Assembly: GCF_001571265.1 (NCBI RefSeq)
Contig: NZ_BCTL01000007.1
Coordinates: forward strand, 62,001 to 126,000
Length of the DNA stretch: 64,000 bases
From: Cedecea neteri NBRC 105707 = ATCC 33855
GTDB lineage: Bacteria > Pseudomonadota > Gammaproteobacteria > Enterobacterales > Enterobacteriaceae
Direction: 5' to 3'
Position numbers and translations under genes: made by a program. Positions within the stretch are counted from its first letter, which is position 1, and each line of letters opens with the position of its first letter. This document shows positions 1-64,000 of the stretch, in pieces. The notes below the pieces were generated by a model. That model had not been told where the DNA came from, ran no database searches, and saw only the letters and a program-made list of their open reading frames with translations.

Positions 1-386
1 TAACAGACCTTTTGCTTTGGCCGGTTAGGCCAGTCGCAAATCAGCGGTAAATCAACCAAACCTTCTTCCGGCAGCGGATGGCCCCAAACGCGAGCTACGT
101 ACTGCTTTTTAGGTTCGCGTTCGCGGAACTGACGCTTTAACTCCCGCTCTGCCGCCTTGGTCAACGCCACGACAATTACGCCGCTGGTTGCCATATCAAG
201 CCGATGGACCGATTCCGCCAGCGGGAAGTCGCGCTGAATGCGCGTCATCACGCTGTCTTTGTGCTCCTCAAGTCGCCCCGGGACGGACAGCAGGCCGCTT
301 GGCTTGTTAACCACCATGATGTGCTCATCCTGGTAAAGGATAACCAGCCAGGGATCGAGAGGCGGATTGTAAGGTTCCATCAGCAT
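1..386 (-). CDS. rluA: 23S/tRNA pseudouridine synthase RluA (partial, C-terminus beyond window)
   Basis: Encodes the first ~128 residues of RluA, which makes pseudouridine 746 in 23S rRNA and pseudouridine 32 in some tRNAs. The frame shows the family motif HRLDMATSG with the catalytic Asp, preceded by the segment VNKPSGLLSVPGR. The ATG at 386 gives an N-terminus (MLMEPYNPP) that lines up with E. coli RluA; an in-frame ATG at 380 is the alternative. The gene is cut by the left window edge, not truncated biologically. It lies downstream of rapA in the same direction, separated by an ERIC repeat. Confidence 0.93.
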   Translation of the reverse strand, partial: MLMEPYNPPLDPWLVILYQDEHIMVVNKPSGLLSVPGRLEEHKDSVMTRIQRDFPLAESVHRLDMATSGVIVVALTKAAERELKRQFREREPKKQYVARVWGHPLPEEGLVDLPLICDWPNRPKQKVC

Positions 387-395
387 TTACTCTGC

Positions 396-504
396 ATCCT
401 TCAAGCTGCAGCCGCGTTGGCTGCTCTCACTTATCCCAGGCACTTACTTTAGTAAGTGACTAGGAGTTCTCTCTTTTGTCGCCTTGCTGCAACTCGAATG
501 ATTT
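396..504 (-). repeat. ERIC (IRU) repeat between rapA and rluA
   Basis: An imperfect inverted repeat. The outer arms (TTCAAGCTGCAGC near 400 and GCTGCAACTCGAA near 486-498) are reverse complements with two mismatches. The centre, 441-458, is a perfect palindrome, CACTTACT-TT-AGTAAGTG. Read on the minus strand it follows the ERIC consensus as I remember it (TCGAGTTGCAG..., AAGTAAGTG.CTGGG, GCAGCCAACGC). It starts about 20 nt after the rapA stop, so it would be transcribed in the rapA-rluA gap as a long hairpin. Confidence 0.8.
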
Positions 505-522
505 GAGTAAAGCGACGCATAT

Positions 523-3429
523 TTACTGGTGCGTCACGACAATCAGGCGCAGCGCGTCGAGACGCCAGTTAGCCTGGCTCAGGGCTTCCATCACCTGCTG
601 GCGATTGGTTTCAATAGCCGCAAGCTCGTCGTCACGAATGTTAGGGTTAACGGCCTTCAACGCTTCCAGACGGGACAGTTCCGCGCTGAGCTTCTCATCC
701 GCTTCTTCACGTGCCGCGTCGATCAGCGCCTGTGCCGCATCGGCAACCTTCTCTTCCGCCACCTGCAGAATAGCGTGCACGTCGGACTGCACGGCGTTCA
801 CCAACTTGCTGCCGGTATGGCGGTTAACCGCGCTGAGCTGGCGGTTAAAGCTTTCAAACTCCACCTGAGCCGCGAGATTGGTGCCGTTTTTGTCCACCAG
901 CATGCGCACCGGCGTCGGCGGCAGGAAGCGATTGAGCTGCAGCTGTTTAGGCGCTTTGGCCTCAACAACATAAACCAGCTCCAGCAGCAGCGTACCGACC
1001 GGCAGCGCCTTGTTCTTCAGAAGAGACAGGGCGCAACTGCCGGTATCGCCGGACAGGATCAAATCCAGACCGTTGCGGATGATTGGGTGTTCCCAGGTAA
1101 CGAACTGTGCGTCTTCGCGAGACAACGCGACGTCACGTTCAAAGGTGATAGTACAGCCGTCTTCCTGCAGGCCCGGGAAATCCGGGACCAGCATATGGTC
1201 GGATGGAGTAATAACGACCATGTTGTCGCCGCGATCGTCCTGGTTAATGCCGACGATGTCGAACAAGTTCATCGCAAAGCTAACGAGGTTGGTGTCGTTA
1301 TCCTGCTCTGAAATGGCTTCTGCCAGCGCCTGTGATTTTTCACCGCCGTTGGAGTGAATCTCCAGCAGGCGGTCACGGCCTTGCTCGAGCTGCTGCTTCA
1401 GGGCATCGTGCTGCTCGCGACACTGTTTGATCAGGGTGTCAAAGCCTTCGGTATTTTCCGGGGCAGCGAGATATTCGATCAGCTGCGGATAGACGCTGTC
1501 GTAAATCGTGCGGCCGGTCGGGCAGGTGTGTTCGAAAGCGTCGAGGCCCGAGTGGAACCAGTCCACCAGCACTGACTGAGCGGTTTTTTCCAGATACGGA
1601 ACGTGGATCTGAATGTCGTGCGCCTGGCCAATACGGTCCAGACGACCAATACGCTGTTCCAGCAGGTCGGGGTTAAACGGCAGGTCAAACATCACCAACT
1701 GGCTGGCGAACTGGAAGTTACGGCCTTCGGAGCCAATTTCGGAACACAGCAGAACCTGAGCGCCGGTATCTTCTTCCGCAAACCAGGCAGCGGCGCGGTC
1801 GCGTTCGATGATGGACATGCCTTCATGGAAGACGGCGGCACGAATGCCTTCACGCTCACGCAGAACCTGCTCCAGCTGAAGCGCAGTCGCGGCCTTGGCG
1901 CAGATCACCAGCACTTTCTGCGAGCGGTGGCTGGTCAGGTAGCCCATCAGCCATTCAACACGCGGATCGAAGTTCCACCAGGTGCCGGTATCGCCTTCGA
2001 ACTCCTGATAAATTTGCTCCGGATACAGCATGTCGCGGGCGCGATCCTCAACGGACTTACGCGCGGCCATGATGCCGGAAACTTTAATCGCCGTCTGATA
2101 CTGCGTTGGCAGCGGCAGGCGAATAGTATGCAGTTCGCGTTTCGGGAAACCTTTCACGCCGTTACGGGTGTTACGGAACAGCACGCGGCTGGTGCCGTGC
2201 CTGTCCATCAACATGGAGACCAGCTCCTGGCGCGCGGCTTCGCTGCCATCGCGGTCGCTGTTGGCGGTTTGCAGCAGGGGCTCAATATCCTGCTCACCAA
2301 TCAGTTCACCCATGGTATTCAGCTGCTCGTCTGTCAGGCGATCGCCCGCCAGCAGCAGGGCGACGGCATCGGCAACCGGACGATAGTTCTGCTGCTCTTC
2401 AACAAACATCGCGAAATCATGGAAGCGGTTTGGATCCAGCAGGCGCAGGCGCGCAAAGTGACTTTCCATACCCAGCTGTTCAGGCGTTGCCGTCAGCAGC
2501 AGGACGCCAGGAACATGTTCGGCAAGCTGTTCAATCGCCTGATATTCACGGCTTGGCGCATCTTCGCTCCACACCAGGTGGTGGGCTTCATCGACGACCA
2601 GAAGGTCCCATTCCGCTTCGCACAGGTTTTCCAGGCGTTGCTTGTTGCGGCGCACAAAGTCCAGCGAGCAAATGACAAGTTGCTCGGTATCAAATGGGTT
2701 GCTGCTGTCGTGCTGGGCTTCTGCGTAGCGCTCATCGTCAAACAGGGCGAAACGCAGGTTAAAGCGGCGCAGCATTTCGACCAGCCACTGATGCTGCAGG
2801 GTTTCTGGCACCACAATCAGCACGCGCTCGGCGCTACCGGCCAGCAACTGCTGGTGGATGATCATCCCGGCTTCAATGGTTTTGCCCAGGCCAACTTCAT
2901 CCGCGAGCAATACGCGAGGCGCGTGGCGGCGGCCGACGTCGTGGGCGATGTTCAACTGATGTGGGATCAGGCTGGTGCGCATCCCGCGCAGTCCGCTCCA
3001 AATCTGGCGAGATTGTTCGCTCTGATATTTACGGGCGCGGAAACGCAGGGCAAAGCGGTCCATGCGGTCGATTTGCCCGGCAAACAGACGATCCTGCGGC
3101 TTGCTGAAGACCAGCTTGCTGTCGAGGAACACTTCACGCAGCAGAACGTCTTGTTCTTCGGTATCGAGACGAGTGCCGAAGTAGGCGAGTAACCCCTTTT
3201 CTTCCTTAACTTCATCAACTTTCAGCTGCCAGCCTTCATGGCTGGTAATCACATCGCCTGGGTTAAACATCACGCGGGTGATTGGGGAGTCATTTCTGGC
3301 GTACAGACGATTTTCACCCGTTGCCGGGAAGAGCAGGGTAACCATACGCGCATCCAGCGCCACCACGGTTCCCAGTCCCAGTTCGCTTTCGGTATCGCTG
3401 ATCCAACGTTGACCAAGTGTAAAAGGCAT
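523..3429 (-). CDS. rapA: RNA polymerase-associated Swi2/Snf2 ATPase RapA (HepA)
   Basis: A 968-residue Swi2/Snf2-type ATPase that binds RNA polymerase and helps recycle stalled enzyme, notably in high salt. The length equals the E. coli protein. Visible landmarks are the N-terminal Tudor-like region, Walker A in [12 protein letters not shown] (about 177-188), the DEAH box in VVDEAHHL (about residue 280), motif III LLLTATP, and the second RecA lobe with [11 protein letters not shown] and [21 protein letters not shown]-type helicase motifs. The start MPFTLGQRW is the conserved one. It lies between polB (upstream) and rluA on the same strand. No anomalies seen. Confidence 0.97.
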
Positions 3430-3577
3430 AAGTTTTCGGCTCTATTTCAGTGACTTAAATTTGCAGGCAATAGCATGGCAACCGCGCACAGGCGTCGCAG
3501 TTGTTTAAAATTGGGTCTAAGGATTCGAAGAAAGGGCGCTATGGTACTGGATGGCAACGGATTCGTCACGCACTCGT

Positions 3578-3634
3578 CATGCTTCAAATTACGGCGGCGT
3601 GGGCTGCACTCTCTTAGCGCCTTACCGTAAGCTG
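3578..3634 (-). repeat. Degenerate half of an ERIC repeat
   Basis: The segment TCATGCTTCAAATTACGGCG followed by GGGCTGCACTCTCTTAGC resembles one arm of the ERIC copy at 396-504, and CTTACCGTAAG (3620-3630) corresponds to its palindromic centre. The opposite arm is not recognisable, so this looks like a decayed or truncated copy. It lies in the 222-bp polB-rapA gap, directly after the polB stop on the transcribed strand. Confidence 0.55.
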
Positions 3635-3651
3635 AGTTATGTACAGTATTT

Positions 3652-6012
3652 TTAAAATAGCCCCATCTGCCCCGTCATCAGTGTAGCAAAGTCGTCCTCA
3701 AGGAAGGGCAAAATCCCCTCGGCGACGGGCTGTAGCTGGCGAGTAAGGTAGTGGTCATAATCCAGCGGAGACTGCTGATAATCAACCGGCTCCGGGCCGC
3801 TCATGGTCATGACATATTTTATTGTGCCGCGATTCTGATACTGCGCTGGTCTGCCCAGACGTTGGTTATGCTCATCGGCAAGCCTTGCCGCGCGGACGTG
3901 CGGCGGGACGTTCTTTTGATATTCGCTCAGCGGCCGGCGCAGCCGCTTACGATAGACCAGCTGTGCATCAAGCTCGCCCGCCATCAGGCTGGCAATCGTG
4001 TCCCGGATGTAGTCCTGATAGGGCTCGCCGCGGAAAATCCGCAGGTAGAGCGTTTGCTGGAACTGTTGGGCAAGAGGTGTCCAGTCGGTTCGCACCGTTT
4101 CAAGCCCTTTGAACACCATACGCTGTTCTTCACCTTCCTGAATCAGCCCTGCGTAGCGCTTTTTGCTGCCCTGGTCTGTGCCACGAATGGTGGGCATCAG
4201 GAAGCGGCAGAAGTGCGTTTCGTACTCAAGTTCAAGGGCACAGTCGAGATTCTGCGTGTTTTTCAGATGCTCTTGCCACCAGGTGTTGACGTACCCAACC
4301 AGCCGTTTGCCAATCTGTGCAGCGTCCTCTTCGCTATGGGCCTTTTTCAGCCAGACAAAGGTGGAGTCCGTATCGCCATAGATGACGTCATAGCCCTGGG
4401 ACTCAATCAGTGCTTTTGTCTGGCGCATGATCTCGTGGCCACGCATGGTGATCGACGAGGCAAGACGCGGATCGAAAAAGCGGCAGGCGCTGGTGCCCAG
4501 TACGCCGTAAAAGGCATTCATGATGATCTTGAGTGCCTGAGAGAGCGGTTTGTTACCCTGGCGTTTTGCCTCATCCCGGCCGTGCCATATCTGGCTGACG
4601 ATCTCCGGCAGGCAGTTTTTTTCACGGGAGAACCAGCCGCCAATAAACCCTTCAACGGAGTGTGTCACGTCTGGCTGGGCAGTCCCTTCGACGAGGCCGA
4701 CGGGATCAATTAAGAAAGTGCGGATAATCGAGGGATACAGGCTTTTATAATCGAGCACCAGCACCGAGTCATAAAGCCCGGGACGCGAGTCCATCACGTA
4801 GCCGCCGGGGCTTGCCTGCGGTGGAACCTCGCCCATATTAGGCGCAACGTAGCCTGCACGATGCATGCGCGGGAAATAGAGGTGGCTGAACGCGGCTACC
4901 GAACCGCCGTGTTTATCCAGCGGGAGTCCGTTGACCGTCGCGCGCTCCAGCAGGAAGGGCATCAGCTCGGTCTTGTGGAAAATACGCGTGACCAGCTCGC
5001 AGTCTTTGAGGTTATAGGTGGCCAGCGCGGGCTTGTCCTCGGCAAAGCGGCGATCGATTTCATCCATCCTGTCCCAGGGATTATCAATCGACTTTCCTTC
5101 ACCGAGAAGTTCGCGGGAGACAGTTTCCAGTGAAAACGAAGAGAAATTCCAGAACGCCGATTTTAGCGCTTCAATGCCGTCGATAATCACCCGGCCGGCA
5201 AGTTGGGCAAAGAAAACGCCCTGCTTGAAGCCGTGCTCGCGCCATTCTAAAAGGCTGTTACCCCGGCCCAGACGGAGCGGAACCTGGTAGCGCTCGGCCA
5301 TCTTTTGCAGCACTCGCAGGTCAAACTGCACGACGTTCCAGCCGATCAGTATGTCGGGATCGTGCTCGGCAAACCAGCTGTTAAGCTTTTCCAGCAGCAA
5401 AGGGCGGCTGGCGACATATTCCAGCGTGAAATCCAGGCCGCTGGCATCGCCGTTTTCAGGCCCCAGCATATAGACATGGCGCTGCCCACAGCCCTCAAGG
5501 CCGATGCAGTACAGCTCGCCGTGTCGATTCGTTTCGATATCGAGAGAAACCCACTTTAGCGGTGGGCGATATTCTGGCGCGGGCTTCAGGCGGGTATTCA
5601 GCAGCACGTCCCCCTGAGGATCACCGCTAAACCAGACCGGGGCGGTAATAAAGCGTTCCATCAGGAAACGCTCTGGAGGGCGAATATCCGCTTCATAGAC
5701 CGTCACGCCGCCGTCACGCAGCAGTTTCTCCAGCCTCATCAGCTGGCGGTGCTGCTGGCAATAAAGGCCGGCTACCGGCTGGCGATGGAAATCTTTAAGT
5801 TCCAGAGGTGTCAGGCGAAACTGGCTTTCACTGGCCAGCAGGCGCTGGGCCTGAGCTAACTGCTGTTGGGGAATAAAGGCAACGGACTCCTGGGGCGGCA
5901 GGCGCACCTTCTGTGGGCCATCATCCGTAGCCAGCCAGAAATCGACTTCGGTACCGCGTGGGGTGTCTCGCCAGTGCCTGGTCAGCAGAAACCCCTGACG
6001 AGCTTGAGACAC
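3652..6012 (-). CDS. polB: DNA polymerase II (family B), SOS-inducible
   Basis: Pol II is a B-family replicative-type polymerase used in SOS repair and translesion synthesis. I chose the GTG start at 6010-6012 (786 aa, beginning [14 protein letters not shown]) because it matches the E. coli N-terminus, also GTG; an upstream ATG at 6054 would add 14 unconserved residues. Motifs in order: exonuclease Exo I with [10 protein letters not shown], Exo II around [12 protein letters not shown], polymerase motif [10 protein letters not shown], motif B around KIIMNAFYG, motif C YGDTDS, and a C-terminal beta-clamp-type tail ending QMGLF. A LexA box lies 55 bp upstream. The ara operon that follows this gene in E. 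coli is missing here. Confidence 0.96.
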
Positions 6013-6066
6013 GCTGCATTCTCTCTCAGGAAAAGTGTTTCGATTATAGCGCAAATAACCGCTATT

Positions 6067-6086
6067 TACTGCATTTATATACAGTA
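6067..6086 (-). promoter_or_regulatory. LexA (SOS) box upstream of polB
   Basis: TACTGCATTTATATACAGTA fits the SOS consensus TACTG(TA)5CAGTA closely, with the CTG/CAG ends intact. It sits 54 bp upstream of the polB GTG, where an SOS operator is expected because polB is dinA in E. coli. With ara absent it also lies 124 bp upstream of yabI on the other strand. Confidence 0.82.
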
Positions 6087-6210
6087 TTGTTGGCCCGGCG
6101 TGCGAATTATCCGGAACTTTACCGTCTATTCTTTATTCATAGAAATGAGACCTTGACGCCTATCACATTAATTCTGGAGAATCGCCCGCTCGCTCATCGA
6201 CGGAAAGCCT

Positions 6211-6978
6211 ATGGAATCCTTACTGGAACACTTTATTACACAGTCAGTTGCATATTCGCTTATCGCGGTGATGCTGGTGGCCTTTCTCGAGTCGCTGGCG
6301 CTGGTGGGGCTTATTCTGCCGGGCACGGTGATGATGGCCGGGCTCGGCGCGCTGATCGGCAGCGGGCAGGTTAATTTCTATTATGCCTGGGGGGCCGGAA
6401 TCGTCGGCTGTTTGCTGGGGGATTGGATCTCGTTCTGGCTTGGACAGCGCTTCAAAGGTCCGCTGCACCGCTGGTCATTTATGAAAAAGAACAAGGCGCT
6501 GCTGGATAAAACCGAGCACGCCCTGCATCAGCACAGCATGTTTACCATTCTTGTTGGACGCTTTGTTGGCCCTACGCGCCCGCTGGTGCCGATGGTTGCC
6601 GGGATGCTGGATTTACCGCTGGCGAAGTTTTTGCCGCCGAATATTATCGGCTGCCTGTTCTGGCCGCCGCTCTACTTTCTACCAGGGATCCTCGCCGGAG
6701 CGGCAATCGACATTCCCGCGGACATGAAAAGCGCCAGCTTCAAGTGGCTGCTTTTGGCGGTGGCTTTACTGCTTTGGCTGGCCGCGTGGCTGTGCTGGCG
6801 CTGGTACCGCAGCGGCAAACGTGGCACGGACCGCCTGACGCGTTATTTGCCGCGTTCTCGCCTGAACGGGCTGGCGCCGCTAATGTTGGTGGTGGGCGTG
6901 GGCAGCTTTGTTGCCCTGCTGCAGCATCCATTGATGCCGGTTTACTGGGATATTTTGTGGAAGGTGCTGTCGCACTAA
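6211..6978 (+). CDS. yabI: DedA-family inner-membrane protein YabI
   Basis: A 255-residue polytopic DedA-family membrane protein. The family contributes to envelope integrity, and DedA-superfamily proteins have been linked to flipping or recycling of undecaprenyl phosphate. Visible are the hydrophobic N-terminal segment with [15 protein letters not shown] (family motif E...PGT), the central [17 protein letters not shown] motif with the conserved Arg residues, and C-terminal membrane helices. The start [12 protein letters not shown] matches E. coli. It overlaps the thiQ end by 4 nt in convergent orientation. Confidence 0.94.
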
Positions 6979-7673
6979 CTGCCGATCCCCAACAGCGCTG
7001 AGGCGCTTGCCTCGCCGCTGAGCAGCGTGCCGGTTTCGCCGTCCCATGCTATGCGCCCGTCTTTTACTACTATGCTGCGGCTGGCTATGCGGGCGGCATC
7101 TTCAATACTGTGGGACACCATCAGCAGCGTCATGTTCTGTTCCTGACAAAGCTCGTCGAGCAGCTGCAGCATCTCCTTACGTAGCGCAGGATCGAGCGCG
7201 GAGAAGGGTTCATCCAGCAGTAGAACAGGCTGCTGACGAACCAGGCACCGGGCCAGGGCAACACGCTGCCGCTGGCCGCCGGAAAGCTGAGACGGTAGGC
7301 GATCCAGCATCTCCGTCATCCCTACGCGTGCCGCTATCTCCAGCAGCCGCTGCTTCTGAGCCTCATTGAGCTTCATCCCAGGATGCATTCCCAGGGCGAT
7401 ATTCTGCCGAACCGTCAGATGGCTAAAAAGATTATTTTCCTGGAAGAGCATAGAAACCGGGCGGTCCGAAGGCGGTGTCCGGGTGTGATCCACTCCGTTG
7501 ATGATGATGTTGCCATTAGCGGGTACCAGAAATCCGGCGACCAGGCTTAGCAACGTACTTTTTCCTGCGCCGCTCGGCCCCAGAATAGCGATTCTTTCAC
7601 CCGCACTCATTTGCAGGGAAAAACGCATGGGTAAGTGCTGGTACAGCCAGGTTACATCAGTCAGAGTTAGCAT
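6975..7673 (-). CDS. thiQ: Thiamine ABC transporter ATP-binding subunit ThiQ
   Basis: The ATPase that drives thiamine/TPP import with ThiP and ThiB. I chose the ATG at 7673 (232 aa, [18 protein letters not shown]) because it matches the E. coli N-terminus; the ATG at 7694 would add seven residues. Walker A is GPSGAGKST (32-40), the Q-loop is [11 protein letters not shown], the ABC signature is [14 protein letters not shown], Walker B is [13 protein letters not shown], and the switch His lies in MVSHSIEDA. The start overlaps the thiP end by 17 nt, indicating translational coupling. The end overlaps yabI by 4 nt, convergently. Confidence 0.95.
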
Positions 7674-9267
7674 CTCGCCCCGGAAGTTTTTCAATCAAAG
7701 TAAACAGCATAAAACAAAGCAGCAACAGGAGCAGCGCGGTGACAGCGCCGTCCTGGCTGCGGTAGGAACCGATTTGCTGGTACAGCCAGAAGGGCAGCGT
7801 CCGGAAATCTTCGTTACCGAATAGCGCCACCACGCCGAAATCGCCAATCGACAATACGCAGGCAAAGGCCAGCGCCTGAGCTATCGGGCGTTTAAGGGCT
7901 TTTAACTCAATGAACCTCAGTCGATTGAAGCCACGAATATCCAGCGACTGACAAAGCTGCGAGTAGCGCTCGGCGATGTCGCGCATTGGGTTTTCGAGCA
8001 CTTTAAGGGCATAAGGAATCGCCATCAGCGCATTGGTAAAGATGACAATGCCATCGGCGGATTGCGGCAGGCCCACGGTATTGTTTAGCAATAAGAAGAA
8101 GCCAGTGGCGAGCACAATGCCTGGCATCGCCAGAATCAACATACCGCTAAGTTCAATGGCCTGCCCGGCGAAAATACGGTTGCGCAAACGAAGCTCGCGC
8201 GAGCTCCAAAGCAGCATCAGGGTTAGCGTCACGCTAATCAGCCCGGCTGCAACGGCAATGCGCAGCGAAGTCCCAAGCGCGTTCCACAGTGCGGGCTGTT
8301 GCAGTACGTTGCCCATGCTGCCGTTAATCCCGTCGACTATCACCGCCAGCAGCGGCGGGAGCAGAATTAGCAGGGCGAATAGAATGAGCAGGCCATCGCT
8401 AACTTTTCGGCGCAGAGAATCCTGCGGATCGCGCCAACCCTGAAGCTGGCTGACGCCGACGGGGATCGCCTTGCTTAACTTCTGGCTCAGTAACACCAGG
8501 CCCAGGCAGCACGCCATTTGCAGCAGGGCTAATAGCGCCGCTTTGGCCGGATCGTAGTCGTAGCTTAGTGCCTGGAAGATGGCCAGTTCGATGGTGGTGG
8601 CCTGTGGGCCGCCGCCCAGCGAAAGCACGGTAGCGAAGCTCGCGAAGCAAAGCATAAAAATCAGCGCGCCAACCGGGAGTATTTGTCGGCGCAACCAGGG
8701 CCATTCGACAAAACGAAAGAAATGCCAGCCCTGCATATTCAGTTGAGCGGCAAGCTGGCGCTGCTCGGTGGGAATGTTATCCAGCGCCTGAAGCAGCAGG
8801 CGGGTCGCCATCGGCATATTAAAGAAGACGTGCGCCAGCAGAATTCCCTGCAGGCCATAAGGGGAAAAGTGCCATTCAAAACCGAGCCAGCCGCTGAGCG
8901 TTGCCAGCCAGCCTTCTCGGCCATAAACGGAAAGAATGCCGAAGACGGCGACCAGCACCGGCAGAACCAGCGTCATGGCGCAAAGCCGCAGCAGCGCCAG
9001 TCGGCCAGGGAAGCGACGGCGGTAAAGCGCGCGGGCTAAAAATATTGCCGGGAAAACGGAAAGCGCGGCGGAAAGAAATGCCTGCCAGAAGGAGAAGCGC
9101 AGGACATGCCAAATATAGCCGTCCTGCAAAATGGCGAGGACATCCGTCTGCGGGGCATTAAGCCATAGCGCCAGAAAAGCCGCCAGGGCTACCGCCACGA
9201 CCAGCGTCGCGGCAAATAGCCCTGGATACAGCCAGCCCGGTATTAGCGACTGACGGCGCGTTGCCAT
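7657..9267 (-). CDS. thiP: Thiamine ABC transporter permease ThiP
   Basis: A 536-residue inner-membrane permease, the same length as E. coli ThiP. It is a fused two-domain permease, with two sets of about six transmembrane helices and two EAA-type cytoplasmic loops: the first near [21 protein letters not shown], cut here to its core [11 protein letters not shown], and the second near [17 protein letters not shown]. The N-terminus [16 protein letters not shown] is conserved. It lies second in the thiBPQ operon, and its ATG lies 25 nt inside the thiB 3' end. Confidence 0.95.
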
Positions 9268-10226
9268 TCATTGATCCATGCTGCGCGCTGGGTGGCGACC
9301 TGCTGAGGCGTAAATTCCAGCGTGGTTTGCGGTTTCACCAGATTGTCGAAGCCAGCAGGTAACGCCACATTGGTCACCGGATACATCCAGTTGCCGGTGG
9401 CAATGGTGTTCTGGAAACCCGGCGTGGTGATGAACTTAATAAACTTCTCGGCAAGTTCTGGCTGCTTGCTGTTCGCCAGTCGGCCTGCCACTTCAACCTG
9501 CAGGTAATGCCCTTCGCTGAAGTCGGCCGCGGCGTAGTTGTCCTTCTTCTCTTCAATGATGTGGTAGGCCGGCGACGTGGTGTAGCTCAGTACCAGATCG
9601 GCTTCGCCTTTCAGGAACAGGCCGTAAGCTTCGCTCCAGCCTTTGGTTACGGTGACGGTTTTCTTCGCCAGCTTTTGCCAGGCTTCCGGAGTTTTATCGC
9701 CATAGACTTTTTGCATCCACAGCAGTAGGCCAAGCCCAGGCGTACTGGTGCGCGGATCTTCGTATATCACCTTCCATTTCTGGTCGCCTTCAACCAGCTC
9801 TTTCAGGCTCTTCGGCGGATTTTTTAGCTTGTTCTTGTCGTAAACGAAAGCGAAGTAGCCGTAGTCGTAAGGAACGAAGGTGCTGTTCTTCCAGCCGCCG
9901 GGCACCTGTAGCGCGCTGATTTCGACGTTAGAAGGCGCAAACAGTTTGGTTTGCGTGGCGGCCTCTACCAGGTTGTTGTCCAGTCCCAGCACGACGTCTG
10001 CTTTGCTGTTCTTGCCTTCCATGCGCACTCGGTTCAGCAGCGAAACACCATCTTCCAGCGCCACGAATTTCAGCTCGCAGTGACAGTCGGCTTCAAAGGT
10101 TTTTTTCACCGCCGGGCCAGGGCCCCAGTCGGCGGCAAACGAGTCGTAGGTGTAGACGGTTAATACGGGTTTGGCGAAAACGGGCGCGGCAACCAGCGCC
10201 AGCAGCGGCAGAAATTTTTTGAACAC
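9243..10226 (-). CDS. thiB: Thiamine-binding periplasmic protein ThiB (TbpA)
   Basis: The periplasmic receptor for thiamine, TMP and TPP. I chose the GTG at 10224-10226, which gives 327 aa like E. coli and is preceded by GAGGTG at good spacing; the upstream ATG at 10274 would lie inside the riboswitch. The product begins with a clear signal peptide (VFKKFLPLLALVAAPVFA, cut after AxA), then KPVLTVYTYDSFAADWGPG, the conserved mature start. It contains the DPRTSTPGLGLLLWMQ and SYTTSPAYH binding-site segments. First gene of thiBPQ, under a TPP riboswitch. Confidence 0.95.
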   Translation of the reverse strand: MFKKFLPLLALVAAPVFAKPVLTVYTYDSFAADWGPGPAVKKTFEADCHCELKFVALEDGVSLLNRVRMEGKNSKADVVLGLDNNLVEAATQTKLFAPSNVEISALQVPGGWKNSTFVPYDYGYFAFVYDKNKLKNPPKSLKELVEGDQKWKVIYEDPRTSTPGLGLLLWMQKVYGDKTPEAWQKLAKKTVTVTKGWSEAYGLFLKGEADLVLSYTTSPAYHIIEEKKDNYAAADFSEGHYLQVEVAGRLANSKQPELAEKFIKFITTPGFQNTIATGNWMYPVTNVALPAGFDNLVKPQTTLEFTPQQVATQRAAWINEWQRAVSR

Positions 10227-10269
10227 TTTGCACCTCAGTAAAAGGGGGCAAAGGAATTGAGTTGAGTGT

Positions 10270-10354
10270 CTCAAATCCCTTCGCCGGCGTTATCCGGATC
10301 AGGTTCGACGGGTATTATCTCAGCGCGGACAAACTGTCCTGGCACCCCGTTGAG
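10270..10354 (-). promoter_or_regulatory. TPP riboswitch (thi box) controlling thiBPQ
   Basis: Read on the minus strand it has the hallmark blocks of the THI element in order: CTCAACGGGGTGCC, the CTGAGA pyrimidine-sensing block, ACCCGTCGAACCTGATC, and GGATAACGCCGGCGAAGGGA. The closing P1 stem pairs CTCAA with TTGAG at the ends. It lies 43 nt upstream of the thiB GTG, so control is probably by masking the ribosome binding site; I see no T-run terminator between it and thiB. It sits between the sgrR stop and thiB, so read-through from sgrR would also pass through it. Confidence 0.95.
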
Positions 10355-10408
10355 CAGGGAGGATTCTACTGATTTCCTTTGGGTTACGGAAGCGATGTTA
10401 CGAAAGCG

Positions 10409-12067
10409 TTATGGGCCCGGAGGCGCAAACCAGGCGGACTTGAAATCAAACCAGCCTAGCGTGTTCATCCGCACCCCGCGCATGCTGCGCTGCCCTTCAA
10501 TTCGTAACCAGTGGTGAATCAACGGGATAACGTCATTTCGTTCCAGCATTTGCCTGCTCCATTCCGGCAGCGCCAGCGTTTTGCTGTGCCAGCGGCGGGC
10601 ATCGCCCTGCCAGTCGATGGGGATGCACTTTTGAATCAGCGGGACTTCATAGAGCTGGGCGAACAGGGAGTATTCCAGTGGCATAGTGAAGTTTACGCTG
10701 TTCAGCCAGATATCGCTTTCGGCGTCGCCCTGATGCCACTCGTCATAATTGATTTCCTGAATAATCAGCTTCACGCCCTGCTCGGCCAGTAGCTCGGTCA
10801 TTATGTTACTGATCACCCGGTGTTCTACGTGATCGCGGTAGTAGGTGAGGGTAATGCTCTCTAACCCGGTGGGTTTAGCCTGCAGCGGCCCGGGCCGAGA
10901 ATGGTGCCAGCGCGGGAGTAAACCATAGGCCGGGAACCAGTATTGTTGATACTGCTCGGTCGCCCGGTAGATAAGGTTTACCGGGGACAGAATATGCCCA
11001 ATCCATTGGCGCACGTTTTCATTGCAACCCAGGCTGGAGCGGCTATCGAACAGCAGGTAGTAGCAACCTTCTTCCGGGCGGCTTTCTACTGCTTTCTCGC
11101 TGTCCGGCATGCCCTGAAGCTGCACGCCGCAGCTCGACTCTTCACCCACTTCGGGCAATACCCAGAAGTTGACCTCGTCTATCAGCGCCCGGAAGCCAAA
11201 GTAATCATCAAAGGCGTGGATCTTCAGCTGGTTGTGGTTATTTCGCGCCACGGAGTAGGGGCCTGTGCCGACCGGCTGGCTGGCGAAATTTGTCATCGTC
11301 GTCCATTCCCGCGGCAGGATCATGGCGTTGACGCTACCCAGCAGCCAGGGCAACCAGTCATCCGGCTGACTAAGATGAATATCCAGCGTCCAGAGCGTCG
11401 GCGAGGTAATTTGCGTGAGATGGGCAAAAAGCGGCAGGGCGTTGATGCGCTGCAGGGAAGAGATGATATCCAGCATGTCCAGCTCACGGCCATGATGGAA
11501 ATGGATGCCTGGGCGCAGGAAGAAACGCCAGCGTAAAGGAGAAATTTGCTGCCAGTGATGGGCAATATCCGCTTCGAGTTCCCCGTTTTCCTCATTTATG
11601 CGCGTCAGGCCGCTGAAAATCTGGCGGGCAATGTGGGTTTCGGAGCGACGCAGCGCCGAACCGGGCAGCAGATTTAGCAGCGGGCGATAGTAAAGGACAC
11701 GCAGAATATGTCGGCCCTGGCGAAAGCTACGCCCAAGATGAGAAATGAGCATCTGGCGGACAGCGGCTTTGTCGCCGACGATTTGGACCAGTTGATCTAT
11801 GCGATCCTGTTCCAGCAGATCTTCCGCACGCTGCTGCTGGAGCGCCAGCCCGGTATAAAGAAACGTGAGCTGGGAACGCTTTCCTCGCCCGGCCTCAGCC
11901 TGCCAGCTTAGCCAGCCTTTTTCCTGCATGGCGTTGAGTAATGTCCGCATATGGCGGCGGGAGCAGTTGAGCAACTCCGCTAAATCATTCAGCGTGGTTT
12001 CCTGAGGCTTGCCTTCGCAGCATTGCCACAGGCGGATGAACTGTTGTTGCAGACGAGATGAGGACAT
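10409..12067 (-). CDS. sgrR: Transcriptional regulator SgrR (activator of sgrS)
   Basis: A 552-residue regulator of the glucose-phosphate stress response. It senses sugar-phosphate accumulation and activates sgrS; it represses its own gene. The N-terminal winged-helix DNA-binding domain (about 1-110, with [20 protein letters not shown]) is followed by a solute-binding-protein-like domain (about 160-550) starting near [20 protein letters not shown]. The C-terminus [20 protein letters not shown] is the family signature. It is divergent from sgrS with a 67-bp intergenic control region. Its 3' end is 54 nt from the thi riboswitch. Confidence 0.95.
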
Positions 12068-12099
12068 AAAAGAGGAACTCCCGGCGGAAACTCATCAAT

Positions 12100-12127
12100 T
12101 TAACTTTCCCTATATTACGTCAATAAT
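12100..12127 (+). promoter_or_regulatory. Candidate sgrS promoter (SgrR-activated)
   Basis: TTAACT at 12100-12105 and AATAAT at 12122-12127 are spaced 16 nt apart, 7 nt before the presumed SgrS 5' end. Both hexamers are imperfect, as expected for an activator-dependent promoter. The gap also carries the start of sgrR on the other strand. Confidence 0.4.
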
Positions 12128-12134
12128 CATCAGC

Positions 12135-12387
12135 GATGAAGCGAGGAGGTGTTTATGAAGCGGTCATCACCTGCGAAGTTTTTCCAACAGTACTTTGCCG
12201 CAACACAGTTTGTTTGTTCTGGATGGCTGGCTCGCCTGACGGTGGAGCAAAGACTAAGGATGCTCGAAGACTTGATGCAGTGGGAGGTTACAACCCCGAT
12301 GCCCGAGAACGCCAACGCGCCGACTCATGTGTGACTGAGTATTGGTGCTTTTCACCGGCCAGCAGCTGTTTACTGCTGGCTTTTTTC
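12135..12387 (+). ncRNA. sgrS: SgrS small RNA (dual function, encodes SgrT)
   Basis: Hfq-dependent sRNA of sugar-phosphate stress; it pairs with ptsG mRNA and others to block translation. The 5' end GATGAAGCGAGG matches the E. coli transcript start. The base-pairing segment ATGTGTGACTGAGTATTGGT (12327-12346) is conserved, followed by the small GGTG/CACC hairpin (12344-12354) and a strong terminator hairpin, GCCAGCAG/CTGCTGGC, with six Ts (12358-12386). At about 253 nt it is longer than the 227-nt E. coli RNA, mainly because the coding part is longer. Confidence 0.93.
12155..12334 (+). CDS. sgrT: SgrT, inhibitor of the glucose PTS permease
   Basis: Small protein translated from SgrS. E. coli SgrT (43 aa) blocks PtsG (EIICB-Glc) transport activity. 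Here the frame gives 59 aa from the ATG at 12155, preceded by GAGGAGG (12143-12149) at good spacing. The conserved core FFQQYFAAT...WLARLTVEQRLRMLEDLMQW lines up with the E. coli protein. The C-terminus (about 16 extra residues after LMQW) runs on until a TGA at 12332-12334, inside the SgrS base-pairing segment. An in-frame GTG at 12149 overlaps the Shine-Dalgarno and is less likely. Confidence 0.87.
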   Translation: MKRSSPAKFFQQYFAATQFVCSGWLARLTVEQRLRMLEDLMQWEVTTPMPENANAPTHV

Positions 12388-12447
12388 GTTTAATCTTTAC
12401 GTATTTAGCGAATACCTCTGACGACACTCTCCTTTTAAGGACACTCC

Positions 12448-13626
12448 ATGCTCTGGTTTTTGACCCGCGCACGCCGTTTTAACCCTGTATACGCTGCCTT
12501 TATGGCCGTCTCCTTCATGATTGGCGTTGCCGGGGCGCTACAGGCTCCAACACTTAGCCTCTTTTTGACCCGCGAAGTTGAAGTTCGGCCCTTCTGGGTT
12601 GGCTTGTTTTACACCGTTAACGCGATAGCGGGGATCGGCGTCAGTTTGTTGCTGGCCAAAAGATCGGATAGCCGGGGCGATCGTCGCAGGCTGATTATGG
12701 TTTGCTGCGTAATGGCGGTGGCAAACTGCGTTCTTTTTGCCTTCAACCGTCATTATCTGACGCTGATTACGCTTGGCGTTATGTTTGCTTCGATAGCCAA
12801 CACTGCAATGCCGCAGATTTTTGCCCTGGCGCGTGAATACGCCGACCGTTCCGCCCATGAAGTGGTGATGTTTAGCTCTATCATGCGTGCGCAGCTTTCC
12901 CTTGCCTGGGTTATCGGGCCTCCGCTTTCTTTTATGCTGGCGCTGAAATATGGCTTCACCACGATGTTCCTTATCGCTGCCGGGATATTCGTTATTTCAC
13001 TGGCGCTGATTATTTTCGCGCTGCCGTCCGTGCCGAGAGTTGAACAGCCTGCAGAGGTGGCGATAACGCAGGTCAGCGGCTGGAAAGACAGCAACGTGCG
13101 TATGCTGTTTATTGCCTCAATGCTGATGTGGACCTGCAACACCATGTACATCATCGATATGCCGCTGTGGATAAGCCAGGATCTCGGGCTGCCGGATGAG
13201 CTGGCGGGCTTATTGATGGGCACGGCCGCCGGGCTGGAGATCCCTGCGATGATCCTCGCCGGTTACTACGTGAAGCGCTTTGGGAAACGTAACATGATGG
13301 TGGCGGCGGTGGCTGCGGGCGTGCTGTTTTACCTTGGGCTAATCCTGTTTCACTCTAAAACGGCGCTAGTGGTATTGCAGCTGTTTAACGCGGTATTTAT
13401 CGGGATTATTGCCGGGATTGGAATGCTGTGGTTTCAGGATTTGATGCCGGGAAGGCCCGGTTCTGCGACGACGCTATTCACCAACAGTATTTCGACGGGC
13501 GTGATTCTGGCTGGCATACTGCAAGGCGCGCTGGCTGAGGGGCTGGGTCACTATTCTGTTTACTGGCTGATGGCGGCGCTTGCGGTGGTCGCGCTGTTTC
13601 TTACTAGCCGGGTTAAGAACGTTTAA
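12448..13626 (+). CDS. setA: Sugar efflux transporter SetA (major facilitator)
   Basis: A 392-residue MFS exporter (12 predicted membrane segments) that excretes glucosides, lactose and related sugars. The length equals E. coli SetA, and landmarks such as VAGALQAPTLSLFL, the loop-2 motif KRSDSRGDRRRL and MLWFQDLMPGRPGSATTLF are conserved. It lies 61 nt after the SgrS terminator and is co-directional; in E. coli read-through and SgrS activity link setA to sugar-phosphate stress. It converges on leuD. Confidence 0.95.
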   Translation: MLWFLTRARRFNPVYAAFMAVSFMIGVAGALQAPTLSLFLTREVEVRPFWVGLFYTVNAIAGIGVSLLLAKRSDSRGDRRRLIMVCCVMAVANCVLFAFNRHYLTLITLGVMFASIANTAMPQIFALAREYADRSAHEVVMFSSIMRAQLSLAWVIGPPLSFMLALKYGFTTMFLIAAGIFVISLALIIFALPSVPRVEQPAEVAITQVSGWKDSNVRMLFIASMLMWTCNTMYIIDMPLWISQDLGLPDELAGLLMGTAAGLEIPAMILAGYYVKRFGKRNMMVAAVAAGVLFYLGLILFHSKTALVVLQLFNAVFIGIIAGIGMLWFQDLMPGRPGSATTLFTNSISTGVILAGILQGALAEGLGHYSVYWLMAALAVVALFLTSRVKNV

Positions 13627-13629
13627 GAG

Positions 13630-13660
13630 TTTCCCCTCGCCAGTAGAGGAGAGGGGAAAA
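13630..13660. terminator. Hairpin between convergent setA and leuD
   Basis: TTTCCCCTC (13630-13638) and GAGGGGAAA (13651-13659) form a 9-bp stem with a 12-nt loop between the setA and leuD stop codons. The A/T-rich stem ends could give a weak bidirectional terminator, but there is no long T run on either side. Confidence 0.5.
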
Positions 13661-13664
13661 CGAA

Positions 13665-14270
13665 TTACCGCATAAATGCAGGCAGCTTTTGCTCGTAGCC
13701 GGAAATAGCGGCTTCGTGCTGCAGCGTCAGGCCAATGCTATCCAGGCCGTTCAACATGCAGTGACGGCGGAAGCTATCCAGCTCAAACGAATAACTTTTC
13801 TCACCCGCCTGAACCGTCTGCGCTTCCAGGTCGACGACAAACTTAATGCCCGGCTGGGCGTCGACCAGCTTAAACAGTTCATCTACCTGCTCATCACTCA
13901 GGATGACCGGCAACAGCTGGTTGTTAAACGAGTTGCCGTAGAAGATGTCGGCGAAGCTTGGTGCAATCACCACTTTGAAGCCGTAATCGGTCAATGCCCA
14001 CGGAGCGTGCTCACGGGAAGAGCCGCAGCCGAAGTTTTCACGCGCCAGCAGGATTGAAGCGCCTTTAAATTCCGGGTAGTTCAGCACGAACTCCGGGTTA
14101 GGCTGCTGCCCGGCATCGTCCAGAAAACGCCAGTCGTTGAACAGGTGTGCGCCAAAGCCGGTGCGGGTGACCTTCTGCAAAAACTGCTTCGGGATAATAG
14201 CATCGGTATCGACGTTTGCCGCATCCAGTGGAACGACCAGGCCGGTATGTTGGATAAATTTCTCTGCCAT
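13665..14270 (-). CDS. leuD: 3-isopropylmalate dehydratase small subunit
   Basis: Small subunit of isopropylmalate isomerase, which with LeuC interconverts 2- and 3-isopropylmalate in leucine synthesis. 201 aa, the usual length. Shows the LeuD swivel-domain landmarks: [16 protein letters not shown] near the N-terminus and [20 protein letters not shown], the substrate-binding loop. Last gene of leuLABCD, 11 nt after leuC. Confidence 0.97.
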
Positions 14271-14281
14271 GGTAGTTCCCC

Positions 14282-15682
14282 TTATTTCAGTGTACGAATA
14301 TCGGCAAAATGACCGGTAACGGCGGCGGCGGCGGCCATTGCAGGGCTAACCAGGTGGGTGCGACCCCCGCGGCCCTGACGGCCTTCGAAGTTACGGTTGC
14401 TGGTAGAGGCACAGCGCTCGCCTGGATTCAGGCGGTCGTTGTTCATTGCCAGGCACATTGAGCAACCCGGCAGGCGCCATTCAAAACCGGCTTCAATGAA
14501 GATCTTATCCAGCCCTTCTGACTCGGCCTGAGCTTTTACCGGACCAGAGCCCGGCACAACCATCGCCAGAACGCCAGGTGCGACTTTACGGCCTTTAGCG
14601 ACTTCCGCCGCAGCACGCAGGTCTTCGATACGTGAGTTGGTGCAGGAGCCGATAAAGACTTTGTCGATGGCGACTTCTGTCAGTGGAATACCGGGCTTCA
14701 GGCCCATATAGGCCAGCGCTTTTTCTGCCGAGGCACGCTCAACCGGATCGTTAAATGACTCCGGGTTAGGAATATTATCGGTGACGGAAATAACCTGGCC
14801 TGGGTTGGTTCCCCAGGTGACCTGTGGCGCGATGTCGGCGGCGTCTAACGTGACGGTAGTGTCGAACTTCGCGCCTTCATCCGTACTGAAGGTTTTCCAG
14901 TACTCAACGGCTTCATCCCAATCCGTCCCTTTTGGCGCATGCAAACGACCTTTCACATAGCTGAAGGTGGTTTCATCCGGCGCAACAATCCCGGCCTTAG
15001 CCCCCATTTCAATGGCCATGTTACACAGCGTCATGCGGCCTTCCATGCTCAGGGCACGAATAGCATCGCCGCAGAATTCAACCACGTGACCGGTGCCGCC
15101 TGCGCTGCCGGTTTTGCCGATGATTGCCAGCACGATGTCTTTGGCGGTGATCCCCGGAGCTGCTTTGCCCTTCACTTCAATTTTCATGGTTTTCGCACGA
15201 CCCTGTTTCAGGGTCTGCGTCGCCAGCACGTGTTCGACTTCGGAGGTACCGATGCCGAAAGCCAGCGCGCCAAATGCGCCGTGAGTAGCGGTATGGGAGT
15301 CGCCGCACACGATGGTCATGCCCGGCAGGGTGATCCCTTGTTCTGGCCCCATAACGTGAACGATGCCCTGATAAGGGTGATTCAAATCATACAGTTCAAC
15401 ACCAAACTCTTTGCAGTTCTTCATCAGTTCCTGCATCTGAATGCGGGCCATCTCGCCGGAGGCGTTGATGTCCTTGGTTTGGGTCGACACATTGTGGTCC
15501 ATCGTGGCGAAGGTTTTCCCCGGCTGACGAACGGGTCGGCCATGGGCGCGCAGTCCGTCAAACGCCTGCGGGGAAGTGACTTCATGCACCAGATGGCGGT
15601 CGATATACAGCAGCGGCGTCTCTTCCGGGGCTTCATACACGACGTGGGCGTCGTACAACTTCTGATATAAGGTTTTGGCCAT
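14282..15682 (-). CDS. leuC: 3-isopropylmalate dehydratase large subunit
   Basis: Large, [4Fe-4S]-containing subunit of isopropylmalate isomerase, aconitase family, 466 aa as in E. coli. The three cluster cysteines are visible in [12 protein letters not shown] (about 347) and [10 protein letters not shown] (about 407 and 410). N-terminal landmarks include [10 protein letters not shown] and [14 protein letters not shown]. It starts 2 nt after the leuB stop, which suggests coupled translation. Confidence 0.97.
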
Positions 15683-15684
15683 GA

Positions 15685-18353
<2,669 letters not shown>

Positions 18354-18395
18354 GGTTTGGTCCTTTATCTGTCTGAGCGCCTTCGCGACGAGCAT

Positions 18396-18427
18396 AAAAA
18401 AACCCGCGCATTGGCGCGGGTTTTTTC
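18396..18427 (-). terminator. leu operon attenuator
   Basis: CCCGCGC and GCGCGGG pair around a short loop, flanked by As before and a run of Ts after on the transcribed strand (minus). It lies between leuL and leuA, 43 nt before the leuA start. Stalling of ribosomes at the leucine codons of leuL would prevent its formation. Confidence 0.9.
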
Positions 18428-18443
18428 TGTCTGAAGGCTTGAA

Positions 18444-18527
18444 TCAACGCTGATTGTCGCCCACCAGTCTACCGCGCAAATAAGCTGCGTTTAGTAGTAG
18501 ACCAAGTAGGCGGATGCTGCGATTCAT
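18444..18527 (-). CDS. leuL: leu operon leader peptide
   Basis: A 27-codon ORF, ATG at 18527 and TGA at 18444. It encodes MNRSIRLLGLLLNAAYLRGR and then a short polar tail. The control stretch is Leu-Leu-Gly-Leu-Leu-Leu, with four of its five leucines encoded by the rare codon CTA. The position between the leu promoter and the attenuator and the match to E. coli LeuL (28 aa) make the assignment firm. Confidence 0.93.
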   Translation of the reverse strand: MNRSIRLLGLLLNAAYLRGRLVGDNQR

Positions 18528-18561
18528 GTTTCAAGCCCTGTGCAATTTCGTGTTGTATTTA

Positions 18562-18590
18562 TTGGTACTTGATCTCCACGCAGGTGTCAA
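18562..18590 (-). promoter_or_regulatory. leuLABCD sigma-70 promoter
   Basis: On the minus strand, a perfect -35 TTGACA (18585-18590), a 17-nt spacer, and the -10 TACCAA (18562-18567). Transcription would start near 18555, about 30 nt upstream of the leuL ATG, giving a classic attenuation leader. Confidence 0.75.
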
Positions 18591-18741
18591 CCTTTAGACA
18601 AGCAGTGGGATCGCAGGAAGGGTAAGTAGCAGGATCTCGTTCAGTGAAAAATACTGTGAAAGAAAGTTTTCTTAATATATTAATTAAGATTAAAGGAATT
18701 GATGCTATCTAATAATGTGCTGAATTATTGAAATTAATCTT

Positions 18742-18825
18742 ATGAATATGACAGAACTCATGTATTGTTCCTCGTCTGACAGGTTTCTTATTTTCGATAA
18801 AAGCCGAGGTTCTTTATATCGGTGA
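18742..18825 (+). CDS. Possible 27-codon leader ORF upstream of leuO
   Basis: ATG at 18742 to TGA at 18825. The product begins MNMTELMYC and ends SRGSLYR. I recognise no family, and the Shine-Dalgarno is weak. Its stop overlaps the probable ribosome-binding site (GGTGAG) of the next short ORF, an arrangement that could couple their translation. It could equally be chance in AT-rich DNA. Confidence 0.2.
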   Translation: MNMTELMYCSSSDRFLIFDKSRGSLYR

Positions 18826-18830
18826 GTTCT

Positions 18831-18884
18831 ATGGAATGTTTCATCATCATCAATAATAAGCGTGCTGGTTACGCGAATTGTTAA
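18831..18884 (+). CDS. Possible 17-codon leader ORF upstream of leuO
   Basis: ATG at 18831 to TAA at 18884, encoding MECFIIINNKRAGYANC, preceded by GGTGAG at 18821-18826. It begins 5 nt after the stop of the ORF at 18742. It has three consecutive ATC codons. No homology known to me; listed as a candidate only. Confidence 0.2.
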   Translation: MECFIIINNKRAGYANC

Positions 18885-18968
18885 AATCGAGTCCTGGCAG
18901 GAAATATAAAATGGAACTTCAAACTTATGTATTGTGAAATGGACCCCAATTCATTACTGGAGTAAAAA

Positions 18969-19913
18969 ATGGATTGCAGAAGAAATAAGAGTCGGGAGGC
19001 TCTGGATACCATAAAACCCCGGCTACGTAATGTAGACTTAAATTTGCTGACTGTTTTTGATACGGTAATGAGAGCGCAAAGTATCACCGGTGCAGCCAAG
19101 TTGTTGGGGATGTCTCAACCTGCGGTCAGCAACGCTGTTTCCCGGTTGAAAACGACCTTCAATGACGAGTTATTTGTACGTAATGGGCGAACTATACAAG
19201 CAACGACAAGAGCTTTTCAGCTTTATGACGTCATTCGTGATGCCTTGCAGATGGTCCAGAATGAGCTACCTGAAGGGAATTTTGATCCCTTGAGTAGTAA
19301 GCGTCAGTTTACGCTTTGTATAGCCAGTCCTTTGGACAGTAAAATAATGTCGCGTATTTTAGATACCACTAAATATGCTGCGCCGAATGTTCAATTAATT
19401 TTTAAGTCTTCTTTTAATGGCGATATTGAACGGCAGCTACGCTATCAGGAAGTTGACTTTTTGATTTGCTATGATGAAATCATGTGCCCTGAATTTAAAA
19501 AAATATCTTTGTTCGAGGATGAGATGGTTTTAGTCACCGGCAAAGAACATCCCGGCTTTTGCTCGCCATTAACGGCGCGCGATTTCTATCATCAGAAGCA
19601 TGCAGTCACTTCCCCTGAATGTTATGGCTCCTTCAGTTCGCTCTGGTATGACACGTTGAATAAGCAAAAGGCGATTGCCTATCAGGGGATGGCAATGACC
19701 TGTGTATTAAACGTGGTTTCACAAACTCGGCTGGTGGCCGTTGCACCACGCTGGCTGGTTGATTCAGTATCTACTGAATTGAATCTTAAGGTATTCCCTT
19801 TGCCTTTCATCCAGAAAGCTCGCACCTGCTATTTATCGTGGTATAGCTCAGCGGGGCAAGACAAGGGGCATTTGTGGATGCAAAACCAAATAGCAACAAG
19901 CTTATGCCAATAA
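18969..19913 (+). CDS. leuO: LysR-type regulator LeuO (divergent)
   Basis: A 314-residue LysR-family regulator, same length as E. coli LeuO, between leuL and ilvIH as expected. LeuO antagonises H-NS silencing and controls many stress and virulence genes. The N-terminal helix-turn-helix (DLNLLTVFDTVMRAQSITGA...GMSQPAVSNAVSRLK) and the co-inducer domain with AYQGMAMTCVLNVVSQT and RTCYLSWYSSAG are clear LeuO features. The rest differs from E. coli LeuO much more than its neighbours do from theirs. Start ATG 18969 follows GGAG at proper spacing. Confidence 0.88.
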   Translation: MDCRRNKSREALDTIKPRLRNVDLNLLTVFDTVMRAQSITGAAKLLGMSQPAVSNAVSRLKTTFNDELFVRNGRTIQATTRAFQLYDVIRDALQMVQNELPEGNFDPLSSKRQFTLCIASPLDSKIMSRILDTTKYAAPNVQLIFKSSFNGDIERQLRYQEVDFLICYDEIMCPEFKKISLFEDEMVLVTGKEHPGFCSPLTARDFYHQKHAVTSPECYGSFSSLWYDTLNKQKAIAYQGMAMTCVLNVVSQTRLVAVAPRWLVDSVSTELNLKVFPLPFIQKARTCYLSWYSSAGQDKGHLWMQNQIATSLCQ

Positions 19914-20318
19914 CATCAGCAGCATTTTGGATTTTCGGGCCTAAACAGCCCGTTTCCACTTTTTAAAATAAAAAAGCCAGTATTTTCAACTTAAGCATTT
20001 TCTGACTGTGGTCTTCTGACAGCAGCATCATGCTAAATTAATACATAACACACTGCGTTTTTCCGCATCTTTGACATATTCGTCAAGAGTCACCCCCCGT
20101 ATTTAGTCGATCGCTCCGCCATGCACGATTTTTATAGCGGTGAGCGCAATTTCTTCTTTCCCGCTCGCCCTGGCGGGTAATTGCCTGACGGATCTTGAGC
20201 GGTTATGTTAATGGGCTAAACCTATAAAAACGATACAGGCAGAGACACAACCTGTCGCAACGACGGCGTGGAAATGATTTCTGCGCGCGGTCAAAAACGT
20301 GAGCCTGGAGGCAAAACC
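19914..20318. other. leuO-ilvIH intergenic control region
   Basis: 405 bp. In E. coli this is where Lrp binds several sites to activate ilvIH. Here a perfect TTGACA lies at 20071-20076, but I find no good -10 at 16-18 nt, so I do not call a promoter. The first ~130 bp is AT-rich, the rest is ordinary leader sequence. No ORF worth calling. Confidence 0.5.
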
Positions 20319-22043
20319 ATGGAGATGTTGTCAGGAGCCGAGATGGTCGTCCGGTCGTTAATCGATCAGGGCGTAAAGCAAGTATTCGGCTATCCGGGAG
20401 GCGCAGTTCTCGATATTTACGATGCGCTTCATACTATGGGCGGAATCGATCATGTGCTGGTGCGCCATGAGCAGGCTGCCGTGCATATGGCCGACGGTCT
20501 GGCGCGAGCTACCGGAGAGACCGGCGTTGTGCTGGTGACTTCGGGGCCTGGCGCGACGAATGCCATTACCGGCATCGCTACCGCCTATATGGATTCTATT
20601 CCGATGGTCGTGTTGTCCGGGCAGGTCGCAACTTCATTGATTGGTTACGACGCCTTTCAAGAATGCGATATGGTCGGTATCTCTCGACCCGTCGTTAAAC
20701 ATAGCTTCCTGGTAAAACAGGTTGAGGATATCCCGGGGATTATCAAAAAAGCCTTCTGGCTTGCTTCTAGCGGCCGCCCAGGGCCAGTGGTGGTTGATTT
20801 ACCCAAAGACATCATGAGTCCGTTGAACAAGCTGCCGTATACCTGGCCAGATGCAGTCAGTATGCGCTCTTATAATCCAACGACGCAGGGCCACAAAGGG
20901 CAGATTAAGCGCGCGCTACAGACGTTGATTGCGGCAAAAAAACCGGTGATGTACGTAGGTGGCGGCGCGATCAATTCGGCCTGTGAGGCAGAATTGTTCA
21001 CCCTTGCTGAAAAGGTAAATATTCCGGTTGTCTCTTCGCTGATGGGATTAGGTGCGTTCCCCGCCACGCACCGGCAGTCGTTAGGTATGCTAGGTATGCA
21101 CGGCACCTACGAAGCCAATATGACGATGCATCATTCGGACGTTATCTTTGCCGTTGGCGTGCGCTTTGATGACCGAACCACAAACAACCTCGCAAAATAT
21201 TGCCCGAATGCGACGGTGTTGCATATTGATATTGATCCTACGTCTATCTCCAAAACCGTTGCGGCGGATATCCCTATTGTGGGGGATGCCCGTCAAGCTC
21301 TGACACAAATGCTGGACTTGCTTGCTCAGGAAGAAATTCAGCAATCCGGGGATGACATTCGGGACTGGTGGCAGCAGATTGAACAGTGGCGGGCTCGTCA
21401 GTGTCTGGAGTTTGACCGCAACAGCCCGGCGATCAAGCCGCAGGCGGTCATTGAAACAGCTTATCGCCTGACTAAGGGTGATGCTTATGTGACTTCTGAT
21501 GTTGGCCAGCACCAAATGTTTGCCGCGCTTTACTACCCGTTCGATAAGCCGCGTCGTTGGATAAATTCAGGTGGCCTGGGCACGATGGGCTTTGGTCTTC
21601 CTGCAGCGCTTGGCGTGAAGATGGCGCTGCCGGATGAAACGGTCATTTGCGTCACCGGCGATGGCAGTATCCAGATGAATATCCAGGAGCTTTCCACCGC
21701 GCTGCAGTACGGCTTGTCGGTTCTGGTTTTAAACCTTAACAACCGTTATCTCGGCATGGTGAAACAGTGGCAGGACATGATTTACTCGGGTCGCCACTCC
21801 CAGTCTTATATGGAGTCGCTCCCGGACTTTGTTCGCCTGGCTGAAGCTTATGGCCATGTGGGGGTTAGCATTACTAAGCCTGAAGAACTGGAAAGCAAAC
21901 TGGCTCAGGCACTGGAAACCGTGCGCGGTGGGCGACTGGTGTTTGTCGATGTGACGGTTGATGGTACAGAACACGTTTATCCGATGCAGATTCGCGGTGG
22001 CGGAATGGATGAAATGTGGTTAAGCAAAACGGAGAGAACCTGA
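20319..22043 (+). CDS. ilvI: Acetolactate synthase III large subunit
   Basis: Catalytic, TPP- and FAD-dependent subunit of acetohydroxyacid synthase III, the first common step to valine, leucine and isoleucine. I chose the ATG at 20319 (574 aa, [15 protein letters not shown]), preceded by GGAGG, as in E. coli; the ATG at 20268 adds 17 unconserved residues. Landmarks: [14 protein letters not shown], the catalytic Glu in [26 protein letters not shown], and the TPP/Mg motif GDGSIQMN...[10 protein letters not shown]. ilvH follows 2 nt later. Confidence 0.97.
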
Positions 22044-22045
22044 TT

Positions 22046-22537
22046 ATGCGCCGGATATTATCTGTCTTACTGGAAAATGAATCAGGTGCGTTGTCCCGGG
22101 TCATTGGTCTGTTCTCTCAGCGTGGCTACAACATTGAAAGCCTTACCGTAGCGCCTACGGATGATCCCACGCTTTCTCGTATGACGATCCAAACCGTGGG
22201 TGATGAGAAAGTGCTGGAGCAGATTGAAAAGCAACTGCATAAGTTAGTGGATGTTCTGCGCGTCAGTGAGCTGGGGCAGGGAGCTTATGTTGAACGTGAA
22301 ATCATGCTGGTGAAGGTGCAGGCCAGTGGATATGGTCGCGAAGAAGTGAAACGCAGTACGGAAATTTTCCGTGGGCAAATCATTGATGTGACGCCAACGC
22401 TTTATACTGTCCAACTTGCCGGGACCAGCGATAAACTCAACGCTTTCCTTGATACGATCCGTGATGTTGCGAAAATTGTCGAAGTGGCCCGCTCGGGTAT
22501 TGTTGGCGTTTCACGCGGCGATAAGATCATGCGTTAG
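22046..22537 (+). CDS. ilvH: Acetolactate synthase III regulatory subunit
   Basis: Regulatory subunit that confers valine sensitivity and stability on IlvI. 163 aa from the ATG at 22046, the E. coli length. The N-terminal ACT domain [33 protein letters not shown] is the valine-binding part; the C-terminal ferredoxin-like domain follows. Translationally coupled to ilvI, and a terminator follows it. Confidence 0.97.
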
Positions 22538-22561
22538 TCACTAATGTGATCTAATTCACAT

Positions 22562-22590
22562 GCCCGGTAATCACTGCCGGGCTTTTTTTT
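22562..22590 (+). terminator. Rho-independent terminator of ilvIH
   Basis: GCCCGG and CCGGGC (22562-22567, 22577-22582) form a GC-rich stem followed by eight Ts, 25 nt after the ilvH stop. Confidence 0.9.
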
Positions 22591-22713
22591 GCAAATAAGA
22601 AAACAAGCGCCTGCAAAAGCGGTTGCCGGAGTTATTATTCTGCGTTTAGATGTGAATGTCGTTAACCATAACCAGGGCATGGTTATGGATCACCTGGAGA
22701 GTAAGGGGCTACA

Positions 22714-23718
22714 GTGAAATTGGATGAAATCGCGCGTCTGGCAGGCGTGTCGCGCACCACGGCAAGCTACGTCATCAACGGAAAAGCAAAGCAGTATCGC
22801 GTCAGCGATAAAACCGTTGAGAAAGTCATGGCGGTGGTACGCGAGCATAATTACCACCCTAATGCGGTAGCCGCCGGGCTACGTGCAGGACGCACGCGTT
22901 CTATTGGGCTGGTGATCCCAGACCTGGAAAACACCAGCTACACCCGTATAGCAAATTACCTTGAGCGTCAGGCTCGCCAGCGCGGTTACCAGCTTCTGAT
23001 TGCTTGTTCTGAGGATCAGCCTGACAACGAAATGCGCTGTATTGAACATCTTCTGCAGCGGCAGGTTGATGCCATTATAGTGTCTACTTCCTTACCGCCG
23101 GAACATCCCTTTTATCAGCGTTGGGCAAACGATTCGTTCCCGATTATTGCGCTCGATCGTGCGTTAGACCGTGAACATTTCACCAGCGTTGTCGGTGCCG
23201 ATCAGGACGACGCAGAAATGCTGGCTGAAGAACTGCGGAAATTCCCGGGTGACAACATCCTTTACCTCGGTGCGTTACCCGAGCTGTCCGTCAGCTTCCT
23301 GCGCGAACAAGGATTCCGCACTGCCTGGAAAGATGATCCTCGCACCGTTAATTATCTCTACGCCAACAGCTATGAGCGTGAAGCTGCCGCTCAGCTTTTT
23401 GAAAAATGGCTGGAAACTCACGAGATGCCGGATGCGTTGTTCACAACTTCCTTTGCGCTGCTGCAGGGCGTGATGGATGTAACGCTGCGCCGTCAGGGGC
23501 GATTACCTTCGGAATTAGCCATCGCCACCTTTGGCGATCATGAGCTGCTGGACTTCCTGCAGTGTCCGGTACTGGCTGTGGCACAGCGTCACCGCGATGT
23601 TGCTGAGCGTGTGCTGGAGCTGGTGCTGGCAAGCCTCGATGAGCCACGTAAGCCAAAGCCAGGGTTAACCAGAATTCGCCGCAATCTTTATCGCCGGGGG
23701 AGCTTAAGTCGTTACTGA
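22714..23718 (+). CDS. cra: Catabolite repressor/activator Cra (FruR)
   Basis: LacI-family global regulator of carbon flow that senses fructose 1-phosphate. It represses glycolytic and PTS genes and activates gluconeogenic ones. 334 aa from a GTG start at 22714, as in E. coli. N-terminal helix-turn-helix [20 protein letters not shown] with the hinge helix [10 protein letters not shown], then a periplasmic-binding-protein-like effector domain ([20 protein letters not shown] onward). Ends with the family-typical [12 protein letters not shown] region. Monocistronic; the next gene, mraZ, begins 562 bp later. Confidence 0.96.
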
Positions 23719-23937
23719 TAAAGAGATCATTATCAGCCACTTAAAGTTAATTAAGATTTTTCCCGTATATTTACCCTTATTTTTTAAGGCAATTAATTAG
23801 GCGGGAAAAATCGGGTAAAAAAATCCCCGTCGCGAAATAAATCTCTCCTTTGTATTATTTTGTTACACACCAGCAGTTAAGAAATGTTGGATTATTAATC
23901 ATTAGCAACCTCTCTTTACTTCTGTCTTGCGCAGAGC

Positions 23938-23963
23938 CAGCGCCAGACGGGCATCTGGCGCTG
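23938..23963. repeat. Perfect 10-bp inverted repeat in the cra-mraZ gap
   Basis: CAGCGCCAGA and TCTGGCGCTG flank a 6-nt loop. No T run follows on either strand, so it is not an obvious terminator; it may be an operator or an mRNA hairpin in a leader. Confidence 0.5.
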
Positions 23964-24189
23964 TTCACCCGCCATGAAATACCTTAAAATGCCGGCCGCG
24001 TCGCAAACTGGGTACTTAATATTTCTCTAAACAAGTATTCGGTCGTTTTAACGCTGTTGATGTTTATTGGTCTTTTTCTTTCAAATATTCATAACGTTAA
24101 TTTTTGCCTCGCCAATGCGGGCTTTTCACGCCAGCCATTTATCAATCGCTTAGGCGCGGGAATTTATTCCTGTAAGCGGCCTGGCTGGC

Positions 24190-24219
24190 TTGACAAGGTT
24201 TTCCTCCCCTCCGTAAACT
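24190..24219 (+). promoter_or_regulatory. dcw cluster promoter upstream of mraZ
   Basis: A perfect -35 TTGACA (24190-24195) and a -10 TAAACT (24214-24219), spaced 18 nt. It corresponds to the strong mraZ promoter that supplies much of dcw transcription in E. coli, and the MraZ operator lies just downstream. Confidence 0.75.
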
Positions 24220-24227
24220 CCTTTATG

Positions 24228-24260
24228 TGGGAATTTGTGGGTTAAAGTGGTGAAATGGGT
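24228..24260 (+). promoter_or_regulatory. MraZ operator repeats
   Basis: Four direct repeats: TGGGA (24228), TGGGT (24238), TGGTG (24248) and TGGGT (24256). The first three are spaced 10 bp. MraZ is known to bind TGGGN repeats with about 5-bp gaps just downstream of its promoter and repress the cluster. Confidence 0.8.
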
Positions 24261-24280
24261 CATTAAAGGGTGAGGCTGGC

Positions 24281-24739
24281 ATGTTCCGTGGGGCAACGTT
24301 AGTCAATCTCGACAGCAAGGGGCGGCTCGCCGTACCTACCCGTTACAGGGAAAAGCTGATCGAAACCTCAGAAGGTCAGATGGTTTGTACCATCGACATC
24401 CATCACCCATGCCTGCTGCTTTATACCGTTCCCGAGTGGGAAATCATTGAACAAAAGCTTGCCCGTCTGTCGAGCATGAACCCTGCAGAACGCCGCGTGC
24501 AGCGTCTGTTATTGGGACATGCCAGTGAATGTCAGATGGATAACGCCGGGCGATTGCTGTTGGCGCCCGTTTTACGGCAGCACGCCGGGCTTACCAAAGA
24601 AGTCATGCTGGTCGGCCAGTTCAATAAGTTTGAGCTGTGGGATGAAGCGACCTGGCATCAACAGGTCAAGGAAGATATCGACGCTGAGCAGGGTTCGACA
24701 AATACCTTGTCGGATCGTCTGCAGGACTTGTCACTTTAG
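24281..24739 (+). CDS. mraZ: Transcriptional regulator MraZ
   Basis: 152-residue ring-forming DNA-binding protein that represses the dcw promoter. Two AbrB-like swapped-hairpin halves are visible, each with the DxxGR motif: [17 protein letters not shown] and [18 protein letters not shown]. First gene of the division and cell wall cluster; rsmH follows 2 nt after its stop. Confidence 0.97.
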
Positions 24740-24741
24740 AA

Positions 24742-25683
24742 ATGATGGAAAATTTTAAACATACTACGGTGTTGCTGGACGAGGCCGTGAACGGCCTGAA
24801 TATTCGTCCCGACGGCATCTACATTGATGGCACTTTTGGTCGCGGTGGCCACTCACGCCTGATTCTGTCCCAGCTTGGTGAGCAAGGACGGCTACTGGCG
24901 ATCGACCGCGATCCGCAAGCGATCGCTGCGGCTGCCGCTATCGATGACCCACGCTTCTCCATCATTCATGGCCCATTCTCTGCGCTTGCAGATTACGTTC
25001 GTGAGCGCGAACTGGACGGCAAGATAGACGGCATTTTGCTGGATCTCGGCGTCTCTTCTCCTCAACTGGATGATGCAGAACGCGGTTTTTCGTTTATGCG
25101 CGATGGGCCGCTGGATATGCGTATGGACCCAACGCGAGGTCAATCCGCTGCCCAATGGCTGATGACGGCGGAAGAAGCCGATATTGCCTGGGTTATTAAA
25201 ACCTTCGGTGAAGAACGCTTTGGTAAGCGCATTGCACGCGCCATCGTTGAGCGTAACCGCGAAGAGCCGATGACCCGTACCAAAGAGCTGGCGGCCGTCG
25301 TCTCTGCCGCTATGCCGGTTAAAGATAAGTTTAAGCACCCGGCTACCCGAACATTCCAGGCCATCCGTATCTGGATTAACAGCGAGCTGGATGAAATTGA
25401 AAAAGCGTTAAACGGCTCGTTGGAAGCATTGGCGGTTGGCGGTCGTTTATCGATCATCAGTTTCCATTCTCTGGAAGATCGCATTGTTAAACGCTTTATG
25501 CGTGAAAAGAGTCGTGGTCCACAGGTTCCGGCAGGAATACCTATGACGGAAATGCAGCTGAATAAGCTGGGCGGTCGCCAGCTTAAAGCGCTCGGCAAAA
25601 TGATGCCTGGTGAAGAAGAAGTCGCGGAAAACCCGCGCGCTCGTAGTTCTGTTTTGCGTATTGCGGAGAGGACTAACGCATGA
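24742..25683 (+). CDS. rsmH: 16S rRNA m4C1402 methyltransferase RsmH (MraW)
   Basis: SAM-dependent N4-methylation of C1402 in the 16S rRNA decoding centre. 313 aa as in E. coli, starting [16 protein letters not shown]. The SAM-binding motif is [35 protein letters not shown] and [14 protein letters not shown] are MraW-family signatures. Overlaps ftsL by 4 nt (ATGA). Confidence 0.97.
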
Positions 25684-26042
25684 TCAATCGGGTGACAGAA
25701 ACCCTCAGTAGAGTGACGCAGCTCGGTAGCAACGAGCGACATGCGTTGCCTACCGTGATTGGTGGCGATCTTCTGCGCCACGGGAAACTGGCACTTTGCT
25801 TGTTCGTCGCCATTATTGTGACTGCGGTTTCCGTAGTCACGACGGCGCACCATACCCGTCTGCTTACCGCGCAGCGTGAGCAGATGGTACTCGAACGTGA
25901 TGCGCTGGATATTGAATGGCGCAACCTGATTCTTGAAGAAAATGCGCTCGGCGATCATAGCCGGGTAGAACGGATCGCGACGGAAAAGCTGCAGTTGCAG
26001 CATGTCGATCCTTCGCAGGAAAACATCGTAGTTCAGCAATAA
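25680..26042 (+). CDS. ftsL: Cell division protein FtsL
   Basis: Bitopic divisome protein that forms the FtsQLB complex with FtsB and FtsQ and links to septal peptidoglycan activation of FtsWI. 120 aa: a short cytoplasmic tail (about 1-36), one membrane helix ([19 protein letters not shown]), and a periplasmic leucine-zipper-like coiled coil ([19 protein letters not shown]). One residue shorter than E. coli FtsL. Overlaps rsmH by 4 nt. Confidence 0.95.
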
Positions 26043-26057
26043 GGAATCGTGCGGCAG

Positions 26058-27824
26058 ATGAGAGCAGCGGCAAAAACGCTTAAACCAAAACGTCAGGAAG
26101 AACAGGCCAACTTTATCAGTTGGCGTTTTGCGTTGCTCTGCGGTTGCATTCTGTTGGCGCTGGCTTTCCTGCTGGGCCGTGTCGCCTGGCTGCAGATAAT
26201 CAGTCCGGACATGCTGGTGCGGCAGGGCGACATGCGCTCACTGCGCGTACAGGAAGTGTCTACTTCCCGAGGGATGATAAGCGACCGCGCGGGACGCCCT
26301 CTGGCGGTTAGCGTGCCGGTAAATGCGGTTTGGGCCGATCCGAAAGAATTACACGATGCCGGCGGTGTGACGCTGGATAACCGCTGGAAGGCCCTGGCGG
26401 ATGCGCTAAAAATTCCTCTCGACCAGCTTGCTTCCCGCGTGAACAGCAACCCAAATGGGCGGTTTATTTATCTCGCTCGTCAGGTTAATCCAGATATTGG
26501 CGACTACATCAAAAAGCTTAAGCTCCCGGGGATTCACCTGCGGCAAGAATCTCGCCGCTACTATCCTTCAGGCGAAGTGACTGCTCACCTCATCGGCTTT
26601 ACCAACGTCGATAGCGAAGGGATCGAGGGGGTAGAAAAAAGCTTTGATAAATGGCTCACCGGTCAGCCCGGGGAGCGCATTGTGCGTAAAGACCGCTTCG
26701 GGCGCGTTATCGAAGACATTTCCTCCACTGACAGCCAGGCCGCCCACAACCTGGCTTTGAGCATTGATGAACGCCTGCAGGCGCTGGTGTACCGCGAACT
26801 GAATAACGCCGTTGCTTTTAACAAAGCCGAATCTGGCAGCGCCGTTTTAGTCGACGTGAACACCGGTGAGGTTCTGGCGATGGCAAACAGCCCGTCCTAT
26901 AACCCGAACAACCTGACCGGCACGGCAAAAGACGTGATGCGTAACCGTGCCATTACCGACATTTTTGAACCGGGTTCCACCGTTAAGCCAATGGTGGTGA
27001 TGACCGCGCTGCAGCGTGGTGTGGTTCAGGAAAATACCGTACTTAACACCGTGCCGTTCCGCATCAATGGTCATGAGATCAAAGATGTGGGTCGCTACAA
27101 CGAATTGACCCTTACCGGGGTACTACAGAAGTCGAGTAACGTCGGTGTATCTAAACTGGCGTTAGCGATGCCCTCCTCAGCGTTAGTAGACACTTACTCA
27201 CGTTTTGGACTGGGAAAAGCGACCAATTTGGGGTTGGTCGGGGAACGCAGTGGCTTATATCCTCAAAAACAACGGTGGTCTGACATAGAGAGGGCCACCT
27301 TCTCTTTCGGCTACGGGCTAATGGTAACCCCGTTACAGTTAGCGCGAGTCTACGCAACCATCGGCAGCTATGGCGTCTACCGGCCGCTGTCGATAACCAA
27401 AGTTGACCCGCCGGTTCCCGGCGAGCGTATCTTTGCCGACTCAACCGTTCGTACGGTGCTTCACATGATGGAAAGCGTGGCGCTGCCCGGCGGCGGCGGC
27501 GTGAAAGCGGCCATCAAGGGCTACCGTATCGCTATCAAAACCGGTACCGCGAAAAAAGTTGGGCCGGACGGCAAATACATCAACAAATACATTGCTTACA
27601 CCGCAGGCGTTGCGCCAGCCAGCAATCCTCGTTTTGCTCTGGTGGTGGTGATTAACGATCCGCAAGCCGGTAAATATTACGGCGGTGCCATCTCTGCACC
27701 TGTGTTCGGTGCAATCATGGGCGGCGTATTGCGCACCATGAACATAGAGCCGGATGCGCTGGCAACCGGTGAAAAAAGCGAATTTGTAATTAATCAGAAA
27801 GAGGCATCAGGTGGCAGATCGTAA
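26058..27824 (+). CDS. ftsI: Septal peptidoglycan transpeptidase FtsI (PBP3)
   Basis: Crosslinks septal peptidoglycan with FtsW; target of cephalexin and aztreonam. I chose the ATG at 26058, which gives 588 aa ([12 protein letters not shown]) like E. coli; a GTG at 26049 is possible. One N-terminal membrane helix ([17 protein letters not shown]), then the pedestal domain. Transpeptidase motifs: STVKP (Ser ~307), SSN (~359) and KTGT (~494). The C-terminal peptide ending SGGRS corresponds to the region processed by Prc in E. coli. Overlaps murE by 14 nt. Confidence 0.96.
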
Positions 27825-29298
27825 TTTGAGCGACCTTCTTGCTCCGTGGGTAGCTGGACTCCCTGCGAGAGCGCTGCGAGAGATGACACTCGATAGCCGC
27901 GTGGCGGCTGCGGGCGATCTTTTTGTGGCCGTGGTTGGTCATCAGGCGGACGGGCGTCGTTATATCCCGCAGGCGATAGCACAGGGTGTGGCTGCCGTGA
28001 TCGCAGAAGCGGACGGCGAAGCTGCGGATGGTGAAGTTCGCGAGATGCACGGCGTGCCGGTAATTTACCTGAGCCAGCTGCATCAGCGGCTGTCTGCGCT
28101 GGCTGGTCGTTTCTATCATCAGCCTTCTGAAGCTTTACGCCTGGTCGGCGTTACGGGGACTAACGGAAAAACGACAACCACGCAGCTGTTGGCGCAGTGG
28201 GCGCAATTGCTGGGTGAAATCAGCGCCGTGATGGGTACCGTGGGTAACGGCCTGCTCGGGCAGGTTGTGCCGACAGAAAATACTACGGGCTCTGCGGTAG
28301 ACGTTCAGCACGTATTGGCGAGCCTGAAGGCTCAAGGCGCAACCTTTGGCGCCATGGAAGTTTCATCCCATGGCCTGGTTCAGCATCGCGTTGCAGCGCT
28401 GAAGTTTGCTGCGTCCGTGTTTACTAATCTAAGCCGTGATCACCTTGATTATCATGGTGATATGGCGAATTACGAAGCCGCTAAATGGCTGCTGTTCTCC
28501 GAGCATGACTACGGCCAGGCGATCATTAACGCCGATGACGAAGTGGGCCACCGCTGGCTCGCTCGCCTGCCGGATGCCGTTGCGGTCACTATGGAAAATA
28601 ACCTTGAGCCGGGTGCTCATGGCCGCTGGTTGAAAGCTGACGAAGTGATTTATCACGACGGCGGGGCGACTATCCGCTTCAGCTCATCGTGGGGTAAAGG
28701 CGAAATTGAAAGCCGCCTGATGGGCGCGTTTAACGTTAGCAACCTGCTGCTGGCTCTGGCAACGCTGCTGGCGCTGGGTTATCCGTTCGAGGCATTAATT
28801 GAAACTGGTTCACGGCTGCAGCCTGTTTGTGGGCGAATGGAAGTGTTCAACACTGCTGGCAAACCTACTGTAGTTGTGGATTATGCCCACACGCCGGATG
28901 CGTTGGAAAAAGCCCTGCAGGCAGCTCGCCTGCATTGCTCCGGCAAACTTTGGTGCGTGTTTGGCTGCGGCGGCGATCGTGATAAAGGTAAGCGGCCAAT
29001 CATGGGCGGTATTGCTGAGCAATACGCCGATGTGGTGGTGGTGACCGATGACAACCCACGCACCGAAGAACCGAAGTCAATCGTCGACGATATCCTGACC
29101 GGCATGCTGGACGCCGGGCGTGCACACGTAGTGCTGGGGCGCGCAGAAGCGGTGACCAACGCGATTATGCAGGCCAAAGAAAATGACGTGGTGCTGCTGG
29201 CAGGTAAAGGCCACGAGGACTATCAGATTGTCGGTAACCGTCGTCTGGATTACTCCGACCGTGTAACAGCGGCGCGTCTGTTGGGGGTGGTGGCATGA
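27811..29298 (+). CDS. murE: UDP-MurNAc-tripeptide synthetase MurE (meso-DAP adding)
   Basis: Adds meso-diaminopimelate to UDP-MurNAc-L-Ala-D-Glu. 495 aa from a GTG at 27811, as in E. coli. The ATP loop is [12 protein letters not shown]; the Mur ligase motif EVSSHGL follows, and DNPRTEEP is the motif that selects meso-DAP over lysine, so the wall is the Gram-negative DAP type. The start lies inside the ftsI end, and the stop overlaps murF by 4 nt. Confidence 0.97.
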
Positions 29299-30653
29299 TT
29301 CGCGTTTCTCTGAAGCAACTGGCGTCCATTCTCAATGGACAGCTACATGGCGAAGATGCGGACATTATCGATGTCACCACGGATACCCGTAAGCTGACGG
29401 CTGGTTGCCTGTTTGTCGCGCTGAAAGGCGAACGTTTTGACGCCCATGACTTTGCCGCTGATGCGGTGCAGGGCGGGGCGGGTGCGCTGTTGGTTAACCG
29501 CAAGCTGGATATTAATATGCCACAGCTGGTTGTGGCTGATACTCGTCTTGCTTTTGGCGAGCTAGGCGCGTGGGTTCGCCAGCAGGTGCCTACTCGCGTT
29601 GTCGCGTTAACCGGTTCTTCCGGCAAAACCTCCGTGAAGGAAATGACGGCATCTATTCTACGTCAGTGTGGCAATACGCTTTATACCTCCGGCAATCTGA
29701 ATAACGATATTGGCGTGCCGATGACGTTGCTGCGCCTGACGCCGGAATATGATTATGCCGTTATTGAGCTGGGGGCAAACCACCAGGGTGAAATCGCCTG
29801 GACCGTGGGTTTAACCCGTCCGGAAGCGGCTCTGGTAAACAACCTGGCTGCTGCGCACCTTGAAGGCTTTGGTTCTCTGGCCGGCGTGGCGAAAGCTAAA
29901 GGCGAGATCTTTACCGGCCTGGCGGCAAACGGCACGGCGATCCTTAACGCCGATAATAACGACTGGCTTAACTGGCAGGCGATCATTGGCGATCGCAAAA
30001 CCTGGCGCTTCTCACCGAATGCGTCCGGAAGTGATTTCACGGCGACGAATATCCATATTACCTCCCACGGCACTGAATTTACGCTGCATACGCCGCAGGG
30101 CAATGTCGATGTCGTTCTGCCGCTGCCGGGTCGCCACAATATTGCTAACTCGCTGGCGGCTACTGCACTGGCAATGGCCGTTGGCGCGACGCTGGATGCG
30201 GTGAAAGCTGGCCTCGCTGAGCTTAAAGCCGTACCAGGCCGCCTGTTCCCTATTCAGCTGGCAGAAAATCAGCTGCTGCTGGATGACAGCTACAACGCTA
30301 ACGTGGGTTCAATGACCGCGGCAGCACAGGTGTTGTCAGAAATGCCGGGTTACCGCGTGATGGTGGTTGGCGATATGGGTGAACTCGGTGAGGAAGCTGA
30401 AGCTTGTCATCGTCAGGTTGGCGAAGCAGCAAAAGCCGCAGGTATTGACCGTGTTTTGAGCGTCGGCTCATTAAGCAAGACGCTCAGTGACGCATCAGAA
30501 GTTGGTGAACATTTTACCGATAAACAAGCCGTGGTGGCGCGTTTGAAGGCGCTTATCGCGGAACACTCAATTTTAACCATTTTGGTGAAAGGTTCACGTA
30601 GTGCGGCCATGGAAGAGGTGGTTCGCGCATTACAGGAGAAACAAGCATGCTAG
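29295..30653 (+). CDS. murF: UDP-MurNAc-pentapeptide synthetase MurF
   Basis: Ligates D-Ala-D-Ala to the UDP-MurNAc tripeptide. 452 aa. The P-loop is [13 protein letters not shown], followed by the Mur ligase segments [19 protein letters not shown] and [11 protein letters not shown]. Starts 4 nt inside murE and overlaps mraY by 7 nt. Confidence 0.97.
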
Positions 30654-31729
30654 TTTGGCTGGCCGAGCATTTGGTCAAATATTATTCCGGCTTTAACGTC
30701 TTTTCCTATCTGACGTTTCGCGCCATCGTCAGCCTGCTGACCGCTCTGTTTATCTCCCTGTGGATGGGGCCGCGGATGATCGCGCGTTTACAGCAACTCT
30801 CCTTCGGGCAAGTTGTGCGTAACGATGGCCCTGAGTCGCACTTTAGCAAGAAAGGGACGCCAACCATGGGCGGGATCATGATCCTGACCGCCATTGTGGT
30901 GTCCGTACTGATGTGGGCTTATCCCTCCAACCCTTACGTCTGGTGCGTGCTGTTTGTCCTGATAGGCTTTGGGATTGTTGGCTTTGTCGATGACTACCGC
31001 AAAGTGGTTCGTAAGGACACTAAAGGGCTGATTGCGCGCTGGAAATACTTCTGGATGTCGGTGATTGCACTGGTGGTTGCTTTCACCATGTATGCAGCTG
31101 GCAAAGGGACGCCTGCAACCGAGCTGGTGGTACCGTTCTTCAAGGACGTGATGCCGCAGCTTGGCCTGTTCTACGTACTGCTTGCCTACTTCGTCATTGT
31201 CGGTACCGGTAATGCGGTAAACCTCACTGATGGTCTCGATGGCCTGGCGATTATGCCGACCGTGTTCGTTGCCGCTGGTTTTGCACTGGTCGCGTGGGCG
31301 ACGGGTAACATGAACTTCGCGGGCTATCTGCACATTCCTTACCTGCGCCACGCGGGTGAACTGGTTATCGTCTGTACGGCCATTGTCGGTGCTGGCTTAG
31401 GTTTCTTGTGGTTCAACACTTATCCGGCTCAGGTCTTCATGGGGGACGTGGGTTCTCTGGCTCTCGGCGGGGCGCTGGGGACTATCGCGGTACTGCTGCG
31501 TCAGGAATTCCTGCTGGTGATTATGGGCGGCGTGTTCGTCGTTGAAACGTTATCGGTGATCCTGCAGGTGGGCTCATTCAAGCTCCGCGGGCAGCGTATC
31601 TTCCGTATGGCACCCATTCACCATCACTATGAATTGAAAGGCTGGCCGGAGCCGCGCGTGATTGTGCGCTTCTGGATTATTTCGCTGATGCTGGTGCTGA
31701 TTGGCCTGGCTACGCTGAAGGTTCGCTAA
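30647..31729 (+). CDS. mraY: Phospho-MurNAc-pentapeptide translocase MraY
   Basis: Integral membrane enzyme that transfers phospho-MurNAc-pentapeptide to undecaprenyl phosphate, forming lipid I. 360 aa and about ten membrane segments. Conserved catalytic motifs: [17 protein letters not shown] (DDxxK), [13 protein letters not shown] and [14 protein letters not shown] (HHH motif). Overlaps murF by 7 nt; murD starts 2 nt later. Confidence 0.97.
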
Positions 31730-31731
31730 AC

Positions 31732-33048
31732 ATGGCAGATTACCAGGGTAAAAACGTTGTTATCATCGGACTGGGCCTTACGGGCCTGTCCTGCGTGGAT
31801 TTCTTCCTTGCGCGCGGCGTTACGCCACGCGTAATGGACTCCCGCATCTCCCCTCCTGGTCTTGATAAATTGCCTGAGAACGTTGATCGCCATATCGGTT
31901 CGCTGAATGAAGACTGGTTACTGGCGGCGGATTTGATTATTGCCAGCCCTGGGGTGGCGCTTGCTACTCCGGCATTGAGCGCCGCGGCGGATGCTGGGGT
32001 CGAGATCATCGGTGATATCGAACTGTTTTGTCGTGAAGCCCAGGCGCCGATTGTCGCTATTACCGGCTCCAACGGTAAAAGTACCGTGACCGCCCTGGTG
32101 GGGGAGATGGCGAAAGCGGCCGGTGTGAACGCAGGCGTAGGCGGAAATATTGGCCTGCCGGCGCTGATGCTTCTGAACAAAGGCTGTGAGCTCTATGTTC
32201 TGGAGCTCTCCAGTTTCCAGCTGGAAACCACCCATAGCCTGAAGGCTGCGGCGGCGACCGTCCTGAACGTGACGGAAGATCATATGGATCGCTATCCGTT
32301 CGGGATGCAGCAATACCGTGCGGCAAAGCTGAGCATCTATGAAAATGCCAAAGTTTGCGTGGTTAACGCAGATGACGCGCTGACGATGCCGGTCCGTGGC
32401 GCGGACGAACGCTGCATCAGCTTTGGTGTGGACGTCGGCGATTATCATCTTAATCGTCAGCAGGGTGACACCTGGCTGCGGGTTAAAGGGGAGAAGATCC
32501 TCAACACCAAAGAAATGAAACTGGTTGGGCAACATAACTACAGCAACGCACTGGCAGCGCTGGCGCTGGCGGATGCGGTGAATCTTCCTCGCTCCAGCAG
32601 CCTGAAAGCACTGACCACCTACACTGGCCTGGCTCATCGCTTCCAGCTGGCCTGGGAACGTAATGGCGTTCGCTGGATTAACGACTCCAAAGCCACCAAC
32701 GTTGGCAGTACTGAAGCCGCGTTGAACGGCCTGCATGTTGAAGGCACGCTGCATCTGCTGCTGGGGGGAGACGGTAAGTCCGCTGATTTCTCACCTTTGG
32801 CTCGCTACCTGAAGGGCGACCGCGTGCGCCTGTACTGCTTTGGTCGTGATGGCGCCGAACTGGCCGAGTTACGCCCGGATATTGCCGAGCAGACAGAAAC
32901 CATGGAGCAGGCAATGAAACTTGCCGCGCGCCGTGTGGAATCTGGCGATATGGTGCTGCTCTCTCCGGCCTGCGCCAGTCTCGATCAGTTTAAAAACTTT
33001 GAACAACGCGGCGACATGTTTACTCAATTAGCGAAGGAGCTAGGCTGA
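31732..33048 (+). CDS. murD: UDP-MurNAc-L-alanine:D-glutamate ligase MurD
   Basis: Adds D-glutamate to UDP-MurNAc-L-Ala. 438 aa as in E. coli. N-terminal Rossmann-like UDP-binding domain ([13 protein letters not shown]), ATP loop [24 protein letters not shown], and the C-terminal domain with [22 protein letters not shown] and [18 protein letters not shown]. Its stop shares one base with the ftsW ATG. Confidence 0.97.
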
Positions 33049-34292
33049 TGCGTTTATCTCTCCCTCGCCTTCGCGTCCCCCGCATCCCAGGATTTGGCAT
33101 CCTGGCCTGGGTCGCTTCGGCGTTAAAAGGGTGGGTAATGGGCTCCCGTGAGGCTGACGCCAATAGCATGGTGCTTTATGACCGCACGCTGCTTTGGCTA
33201 ACCTTAGGCCTGGCAGCTATCGGTTTTATTATGGTGACTTCGGCGTCAATGCCGGTGGGCCAGCGTCTTGCCAACGATCCGTTCCTGTTTGCAAAACGCG
33301 ACGGGCTGTACATCATCGTCGCGTTTGTGCTGGCGATGGTGACGCTGCGTTTGCCGATGGATTTTTGGCAGCGTCACAGTACGGCGATGCTGCTGGCTTC
33401 TATAGTGATGCTGCTGATTGTACTGGTCGTAGGCAGCTCGGTTAACGGTGCATCGCGCTGGATTGCCTTCGGTCCACTGCGTATTCAGCCCGCTGAATTC
33501 TCCAAGCTGTCGCTGTTCTGCTATCTCGCAAACTACCTTGTGCGCAAGGTTGATGAGGTTCGAAACAACCTGCGTGGCTTCCTGAAACCAATGGGCGTGA
33601 TTTTGGTGATGGCCGTTCTGCTGCTGGCCCAGCCTGACCTTGGTACCGTAGTTGTGCTGTTTGTCACCACGCTGGCGATGCTGTTCCTTGCTGGGGCAAA
33701 ACTATGGCAGTTCATCGCGATCATCGGCATGGGGATTTCGGCGGTTATTCTACTGATCCTCGCCGAGCCTTATCGTATTCGCCGCGTAACCTCGTTCTGG
33801 AACCCGTGGGAAGATCCGTTCGGCAGCGGCTACCAGCTAACGCAATCGCTGATGGCTTTCGGGCGCGGTGAATTGTGGGGGCAAGGGCTGGGGAACTCGG
33901 TTCAGAAGCTGGAATATCTGCCTGAAGCACACACTGACTTTATCTTCTCGATCATCGGTGAGGAGCTGGGATATATCGGTGTGGTGCTTGCACTTTTGAT
34001 GGTATTCTTCGTCGCTTTTCGCGCGATGTCCATCGGCAAACGTGCGCTGGAATTGGATCAGCGTTTCTCCGGTTTCCTGGCATGTTCTATCGGGATCTGG
34101 TTTAGCTTCCAGGCACTGGTTAACGTAGGTGCCGCGGCGGGGATGTTACCCACTAAAGGTCTGACGCTGCCGCTTATCAGTTACGGCGGTTCAAGCCTGC
34201 TGATCATGTCTACGGCGATCATGCTGCTGTTGAGAATAGATTATGAAACGCGCCTGGCTAAAGCACAGGCGTTTACACGGAGTGCCAAATGA
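33048..34292 (+). CDS. ftsW: Septal peptidoglycan glycosyltransferase FtsW
   Basis: SEDS-family polymerase that works with FtsI at the septum. 414 aa, same length as E. coli. About ten membrane helices; SEDS hallmarks include [21 protein letters not shown] cut here to its core [15 protein letters not shown], the QPDLGTVVV segment with the catalytic-region Asp, [14 protein letters not shown] and [13 protein letters not shown]. Overlaps murG by 4 nt. Confidence 0.97.
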
Positions 34293-35356
34293 CGGGCAAA
34301 GCGAAGCGATTGATGGTGATGGCGGGTGGCACTGGCGGGCATGTTTTCCCGGGGCTGGCCGTAGCCCATCATCTTCAGGCTGAAGGATGGGATATTCGCT
34401 GGCTTGGTACTGCGGACCGTATGGAAGCCGATCTGGTCCCGAAAAACGGGATTGAGATCGACTTCATTCGTATTTCCGGCCTTCGTGGCAAGGGCGTAAA
34501 AGCCCTGTTGATGGCCCCGGTGCGTATTTTCAACGCATGGCGCCAGGCTCGCGCCATCATGAAGGCATGGAAACCTGATGTTGTGCTGGGCATGGGCGGC
34601 TATGTTTCCGGGCCGGGTGGTCTGGCTGCGTGGTCTCTTGGCATTCCCGTTGTCTTGCATGAACAGAATGGCATTGCCGGGCTGACGAATAAATGGCTGG
34701 CAAAGATCGCGACCAAGGTAATGCAAGCCTTCCCGGGTGCATTCCCTAAAGCTGACGTTGTTGGCAACCCGGTGCGGACCGATGTACTTGCATTACCGTC
34801 GCCACAGGTGCGTTTTGCCGGAAGAGAAGGCCCGGTTCGCGTGCTGGTTGTGGGAGGCTCTCAGGGGGCTCGCGTGCTGAACCAAATCATACCGCAGGTG
34901 GCTGGGCGTTTGGGGGATGCAGTGACTGTCTGGCACCAAACCGGAAAAGGCGGTCAGGCAGTCGTGCAGCAGGCTTATGCTGAAGCCGGCCAGCCTCAGC
35001 ATAAGGTCACCGAGTTTATTGATGATATGGCCGCAGCCTACGAATGGGCCGACGTTGTAGTTTGCCGCTCCGGGGCGTTAACGGTGAGTGAAATCGCGGC
35101 TGCAGGGTTACCTGCATTGTTCGTTCCGTTCCAGCACAAAGATCGGCAGCAGTACTGGAATGCGTTGCCGCTGGAGCAGGCTGGTGCCGCAAAAATACTG
35201 GAGCAACCGCAGTTCACCGTGGATGCCGTTACCCGTACCTTGGCCGGGTGGGACAGAGCAACGCTGCTGGCAATGGCCGAGCGGGCGCGTGCTGCTTCCA
35301 TCCCTGATGCAACTGAACGTGTAGCAAATGAAGTCAGCGCCGCAGCGCGCGCGTAA
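34289..35356 (+). CDS. murG: Lipid II synthase MurG
   Basis: Membrane-associated glycosyltransferase (GT-B fold, family 28) that adds GlcNAc to lipid I. 355 aa. Motifs: N-terminal glycine-rich loop [24 protein letters not shown]-like segment [37 protein letters not shown] and the C-terminal [18 protein letters not shown] with [13 protein letters not shown]. Starts 4 nt inside ftsW. Confidence 0.97.
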
Positions 35357-35363
35357 TACTTGT

Positions 35364-35411
35364 GGGAGGCAAATTGCCCCCCGTAAATTTGATGTAATGG
35401 CGGCATGCCGC
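35364..35411 (+). other. Hairpins in the murG-murC gap
   Basis: GGGAGGC (35364-35370) pairs with GCCCCCC (35376-35382) with one mismatch, and GCGGCATGCCGC (35400-35411) is a perfect 12-nt palindrome just before the murC ribosome-binding site. This 70-nt gap is the only sizeable one between mraZ and ftsA. No T run, so read-through is expected; the structures may modulate mRNA processing or murC translation. Confidence 0.45.
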
Positions 35412-35426
35412 TTGCAGGTTTAGAGA

Positions 35427-36902
35427 ATGAATACACAACAACTGGCGAAACTGCGTTCAATCGTGCCCGAGATGCGTCGCGTCCGGCACATTCACTTTGT
35501 TGGCATCGGCGGCGCCGGTATGGGCGGTATTGCTGAAGTATTGGCTAACGAAGGTTACCAGATCAGCGGTTCCGATCTGGCGCCGAACCCGGTCACGCAA
35601 CAGTTGTCGGCACTGGGTGCCACGATTTATTTCAACCATCGTCCTGAAAACGTGCGTGATGCAAGCGTGGTTGTTGTTTCTACAGCGATTTCTGCGGATA
35701 ACCCGGAAATTGTCGCTGCCCATGAAGCGCGTATTCCGGTAATCCGCCGAGCCGAAATGCTGGCGGAACTGATGCGTTTCCGTCACGGCATTGCGATTGC
35801 GGGTACGCACGGCAAAACCACGACAACGGCGATGGTGTCCAGCATATACGCCGAAGCGGGCCTCGATCCTACGTTTGTCAATGGCGGTCTGGTTAAAGCA
35901 GCTGGGGTGCATGCGCGTTTGGGCAACAGTCGTTACCTGATTGCCGAGGCTGATGAAAGCGATGCATCGTTCCTGCATCTGCAGCCGATGGTCTCAATTG
36001 TGACCAATATCGAAGCCGATCATATGGATACTTACCAGGGCGACTTCGAAAATTTAAAGCAGACGTTTATTAATTTTCTGCACAACTTGCCGTTTTATGG
36101 ACGTGCGGTGATGTGCGTTGACGATCCGGTGATTCGTGAGCTTTTGCCTCGTGTGGGTCGTCAAATCACCACATATGGCTTTAGCGACGACGCGGATGTA
36201 CGCGTTGAAAATTATCAGCAGAAGGGCGCTCAGGGCTTTTTCACCATTGTGCGCCAGGACAAGCCTGAGATGCATGTAGTGCTGAATGCTCCGGGCCGCC
36301 ATAACGCGCTGAATGCGGCTGCCGCGGTTGCCGTCGCGACGGAAGAGGGTATCGAAGACGACGCCATTTTGCGGGCGCTCGAAAGTTTCCAGGGCACAGG
36401 GCGTCGTTTCGATTTCCTGGGCGAATATCCTCTGGCTCCGGTTAATGGCAAAGCGGGCACCGCGATGCTTGTGGACGATTATGGCCACCACCCAACGGAA
36501 GTGGATGCCACGATTAAGGCCGCGCGTGCCGGCTGGCCGGACAAAAATCTGGTGATGATTTTCCAGCCACACCGCTATACGCGTACGCGTGATTTGTATG
36601 ATGACTTTGCTGGGGTTCTGTCCCAGGTTGACTCCCTGGTAATGCTGGAAGTCTATCCTGCAGGTGAGGCACCTATTCCAGGAGCTGATAGCCGTTCTTT
36701 GTGCCGCACCATTCGTGGCCGTGGCAAAGTTGACCCCATTTTGGTTTCCGATCACGCGGAAGTGGCGGAAATTTTGGCGCCTGTTTTGACGGGAAATGAT
36801 TTGATTCTCGTTCAAGGTGCCGGGAATATCGGCAAAATCGCCCGAAACCTGGCTGAAATCAAGTTGCAGCCTCAAACTAAAGAGGAAGGGCGTCATGGCT
36901 GA
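35427..36902 (+). CDS. murC: UDP-MurNAc:L-alanine ligase MurC
   Basis: First amino-acid ligase of the pathway. 491 aa as in E. coli. Landmarks: [17 protein letters not shown] (UDP-binding), the ATP loop [37 protein letters not shown] and [13 protein letters not shown]. Overlaps ddlB by 8 nt. Confidence 0.97.
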
Positions 36903-37815
36903 TAAGATCGCCGTTCTTCTGGGGGGCACCTCCGCTGAGCGTGAGGTTTCCCTGCAATCCGGCAGCGCGGTGCTGGCCGGGTTAAAAGAAGCAGGCATTG
37001 ATGCTCACGCGTTCGACCCGCAAAGCCAGTCGGTGCTCGAGCTGAAGGCTCAGGGCTTTGACAAAATTTTTATCGCGCTGCACGGTCGCGGTGGTGAAGA
37101 CGGCACTCTGCAGGGGCTACTGGAGTTTCTGGAACTGCCATATACCGGCAGTGGCGTGATGGCTTCGGCGATAACGATGGATAAGCTGCGCAGCAAACTG
37201 CTGTGGCAGGGCGCTGGTTTACCTGTGGCACCGTGGGTTGCCGTTAATCGCCAGGATATTGCTGCGAGCCTGAGCAGCGCGTTGGTTGAGCGTGTTACTG
37301 CGTTGGGGTTGCCGGTTATCGTCAAGCCGAGCCGGGAAGGTTCCAGCGTCGGTATGTCGAAGGTAGACAACGTAGAGGCACTGCCAGCGGCGCTTGAGCT
37401 TGCCTTTGAACATGATGAAGAAGTGCTGATTGAAAAGTGGTTGAGCGGCCCGGAGTATACGGTTGCGATTTTAGGCGATGAAATTTTACCGTCTATTCGC
37501 ATCCAACCCGCTGGAACCTTCTATGATTATGAAGCGAAGTATCTCTCTGATGAAACTCAATATTTCTGCCCTGGTGGATTAATTGAACAAAGAGAGCAGG
37601 AATTACAGGCATTAGTTCTGCAGGCGTGGCAGGTTCTTGGCTGCAGCGGCTGGGGCCGTGTAGATGTGATGCTGGATAGCGACGGGCAATTTTACCTGTT
37701 AGAAGTGAATACTTCTCCAGGGATGACCAGCCATAGCCTGGTGCCAATGGCGGCTCGCGAGGCGGGGATGAGCTTCTCACAATTAGTTGTACGTATTTTG
37801 GAACTGGCGGACTGA
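36895..37815 (+). CDS. ddlB: D-alanine:D-alanine ligase DdlB
   Basis: ATP-grasp enzyme that makes the D-Ala-D-Ala dipeptide for MurF. I chose the ATG at 36895 (306 aa, [20 protein letters not shown]), the E. coli length, within the murC 3' end. Motifs: [34 protein letters not shown] (ATP loop) and [17 protein letters not shown] (Mg and dipeptide binding). The Tyr of SVGM/Y-type discrimination loops is in the usual D-Ala-D-Ala context ([14 protein letters not shown]). ftsQ begins 1 nt after its stop. Confidence 0.96.
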
Positions 37816-37816
37816 T

Positions 37817-38653
37817 ATGTCGCAGGCTGCACTGAACGCGCGTAATCGTGCCGAGGAAAATGCCAGCTCTCGGCGCAGCAACGGGTCCCGTCTGGCAGGG
37901 ATGATTTTCCTGTGTGCGGTACTGTTGAGCGTGTTTATCGGCGGCTGGATAGTGGTGGGCTGGATGGAAGATGCCCAGCGTTTGCCACTCTCCAGGCTGG
38001 TGGTGACCGGGGAGCGGCACTACACACGTAATGATGATATACGCCAGTCTATTCTGGCCCTGGGGCCTCCGGGTACTTTTATGACCCAGGATGTGAATAT
38101 CATCCAACAGCAGATAGAACGCTTGCCCTGGATCAAGCAGGCAAGCGTTAGAAAGCAGTGGCCGGACGAATTGAAGATTCATCTGGTTGAATATGTGCCG
38201 ATAGCACGTTGGAATGACCAGCATATGGTTGACGCGGAGGGAAATTCCTTCAGCGTACCAGCAGAGCGCACCAGCAAGCAGAACTTGCCGCTGCTTTCCG
38301 GTCCGGAAGGCAGCGAAAACGAAGTTCTGCAAGGTTACCGTGACATGGGTGTGGTGCTGGCGAAGGATAAGTTTACGTTGAAACAAGCGGCTATGACCGC
38401 TCGTCGCTCCTGGCAGTTGACGCTGAATAACGGCATTAAGCTCAACCTTGGTCGGGGCGATACGATGAAACGTCTGGATCGTTTTGTAGAACTGTACCCG
38501 GTTCTGCAGCAGCAGGCGCAGGCTGATAACAAACGGATCAGTTATGTCGACCTGCGATACGATTCAGGCGCCGCGGTAGGTTGGGAGGCTCTTCCTCCTC
38601 CGGTACCTAATCCGAATCAGCAACAGAATCAGGCACAGGCAGAACAACAATGA
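37817..38653 (+). CDS. ftsQ: Cell division protein FtsQ
   Basis: Bitopic divisome scaffold. I chose the ATG at 37817 (278 aa), matching the E. coli start MSQAALN. Short cytoplasmic tail, one membrane helix ([20 protein letters not shown]), a POTRA domain starting [20 protein letters not shown], and a beta domain ending near [15 protein letters not shown], the region that contacts FtsB. The C-terminal tail is Pro/Gln-rich. Overlaps ftsA by 4 nt. Confidence 0.95.
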
Positions 38654-39906
38654 TCAAGGCGACGGACAGAAAACTGGTAGTTGGACTGGAGATTGGCACC
38701 GCGAAGGTTGCCGCTTTAGTAGGGGAAGTTCTGCCCGACGGTATGGTCAATATTATTGGCGTGGGCAGTTGCCCTTCGCGTGGTATGGACAAAGGCGGAG
38801 TAAACGACCTCGAGTCGGTGGTTAAATGTGTTCAACGGGCGATTGACCAGGCTGAATTGATGGCAGACTGCCAGATATCTTCAGTTTACCTGGCGCTGTC
38901 CGGCAAGCATATCAGCTGCCAAAACGAGATAGGCATGGTGCCGATTTCGGAAGAGGAAGTGACGCAGGAAGATGTTGAAAATGTGGTGCATACGGCAAAA
39001 TCAGTGCGTGTTCGTGATGAGCACCGCGTTCTGCATGTGATTCCACAGGAATACGCTATTGATTACCAGGAAGGGATCAAAAATCCGGTAGGCCTGTCCG
39101 GTGTCCGTATGCAGGCGAAAGTGCATTTGATTACCTGCCATAACGATATGGCGAAAAACATCGTTAAAGCAGTTGAACGTTGTGGTTTGAAAGTTGACCA
39201 ATTAATTTTTGCCGGTCTGGCCGCAAGCTATGCGGTACTGACCGAAGATGAGCGCGAGCTGGGTGTCTGTGTTGTGGACATCGGCGGTGGTACCATGGAT
39301 ATGGCTGTCTATACCGGCGGTGCTTTGCGTCATACCAAAGTTATCCCCTATGCGGGGAACGTGGTGACCAGCGATATCGCCTACGCCTTCGGTACGCCAC
39401 CGAGCGACGCGGAAGCGATTAAAGTGCGTCATGGTTGTGCTCTGGGGTCTATTGTCGGGAAAGACGAGAACGTCGAAGTCCCGAGCGTTGGTGGACGTCC
39501 GCCGCGCAGCCTTCAGCGTCAGACGCTGGCCGAAGTGATTGAGCCCCGCTACACAGAGCTGCTCAACCTGGTCAACGAAGAGATTTTGCAGTTACAGGAA
39601 CAGCTTCGCCAGCAGGGTGTTAAACATCACCTGGCGGCGGGGATTGTGTTAACCGGCGGCGCGGCACAAATTGAAGGCCTGGCAGCCTGTGCTCAGCGTG
39701 TATTCCATACGCAGGTGCGTATCGGCCAGCCGTTGAATATTACTGGCCTTACTGATTATGCCCAGGAGTCGTATTACTCGACCGCAGTAGGGTTGCTGCA
39801 CTACGGGAAAGAGTCTCATCTCAGTGGTGAAGCAGAAGTGGAAAAAAGGACCTCTGTTGGCTCATGGTTTAAGCGACTGAACAGCTGGCTGAGAAAAGAA
39901 TTTTAA
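38650..39906 (+). CDS. ftsA: Cell division actin homologue FtsA
   Basis: Actin-like ATPase that tethers FtsZ to the membrane and recruits later divisome proteins. 418 aa, two fewer than E. coli. Actin-family phosphate loops: [16 protein letters not shown] at the N-terminus and [17 protein letters not shown] in the centre; [12 protein letters not shown]-type adenosine motif ([16 protein letters not shown]). The C-terminal amphipathic membrane-targeting helix is [14 protein letters not shown]. Starts 4 nt inside ftsQ. Confidence 0.97.
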
Positions 39907-39915
39907 TTTTTATAA

Positions 39916-39940
39916 GAGACCGGAGACAATTAGCGGTCTC
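39916..39940 (+). other. Hairpin in the ftsA-ftsZ leader
   Basis: GAGACCG (39916-39922) and CGGTCTC (39934-39940) form a perfect 7-bp stem with an 11-nt loop, 30 nt before the ftsZ start. No T run follows. It could affect ftsA-ftsZ mRNA processing or ftsZ translation. Confidence 0.5.
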
Positions 39941-39969
39941 AGGCGACAGGCACAAAACGGAGAGAAACT

Positions 39970-41121
39970 ATGTTTGAACCTATGGAACTGACCAACGACG
40001 CGGTGATTAAAGTCATCGGCGTCGGTGGCGGCGGCGGTAATGCCGTTGAACACATGGTGCGTGAGCGCATCGAAGGCGTTGAATTCTTTGCGGTTAATAC
40101 TGACGCTCAGGCGCTGCGTAAAACGGCAGTTGGCCAGACGATCCAGATTGGTAATGGGATCACTAAAGGTCTGGGCGCAGGCGCAAATCCAGAAGTGGGT
40201 CGTAATGCTGCGGAAGAAGACCGTGAAGCTTTACGCGCTGCGCTGGATGGGGCAGACATGGTGTTTATCGCCGCAGGTATGGGCGGTGGTACCGGTACTG
40301 GCGCTGCACCTGTTGTTGCTGAAGTGGCTAAAGATTTGGGTATCCTGACCGTTGCCGTTGTGACTAAGCCTTTCAACTTCGAAGGTAAGAAGCGTATGGC
40401 ATTCGCTGAGCAGGGTATCGCTGAGCTGTCCAAGCACGTTGACTCCCTTATCACTATTCCGAACGACAAGCTGCTGAAAGTGCTGGGTCGTGGGATTTCT
40501 CTGCTTGACGCATTTGGTGCGGCAAACGACGTACTGAAAGGCGCGGTGCAGGGTATCGCCGAACTGATCACTCGTCCGGGCCTGATGAACGTTGACTTCG
40601 CGGACGTACGTACCGTGATGTCCGAAATGGGCTACGCGATGATGGGCTCTGGCGTTGCCAGCGGCGAAGACCGCGCGGAAGAAGCTGCAGAAATGGCTAT
40701 CTCCAGCCCACTGCTGGAAGACATTGACCTGTCTGGCGCTCGTGGCGTGCTGGTTAACATCACCGCTGGCTTCGACCTGCGCCTGGATGAGTTCGAAACC
40801 GTGGGTAACACCATTCGTGCGTTCGCGTCCGACAATGCAACCGTAGTTATCGGTACTTCTCTGGACCCAGAGATGAACGACGAGCTGCGCGTAACCGTTG
40901 TTGCTACCGGTATCGGCATGGACAAACGTCCTGAGATTACCCTGGTGACTAACAAGCAGGTACAGCAGCCGGTGATGGATCGCTACCAGCAGCACGGTAT
41001 GGCTCCGCTGACGCAAGAGCAAAAGCCGGCTGCTAAAGTGGTTAACGACAATACACCGCAGACGGCGAAAGAGCCTGATTATCTGGATATTCCAGCGTTC
41101 CTGCGTAAGCAAGCTGATTAA
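39970..41121 (+). CDS. ftsZ: Cell division tubulin homologue FtsZ
   Basis: GTPase that polymerises into the Z ring. 383 aa as in E. coli. N-terminal [17 protein letters not shown], tubulin signature [17 protein letters not shown] (about 106-122), T7-loop [11 protein letters not shown], and the conserved C-terminal peptide [14 protein letters not shown] that binds FtsA, ZipA and ZapD (ZapD is encoded at 46.6 kb). Preceded by GGAGAGAAACT, a good ribosome-binding site. Confidence 0.98.
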
Positions 41122-41180
41122 GAATAAACCGGAAGTTGGGAATATTCGCTCTTTGTGCTAAACTGGCCTGCCGTTAGTGA

Positions 41181-42140
<960 letters not shown>

Positions 42141-42148
42141 CGCTTGAA

Positions 42149-42664
42149 TTAGCGATTACGACTGGTTTTGCTGGTACCCTCTCCGGCCAGTGAAGCCAGT
42201 CGTTCTATTGTTGCTCTTAATTTCTCCGGGCTACGTTTAGCCACCTCTCTCAACGCTTCCGCACTCTGCTTACTCAGTTGGCGATTCACTTCGTATTTCT
42301 CGGTCCCCGTCTGAGTGGTGTTTTCTTGAACAATTTCCTGCCCTTTTACCGCCAGCGAGGGATTAATCCTGATGTCGATTGATGTCAATGATGGTAAGAT
42401 TTGGGCGCGTAATGCACTCAGCAGCGTGGCTTGTTCATAGCGTAAGCGCATCAGCCAGCTGGCATTTGCGGTTTCAAGGACGAGAATGCCCTGACGGAAG
42501 TTGGCCACCCGGCACCAGGGATGCAGTGGAGCAGGCAAAATGCCTTTCACTGCCCGGTTAAGACGTAGCAGAGCGACGGCGCGTTGCTGAACGTTCTGCA
42601 GCATGCTTTCCTGGCCGGCATCGTCGAACAGATTTTCTAAAGATTGCGGGCGACTGTCGCGCAT
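42149..42664 (-). CDS. DUF721 / DciA-like protein
   Basis: 171-residue soluble protein with a DUF721 (DciA) domain at about 20-110, from QQRAVALLRLNRAVKG through HPWCRVANFRQGILVLETANASWLMRLRYE to LPSLTSIDI, cut here into short pieces; the C-terminal tail is charged. DciA loads the replicative helicase in bacteria that lack DnaC. E. coli K-12 has no gene here, whereas Salmonella and other enterics, as I recall, do. It converges on lpxC (8 nt apart) and is divergent from secM (22 nt). Whether it still has a replication role in a DnaC-using enterobacterium is unknown to me. Confidence 0.8.
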   Translation of the reverse strand: MRDSRPQSLENLFDDAGQESMLQNVQQRAVALLRLNRAVKGILPAPLHPWCRVANFRQGILVLETANASWLMRLRYEQATLLSALRAQILPSLTSIDIRINPSLAVKGQEIVQENTTQTGTEKYEVNRQLSKQSAEALREVAKRSPEKLRATIERLASLAGEGTSKTSRNR

Positions 42665-42686
42665 ACATTAAGCTCCGGCGGAAAAA

Positions 42687-43193
42687 GTGATTGGTATTCT
42701 AAATCGTTGGCGACAATTTGGCAGACGTTATTTCTGGCCGCATCTCCTGTTGGGGATGGTCGCGGCGAGTTTTGGCATGCCTGCGCTCAACGGTAACACA
42801 GAAACCGGCGTTCCCGCTGAAGCTTCCGCCAGCCGTCACGATTCGGTGCGTCAGCTGCGTTTCGATAGCCTTGTTCAGCTGCAAGAAAGCACCCGCCGTC
42901 CTTCCTTTAGTGTGGACTATTGGCACCAGCATGCAATCCGCACCGTTATCCGCCATCTTTCTTTTGCTATGGCACCTCAGGCTTTGCCTGTAGCACAGGA
43001 AAACGTACCTCTTCAGGCACAGCACCTTGCCCTGTTGGACACGCTTAGCGCGCTGTTAACGCAGGAAAGTAAACCTCCCGTTATTGTGCGCCAGACTGCG
43101 TTTAGGGCATCTCCTGCGGGAGACGTTTTCTGTACCGTGGTGTGGATCCGTCAGGTACAGGGCATCCGAGCAGGCCCGCTTCGCCTCAGCTAA
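42687..43193 (+). CDS. secM: Secretion monitor SecM (arrest peptide)
   Basis: Translation-arrest peptide that reports SecA activity and unmasks the secA ribosome-binding site when its own export stalls. 168 aa from a GTG at 42687, as in E. coli. Long N-terminal signal sequence ([20 protein letters not shown]). The C-terminal arrest motif is F148[16 protein letters not shown]164, which keeps the essential Phe, Trp-Ile and GIRAGP. It precedes secA by 63 nt, where the regulatory RNA hairpin should form. Confidence 0.93.
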
Positions 43194-43256
43194 TTCATCT
43201 TCCGAACTAACAACAATTTATTGACCGCACTGACGGCAGGCGTTTGAGAATTTATT

Positions 43257-45962
43257 ATGCTAATCAAATTATTAACTAAAGTTTTCGGTAGTCGTAACGA
43301 TCGTACCCTGCGCCGTATGCGCAAAGTTGTTTCCGTGATTAACAGCATGGAACCGCAAATGGAAAAGCTCACTGACGATGAGCTGAAGGCTAAAACCGGT
43401 GAGTTCCGCGCGCGCCTTGAAAAAGGTGAAGTGCTGGAAAATCTGATTCCGGAAGCTTTCGCCGTTGTTCGTGAAGCAAGTAAGCGCGTCTTCGGCATGC
43501 GTCATTTCGACGTACAGCTGCTGGGCGGCATGGTCCTGAACGATCGCTGCATCGCGGAAATGCGTACTGGTGAAGGTAAAACCCTGACCGCAACGCTGCC
43601 AGCTTACCTGAACGCACTGAGTGGCAAAGGTGTTCACGTTGTTACCGTGAACGACTATCTGGCCCAGCGTGACGCCGAAAACAACCGCCCTCTGTTTGAA
43701 TATCTGGGCCTGAGCGTAGGTATCAACCTGCCAGGCATGCCAGCTCCGGCTAAGCGTGAAGCTTACGCCGCGGACATCACCTACGGCACCAACAACGAAT
43801 ACGGTTTCGATTACCTCCGTGACAACATGGCTTTTAGCCCTGAAGAACGCGTGCAGCGTAAGCTTCACTATGCGCTGGTGGATGAAGTTGACTCCATTCT
43901 GATCGATGAAGCGCGTACGCCGCTGATCATCTCCGGCCCGGCCGAAGACAGCTCTGAACTGTACAAACGCGTGAACAAAATCATTCCGCACCTGCTGCGC
44001 CAGGAAAAAGAAGACTCCGACACCTTCCAGGGTGAAGGCCACTTCTCCGTGGATGAAAAATCTCGCCAGGTTAACCTGACCGAACGCGGTCTGGTGCTGA
44101 TTGAAGAGCTTTTGGTGCAAGAAGGCATGATGGAAGAAGGCGAGTCGCTGTACTCTCCTGCCAACATCATGTTGATGCACCACGTAACGGCGGCGCTGCG
44201 TGCTCACGCGCTGTTCACCCGTGACGTTGACTACATTGTTAAAGATGGCGAAGTTATCATCGTTGACGAACACACTGGCCGTACCATGCAGGGACGTCGT
44301 TGGTCAGATGGTCTTCACCAGGCCGTTGAAGCGAAAGAAGGCGTCGATATTCAGAATGAAAACCAGACGCTGGCGTCTATCACCTTCCAGAACTACTTCC
44401 GTCTTTACGAGAAGCTGGCGGGGATGACCGGTACTGCAGATACCGAAGCGTTTGAATTTAGCTCCATTTATAAGCTCGACACCATCGTTGTACCGACCAA
44501 CCGCCCAATGATCCGTAAAGATATGCCGGATCTGGTCTACATGACCGAGTTGGATAAAATTGGCGCTATTATCGAAGACATTAAAGAGCGTACCGCGAAT
44601 GGCCAGCCTGTGCTGGTGGGGACCATCTCCATCGAGAAATCTGAAGTGGTTTCTCATGAGCTGACCAAAGCCGGTATTAAGCACAACGTACTGAACGCTA
44701 AGTTCCACGCTAACGAAGCGGGTATTGTTGCTCAGGCGGGCTATCCTGCAGCGGTAACCATCGCCACTAATATGGCAGGTCGTGGTACGGATATCGTGCT
44801 GGGTGGCAGCTGGCAGGAAGAGATTGCCGAACTGGATGATCCAACGCCAGAACAAATTGCCCAAATTAAAGCGGACTGGAAGGTTCGCCACGATGCAGTA
44901 CTGGCTTCTGGTGGTCTGCATATTATCGGTACCGAGCGTCATGAATCTCGCCGTATCGATAACCAGCTGCGTGGCCGTTCTGGTCGCCAGGGCGATGCCG
45001 GTTCTTCCCGTTTCTACCTGTCGATGGAAGATGCCCTGATGCGTATCTTCGCTTCAGATCGCGTGTCCAACATGATGCGTAAGCTGGGCATGAAGCCGGG
45101 TGAAGCTATCGAACACCCGTGGGTGACCAAGGCTATTGCCAACGCACAGCGTAAAGTCGAAAGCCGTAACTTTGATATTCGTAAACAGCTGCTGGAATAC
45201 GATGACGTTGCGAACGATCAGCGTCGTGCAATCTACACCCAGCGTAATGAGTTGCTCGACGTTAGCGACGTGAGCGAAACCATCGCCAGCATTCGTGAAG
45301 ACGTCTTCAAAGTCACTATCGATGCGCATATTCCGCCTCAGTCTCTGGAAGAAATGTGGGACGTAGAAGGTCTGGAAGAACGCCTGAAAAACGACTTTGA
45401 TCTCGAGATGCCAATCAAAGAATGGCTGGATAAAGAGCCAGAGCTGCACGAAGAAACGCTGCGTGAACGTATTCTGCAGACGGCAATTGAGCTTTATCAG
45501 CGCAAAGAAGAAGTTGTCGGGGCTGAAATGATGCGCCACTTCGAAAAAGGCGTGATGTTGCAAACGTTGGATTCCCTGTGGAAAGAGCACCTGGCGGCAA
45601 TGGACTACCTGCGTCAGGGCATCCACCTGCGTGGTTATGCGCAGAAAGATCCGAAGCAGGAATATAAGCGCGAATCCTTCTCCATGTTTGCCGCGATGCT
45701 GGAATCACTGAAATATGAAGTGATCAGCACTCTGAGCAAAGTTCAGGTGCGTATGCCGGAAGAAGTCGAAGCGATGGAGCAGCAGCGTCGTGAAGAAGCC
45801 GAGCGTCTGGCACGTATGCAGCAGCTTAGCCATGTGGATGATGAAACTCAGGCCGCACAGTCGCTGGCAGCAGAAACTGGCGATCGTAAAGTGGGGAGGA
45901 ACGATCCTTGCCCATGCGGTTCCGGTAAAAAATACAAACAGTGCCATGGCCGTCTAAGCTAA
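43257..45962 (+). CDS. secA: Preprotein translocase ATPase SecA
   Basis: Motor ATPase of the Sec export pathway. 901 aa, as in E. coli. Starts [21 protein letters not shown]. Walker A in [14 protein letters not shown] (~102-115), [16 protein letters not shown] (Walker B), second helicase lobe [15 protein letters not shown] and [17 protein letters not shown]. The C-terminal zinc and SecB-binding tail is [17 protein letters not shown]. Controlled by SecM arrest; followed by a terminator. Confidence 0.98.
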
Positions 45963-45977
45963 GGTCTGACAAAATCA

Positions 45978-46005
45978 AAAAGGCGCAGCTTACTGCGCCT
46001 TTTTT
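45978..46005 (+). terminator. Rho-independent terminator of secA
   Basis: AAGGCGCAG and CTGCGCCTT pair with a 4-nt loop (45980-46001) and are followed by Ts, 17 nt after the secA stop. mutT starts 20 nt downstream, so its expression may depend on read-through or a nearby promoter. Confidence 0.88.
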
Positions 46006-46024
46006 ACGCATGGAGTTTGAGAAT

Positions 46025-46414
46025 ATGAAGCAACTGCAAATCGCCGCCGGTATTATCCGTAATCAGCAAGGTGAAATTTTTATCACGCAACGCGCAGCCG
46101 ATGCACACATGGCGAATAAATGGGAATTCCCCGGTGGGAAGATTGAAGCCGGTGAGTCTCCGGAACAGGCGGTGATCCGCGAGCTACAGGAAGAAACCGG
46201 TATTGTGGTGCAAAGTACCAGCCTGTTTGAAACCCTGGAATATCAGTTTCCCGATCGCCAAATTTCACTGTGGTTTTATCTGGTTGAGCAGTGGGAAGGG
46301 GAGCCCTGGGGAAAAGAAGGGCAACCTGGGCGCTGGATTGCTCAAGGGGAGCTCATTGCCGACGAGTTTCCGCCAGCCAACGAGCCCGTTATTTTAAAAC
46401 TGCTGAACGCTTAG
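46025..46414 (+). CDS. mutT: 8-oxo-dGTP diphosphatase MutT
   Basis: Nudix hydrolase that removes 8-oxo-dGTP and so prevents A:T to C:G transversions. I chose the ATG at 46025 (129 aa, [13 protein letters not shown]), the E. coli length; an earlier ATG at 45941 lies inside the secA end. The 23-residue Nudix box runs from G38 to I60, with the catalytic REL-QEE core (R52, E53, E56, E57). Overlaps yacG by 4 nt, convergently. Confidence 0.96.
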
Positions 46415-46608
46415 CGCTCCTGCTCTTCGCTCCAGCCTTCGCTTTCAGAGAGGTCGCCGCTGCTCGGAATACGTTTTTCCTCTGCGGCCCATTCTCCAAG
46501 GTCTATAAGCTGGCAGCGTTTGCTGCAGAATGGCCGATATGGGCTGCTCTCGTTCCAGATAACGGCTTTACCGCAGCCTGGACAATTGACGATAGTCTCT
46601 TCGCTCAT
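46411..46608 (-). CDS. yacG: DNA gyrase inhibitor YacG (zinc protein)
   Basis: 65-residue zinc-binding protein that inhibits DNA gyrase by binding GyrB in E. coli. Four zinc cysteines: C9, C12, C28 and C32 (CPGC...CSKRC). The C-terminal acidic tail is disordered. Same length as E. coli. Downstream of zapD in a minus-strand operon coaE-zapD-yacG. Confidence 0.95.
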
Positions 46609-46617
46609 GTTTATTCC

Positions 46618-47361
46618 TTAACAGCAGGCCAGTTCGAAATCGAGACGCTCAGGCACCAGGCCATGTTCCGAGTCCAGTGGCATAAAACGAATCGCAAAGC
46701 GGCTTTTATGGCCGGAAATCTGCGGATAAAGCTGGTCGCCAAGAGTGAGATGTAGACGAAGCAGGTCGGCATCATCGCCGTTATCCTGGTAGAAGCCATT
46801 GAGGCTGGTTTGTTTACGGAACGGCGCGGAATTGCGGATGATGTCCAGCAGAAGATTGAGCGATTGTTTCACCGGCTCGAGACTGTTCAGCCAAAAATTA
46901 ACCTGAGCATCGCGTTGTTCCTGCGGTAGATAAAGCCAAATATGCAGGGTAGGCAGGTCGAAGCTACAGCAGCCGCCGGGGATGCTAAGGCGCTGGCGTA
47001 CCAGCGCAATAAGCCGATCTTCTCGCAGTATCTGCCCGATGCGCGGCGCGGCCATTAACACACTGCCGCAGCTCTCCAACTGGCTTCGCAGCGAGTCGAT
47101 GCGTTGCATATCAACGCCCGGAACTTCTGACCAGCTCAGCAGTTTACGCTGCTGCCGGCCTATTTCTTTGAGGATCTCGGTGCGAATTTCACCCCTCTCA
47201 AACACATCCAGCAAGTCACCGACGTTACGAAAAAAATGCAGTGCCTTTGCGCTGTCATTAATGGGAAGTGCTGACTGCATCTGTTGGATTAAAAACTCAA
47301 TACGCAGCCATGTGCGCATTTTCTCATTTAATGGGTGTTCGAAAAGAACCTGAGTGTTCAT
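46618..47361 (-). CDS. zapD: FtsZ-ring associated protein ZapD (YacF)
   Basis: 247-residue cytoplasmic protein that crosslinks FtsZ filaments by binding the FtsZ C-terminal peptide. Family features: N-terminal helical domain starting [22 protein letters not shown] and C-terminal beta domain with [13 protein letters not shown]. Between coaE (1-nt overlap) and yacG (9 nt). Confidence 0.96.
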
Positions 47362-47981
47362 TATTCTGCTTCCTGTTGTGCGGCCAGACTAGCCAGTTTC
47401 AGGTACTGGCGATGCAGGCGGTCAACATGCACGACAACGTCCTGGGGGCTGCCGTCATTATTAATTACATCATCTGCCACGGCGAGACGGGCTTCCCGGG
47501 AGGCCTGAGCGTCAAGGATTTGCCGCGCGTGTTCGCGGGAAACACTGTCCCGCAGCATAGTACGCGTAATTTGGGTCTCGGGGGATACATCCACCACTAA
47601 AACCCGGTCCGCCTTTTGTTGCAGATTATTTTCTACCAGCAGGGGGACGACCCACAACACGTAAGGTGAGGTAGCGCGGGCAATTTCATCACGGGTTTGC
47701 TGCTGTATGATGGGATGCAGCAGGTTATTAACCCATTGCTTTTGCTGCGGGGAGCTAAAGATCGTTTCTCTCAGCGCCCGACGGTTCAAAGAACCATCTT
47801 CCAGTAGGATTGTAGGGCCAAAATGTTGAGAAATAAGAGCTAACGCACGTTGGCCTGGTTCAACAACCTGGCGGGCAATCACATCTGCATCGATGACGGT
47901 GACTCCAGCACGGGAAAAGGCTTCGGCGATGGTACTTTTCCCACTGCCAATACCGCCCGTAAGTGCAACCGTATAAACCAT
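47361..47981 (-). CDS. coaE: Dephospho-CoA kinase CoaE
   Basis: Final step of coenzyme A synthesis, phosphorylating the 3'-OH of dephospho-CoA. 206 aa. P-loop [16 protein letters not shown] (~7-22), followed by [15 protein letters not shown] and the CoA-family segments [13 protein letters not shown] and [20 protein letters not shown]. First gene of the coaE-zapD-yacG set; divergent from guaC across 275 bp in which I see no gene. Confidence 0.96.
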
Positions 47982-48256
47982 AGATAACCGATCCTGATGC
48001 TGTATTTATCAATAAGATAAAAGCCTTTTTGCAATGTGATTTTAAGTGAGTTTGCATCACATAAAAATCAGATATGTGCTGTCTGCGGGCTTTTTACCGT
48101 TTACCAGGTAAATTTAAACGATTGTAGCGTAAAAAAGTCGGTTTTCGCAGTCTTGCGGAGTCATTATTACTGCGTATGATAGCGTCACTGGGGTTGGCCG
48201 TTGTTTCGCCGATCGTACTTATGTGTTCATCGCCATTCGACCCAGGGATTTGCAAC

Positions 48257-49300
48257 ATGCGTATTGAAGAAGATTTGAAGTTAGGTTTTAAAGACGTTTT
48301 AATCCGCCCAAAACGCTCCACTCTCAAAAGCCGTTCAGACGTTGAGCTGGAACGTCAATTCACATTCAAGCATTCCGGTATTACGTGGTCTGGCGTTCCT
48401 ATTATTGCTGCAAATATGGACACCGTAGGCACATTCGCGATGGCGCAGGCGCTGGCCTCATTCGATATTCTTACCGCCGTGCACAAGCACTACTCTGTAG
48501 AAGAGTGGGGCAACTTTATTCGCTCCGTGCCTGAAAACCTGCTGTGCCATATCATGGTCTCAACCGGTACTTCCGATGCGGATTTTGCCAAAACTAAGCA
48601 GATTCTGGCTCTGACTCCTGCGCTGAAATTTATCTGCATAGACGTGGCAAACGGCTACTCTGAGCACTTCACTCAGTTCGTCAGCAAAGCCCGAGAAGCA
48701 TGGCCTGACAAGGTTATCTGTGCGGGTAACGTGGTTACCGGTGAAATGTGTGAAGAGCTGATTCTGTCTGGGGCTGATATTGTGAAAGTTGGCATTGGCC
48801 CTGGTTCTGTATGTACCACGCGTGTTAAAACCGGCGTGGGCTATCCTCAGCTCTCCGCTGTCATTGAATGTGCTGATGCCGCGCACGGCCTGGGCGGGCA
48901 GATCGTCAGCGACGGTGGCTGTACCGTGCCGGGCGATGTGGCCAAAGCCTTCGGCGGTGGCGCTGATTTCGTTATGCTGGGCGGTATGCTCGCAGGGCAT
49001 GAAGAAAGCGGTGGTTCCGTTGTTGAGCAGGATGGCGAGAAGTTTATGCTGTTCTACGGCATGAGCTCCGAGTCTGCCATGACCCGTCACGTAGGTGGTG
49101 TTGCACAGTACCGCGCCGCAGAAGGCAAAACGGTTAAGCTGCCTCTGCGTGGGCCGGTGGAAAACACCGCTCGCGATATCCTTGGTGGCCTGCGTTCTGC
49201 CTGCACTTATGTAGGTGCCTCACGTCTTAAAGAGCTGACTAAGCGCACAACTTTCATCCGCGTGGCGGAACAGGAAAACCGCGTTTTCAATAGCCTCTGA
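48257..49300 (+). CDS. guaC: GMP reductase GuaC
   Basis: NADPH-dependent deamination of GMP to IMP, a purine salvage step. I chose the ATG at 48257 (347 aa, [18 protein letters not shown]), the E. coli start; an upstream in-frame ATG at 48176 adds unconserved residues. IMPDH/GMPR-family TIM barrel with the active-site Cys in [19 protein letters not shown]. The stop lies 30 nt from hofC, facing it. Confidence 0.96.
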
Positions 49301-49308
49301 TGAGCATC

Positions 49309-49334
49309 GATGACGTAGCTCAGGCTGCGTCATC
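49309..49334. terminator. Hairpin between convergent guaC and hofC
   Basis: GATGACG (49309-49315) and CGTCATC (49328-49334) form a stem extended by AGC/GCT inside. It overlaps the hofC stop codon. No clear T run, so terminator function is uncertain. Confidence 0.4.
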
Positions 49335-50538
49335 CTCCTCCGCTCATAGCATCTCCCATCTGGAAAATAGGCAAATACATCGCTATTACTAGCGTGCCAA
49401 TGATCAAGCCTATGACCAGCATCATTACGGGCTCCAGCGTGGCAGCAAGGTTTTCGGCGAGTTCCTGTGTTTTCTCATGATGCCAGCGTGCCAGACGCTC
49501 AAGCATGAGATCCAGAGAACCAGATTCTTCACCAATGCGAACCAACTGTTGGCAAAGTGGCGTGAAATATCCCGACTGCTCCAGCGCCTGCCATAAGGGC
49601 TTTCCTTCAGAAACCCGATCGCGTACATCAGCAATTTGCCGTTGCCAGAGGGTTTGGGTCAGCGTTTTCTCCACCGCTTCAAGGCCCTGCAACAGGGGAA
49701 CGCCAGAATGCTGAGACAGCGTTAGCACGGTAAAGATCTGGCTGAGTAACTGGCCCCGCCTCAGCGGTGCAATCACCGGTATTTTTAACAGCAGTAATTG
49801 TTCTTTTTCCCGTACGCCGGGTCGAATACGGCGAAGCCACCCGCCGATAACCGCTAAAAGTACTGCGGTTAAAAACCACCATCCCCCTTGAGATGTTGCC
49901 CACTCTGAAAGGCTCATGACTGCCTGGGTGATAGCGGGCAGAGGAGCGTTAAAAGAACGATAGATATTGGCAAACTCAGGCAGAACAAACCCAACCATGC
50001 CTGCGGTTACCAGCAGTGCAACAATCAAAATAAAAAGCGGATAACGCAGGGCTTTCACAACCTTTTTGGTGAGCTGGTATTGTTGTTCTTGTTGCTCGAC
50101 CAACCGCTGGCAGCACTCAGCAAGCCTCCCCGTCAATTCTCCGGTATGCAACAAGGCAATAAAAAGGGGAGGGAAGATATGGGGCCATTGCTTAAGCGCT
50201 TCCGAAAACGGTATACCCTGCGCTACCTGCCGCTCGATGTGCTGTAATAATGCAGACCATGCAGGTTTGGGATGTTGGCGGGCTATGAGCAACAGCGCGT
50301 CAGTTAAGGCAATACCGGCATGGAGTAGCGCTGCAAGTTGCCGGACAACGTCAATTTTTTGTTGAATATGCCAACCGGACCTTCCTGATAGCGATGATTT
50401 TTTAACAGAAATGAGCTGGAGTTGCTGCTGAGCAAGCTCCTCCTCAAGCGAAGTGCGTTCGCCGGCAAGTGTTTCACCACTCTTTAGTTGGCCTTCGTTG
50501 TCTATGGCCTCCCAGTGCCAGAGGAGAGGCTTAGGCAT
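49330..50538 (-). CDS. hofC: Type IV pilus inner-membrane platform protein HofC (PilC family)
   Basis: GspF/PilC-family platform protein that works with the HofB ATPase in type IV pilus assembly. I chose the ATG at 50538 (402 aa, MPKPLLWHW) because AGGTG lies 6 nt upstream; a GTG at 50547 is possible. Two repeats of the T2SF domain, each ending in a membrane helix (ALRYPLFILIVALLVTAGMV and VMMLVIGLIIGTLVIAMYLP), with GEESGSLDLMLERLA. More divergent from E. coli than the metabolic genes. Overlaps hofB by 8 nt. Confidence 0.9.
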   Translation of the reverse strand: MPKPLLWHWEAIDNEGQLKSGETLAGERTSLEEELAQQQLQLISVKKSSLSGRSGWHIQQKIDVVRQLAALLHAGIALTDALLLIARQHPKPAWSALLQHIERQVAQGIPFSEALKQWPHIFPPLFIALLHTGELTGRLAECCQRLVEQQEQQYQLTKKVVKALRYPLFILIVALLVTAGMVGFVLPEFANIYRSFNAPLPAITQAVMSLSEWATSQGGWWFLTAVLLAVIGGWLRRIRPGVREKEQLLLLKIPVIAPLRRGQLLSQIFTVLTLSQHSGVPLLQGLEAVEKTLTQTLWQRQIADVRDRVSEGKPLWQALEQSGYFTPLCQQLVRIGEESGSLDLMLERLARWHHEKTQELAENLAATLEPVMMLVIGLIIGTLVIAMYLPIFQMGDAMSGGG

Positions 50539-51910
50539 TTGGCACACCTAGCACACGGTAAACCTCTTCCAACGTTGTATGGCCTTGTTCTACGGCAACG
50601 CAGCCACTTTCGAAAAGGGTACTCATCCCTTGCTCTCTGGCGAGCATCTCAATTTTACTTGCGGGTTCGCCTTGCGTGATGGCTTGCTTTAGATCGGTGG
50701 ATAGCGGCAGGATTTCAAATAAGGCTGTTCGCCCATAATATCCTCCGTAGCAACGTTCACATCCTGCTGCATGCCAATTGGGCAGCGCGGAAGGCCAAAT
50801 GTGTTCAGGTAATAGTATGGCGGGTTCGTGGTGTGTTCTGCAGTGAGGACAAAGCTTTCTCACCAGTCTTTGAGCCACGATGATATTCACAGCAGACGCA
50901 ATCATCCAGCGTGGAATAGCCATTTGCTCCAGGCGGACAAGCGTTTCAACGGTGGAGTTGGTGTGCAGCGTCGATAAAACAAGGTGCCCGGTCTGGGCTG
51001 CCTTGATAGCAATTTCTGCCGTTTCTCCATCCCTGATTTCACCGACCATAATGACGTCTGGATCCTGCCTCAGTAATGCGCGCAGGACGTGCTGAAAGGT
51101 GAGACCGGCCTTAGGGTTTATCTGCGTTTGATTCAGCCCTTCCTGAGGGATTTCTATCGGGTCTTCTACGCTGCAGACATTGATACCCGGCTGGTTAATC
51201 GCCGTCAGGGCGCTGTAGAGCGTAATTGTTTTTCCGCTGCCCGTTGGACCTGTTACCAAAATCATGCCCTGCGGAGCCTGGAGCGATTGCTCAAGTTGGC
51301 TGGTTTCATCCTCTGACATACCCAGAGAATGAATGTCCATATGCTGTTTACCCTGCTGAAGGAGCCGTAAAACGACCTTTTCACCATAGCGGCAAGGCAA
51401 TGTCGAGACGCGGAATGACGCTTTCACGTCCTCGGTAAGGTAGTCCATTTGTCCATCCTGCGGCAGCCTCTTTTCTGCGATATCCAGATTAGCCAGAATT
51501 TTGAGCCTTGCCGTGATCGGCGCAGCCATTGCCTGAGGCAGTAACGGTTGGGATTGCAGCACGCCATCAATACGAAGCCGAATTCGATAGGCATTCTCGA
51601 AGGGCTCAAAATGGATATCGGATGCACGTTGCTGTACGGCGGCGGCAAGGGTTGTATTCAAGAGTGCGATCACTGAGCCGGTGCGGTCATGCTCCGAGGG
51701 TTGAGAAGACTCCCGTGTTTGCCATTTCTCGAGCCGCTCAATGGGCCAGATCTCTACATCGATGCGTTTATCGCAAAGAAAACGAAGTGCTTCGTACATT
51801 TGCTCGTTTGGGGCTTCTACAGTAGCAATTCGTACCGTGTCAGGCGTTTCCTCTACCAGTATGGCGTTGTAGTGCTGGCATAGGGCGTTAAGCTGTTCTT
51901 TTGTGCTCAT
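50531..51910 (-). CDS. hofB: Type IV pilus assembly ATPase HofB (PilB family)
   Basis: GspE/PilB-type secretion ATPase that powers pilus assembly. 459 aa. Walker A GPTGSGKTITLYSAL, Asp and His boxes ICSVEDPIEIP and VLSTLHTNSTVETL, Walker B IMVGEIRDGETAEIA, and a four-cysteine zinc site CPHCRTH...CERCYG, all seen. Compared with PilB it has a short N-terminal domain, as in E. coli HofB. Overlaps ppdD by 4 nt. Confidence 0.92.
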   Translation of the reverse strand: MSTKEQLNALCQHYNAILVEETPDTVRIATVEAPNEQMYEALRFLCDKRIDVEIWPIERLEKWQTRESSQPSEHDRTGSVIALLNTTLAAAVQQRASDIHFEPFENAYRIRLRIDGVLQSQPLLPQAMAAPITARLKILANLDIAEKRLPQDGQMDYLTEDVKASFRVSTLPCRYGEKVVLRLLQQGKQHMDIHSLGMSEDETSQLEQSLQAPQGMILVTGPTGSGKTITLYSALTAINQPGINVCSVEDPIEIPQEGLNQTQINPKAGLTFQHVLRALLRQDPDVIMVGEIRDGETAEIAIKAAQTGHLVLSTLHTNSTVETLVRLEQMAIPRWMIASAVNIIVAQRLVRKLCPHCRTHHEPAILLPEHIWPSALPNWHAAGCERCYGGYYGRTALFEILPLSTDLKQAITQGEPASKIEMLAREQGMSTLFESGCVAVEQGHTTLEEVYRVLGVPNA

Positions 51911-52362
51911 TTGCCAGTCCCCGCTTCCGTTTCGTTAAAGCGGAATACATCTTCGCAGGCTTGTTTCAGCGGCGATCCATTCTCCGCATTGCAGACCCTT
52001 GTCCAGCCGGTTACGCCGTTTGCATCGTTCCACTGAGGCGTGAACGTTACCGCCAGCCCGTTCAGAGATTCCTGGCCGTTTAGCGTTACAATTCCGCTGG
52101 CAACGCTCATCGCGCTGATGTAACGCGTCGTTTTGGTTTCCGCGATGCCGTTACTGCCAGCATTGCAACCGGAGATCCCCCCACGCTCGATGGCACAAAG
52201 TTCGACGGCGGTACGATAGGGGAGGAAGGTTTGCAGCATATCGGTCAATGCTGCCTTACGAAGATAGTTTTGATACCCTGGAATGCCGATGGCGCTAAGA
52301 ATGGCGATGATGCCTATCACCACCATAAGCTCGATTAGCGTAAATCCTTTTTGCTTGTTCAT
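51907..52362 (-). CDS. ppdD: Major type IV pilin PpdD (prepilin)
   Basis: Type IV prepilin, 151 aa (E. coli 146). Short leader MNKQKG cut by a prepilin peptidase, then mature FTLIELMVVIGIIAILSAIG with the conserved Glu at +5 and the hydrophobic helix. The C-terminal part has four cysteines (VELCAIERGGISGCN and RVCNAENGSPLKQACEDVF), which likely form disulfides. First of ppdD-hofB-hofC, after nadC; there is 184 bp between nadC and ppdD, enough for a promoter. Confidence 0.92.
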   Translation of the reverse strand: MNKQKGFTLIELMVVIGIIAILSAIGIPGYQNYLRKAALTDMLQTFLPYRTAVELCAIERGGISGCNAGSNGIAETKTTRYISAMSVASGIVTLNGQESLNGLAVTFTPQWNDANGVTGWTRVCNAENGSPLKQACEDVFRFNETEAGTGK

Positions 52363-52546
52363 TTGTCGCTCCTTTGGTTAGAGAGCAACACTGTGCTGAA
52401 CAGGCAAAGCAATAGCGAACAGGGAAACGGGTATTCAGGAAGTGCCTTCCGCGTTAGTTAACGCAGTTGTATGTATCGACAATCAAAATGGAAGTCGGCA
52501 CGTAAAAAGACGGGCGCAGTACCGACTGGCCCGCCGTTGTATTGTG

Positions 52547-53476
<930 letters not shown>

Positions 53477-53520
53477 CTACTCTGAAGCGACTTCAAGTAC
53501 CACTCTAAGGAGAACCTCTC

Positions 53521-54084
53521 ATGCAGCTTAAAGACGGCTGGCTGGTGGGGGTAAAACATCTGCCATCCCCGCATTGTGACGGCCGACCGGAAGAGGAAAA
53601 TCCCTCATTGCTGGTGGTGCACAATATCAGTTTGCCGCCGGGGGAGTTCGGTGGCCCCTGGATTGATGCATTATTTGCCGGAACGCTCGATCCTGAAGCG
53701 CATCCTTACTTTGCCGGTATTTCGCATTTGCGCGTGTCAGCCCATTGCCTGATTCGCCGGGACGGTGAAATTGTTCAGTATGTGCCTTTCGATAAGCGAG
53801 CCTGGCATGCGGGCGTCTCAAACTATCAGGGAAGGGAAAAGTGCAACGACTTTTCCATCGGTATTGAGCTGGAAGGTACCGATACGTTGGCTTACACCGA
53901 CGCACAATATGAACAACTCACAGTTTTAGCTAACTTACTGATTCAACACTATCCTGATATGGCGAAACATATGACGGGCCACAGCGATATCGCGCCCGGG
54001 CGAAAGACCGATCCCGGCCCTTCGTTTGACTGGCCGCGCTTTTTGGGAGCGGTCCAAGAGGCTACTGACAAGGAGAGCACATGA
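53521..54084 (+). CDS. ampD: N-acetyl-anhydromuramyl-L-alanine amidase AmpD
   Basis: Cytoplasmic zinc amidase that recycles anhydromuropeptides; its loss derepresses chromosomal ampC in species with ampR. 187 aa. Amidase_2 fold with zinc ligands in [18 protein letters not shown] (His ~34) and [17 protein letters not shown] (His ~154, Asp ~164). Overlaps ampE by 4 nt. No ampC-ampR pair is in this window. Confidence 0.95.
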
Positions 54085-54935
54085 CCCTGTTTACCCTGCT
54101 GTTAGTTCTGATGGGCGAGCGATTGTTCAAAATGGGCGAGCACTGGCAGTTAGATCACCGTCTTGAAGTCCTGTTTGGACGGGTTAAGCATTTTTCTCTG
54201 TTAAGAACGCTGCTAATGACCGCTGCATTTATGGCCGTGGTTTTCCTGATCCTCCGCGCTTTGCATGGATTACTGTTCAACGTTCCACTGCTGGTATTCT
54301 GGATTGCGCTGGGTGTGCTGTGCATCGGGGCCGGCCAGGTCAGGCTGCATTACCATTCGTACCTTAAAGCTGCCAGCCACGATGATGAACATGCTCGAGA
54401 TGCTATGGCTGCGGAACTGACCTTGATTCATGGTGTTCCGCCTGAGTGCAGCGAGCGTGAATACCTGCGAGAGCTACAAAACGCGCTGCTGTGGATTAAC
54501 TTCCGTTTCTATCTTGCCCCGCTATTTTGGTTCGTGGTTGGCGGAGTCTGGGGGCCGGTCACGCTTGCGGGGTATGCTTTCCTGCGCGCATGGCAAACCT
54601 GGCTTGCCCGGCACCACACGCCGCATGAGCGTTTGCTCTCGGGTATTGATGGCATTCTTCACGTGCTGGACTGGGTGCCTGTTCGCCTTGTTGGGGTCGC
54701 TTATGCCCTGCTGGGTCACGGCGAGCGAGCGCTTCCTGCGTGGTTTGCTTCTCTTGCCGACAGGCATACCTCTCAGTATCAGGTCCTGACGCAGCTGGCG
54801 CAGTACTCGCTGGCACGAGAACCCCATCAGGATAAAATGAAAACGCCGAAAGCTGCGGTATCGCTGGCGAAGAAGATTTCATTGGTGATTGTAGCGGTTG
54901 TGGCGTTACTGACGATATACGGGACTTTGGTCTAG
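54081..54935 (+). CDS. ampE: Inner-membrane protein AmpE
   Basis: 284-residue CobD/CbiB-related membrane protein; in E. coli it is coexpressed with ampD and was proposed as a sensory component of beta-lactamase induction. About four membrane segments, for example [35 protein letters not shown] and the C-terminal [17 protein letters not shown]. Its biochemical role is not known. The operon ends in a strong bidirectional terminator shared with aroP. Confidence 0.95.
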
Positions 54936-54951
54936 GATCAGAAGGCTTGTA

Positions 54952-54985
54952 ACAAAACGCCCCGCATTTGCGGGGCGTTTTGTTT
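54952..54985. terminator. Bidirectional terminator ampE / aroP
   Basis: ACAAAACGCCCCGC and GCGGGGCGTTTTGT form a perfect 14-bp stem with an ATTT loop. T-rich and A-rich ends make it work in both directions, between the convergent ampE and aroP. Confidence 0.93.
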
Positions 54986-54986
54986 A

Positions 54987-56357
54987 TCAGGCTTTAACCG
55001 TCTTCAGGTTTTTCTGCTTAAGGAAGTAACCGACGCCCAGAATCGCAATCCAGACTGGGATCAGGTAAACCGAGATGGCCATCCCCGGCGTAATCAACAT
55101 GATGACCAGCACGGCAACCATGAACAGCAGGCAGACCCAGTTTCCTAAAGGATAGAACAGGGCAGGGAAACGGGTTTTGACCCCTTGCTGCTGTTTGGCG
55201 CGGCGGAACTTCATGTGCGCCAGGCTGATCATTGCCCAGTTGATCACCAGGGCAGAGACCACCAGAGCCATCAGCAGGCCGAAAGCGGATTCCGGTGCCA
55301 GGTAGTTAATCAGCACGCAGAGGGCGGTAAAGCCGGCGGAAACCAGAATCGTGTTCACCGGTACACCGCGCTTATCGACGCTTTTCAGCATTTTAGGCGC
55401 GTTGCCCTGTTGCGCCAGGCCAAACAGCATACGGCTGTTGCAGTAAACGCAGCTGTTGTAAACCGACAGGGCGGCGGTAAGCACCACAACATTCAGCGCG
55501 TTGGCAACGAAGGTATCGCCCAGCTCATGGAAGATCAGTACGAACGGGCTGGTATCAGCGGTAACGCGCGTCCACGGCAGCAGAGACAGCAGAATCGCCA
55601 GCGAACCCACATAGAAAATCAGAATACGGTAGATAACCTGGTTGGTCGCTTTTGGAATGCTCACTTCCGGGTTGTCGGCTTCGGCAGCGGTAATACCGAC
55701 CAGCTCAAGCCCGCCGAAGGAGAACATAATAATAGCCATCATCATGACCAGCCCGGTGATGCCGTGCGGCAGGAAGCCACCCTGATCCCAAAGGTTGCTG
55801 ACAGATGCCTGTGGGCCACCGTTGCCGCTAAACAGCAGCCAGCCACCGAACAAAATCATGGCGATAACGGCCACCACTTTGATGATGGCGAACCAGAATT
55901 CCATCTCACCAAAGACTTTCACGTTAGTTAAGTTGATGGCGTTGATAGCGACGAAGAACACTGCCGCCGTGGCCCAGGTCGGGATCTCCGGCCACCAGAA
56001 TTGGATGTACTTGCCGACAGCCGTGAGTTCAGCCATGGCGACCAGAACATAGAGTACCCAGTAGTTCCAGCCGGAAGCGAAGCCCGCGAAACCGCCCCAG
56101 TACTTATAAGCGAAATGGCTGAATGACCCGGCTACCGGCTCCTCAACGACCATTTCGCCCAGTTGGCGCATAATTAAAAAAGCGATAAACCCGGCGATGG
56201 CATAGCCGAGAATAATTGCCGGACCTGCGGACTGGATGACGGATGCGCTGCCCAGAAACAGGCCCGTCCCGATAGCTCCACCCAGCGCGATAAGCTGAAT
56301 GTGGCGGTTTTTGAGACCGCGCTTCAGCGTGTCGCCGTGCTGTTGACCTTCCATCAT
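54987..56357 (-). CDS. aroP: Aromatic amino acid permease AroP
   Basis: Proton symporter for Phe, Tyr and Trp, APC superfamily, 12 membrane helices, 456 aa. N-terminal MMEGQQHGDTLKRGLKNRHI, helix 1 with IALGGAIGTGLFLGSA (unwound substrate-binding region), GLELVGITAAEADNPEVSIP, and the C-terminal helices. E. coli aroP is repressed by TyrR; candidate TyrR boxes lie upstream. It converges on ampE. Confidence 0.95.
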   Translation of the reverse strand: MMEGQQHGDTLKRGLKNRHIQLIALGGAIGTGLFLGSASVIQSAGPAIILGYAIAGFIAFLIMRQLGEMVVEEPVAGSFSHFAYKYWGGFAGFASGWNYWVLYVLVAMAELTAVGKYIQFWWPEIPTWATAAVFFVAINAINLTNVKVFGEMEFWFAIIKVVAVIAMILFGGWLLFSGNGGPQASVSNLWDQGGFLPHGITGLVMMMAIIMFSFGGLELVGITAAEADNPEVSIPKATNQVIYRILIFYVGSLAILLSLLPWTRVTADTSPFVLIFHELGDTFVANALNVVVLTAALSVYNSCVYCNSRMLFGLAQQGNAPKMLKSVDKRGVPVNTILVSAGFTALCVLINYLAPESAFGLLMALVVSALVINWAMISLAHMKFRRAKQQQGVKTRFPALFYPLGNWVCLLFMVAVLVIMLITPGMAISVYLIPVWIAILGVGYFLKQKNLKTVKA

Positions 56358-56399
56358 GTAACCTCGTAGTGGTTAATGTCTGCGCTACATTGACGCGGA

Positions 56400-56440
56400 T
56401 GTAATTGTTGTGTTCCGTAACGTGTAGTATTTTTTTTACG
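56400..56440 (-). promoter_or_regulatory. Candidate tandem TyrR boxes upstream of aroP
   Basis: Two 18-bp sites, 56400-56417 (TGTAAT-N6-GTTCCG) and 56423-56440 (TGTAGT-N6-TTTACG). Both keep the G-N14-C rule of the TyrR box TGTAAA-N6-TTTACA, and their starts are 23 bp apart, the spacing typical of tandem TyrR sites. Each is individually weak. Confidence 0.4.
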
Positions 56441-56800
56441 GCTATCAATTATGAATTTTGCGGATAGGGCTACCGCATCGCAAAGAATAATGTTAAGCGC
56501 ATGCCTTTGCACCTGGTTTCTGCCACTGCTCTGACGAGTTGGGCAAAAAGAAACCATTTGTAAAAAAGGGGGGAGGGAAATGTGAGTCCGGAATACTTCT
56601 TGAGCTGCCGTTTTGCGTCACAAAAATGACATACATTCACCGTGTCTCTCGGTTGTTTTTGAAAAATATATCGTTTCATAAACGTTAACTTACCGCTTTG
56701 TGGGTAAACGCGAGTTAGTGTCCAGGTTATGGTTTTGAAAACCCCTTCTTTTGTTATTGTTAAAATGTGCCTGCTTTCATGATTTCAATCAAAACCAATA

Positions 56801-56829
56801 TGGACAGAAGGTGAATACTTTGTTACTTT
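56801..56829 (+). promoter_or_regulatory. pdhR-aceEF-lpd promoter
   Basis: A -35 TGGACA (56801-56806), a 17-nt spacer, and the -10 TACTTT (56824-56829). Transcription would begin near 56836, so the PdhR palindrome lies just downstream of the start, as in E. coli. Confidence 0.6.
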
Positions 56830-56846
56830 TAGCCTCACGAACGTGA

Positions 56847-56863
56847 AATTGGTCTTACCAATT
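56847..56863 (+). promoter_or_regulatory. PdhR operator
   Basis: AATTGGT-CTT-ACCAATT is a perfect 7-3-7 palindrome that matches the PdhR consensus (ATTGGT-N3-ACCAAT). Pyruvate relieves PdhR binding and derepresses the operon. It lies 31 nt upstream of the pdhR start. Confidence 0.92.
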
Positions 56864-56894
56864 GACTCCGGGCTAATGGCAGAGATAGGGAACG

Positions 56895-57659
56895 ATGGCC
56901 TACAGCAAAATCCGCCAACCAAAATTATCCGATGTGATAGAGCAGCAGCTGGAGTTTCTCATCCTTGAGGGCACTCTACGCCCGGGCGAAAAACTTCCAC
57001 CTGAACGCGAACTGGCGAAACAATTTGATGTTTCCCGTCCTTCGCTGCGCGAGGCTATCCAGCGTCTCGAAGCCAAGGGTTTGCTGCTTCGTCGCCAGGG
57101 CGGCGGTACTTTTGTCCAGAACAGCCTTTGGCAGAGCCTGAGCGACCCGCTGGTCGAACTGCTCTCAGACCATCCCGAATCCCAGTTTGATCTGCTAGAA
57201 ACCCGCCATGCTCTTGAAGGCATTGCCGCCTATTACGCGGCGCTGCGCGGAACAGAAGAAGATCTCTCGCGCATTGGTGATTGCCATATTGCCATCCAGC
57301 AGGCTCAGGAGTCCGGCGATTTAGACGCCGAAGCCGATGCCGTCATGCAGTATCAAATTGCCGTAACCGAAGCCGCGCATAATGTTGTGCTTCTGCATTT
57401 ATTGCGCTGCATGGAGCCGATGCTCGAACAAAACGTTCGCCAGAATTTTGAATTGCTCTACGCGCGCCGCGAGATGTTGGCGCAAGTGAGCAGCCATCGC
57501 GCCAGCATTTTTGCGGCGATTATGGCTCGCCAGCCGGAGCAGGCGCGAGAAGCGTCGCACCGTCACCTGGCGTTTATTGAGGAAATATTGCTGGATCGCA
57601 GCCGCGAGCAGAGTCGTCGTGAACGCTCTCTCCGTCTCCTTCAGCAACGTAAGGATTAA
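56895..57659 (+). CDS. pdhR: Pyruvate dehydrogenase repressor PdhR
   Basis: GntR-family (FadR subfamily) repressor that responds to pyruvate. 254 aa. N-terminal winged helix [20 protein letters not shown]...[20 protein letters not shown], then an all-helical FCD effector domain with the metal/ligand residues ([28 protein letters not shown]). First gene of pdhR-aceE-aceF-lpd, autoregulated through the palindrome upstream. Confidence 0.96.
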
Positions 57660-57692
57660 GCGCCAAACTTTAGCGCGCGGCAACTAAACACA

Positions 57693-57740
57693 GAACCTGT
57701 CTTATTGTGTTTTCTCGCGAAAATACAATGGGACAGGTTC
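57693..57740 (+). other. Long RNA hairpin in the pdhR-aceE gap
   Basis: The 16-nt arms at 57693-57708 and 57725-57740 are complementary if two G-U pairs are allowed, and the inner part GTTTTC/GAAAAT extends the stem to about 22 bp with a C(UCGC)G loop. It lies 40 nt before the aceE start. No T run follows, so it is not a normal terminator. It may protect or delimit aceE mRNA or serve as a processing site. Confidence 0.6.
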
Positions 57741-57779
57741 CAGATAATCAACGTATTAGACAGATAAGGAATACCCCCC

Positions 57780-60443
57780 ATGTCAGAACGTTTCCCAAAT
57801 GACGTGGATCCGATTGAAACTCGCGACTGGCTACAGGCGATCGAATCGGTTATCCGTGAAGAAGGTGTTGAGCGTGCACAGTATCTGATTGATCAGCTGC
57901 TGTCCGAAGCCAGCAAAGGCGGCGTGAAAGTCGCTGCTTCTGCAGGTGCTCGCAACTATGTGAACACCATTGCCGTTGAAGACGAACCGGAATACCCGGG
58001 CAATCTGGATCTGGAACGCCGTATTCGTTCTGCTATCCGCTGGAACGCCATCATGACCGTTCTGCGTGCATCCAAGAAAGATCTGGAACTGGGCGGCCAC
58101 ATGGCATCCTTCCAGTCTTCTGCGACCGTTTACGAAGTGTGCTTCAACCACTTCTTCCGTGCAGCCAACGAGAAAGACGGCGGCGATCTGGTGTACTTCC
58201 AGGGCCACATCTCTCCGGGTATCTACGCACGTGCTTTCCTTGAAGGCCGCCTGACCGAAGAGCAAATGAACAATTTCCGTCAGGAAGTTCATGGTAAAGG
58301 TCTGTCTTCTTATCCGCACCCTAAACTGATGCCAGAATTCTGGCAGTTCCCGACCGTTTCTATGGGTCTGGGCCCAATCGGTGCGATCTACCAGGCTAAA
58401 TTCCTGAAATATCTGGAACACCGTGGCCTGAAAGATACCTCTGAGCAAACCGTATACGCCTTCCTGGGCGACGGTGAAATGGATGAGCCAGAATCTAAAG
58501 GTGCGATCACCATCGCGACCCGTGAGAAGCTGGACAACCTGTGCTTCATCATCAACTGTAACCTGCAGCGTCTGGATGGTCCGGTCACCGGTAACGGCAA
58601 GATCATCAACGAACTGGAAGGCATCTTCAGCGGTGCTGGCTGGAACGTTATCAAAGTGATGTGGGGCGGTCGTTGGGATGAGCTGCTGCGTAAAGATACC
58701 AGCGGTAAACTGATCCAACTGATGAACGAAACCGTTGACGGTGACTACCAGACCTTCAAATCCAAAGACGGTGCTTACGTTCGTGAGCACTTCTTCGGCA
58801 AATACCCTGAAACCGCAGCGCTGGTTGCAGACTGGACTGATGAGCAGATCTGGGCCCTGAACCGCGGTGGTCACGATCCGAAGAAAGTCTACGCTGCACT
58901 GAAGAAAGCGCAGGAAACCAAAGGTAAAGCGACCGTTATCCTGGCCCACACCATCAAAGGTTACGGCATGGGCGATACCGCAGAAGGTAAAAACATCGCT
59001 CACCAGGTGAAGAAAATGAACATGGACGGTGTGCGTTACATCCGCGACCGTTTCAACGTGCCAGTGACCGATGAGCAGGTAGAAAACCTGTCTTACATCA
59101 CCTTCCCTGAAGGCACTGAAGAGCACAAGTACCTGCACGAACGTCGTCAGGCGCTGAAAGGCTACCTGCCTGCTCGTCAGCCAAACTTCTCTGAAAAACT
59201 GGAACTGCCTGCGCTGGAAGACTTCTCTCAGCTGCTGGAAGAGCAGAATAAAGAGATCTCCACCACCATCGCCTTCGTTCGTGCCCTGAACGTGATGCTG
59301 AAGAACCCGTCTATCAAAGACCGTCTGGTTCCAATCATCGCCGATGAAGCGCGTACCTTTGGTATGGAAGGTCTGTTCCGTCAGATTGGTATCTACAGCC
59401 CGAACGGTCAGCAGTACACTCCGCAGGACCGTGAGCAGGTTGCTTACTATAAAGAAGACGAGAAAGGTCAGATTCTGCAGGAAGGGATCAACGAACTGGG
59501 TGCAGGCGCATCCTGGCTGGCTGCTGCGACCTCTTACAGCACCAACAACCTGCCGATGATTCCGTTCTACATCTACTACTCCATGTTCGGTTTCCAGCGT
59601 ATCGGTGACCTGTGCTGGCAGGCTGGCGACCAACAGGCTCGCGGCTTCCTGGTAGGTGGTACTTCCGGTCGTACGACCCTGAACGGTGAAGGTCTGCAGC
59701 ACGAAGATGGCCACAGCCACATTCAGTCTCTGACTATCCCTAACTGTATCTCTTACGACCCGTCTTACGCGTACGAAGTGGCTGTCATCATGCACGACGG
59801 TCTGACCCGTATGTACGGTGAAGCACAAGAGAACATTTACTACTACATCACCACCCTGAACGAAAACTACCACATGCCGGCTATGCCAGCAGGTGCCGAG
59901 GAAGGTATCCGTAAAGGTATCTACAAACTCGAAACCGTTGCAGGTAGCAAAGGTAAAGTTCAGCTGCTGGGCTCCGGTTCTATCCTGCGTCACGTGCGTG
60001 AAGCAGCACAGATCCTGGCGAACGACTACGGCGTGGGCTCTGACGTGTACAGCGTAACTTCCTTCACCGAACTGGCTCGTGATGGCCAGGATTGTGAGCG
60101 CTGGAACATGCTGCACCCAATGGAAACTCCGCGCGTTCCTTACATCGCTCAGGTGATGAACGACGCTCCAGCGGTAGCTTCTACTGACTATATGAAACTG
60201 TTCGCCGAGCAGGTTCGTACTTACGTACCAGCTGATGATTATCGCGTACTGGGCACCGACGGTTTCGGTCGTTCTGACAGCCGCGAAAACCTGCGTCACC
60301 ACTTCGAAGTTGATGCTTCTTACGTGGTCGTAGCAGCCCTGGGCGAACTGGCTAAACGTGGCGAAATCGATAAGAAAGTGGTTGCAGACGCAATTATCAA
60401 ATTCAACATCGATGCAGAAAAAGTTAACCCGCGTCTGGCGTAA
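57780..60443 (+). CDS. aceE: Pyruvate dehydrogenase E1 component AceE
   Basis: Homodimeric TPP-dependent E1 that decarboxylates pyruvate and acetylates the E2 lipoyl groups. 887 aa as in E. coli. TPP/Mg motif [14 protein letters not shown]...NCNLQRLDG, the active-site segment [19 protein letters not shown], and the C-terminal transketolase domain ending EKVNPRLA. High use of optimal codons (CTG, GGT, GAA), as for a very highly expressed gene. aceF follows 14 nt later. Confidence 0.98.
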
Positions 60444-60457
60444 GAGGTAAAGAGACA

Positions 60458-62338
60458 ATGGCTATCGAAATCAAAGTACCAGACATCGGCGCTGATGAAG
60501 TTGAAATCACCGAGATTCTGGTCAAAGTTGGCGACAAAGTTGAAGCTGAACAGTCGCTGATCACTGTAGAAGGCGACAAAGCCTCTATGGAAGTTCCGTC
60601 TCCACAGGCTGGCGTCGTGAAAGAGATCAAAGTCTCTGTCGGCGACAAAACCGAGACCGGCAAACTGATCATGATTTTCGATTCCGCCGAAGGTGCAGCA
60701 GCCGCTGCACCTGCTAAGGCAGAAGAGAAGAAAGAAGCCGCGCCGGCCGCAGCACCTGCTGCCGCTGCTGCAAAAGAAGTTAACGTGCCGGACATCGGCG
60801 GTGACGAAGTAGAAGTTACCGAGATCATGGTGAAAGTGGGCGACACCGTTGCCGCTGAACAGTCTCTGATCACCGTAGAAGGCGACAAAGCTTCTATGGA
60901 AGTCCCTGCTCCGTTCGCGGGCGTGGTTAAAGAGATCAAAATCAGCACCGGCGACAAAGTGTCCACCGGCTCTCTGATCATGGTCTTCGAAGTGGCGGGT
61001 GCTGCACCTGCTGCCGCTCCGGCACAGGCTCCGGCCGCTGACGCAGCACCTGCGGCTTCCGGATCTAAAGAAGTTAACGTCCCGGACATCGGCGGTGACG
61101 AAGTTGAAGTCACTGAAGTGATGGTCAAAGTGGGCGACAAAGTTGCCGCAGAGCAGTCACTGATCACCGTTGAAGGCGACAAAGCTTCCATGGAAGTGCC
61201 TGCGCCATTCGCCGGTACCGTGAAAGAAATTAAAATCAGCACCGGCGACAAAGTGTCTACCGGCTCCCTGATCATGGTCTTCGAAGTGGAAGGCGCTGCG
61301 CCTGCTGCGGCCCCGGCTGCTGCACCAGCTCCAGCCGCTGCGGCACCAGCCCCGGCTGCAAAAGCCGCGGCGCCAGCTGCTAAAGCAGAAGGTAAATCTG
61401 AATTCGCTGAAAACGACGCGTACGTTCATGCGACTCCGCTGATCCGTCGTCTGGCTCGTGAGTTCGGCGTTAACCTGGCGAAAGTGAAAGGTACCGGCCG
61501 TAAAGGTCGTATCCTGCGCGAAGACGTTCAGGCTTACGTGAAAGACGCTGTTAAGCGCGCTGAAGCAGCTCCGGCTGCAACCGGCGGCGGTCTGCCGGGC
61601 ATGCTGCCATGGCCGAAAGTAGACTTCAGCAAGTTCGGCGAAATCGAAGAAGTGGAAATGGGCCGCATCCAGAAAATCTCTGGTGCTAACCTGAGCCGTA
61701 ACTGGGTGATGATCCCGCACGTTACCCACTTCGACAAAACTGATATCACCGATCTGGAAGCATTCCGTAAGCAGCAGAACGACGAAGCCGCTAAGCGTAA
61801 GCTGGATGTGAAGTTCACCCCTGTGGTGTTCATCATGAAAGCCGTTGCTGCCGCGCTGGAGCAGATGCCTCGCTTCAACAGCTCTCTGTCCGAAGATGGC
61901 CAGAAGCTGACGCTGAAAAAATACATCAACATCGGTGTGGCGGTTGATACCCCGAATGGTCTGGTTGTTCCGGTCTTCAAAGACGTGAACAAGAAGAGCA
62001 TCACCGAGCTGTCTCGCGAACTGATGGCTATCTCCAAAAAAGCTCGCGACGGCAAGCTGACCGCTGGCGAAATGCAGGGCGGCTGCTTCACCATCTCCAG
62101 CCTGGGCGGTATCGGGACAACTCACTTCGCGCCGATTGTTAACGCGCCAGAAGTGGCTATCCTGGGTGTCTCCAAGTCTGCGATGGAACCGGTCTGGAAC
62201 GGTAAAGAGTTCACGCCGCGTCTGATGATGCCGATGTCTCTTTCCTTTGACCACCGCGTAATCGACGGCGCTGATGGTGCACGCTTTATCACCATCATCA
62301 ACAATATGCTGTCTGATATTCGCCGCCTGGTGATGTAA
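60458..62338 (+). CDS. aceF: Dihydrolipoyl acetyltransferase E2 component AceF
   Basis: Core of the PDH complex. 626 aa (E. coli 630). Three lipoyl domains at about 1-80, 105-180 and 203-280, each with the lipoylation motif [10 protein letters not shown]; Ala/Pro-rich linkers separate them. A peripheral subunit-binding domain (about 323-365, [20 protein letters not shown]) follows, then the CAT domain with the active-site His in [16 protein letters not shown]. The first two linkers carry small length differences from E. coli. Confidence 0.97.
60773..61294 (+). repeat. Near-identical lipoyl-domain repeats within aceF
   Basis: The second (60773-61000) and third (61067-61294) lipoyl domains are nearly identical at protein and DNA level, beginning with AAAGAAGTTAACGT and separated by 294 bp. 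The first domain (60458-60700) is more diverged. The pattern suggests recent duplication or gene conversion. Confidence 0.85.
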
Positions 62339-62341
62339 TTG

Positions 62342-62369
62342 AAAAGCCGGCCAATCGGCCGGCTTTTTT
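62342..62369 (+). terminator. Rho-independent terminator of aceF
   Basis: AAAAGCCGGCC and GGCCGGCTTTT (62342-62352 and 62357-62367) form an 11-bp stem with a 4-nt loop, ending in Ts, immediately after the aceF stop. lpd therefore needs its own promoter as well as read-through. Confidence 0.92.
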
Positions 62370-62436
62370 CTGATAATCTCATGTGGTTTGTGAGGTTATT
62401 GGCGAAAGCGACAATTCGTGAGCCGTTTGTTGTTTC

Positions 62437-62454
62437 AAAATTGTTAACAATTTT
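62437..62454. promoter_or_regulatory. 18-bp palindrome in the lpd promoter region
   Basis: AAAATTGTTAACAATTTT is a perfect palindrome centred on GTTAAC, 60 nt upstream of the lpd start. Its GTTAAC core fits ArcA-type recognition sequences, consistent with anaerobic repression of lpd in E. coli. Confidence 0.65.
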
Positions 62455-62513
62455 GTAAACTGCGGGCGGATAGAACGACCCGGTGGACGACGGGTATAAA
62501 TTAAGAGGTCATG

Positions 62514-63938
62514 ATGAGCACAGAAATCAAAACTCAGGTCGTAGTACTTGGGGCAGGCCCAGCAGGTTACTCCGCAGCATTCCGCGCCGCGGATTTAGGT
62601 CTGGAAACCGTCATCGTAGAGCGTTACAGCACCCTCGGTGGTGTCTGTCTGAACGTCGGCTGTATCCCTTCTAAAGCGCTGCTGCACGTTGCTAAAGTTA
62701 TCGAAGAAGCAAAAGCACTGGCCGAACACGGCATCGTTTTCGGTGAGCCGAAAACCGATATCGACAAAATTCGTACCTGGAAAGAAAAAGTTATCACTCA
62801 GCTGACCGGCGGCCTGGCGGGTATGGCCAAAGGCCGTAAAGTGAAAGTGGTAAACGGTCTGGGTAAATTCACCGGGGCTAACACCCTGGAAGTGGAAGGC
62901 GAAAACGGTAAAACCGTGATCAACTTCGACAACGCTATCATCGCGGCGGGTTCCCGTCCGATCGAGCTGCCGTTCATTCCTCATGAAGATCCACGCGTGT
63001 GGGATTCCACAGATGCGCTGGAGCTGAAATCCGTACCTAAACGCCTGCTGGTAATGGGCGGCGGTATCATCGGTCTGGAAATGGGCACCGTATACCATGC
63101 GCTGGGTTCAGACATTGACGTGGTTGAAATGTTTGACCAGGTTATCCCGGCTGCAGACAAAGACATCGTTAAGGTCTTCACCAAACGCATCAGCAAGAAA
63201 TTCAACCTGATGCTGGAAACCAAAGTGACTGCCGTTGAAGCGAAAGAAGACGGCATCTACGTTTCCATGGAAGGCAAAAAAGCCCCTGCAGAACCACAGC
63301 GTTACGACGCGGTTCTGGTGGCTATCGGCCGCGTGCCGAACGGTAAAAACCTTGATGCAGGCAAAGCCGGCGTTGAAGTTGACGACCGTGGCTTTATCCG
63401 CGTTGACAAACAGCTGCGTACCAACGTACCGCACATCTTTGCTATCGGCGACATCGTCGGTCAGCCAATGCTGGCACACAAAGGTGTTCACGAAGGCCAC
63501 GTTGCCGCAGAAGTTATCGCCGGGATGAAGCACTACTTCGATCCGAAAGTGATCCCATCTATCGCTTACACCGAGCCAGAAGTTGCATGGGTTGGCCTGA
63601 CCGAGAAAGAAGCGAAAGAGAAAGGCATCAGCTACGAAACCGCCACCTTCCCGTGGGCTGCTTCTGGCCGTGCTATCGCTTCCGACTGCGCAGACGGTAT
63701 GACCAAGCTTATCTTCGACAAAGAGACTCACCGCGTTATCGGTGGTGCGATTGTCGGGACCAACGGCGGCGAGCTGCTGGGCGAAATCGGTCTGGCTATC
63801 GAGATGGGCTGTGACGCAGAAGATATCGCGCTCACCATCCACGCTCACCCGACGCTGCACGAATCCGTTGGCCTGGCGGCTGAAGTATTCGAAGGCAGCA
63901 TCACCGACCTGCCAAACGCCAAAGCGAAGAAAAAGTAA
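62514..63938 (+). CDS. lpd: Dihydrolipoyl dehydrogenase (E3)
   Basis: FAD flavoprotein shared by the pyruvate and 2-oxoglutarate dehydrogenase complexes and the glycine cleavage system. I chose the ATG at 62514 (MSTEIKTQVVVLG, 474 aa, the E. coli start); a tandem ATG precedes it at 62511. Motifs: FAD-binding VVVLGAGPAGYSAAF, redox disulfide GGVCLNVGCIPSKALLH (Cys ~45, ~50), NAD-binding LLVMGGGIIGLEMG and HAHPTLHES with the catalytic His. Downstream is a terminator. Confidence 0.98.
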   Translation: MSTEIKTQVVVLGAGPAGYSAAFRAADLGLETVIVERYSTLGGVCLNVGCIPSKALLHVAKVIEEAKALAEHGIVFGEPKTDIDKIRTWKEKVITQLTGGLAGMAKGRKVKVVNGLGKFTGANTLEVEGENGKTVINFDNAIIAAGSRPIELPFIPHEDPRVWDSTDALELKSVPKRLLVMGGGIIGLEMGTVYHALGSDIDVVEMFDQVIPAADKDIVKVFTKRISKKFNLMLETKVTAVEAKEDGIYVSMEGKKAPAEPQRYDAVLVAIGRVPNGKNLDAGKAGVEVDDRGFIRVDKQLRTNVPHIFAIGDIVGQPMLAHKGVHEGHVAAEVIAGMKHYFDPKVIPSIAYTEPEVAWVGLTEKEAKEKGISYETATFPWAASGRAIASDCADGMTKLIFDKETHRVIGGAIVGTNGGELLGEIGLAIEMGCDAEDIALTIHAHPTLHESVGLAAEVFEGSITDLPNAKAKKK

Positions 63939-63956
63939 CTTTCAGCGTTTGATAAA

Positions 63957-63981
63957 GCGGCCCTCCGGGGCCGTTTTTTTT
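63957..63981 (+). terminator. Rho-independent terminator of lpd
   Basis: CGGCCC (63958-63963) and GGGCCG (63968-63973) pair with a 4-nt loop, followed by eight Ts, 20 nt after the lpd stop. Confidence 0.92.
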
Positions 63982-64000
63982 GCCTGTAAAAGGCCGCCCT

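Follow-up and report, generated by a model that had tools for sequence, protein, structure and literature searches.

The SgrS locus of Cedecea neteri NBRC 105707 raises the question of why the coding frame of sgrT, carried on this small RNA, runs as far as the segment with which the RNA pairs to ptsG mRNA, and of what would follow for a molecule whose two functions meet on the same nucleotides. In the E. coli-type layout, sgrT lies wholly upstream of the pairing region, as described in the available part of PMC4021124. In the DNA analysed here, a stretch of 64,000 nucleotides from contig NZ_BCTL01000007.1 that we refer to as the window, the stop lies within the block GTGTGA; the upstream position is thus a trait of one layout and does not define the family.

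The sgrT frame at the SgrS locus

An Rfam covariance-model scan of the window identified SgrS (RF00534) with 78.7 bits against a cut-off of 37. The entire model (1-232 of 232) was aligned, and this was the sole RF00534 match at E<=0.001 within its own genome (Table 1). As expected for SgrS, the locus is adjoined by a divergent sgrR, and leuD, leuC and leuB also lie downstream of it, together with a sugar efflux transporter gene, for which the SetB equivalog of NCBIfam scores under its cut-off. This gene stands where setA does in E. coli. The terminator and the small stem-loop (the Hfq module) were both predicted in the SgrS of the window; the E. coli counterpart of the small stem-loop belongs to the Hfq-binding region, according to the extract of PMC7870926. 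The fold of full-length SgrS was not more stable than those of shuffled sequences (z 0.67). An Rfam match to Hrs13 that overlaps SgrS fell below its own cut-off and was taken as chance. Elsewhere in the window, a TPP riboswitch (RF00059; 10258-10359, minus strand; 66 bits against a cut-off of 54.3) lies ahead of thiB (9243-10274; TIGR01276, 579 bits).

Table 1. Features of the SgrS locus, in positions of the window.
Feature	Position	Strand	Basis
SgrS small RNA (RF00534), about 253 nt	12135..12387	+	Rfam match extent; predicted ends
Shine-Dalgarno AGGAGG of sgrT	12144..12149	+	read from sequence
sgrT, 59 aa plus TGA; Pfam domain at residues 8-51	12155..12334	+	open frame and Pfam
sgrT C-terminal tail, 16 codons past ...LMQW, EVTTPMPENANAPTHV	12284..12331	+	sequence
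GTGTGA, last Val codon plus sgrT stop and, in the ptsG-pairing segment, its 5' block (E. coli 168-173)	12329..12334	+	
ptsG-pairing core CTGAGTATTGGTG (E. coli 174-186)	12335..12347	+	
Small stem-loop GGTG-CTTTT-CACC	12344..12356	+	minimum-free-energy fold
Rho-independent terminator and U tract	12357..12387	+	predicted
Predicted hairpin, tail bases 12318-12327 with core bases 12336-12347	12318..12347	+	fold; speculative
sgrR, divergent activator gene	10409..12067	-	NCBIfam NF010149 SgrR, 1051 bits
Sugar efflux transporter gene	12448..13626	+	NCBIfam TIGR00899, 533 bits, cut-off 522

Direct reading bore out the claim of the initial annotation that the frame continues to a TGA at 12332-12334: behind the AGGAGG, an ATG at 12155-12157 opens a frame that remains open up to this stop. 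The TGA forms the last bases of GTGTGA and stands directly 5' of the core, and CTGAGTATTGG begins at 12335. The product is SgrT (Pfam PF15894, 45.2 bits against a gathering cut-off of 27), and an NCBIfam search with it gave no match at E<=1. A wrong frame or a later start was ruled out by the in-frame Pfam match and by the same frame in eight genomes of the genus of the window (code g1); nothing was found in favour of such an error, or of a sequencing error behind the stop position, and we consider this explanation extremely improbable.

The locus resembles SgrS/SgrT of E. coli in its divergent sgrR, its SgrT protein, the ptsG-pairing core, the small stem-loop and the terminator, and differs in where the frame ends. 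In E. coli SCU-124, the one genome used for this comparison, the annotated sgrT comprises 132 nt including the stop, encodes 43 aa and ends 21 nt before the core, whereas the frame in the window ends immediately before the core after 59 aa. The initial annotation had correctly stated that E. coli sgrT ends upstream of the pairing sequence and that the C-terminal extension is longer here. The 21-nt gap agrees with the statement, in the accessible part of PMC7870926, that sgrT extends 'up to nucleotide 153', the core start C174 having been counted from the positions of G176, A177, G178 and U181 in the same text. In this numbering, the TGA of the window falls at 171-173. As reported in the same extract, nucleotides 168-181 are enough for ptsG repression in E. 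coli, and point changes at 149-174 do little while those at U175-G186 matter (PMC7870926). The claim that the stop lies in the conserved pairing segment thus stands for its 5' block GTGTGA and fails for U175-G186: the TGA falls within the pairing segment, just outside the part that is sensitive in E. coli.

Stop positions across the family

SgrS was searched for in 392 genomes of the family, of which 194 had a match and 142, including that of the window, had one above the cut-off. All of these 142 and three further g1 genomes were examined (145 in total), and 52 weaker matches were left out. Relative to the core, the stops of ingroup genomes range from -36 to +3. The stop directly before the core (-1) was found in 20 of the 96 ingroup genomes in which SgrT was recognised, distributed over six genera: g1 (8/8), g106 (4/4), g75 (3/3), g122 (2/2), g99 (2/2) and g109 (1/2), with g109 and g99 represented by two genomes each and three of the -1 loci, like nine outgroup loci, classified by eye rather than by script. 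A stop 4 nt later (+3) was present in three genomes, one each in g109, g66 and g2. The spaced stop is commoner, with 73 of these 96 genomes in 23 genera. The layout is therefore not special to the lineage of the window; aligning the stop positions of related genera, as the initial annotation had suggested, showed the same stop in all of the g1 genomes and in genomes of five other genera against a spaced majority. The remaining loci comprised 34 of 145 in which the script did not recognise SgrT and 15 of 145 of a more distant outgroup type, in which the C-terminus differs. A sixth g66 genome has its stop at -21, and among 18 g2 loci, three of which are already in the main count, 16 end at -21, one ends at +3 and one was unrecognised.

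SgrT is 90-100% identical in Enterobacter sp. Cy-643, Enterobacter sp. Ag1, Enterobacteriaceae bacterium RIT693 and Cedecea davisae, and the sgrR tree places all of these relatives within g1. By the same tree, a record named Cedecea sulfonylureivorans belongs to g66 rather than g1, and its sgrT ends at -11. The 34 loci without a script-recognised SgrT are spread over 18 genera, which suggests that sgrT has repeatedly been lost or has diverged strongly; in one g3 genome (G002, locus L115), an SgrS-like sequence at about 600-780 has an intact pairing segment, and the sgrT region holds a frame without the SgrT signature.

The long open frame of sgrT would not, alone, be improbable by chance; the stop, however, is common to all eight g1 genomes and to genomes of five other genera. 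Its position is accounted for by the conserved pairing segment of the RNA, and selection for overlap is not required. A stop codon of some kind occupies core positions -3 to -1 in all 73 spaced loci and in 24 of the 34 loci without a recognised SgrT; of the former, 72 have GTGTGA or GTGTAA ahead of the core, and of the latter, 23 have GTGTGA there. Because it is present in spaced loci and in most loci without a recognised SgrT, the stop is evidently retained independently of any terminating role and is maintained by the RNA. The segment GTGTGACTGAG contains stops in two frames; kept for base pairing, it terminates sgrT whenever no earlier stop is present and so acts as a backstop. One g2 genome (G369, locus L262) directly illustrates the loss of an upstream stop that is caught by the stop of the pairing segment: GGC replaces the TGA that its relatives carry at -21, and the frame reaches the TGA at +3 in the motif. 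The pre-core stop is absent from all 15 outgroup loci and from some ingroup loci as well: a g109 locus (L152, G216) has GTGTTA before the core and an SgrT that ends at +3, and a g66 locus (L243, G395) has GTGCAA and an SgrT that ends at -21. The motif reads GTGTAACTGAG in L062 and L063 (g99), L068 (g66) and L112, L117, L130 and L141 (g108), and this change from TGA to TAA is seen with both overlapping and spaced stops.

Age of the overlap and constraint on the tail

The history of the overlap was considered on a tree of 61 loci built from SgrR, LeuD, LeuC and LeuB (1581 columns, eight rows being only 35% filled), in which some deep branches are weak (for example, 96/54 and 92/70). In this tree, g75, g109, g1 with g106, g122 and g99 lie outside the clade of the genus of E. 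coli (g139). Parsimony required five changes when -1 was set against the rest and six when -1 or +3 was set against the rest; by a hand count, five separate gains cost five changes under the first coding, and seven separate gains cost seven under the second. When -1 is taken alone, a single early gain followed by losses is as costly as five gains (5 changes; split by hand). Two-state likelihood reconstructions, run under two codings and two models on each of two trees, gave values of 0.61-1.00 for overlap at the ingroup ancestor; the value of 1.00 arose where the fitted gain rate was zero. We favour, without regarding the matter as settled, an old overlap that would have been lost later towards E. 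coli, so that the E. coli spacer would be derived. It is possible, though we do not think it probable, that upstream stops were lost independently and that each loss was caught by the same backstop. The +3 class indeed looks separate in each of g2, g66 and g109, and the hand count by parsimony is equal for -1 alone; this explanation is opposed by the placement of all genera with the -1 stop outside the E. coli clade, by tails of 15-17 residues in five of the six genera concerned and by the likelihood reconstructions, which favour an old overlap.

Past LMQW, the tail of the g109 genome with the -1 stop has 28 residues, in place of the 15-17 of the other five genera. In few, non-independent within-genus comparisons, with g122 and g109 left out, pN/pS rose from the domain to the mid-tail in g1 (0.17 to 0.44; six of eight sequences), g106 (0.44 to 1.01; four sequences) and g75 (0 to 0.64; two of three sequences), and the g99 pair showed the opposite trend (0.59 to 0.19; two sequences). 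Within each of g1, g106 and g99, only one of the last five sgrT codons varies, as expected of RNA constraint. Thus, the tail appears mostly to be under relaxed protein constraint, in three of the four genera counted, which suggests that the C-terminal extension of SgrT is itself probably passive. Selection on the tail as protein was rejected on the same comparisons, relaxed in three genera and opposite in one pair.

Predicted pairing with ptsG and possible competition with translation

The ptsG gene of the genome was found by a pattern search, matches NF008301 (997 bits; 477 aa) and has AAAAAAAGCACAAATACTCAGGAGCACTC upstream of its ATG. Its product contains the KTPGRED motif, the linker via which SgrT inhibits EIICB-Glc according to the extract of PMC3901232. 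For a 37-base SgrS piece around the core and a 57-base leader piece, the predicted duplex reached -30.8 kcal/mol, whereas 1000 shuffles of the mRNA piece averaged -14.7 and even the best of them, at -28.6, fell short of it; these short pieces were picked after a search with long SgrS and ptsG leader pieces failed to stand out from shuffles (-47.6 against a mean of -44.4 and a best of -61.3), and the strong pairing holds for the short pieces. The ptsG side of the predicted duplex is -33 to -8, in the region of its translation start. The paired SgrS bases are 12329-12332 (the last Val codon with the first base of the stop), 12335-12343 and 12345-12352, with G12333 and A12334 in an interior loop. 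The predicted pairing with ptsG would thus be strong and would take in the last sgrT codon and the U of the stop. In the ptsG leader of L232, the predicted complementarity to SgrS at -33 to -8 extends past the core, AAAAGCAC pairing with GTGCTTTT of the small stem-loop.

The footprint of a bacterial ribosome extends about 15 nt past the first base of the codon in its P site, and UGAC is a weak stop context. By this footprint rule, a ribosome with the TGA of the window in its A site would cover the RNA to about 12344, that is, ten of the thirteen core bases, among them the first base of the small stem-loop; the geometry thus supports the claim that translating ribosomes would cover the pairing site. 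When the rule was applied to 102 tabulated loci (nine outgroup loci being outside the table), the core would be covered in 23, only the GTGTGA block in three and neither in 76. A ribosome terminating on the UGA would cover most of the core and reach the small stem-loop, and translation of sgrT and pairing with ptsG or binding of Hfq would then compete on one SgrS molecule, whereas in the spaced E. coli form a terminating ribosome would stop short of the core. Competition between sgrT translation and ptsG pairing is therefore plausible on these geometric grounds, and the two functions may exclude each other more strictly, as the initial annotation proposed. By analogy with E. coli, in which positions 149-174 tolerate point mutation, occupancy of GTGTGA alone may matter little.

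With moderate confidence, we read SgrS/SgrT of the window as a dual-function RNA whose sgrT frame ends on the very nucleotides that form the 5' block of the pairing segment, with the segment acting as a backstop, the overlap fixed in the eight g1 genomes and probably older than the E. coli spacer, and translation and pairing likely to compete. Neutral geometry, in which the overlap makes no difference because translation of sgrT is too rare or ill-timed, seems to us somewhat unlikely. Pairing is reportedly the first priority of SgrS over SgrT synthesis, which would favour this neutral explanation. In the available text of PMC4021124, the two functions of E. coli SgrS act by independent mechanisms, the native level of SgrT is very low and sgrT alone gave no growth rescue, the last two of which also favour neutrality; the same text, however, traces the low level partly to an inhibitory 5' structure that is absent from Salmonella (PMC4021124). 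Moreover, the AGGAGG of the window is well spaced, although a predicted 5' hairpin hides half of it. Anti-Shine-Dalgarno pairing of sgrT was predicted at a mean of -12.5 kcal/mol within g1, and the genus means differ little between overlap genera (-11.4 kcal/mol) and others (-10.4 kcal/mol), these figures coming from a script that chose the ATG with the best value.

Selection might also have kept the overlap if it is useful that SgrT synthesis and pairing exclude each other, or that the paired target blocks termination. The overlap is fixed in all g1 and g106 genomes examined, and in 17 of 17 script-parsed -1 loci (the three classified by hand being excluded) the next in-frame stop lies past the first T-run after the core; in the window it is at 12419-12421, beyond the Rfam end of SgrS. 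The sgrT stop is thus probably the only one in the RNA in -1 loci, and since no further in-frame stop precedes the T-run, readthrough would probably leave the ribosome at the end of the RNA. In g139, the next in-frame stop is at +3 in three of three loci. However, conservation of the RNA alone suffices to explain the stop, the tail is mostly under relaxed constraint, and g66, g20, g108 and the E. coli clade are mostly without the overlap; we therefore regard selected coupling as unlikely.

A more speculative possibility, to which we give very little credence, is a ribosome-gated seed: the tail hairpin would hide the core, and a translating ribosome would open it, hold the core during termination on UGAC and free it on leaving, so that SgrT synthesis would time pairing rather than merely exclude it. 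The 30-nt stretch concerned is predicted to fold as a tail-core hairpin (-8.4 kcal/mol, z -1.8). In the full-length fold, its inner five pairs coexist with the small stem-loop; a longer form of the hairpin replaces the small stem-loop, and its z of -3.03 takes in the terminator. Predicted hairpins were stronger in overlap than in spaced genera (-5.1 versus -2.7 kcal/mol; 8 versus 23 genera; p 0.004) in a post hoc comparison that followed one fold and in which the genera are not independent and two occur in both sets. Predicted accessibility of the core did not differ between overlap and spaced genera (p 0.13 and 0.21).

Among SgrS RNAs, those of Siccibacter colletis, g75, g99, g106, g109 and g122 are like that of the window in having the sgrT TGA or TAA directly before the core, and unlike it in tail sequence and partly in tail length; g99 uses TAA, and one of the two g109 genomes ends at +3. 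Outside this family of RNAs, VcdRP of Vibrio cholerae likewise carries a small ORF and pairing to PTS mRNA on one RNA, as described in the accessible part of PMC8672173. There, the ORF codons were scrambled to alter its two pairing regions, which suggests, as far as the extract goes, that coding and pairing sequence are shared (PMC8672173). VcdRP differs in that its RNA and protein are unrelated, VcdP acts on citrate synthase, and the pairing sequence is described in the same extract as distal, with the ORF upstream (PMC8672173). Overlap of coding and pairing in dual-function RNAs has thus already been suggested for VcdRP, to judge from that extract, and the layout of the window is a variant of SgrS/SgrT. 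No report of an SgrS with its stop in the pairing segment was found among the matches listed, in a search of titles and abstract openings whose scope does not take in the main comparative paper (Horler and Vanderpool 2009).

It is not yet settled how the molecules of a dual-function RNA are shared out between translation and pairing, and SgrS is a standard case with the two segments apart. The natural series of stops from -36 to +3 provides a ready set for measuring the effect of spacing on this trade-off. In addition, our results suggest that the spaced layout of the model organism may be the derived one.
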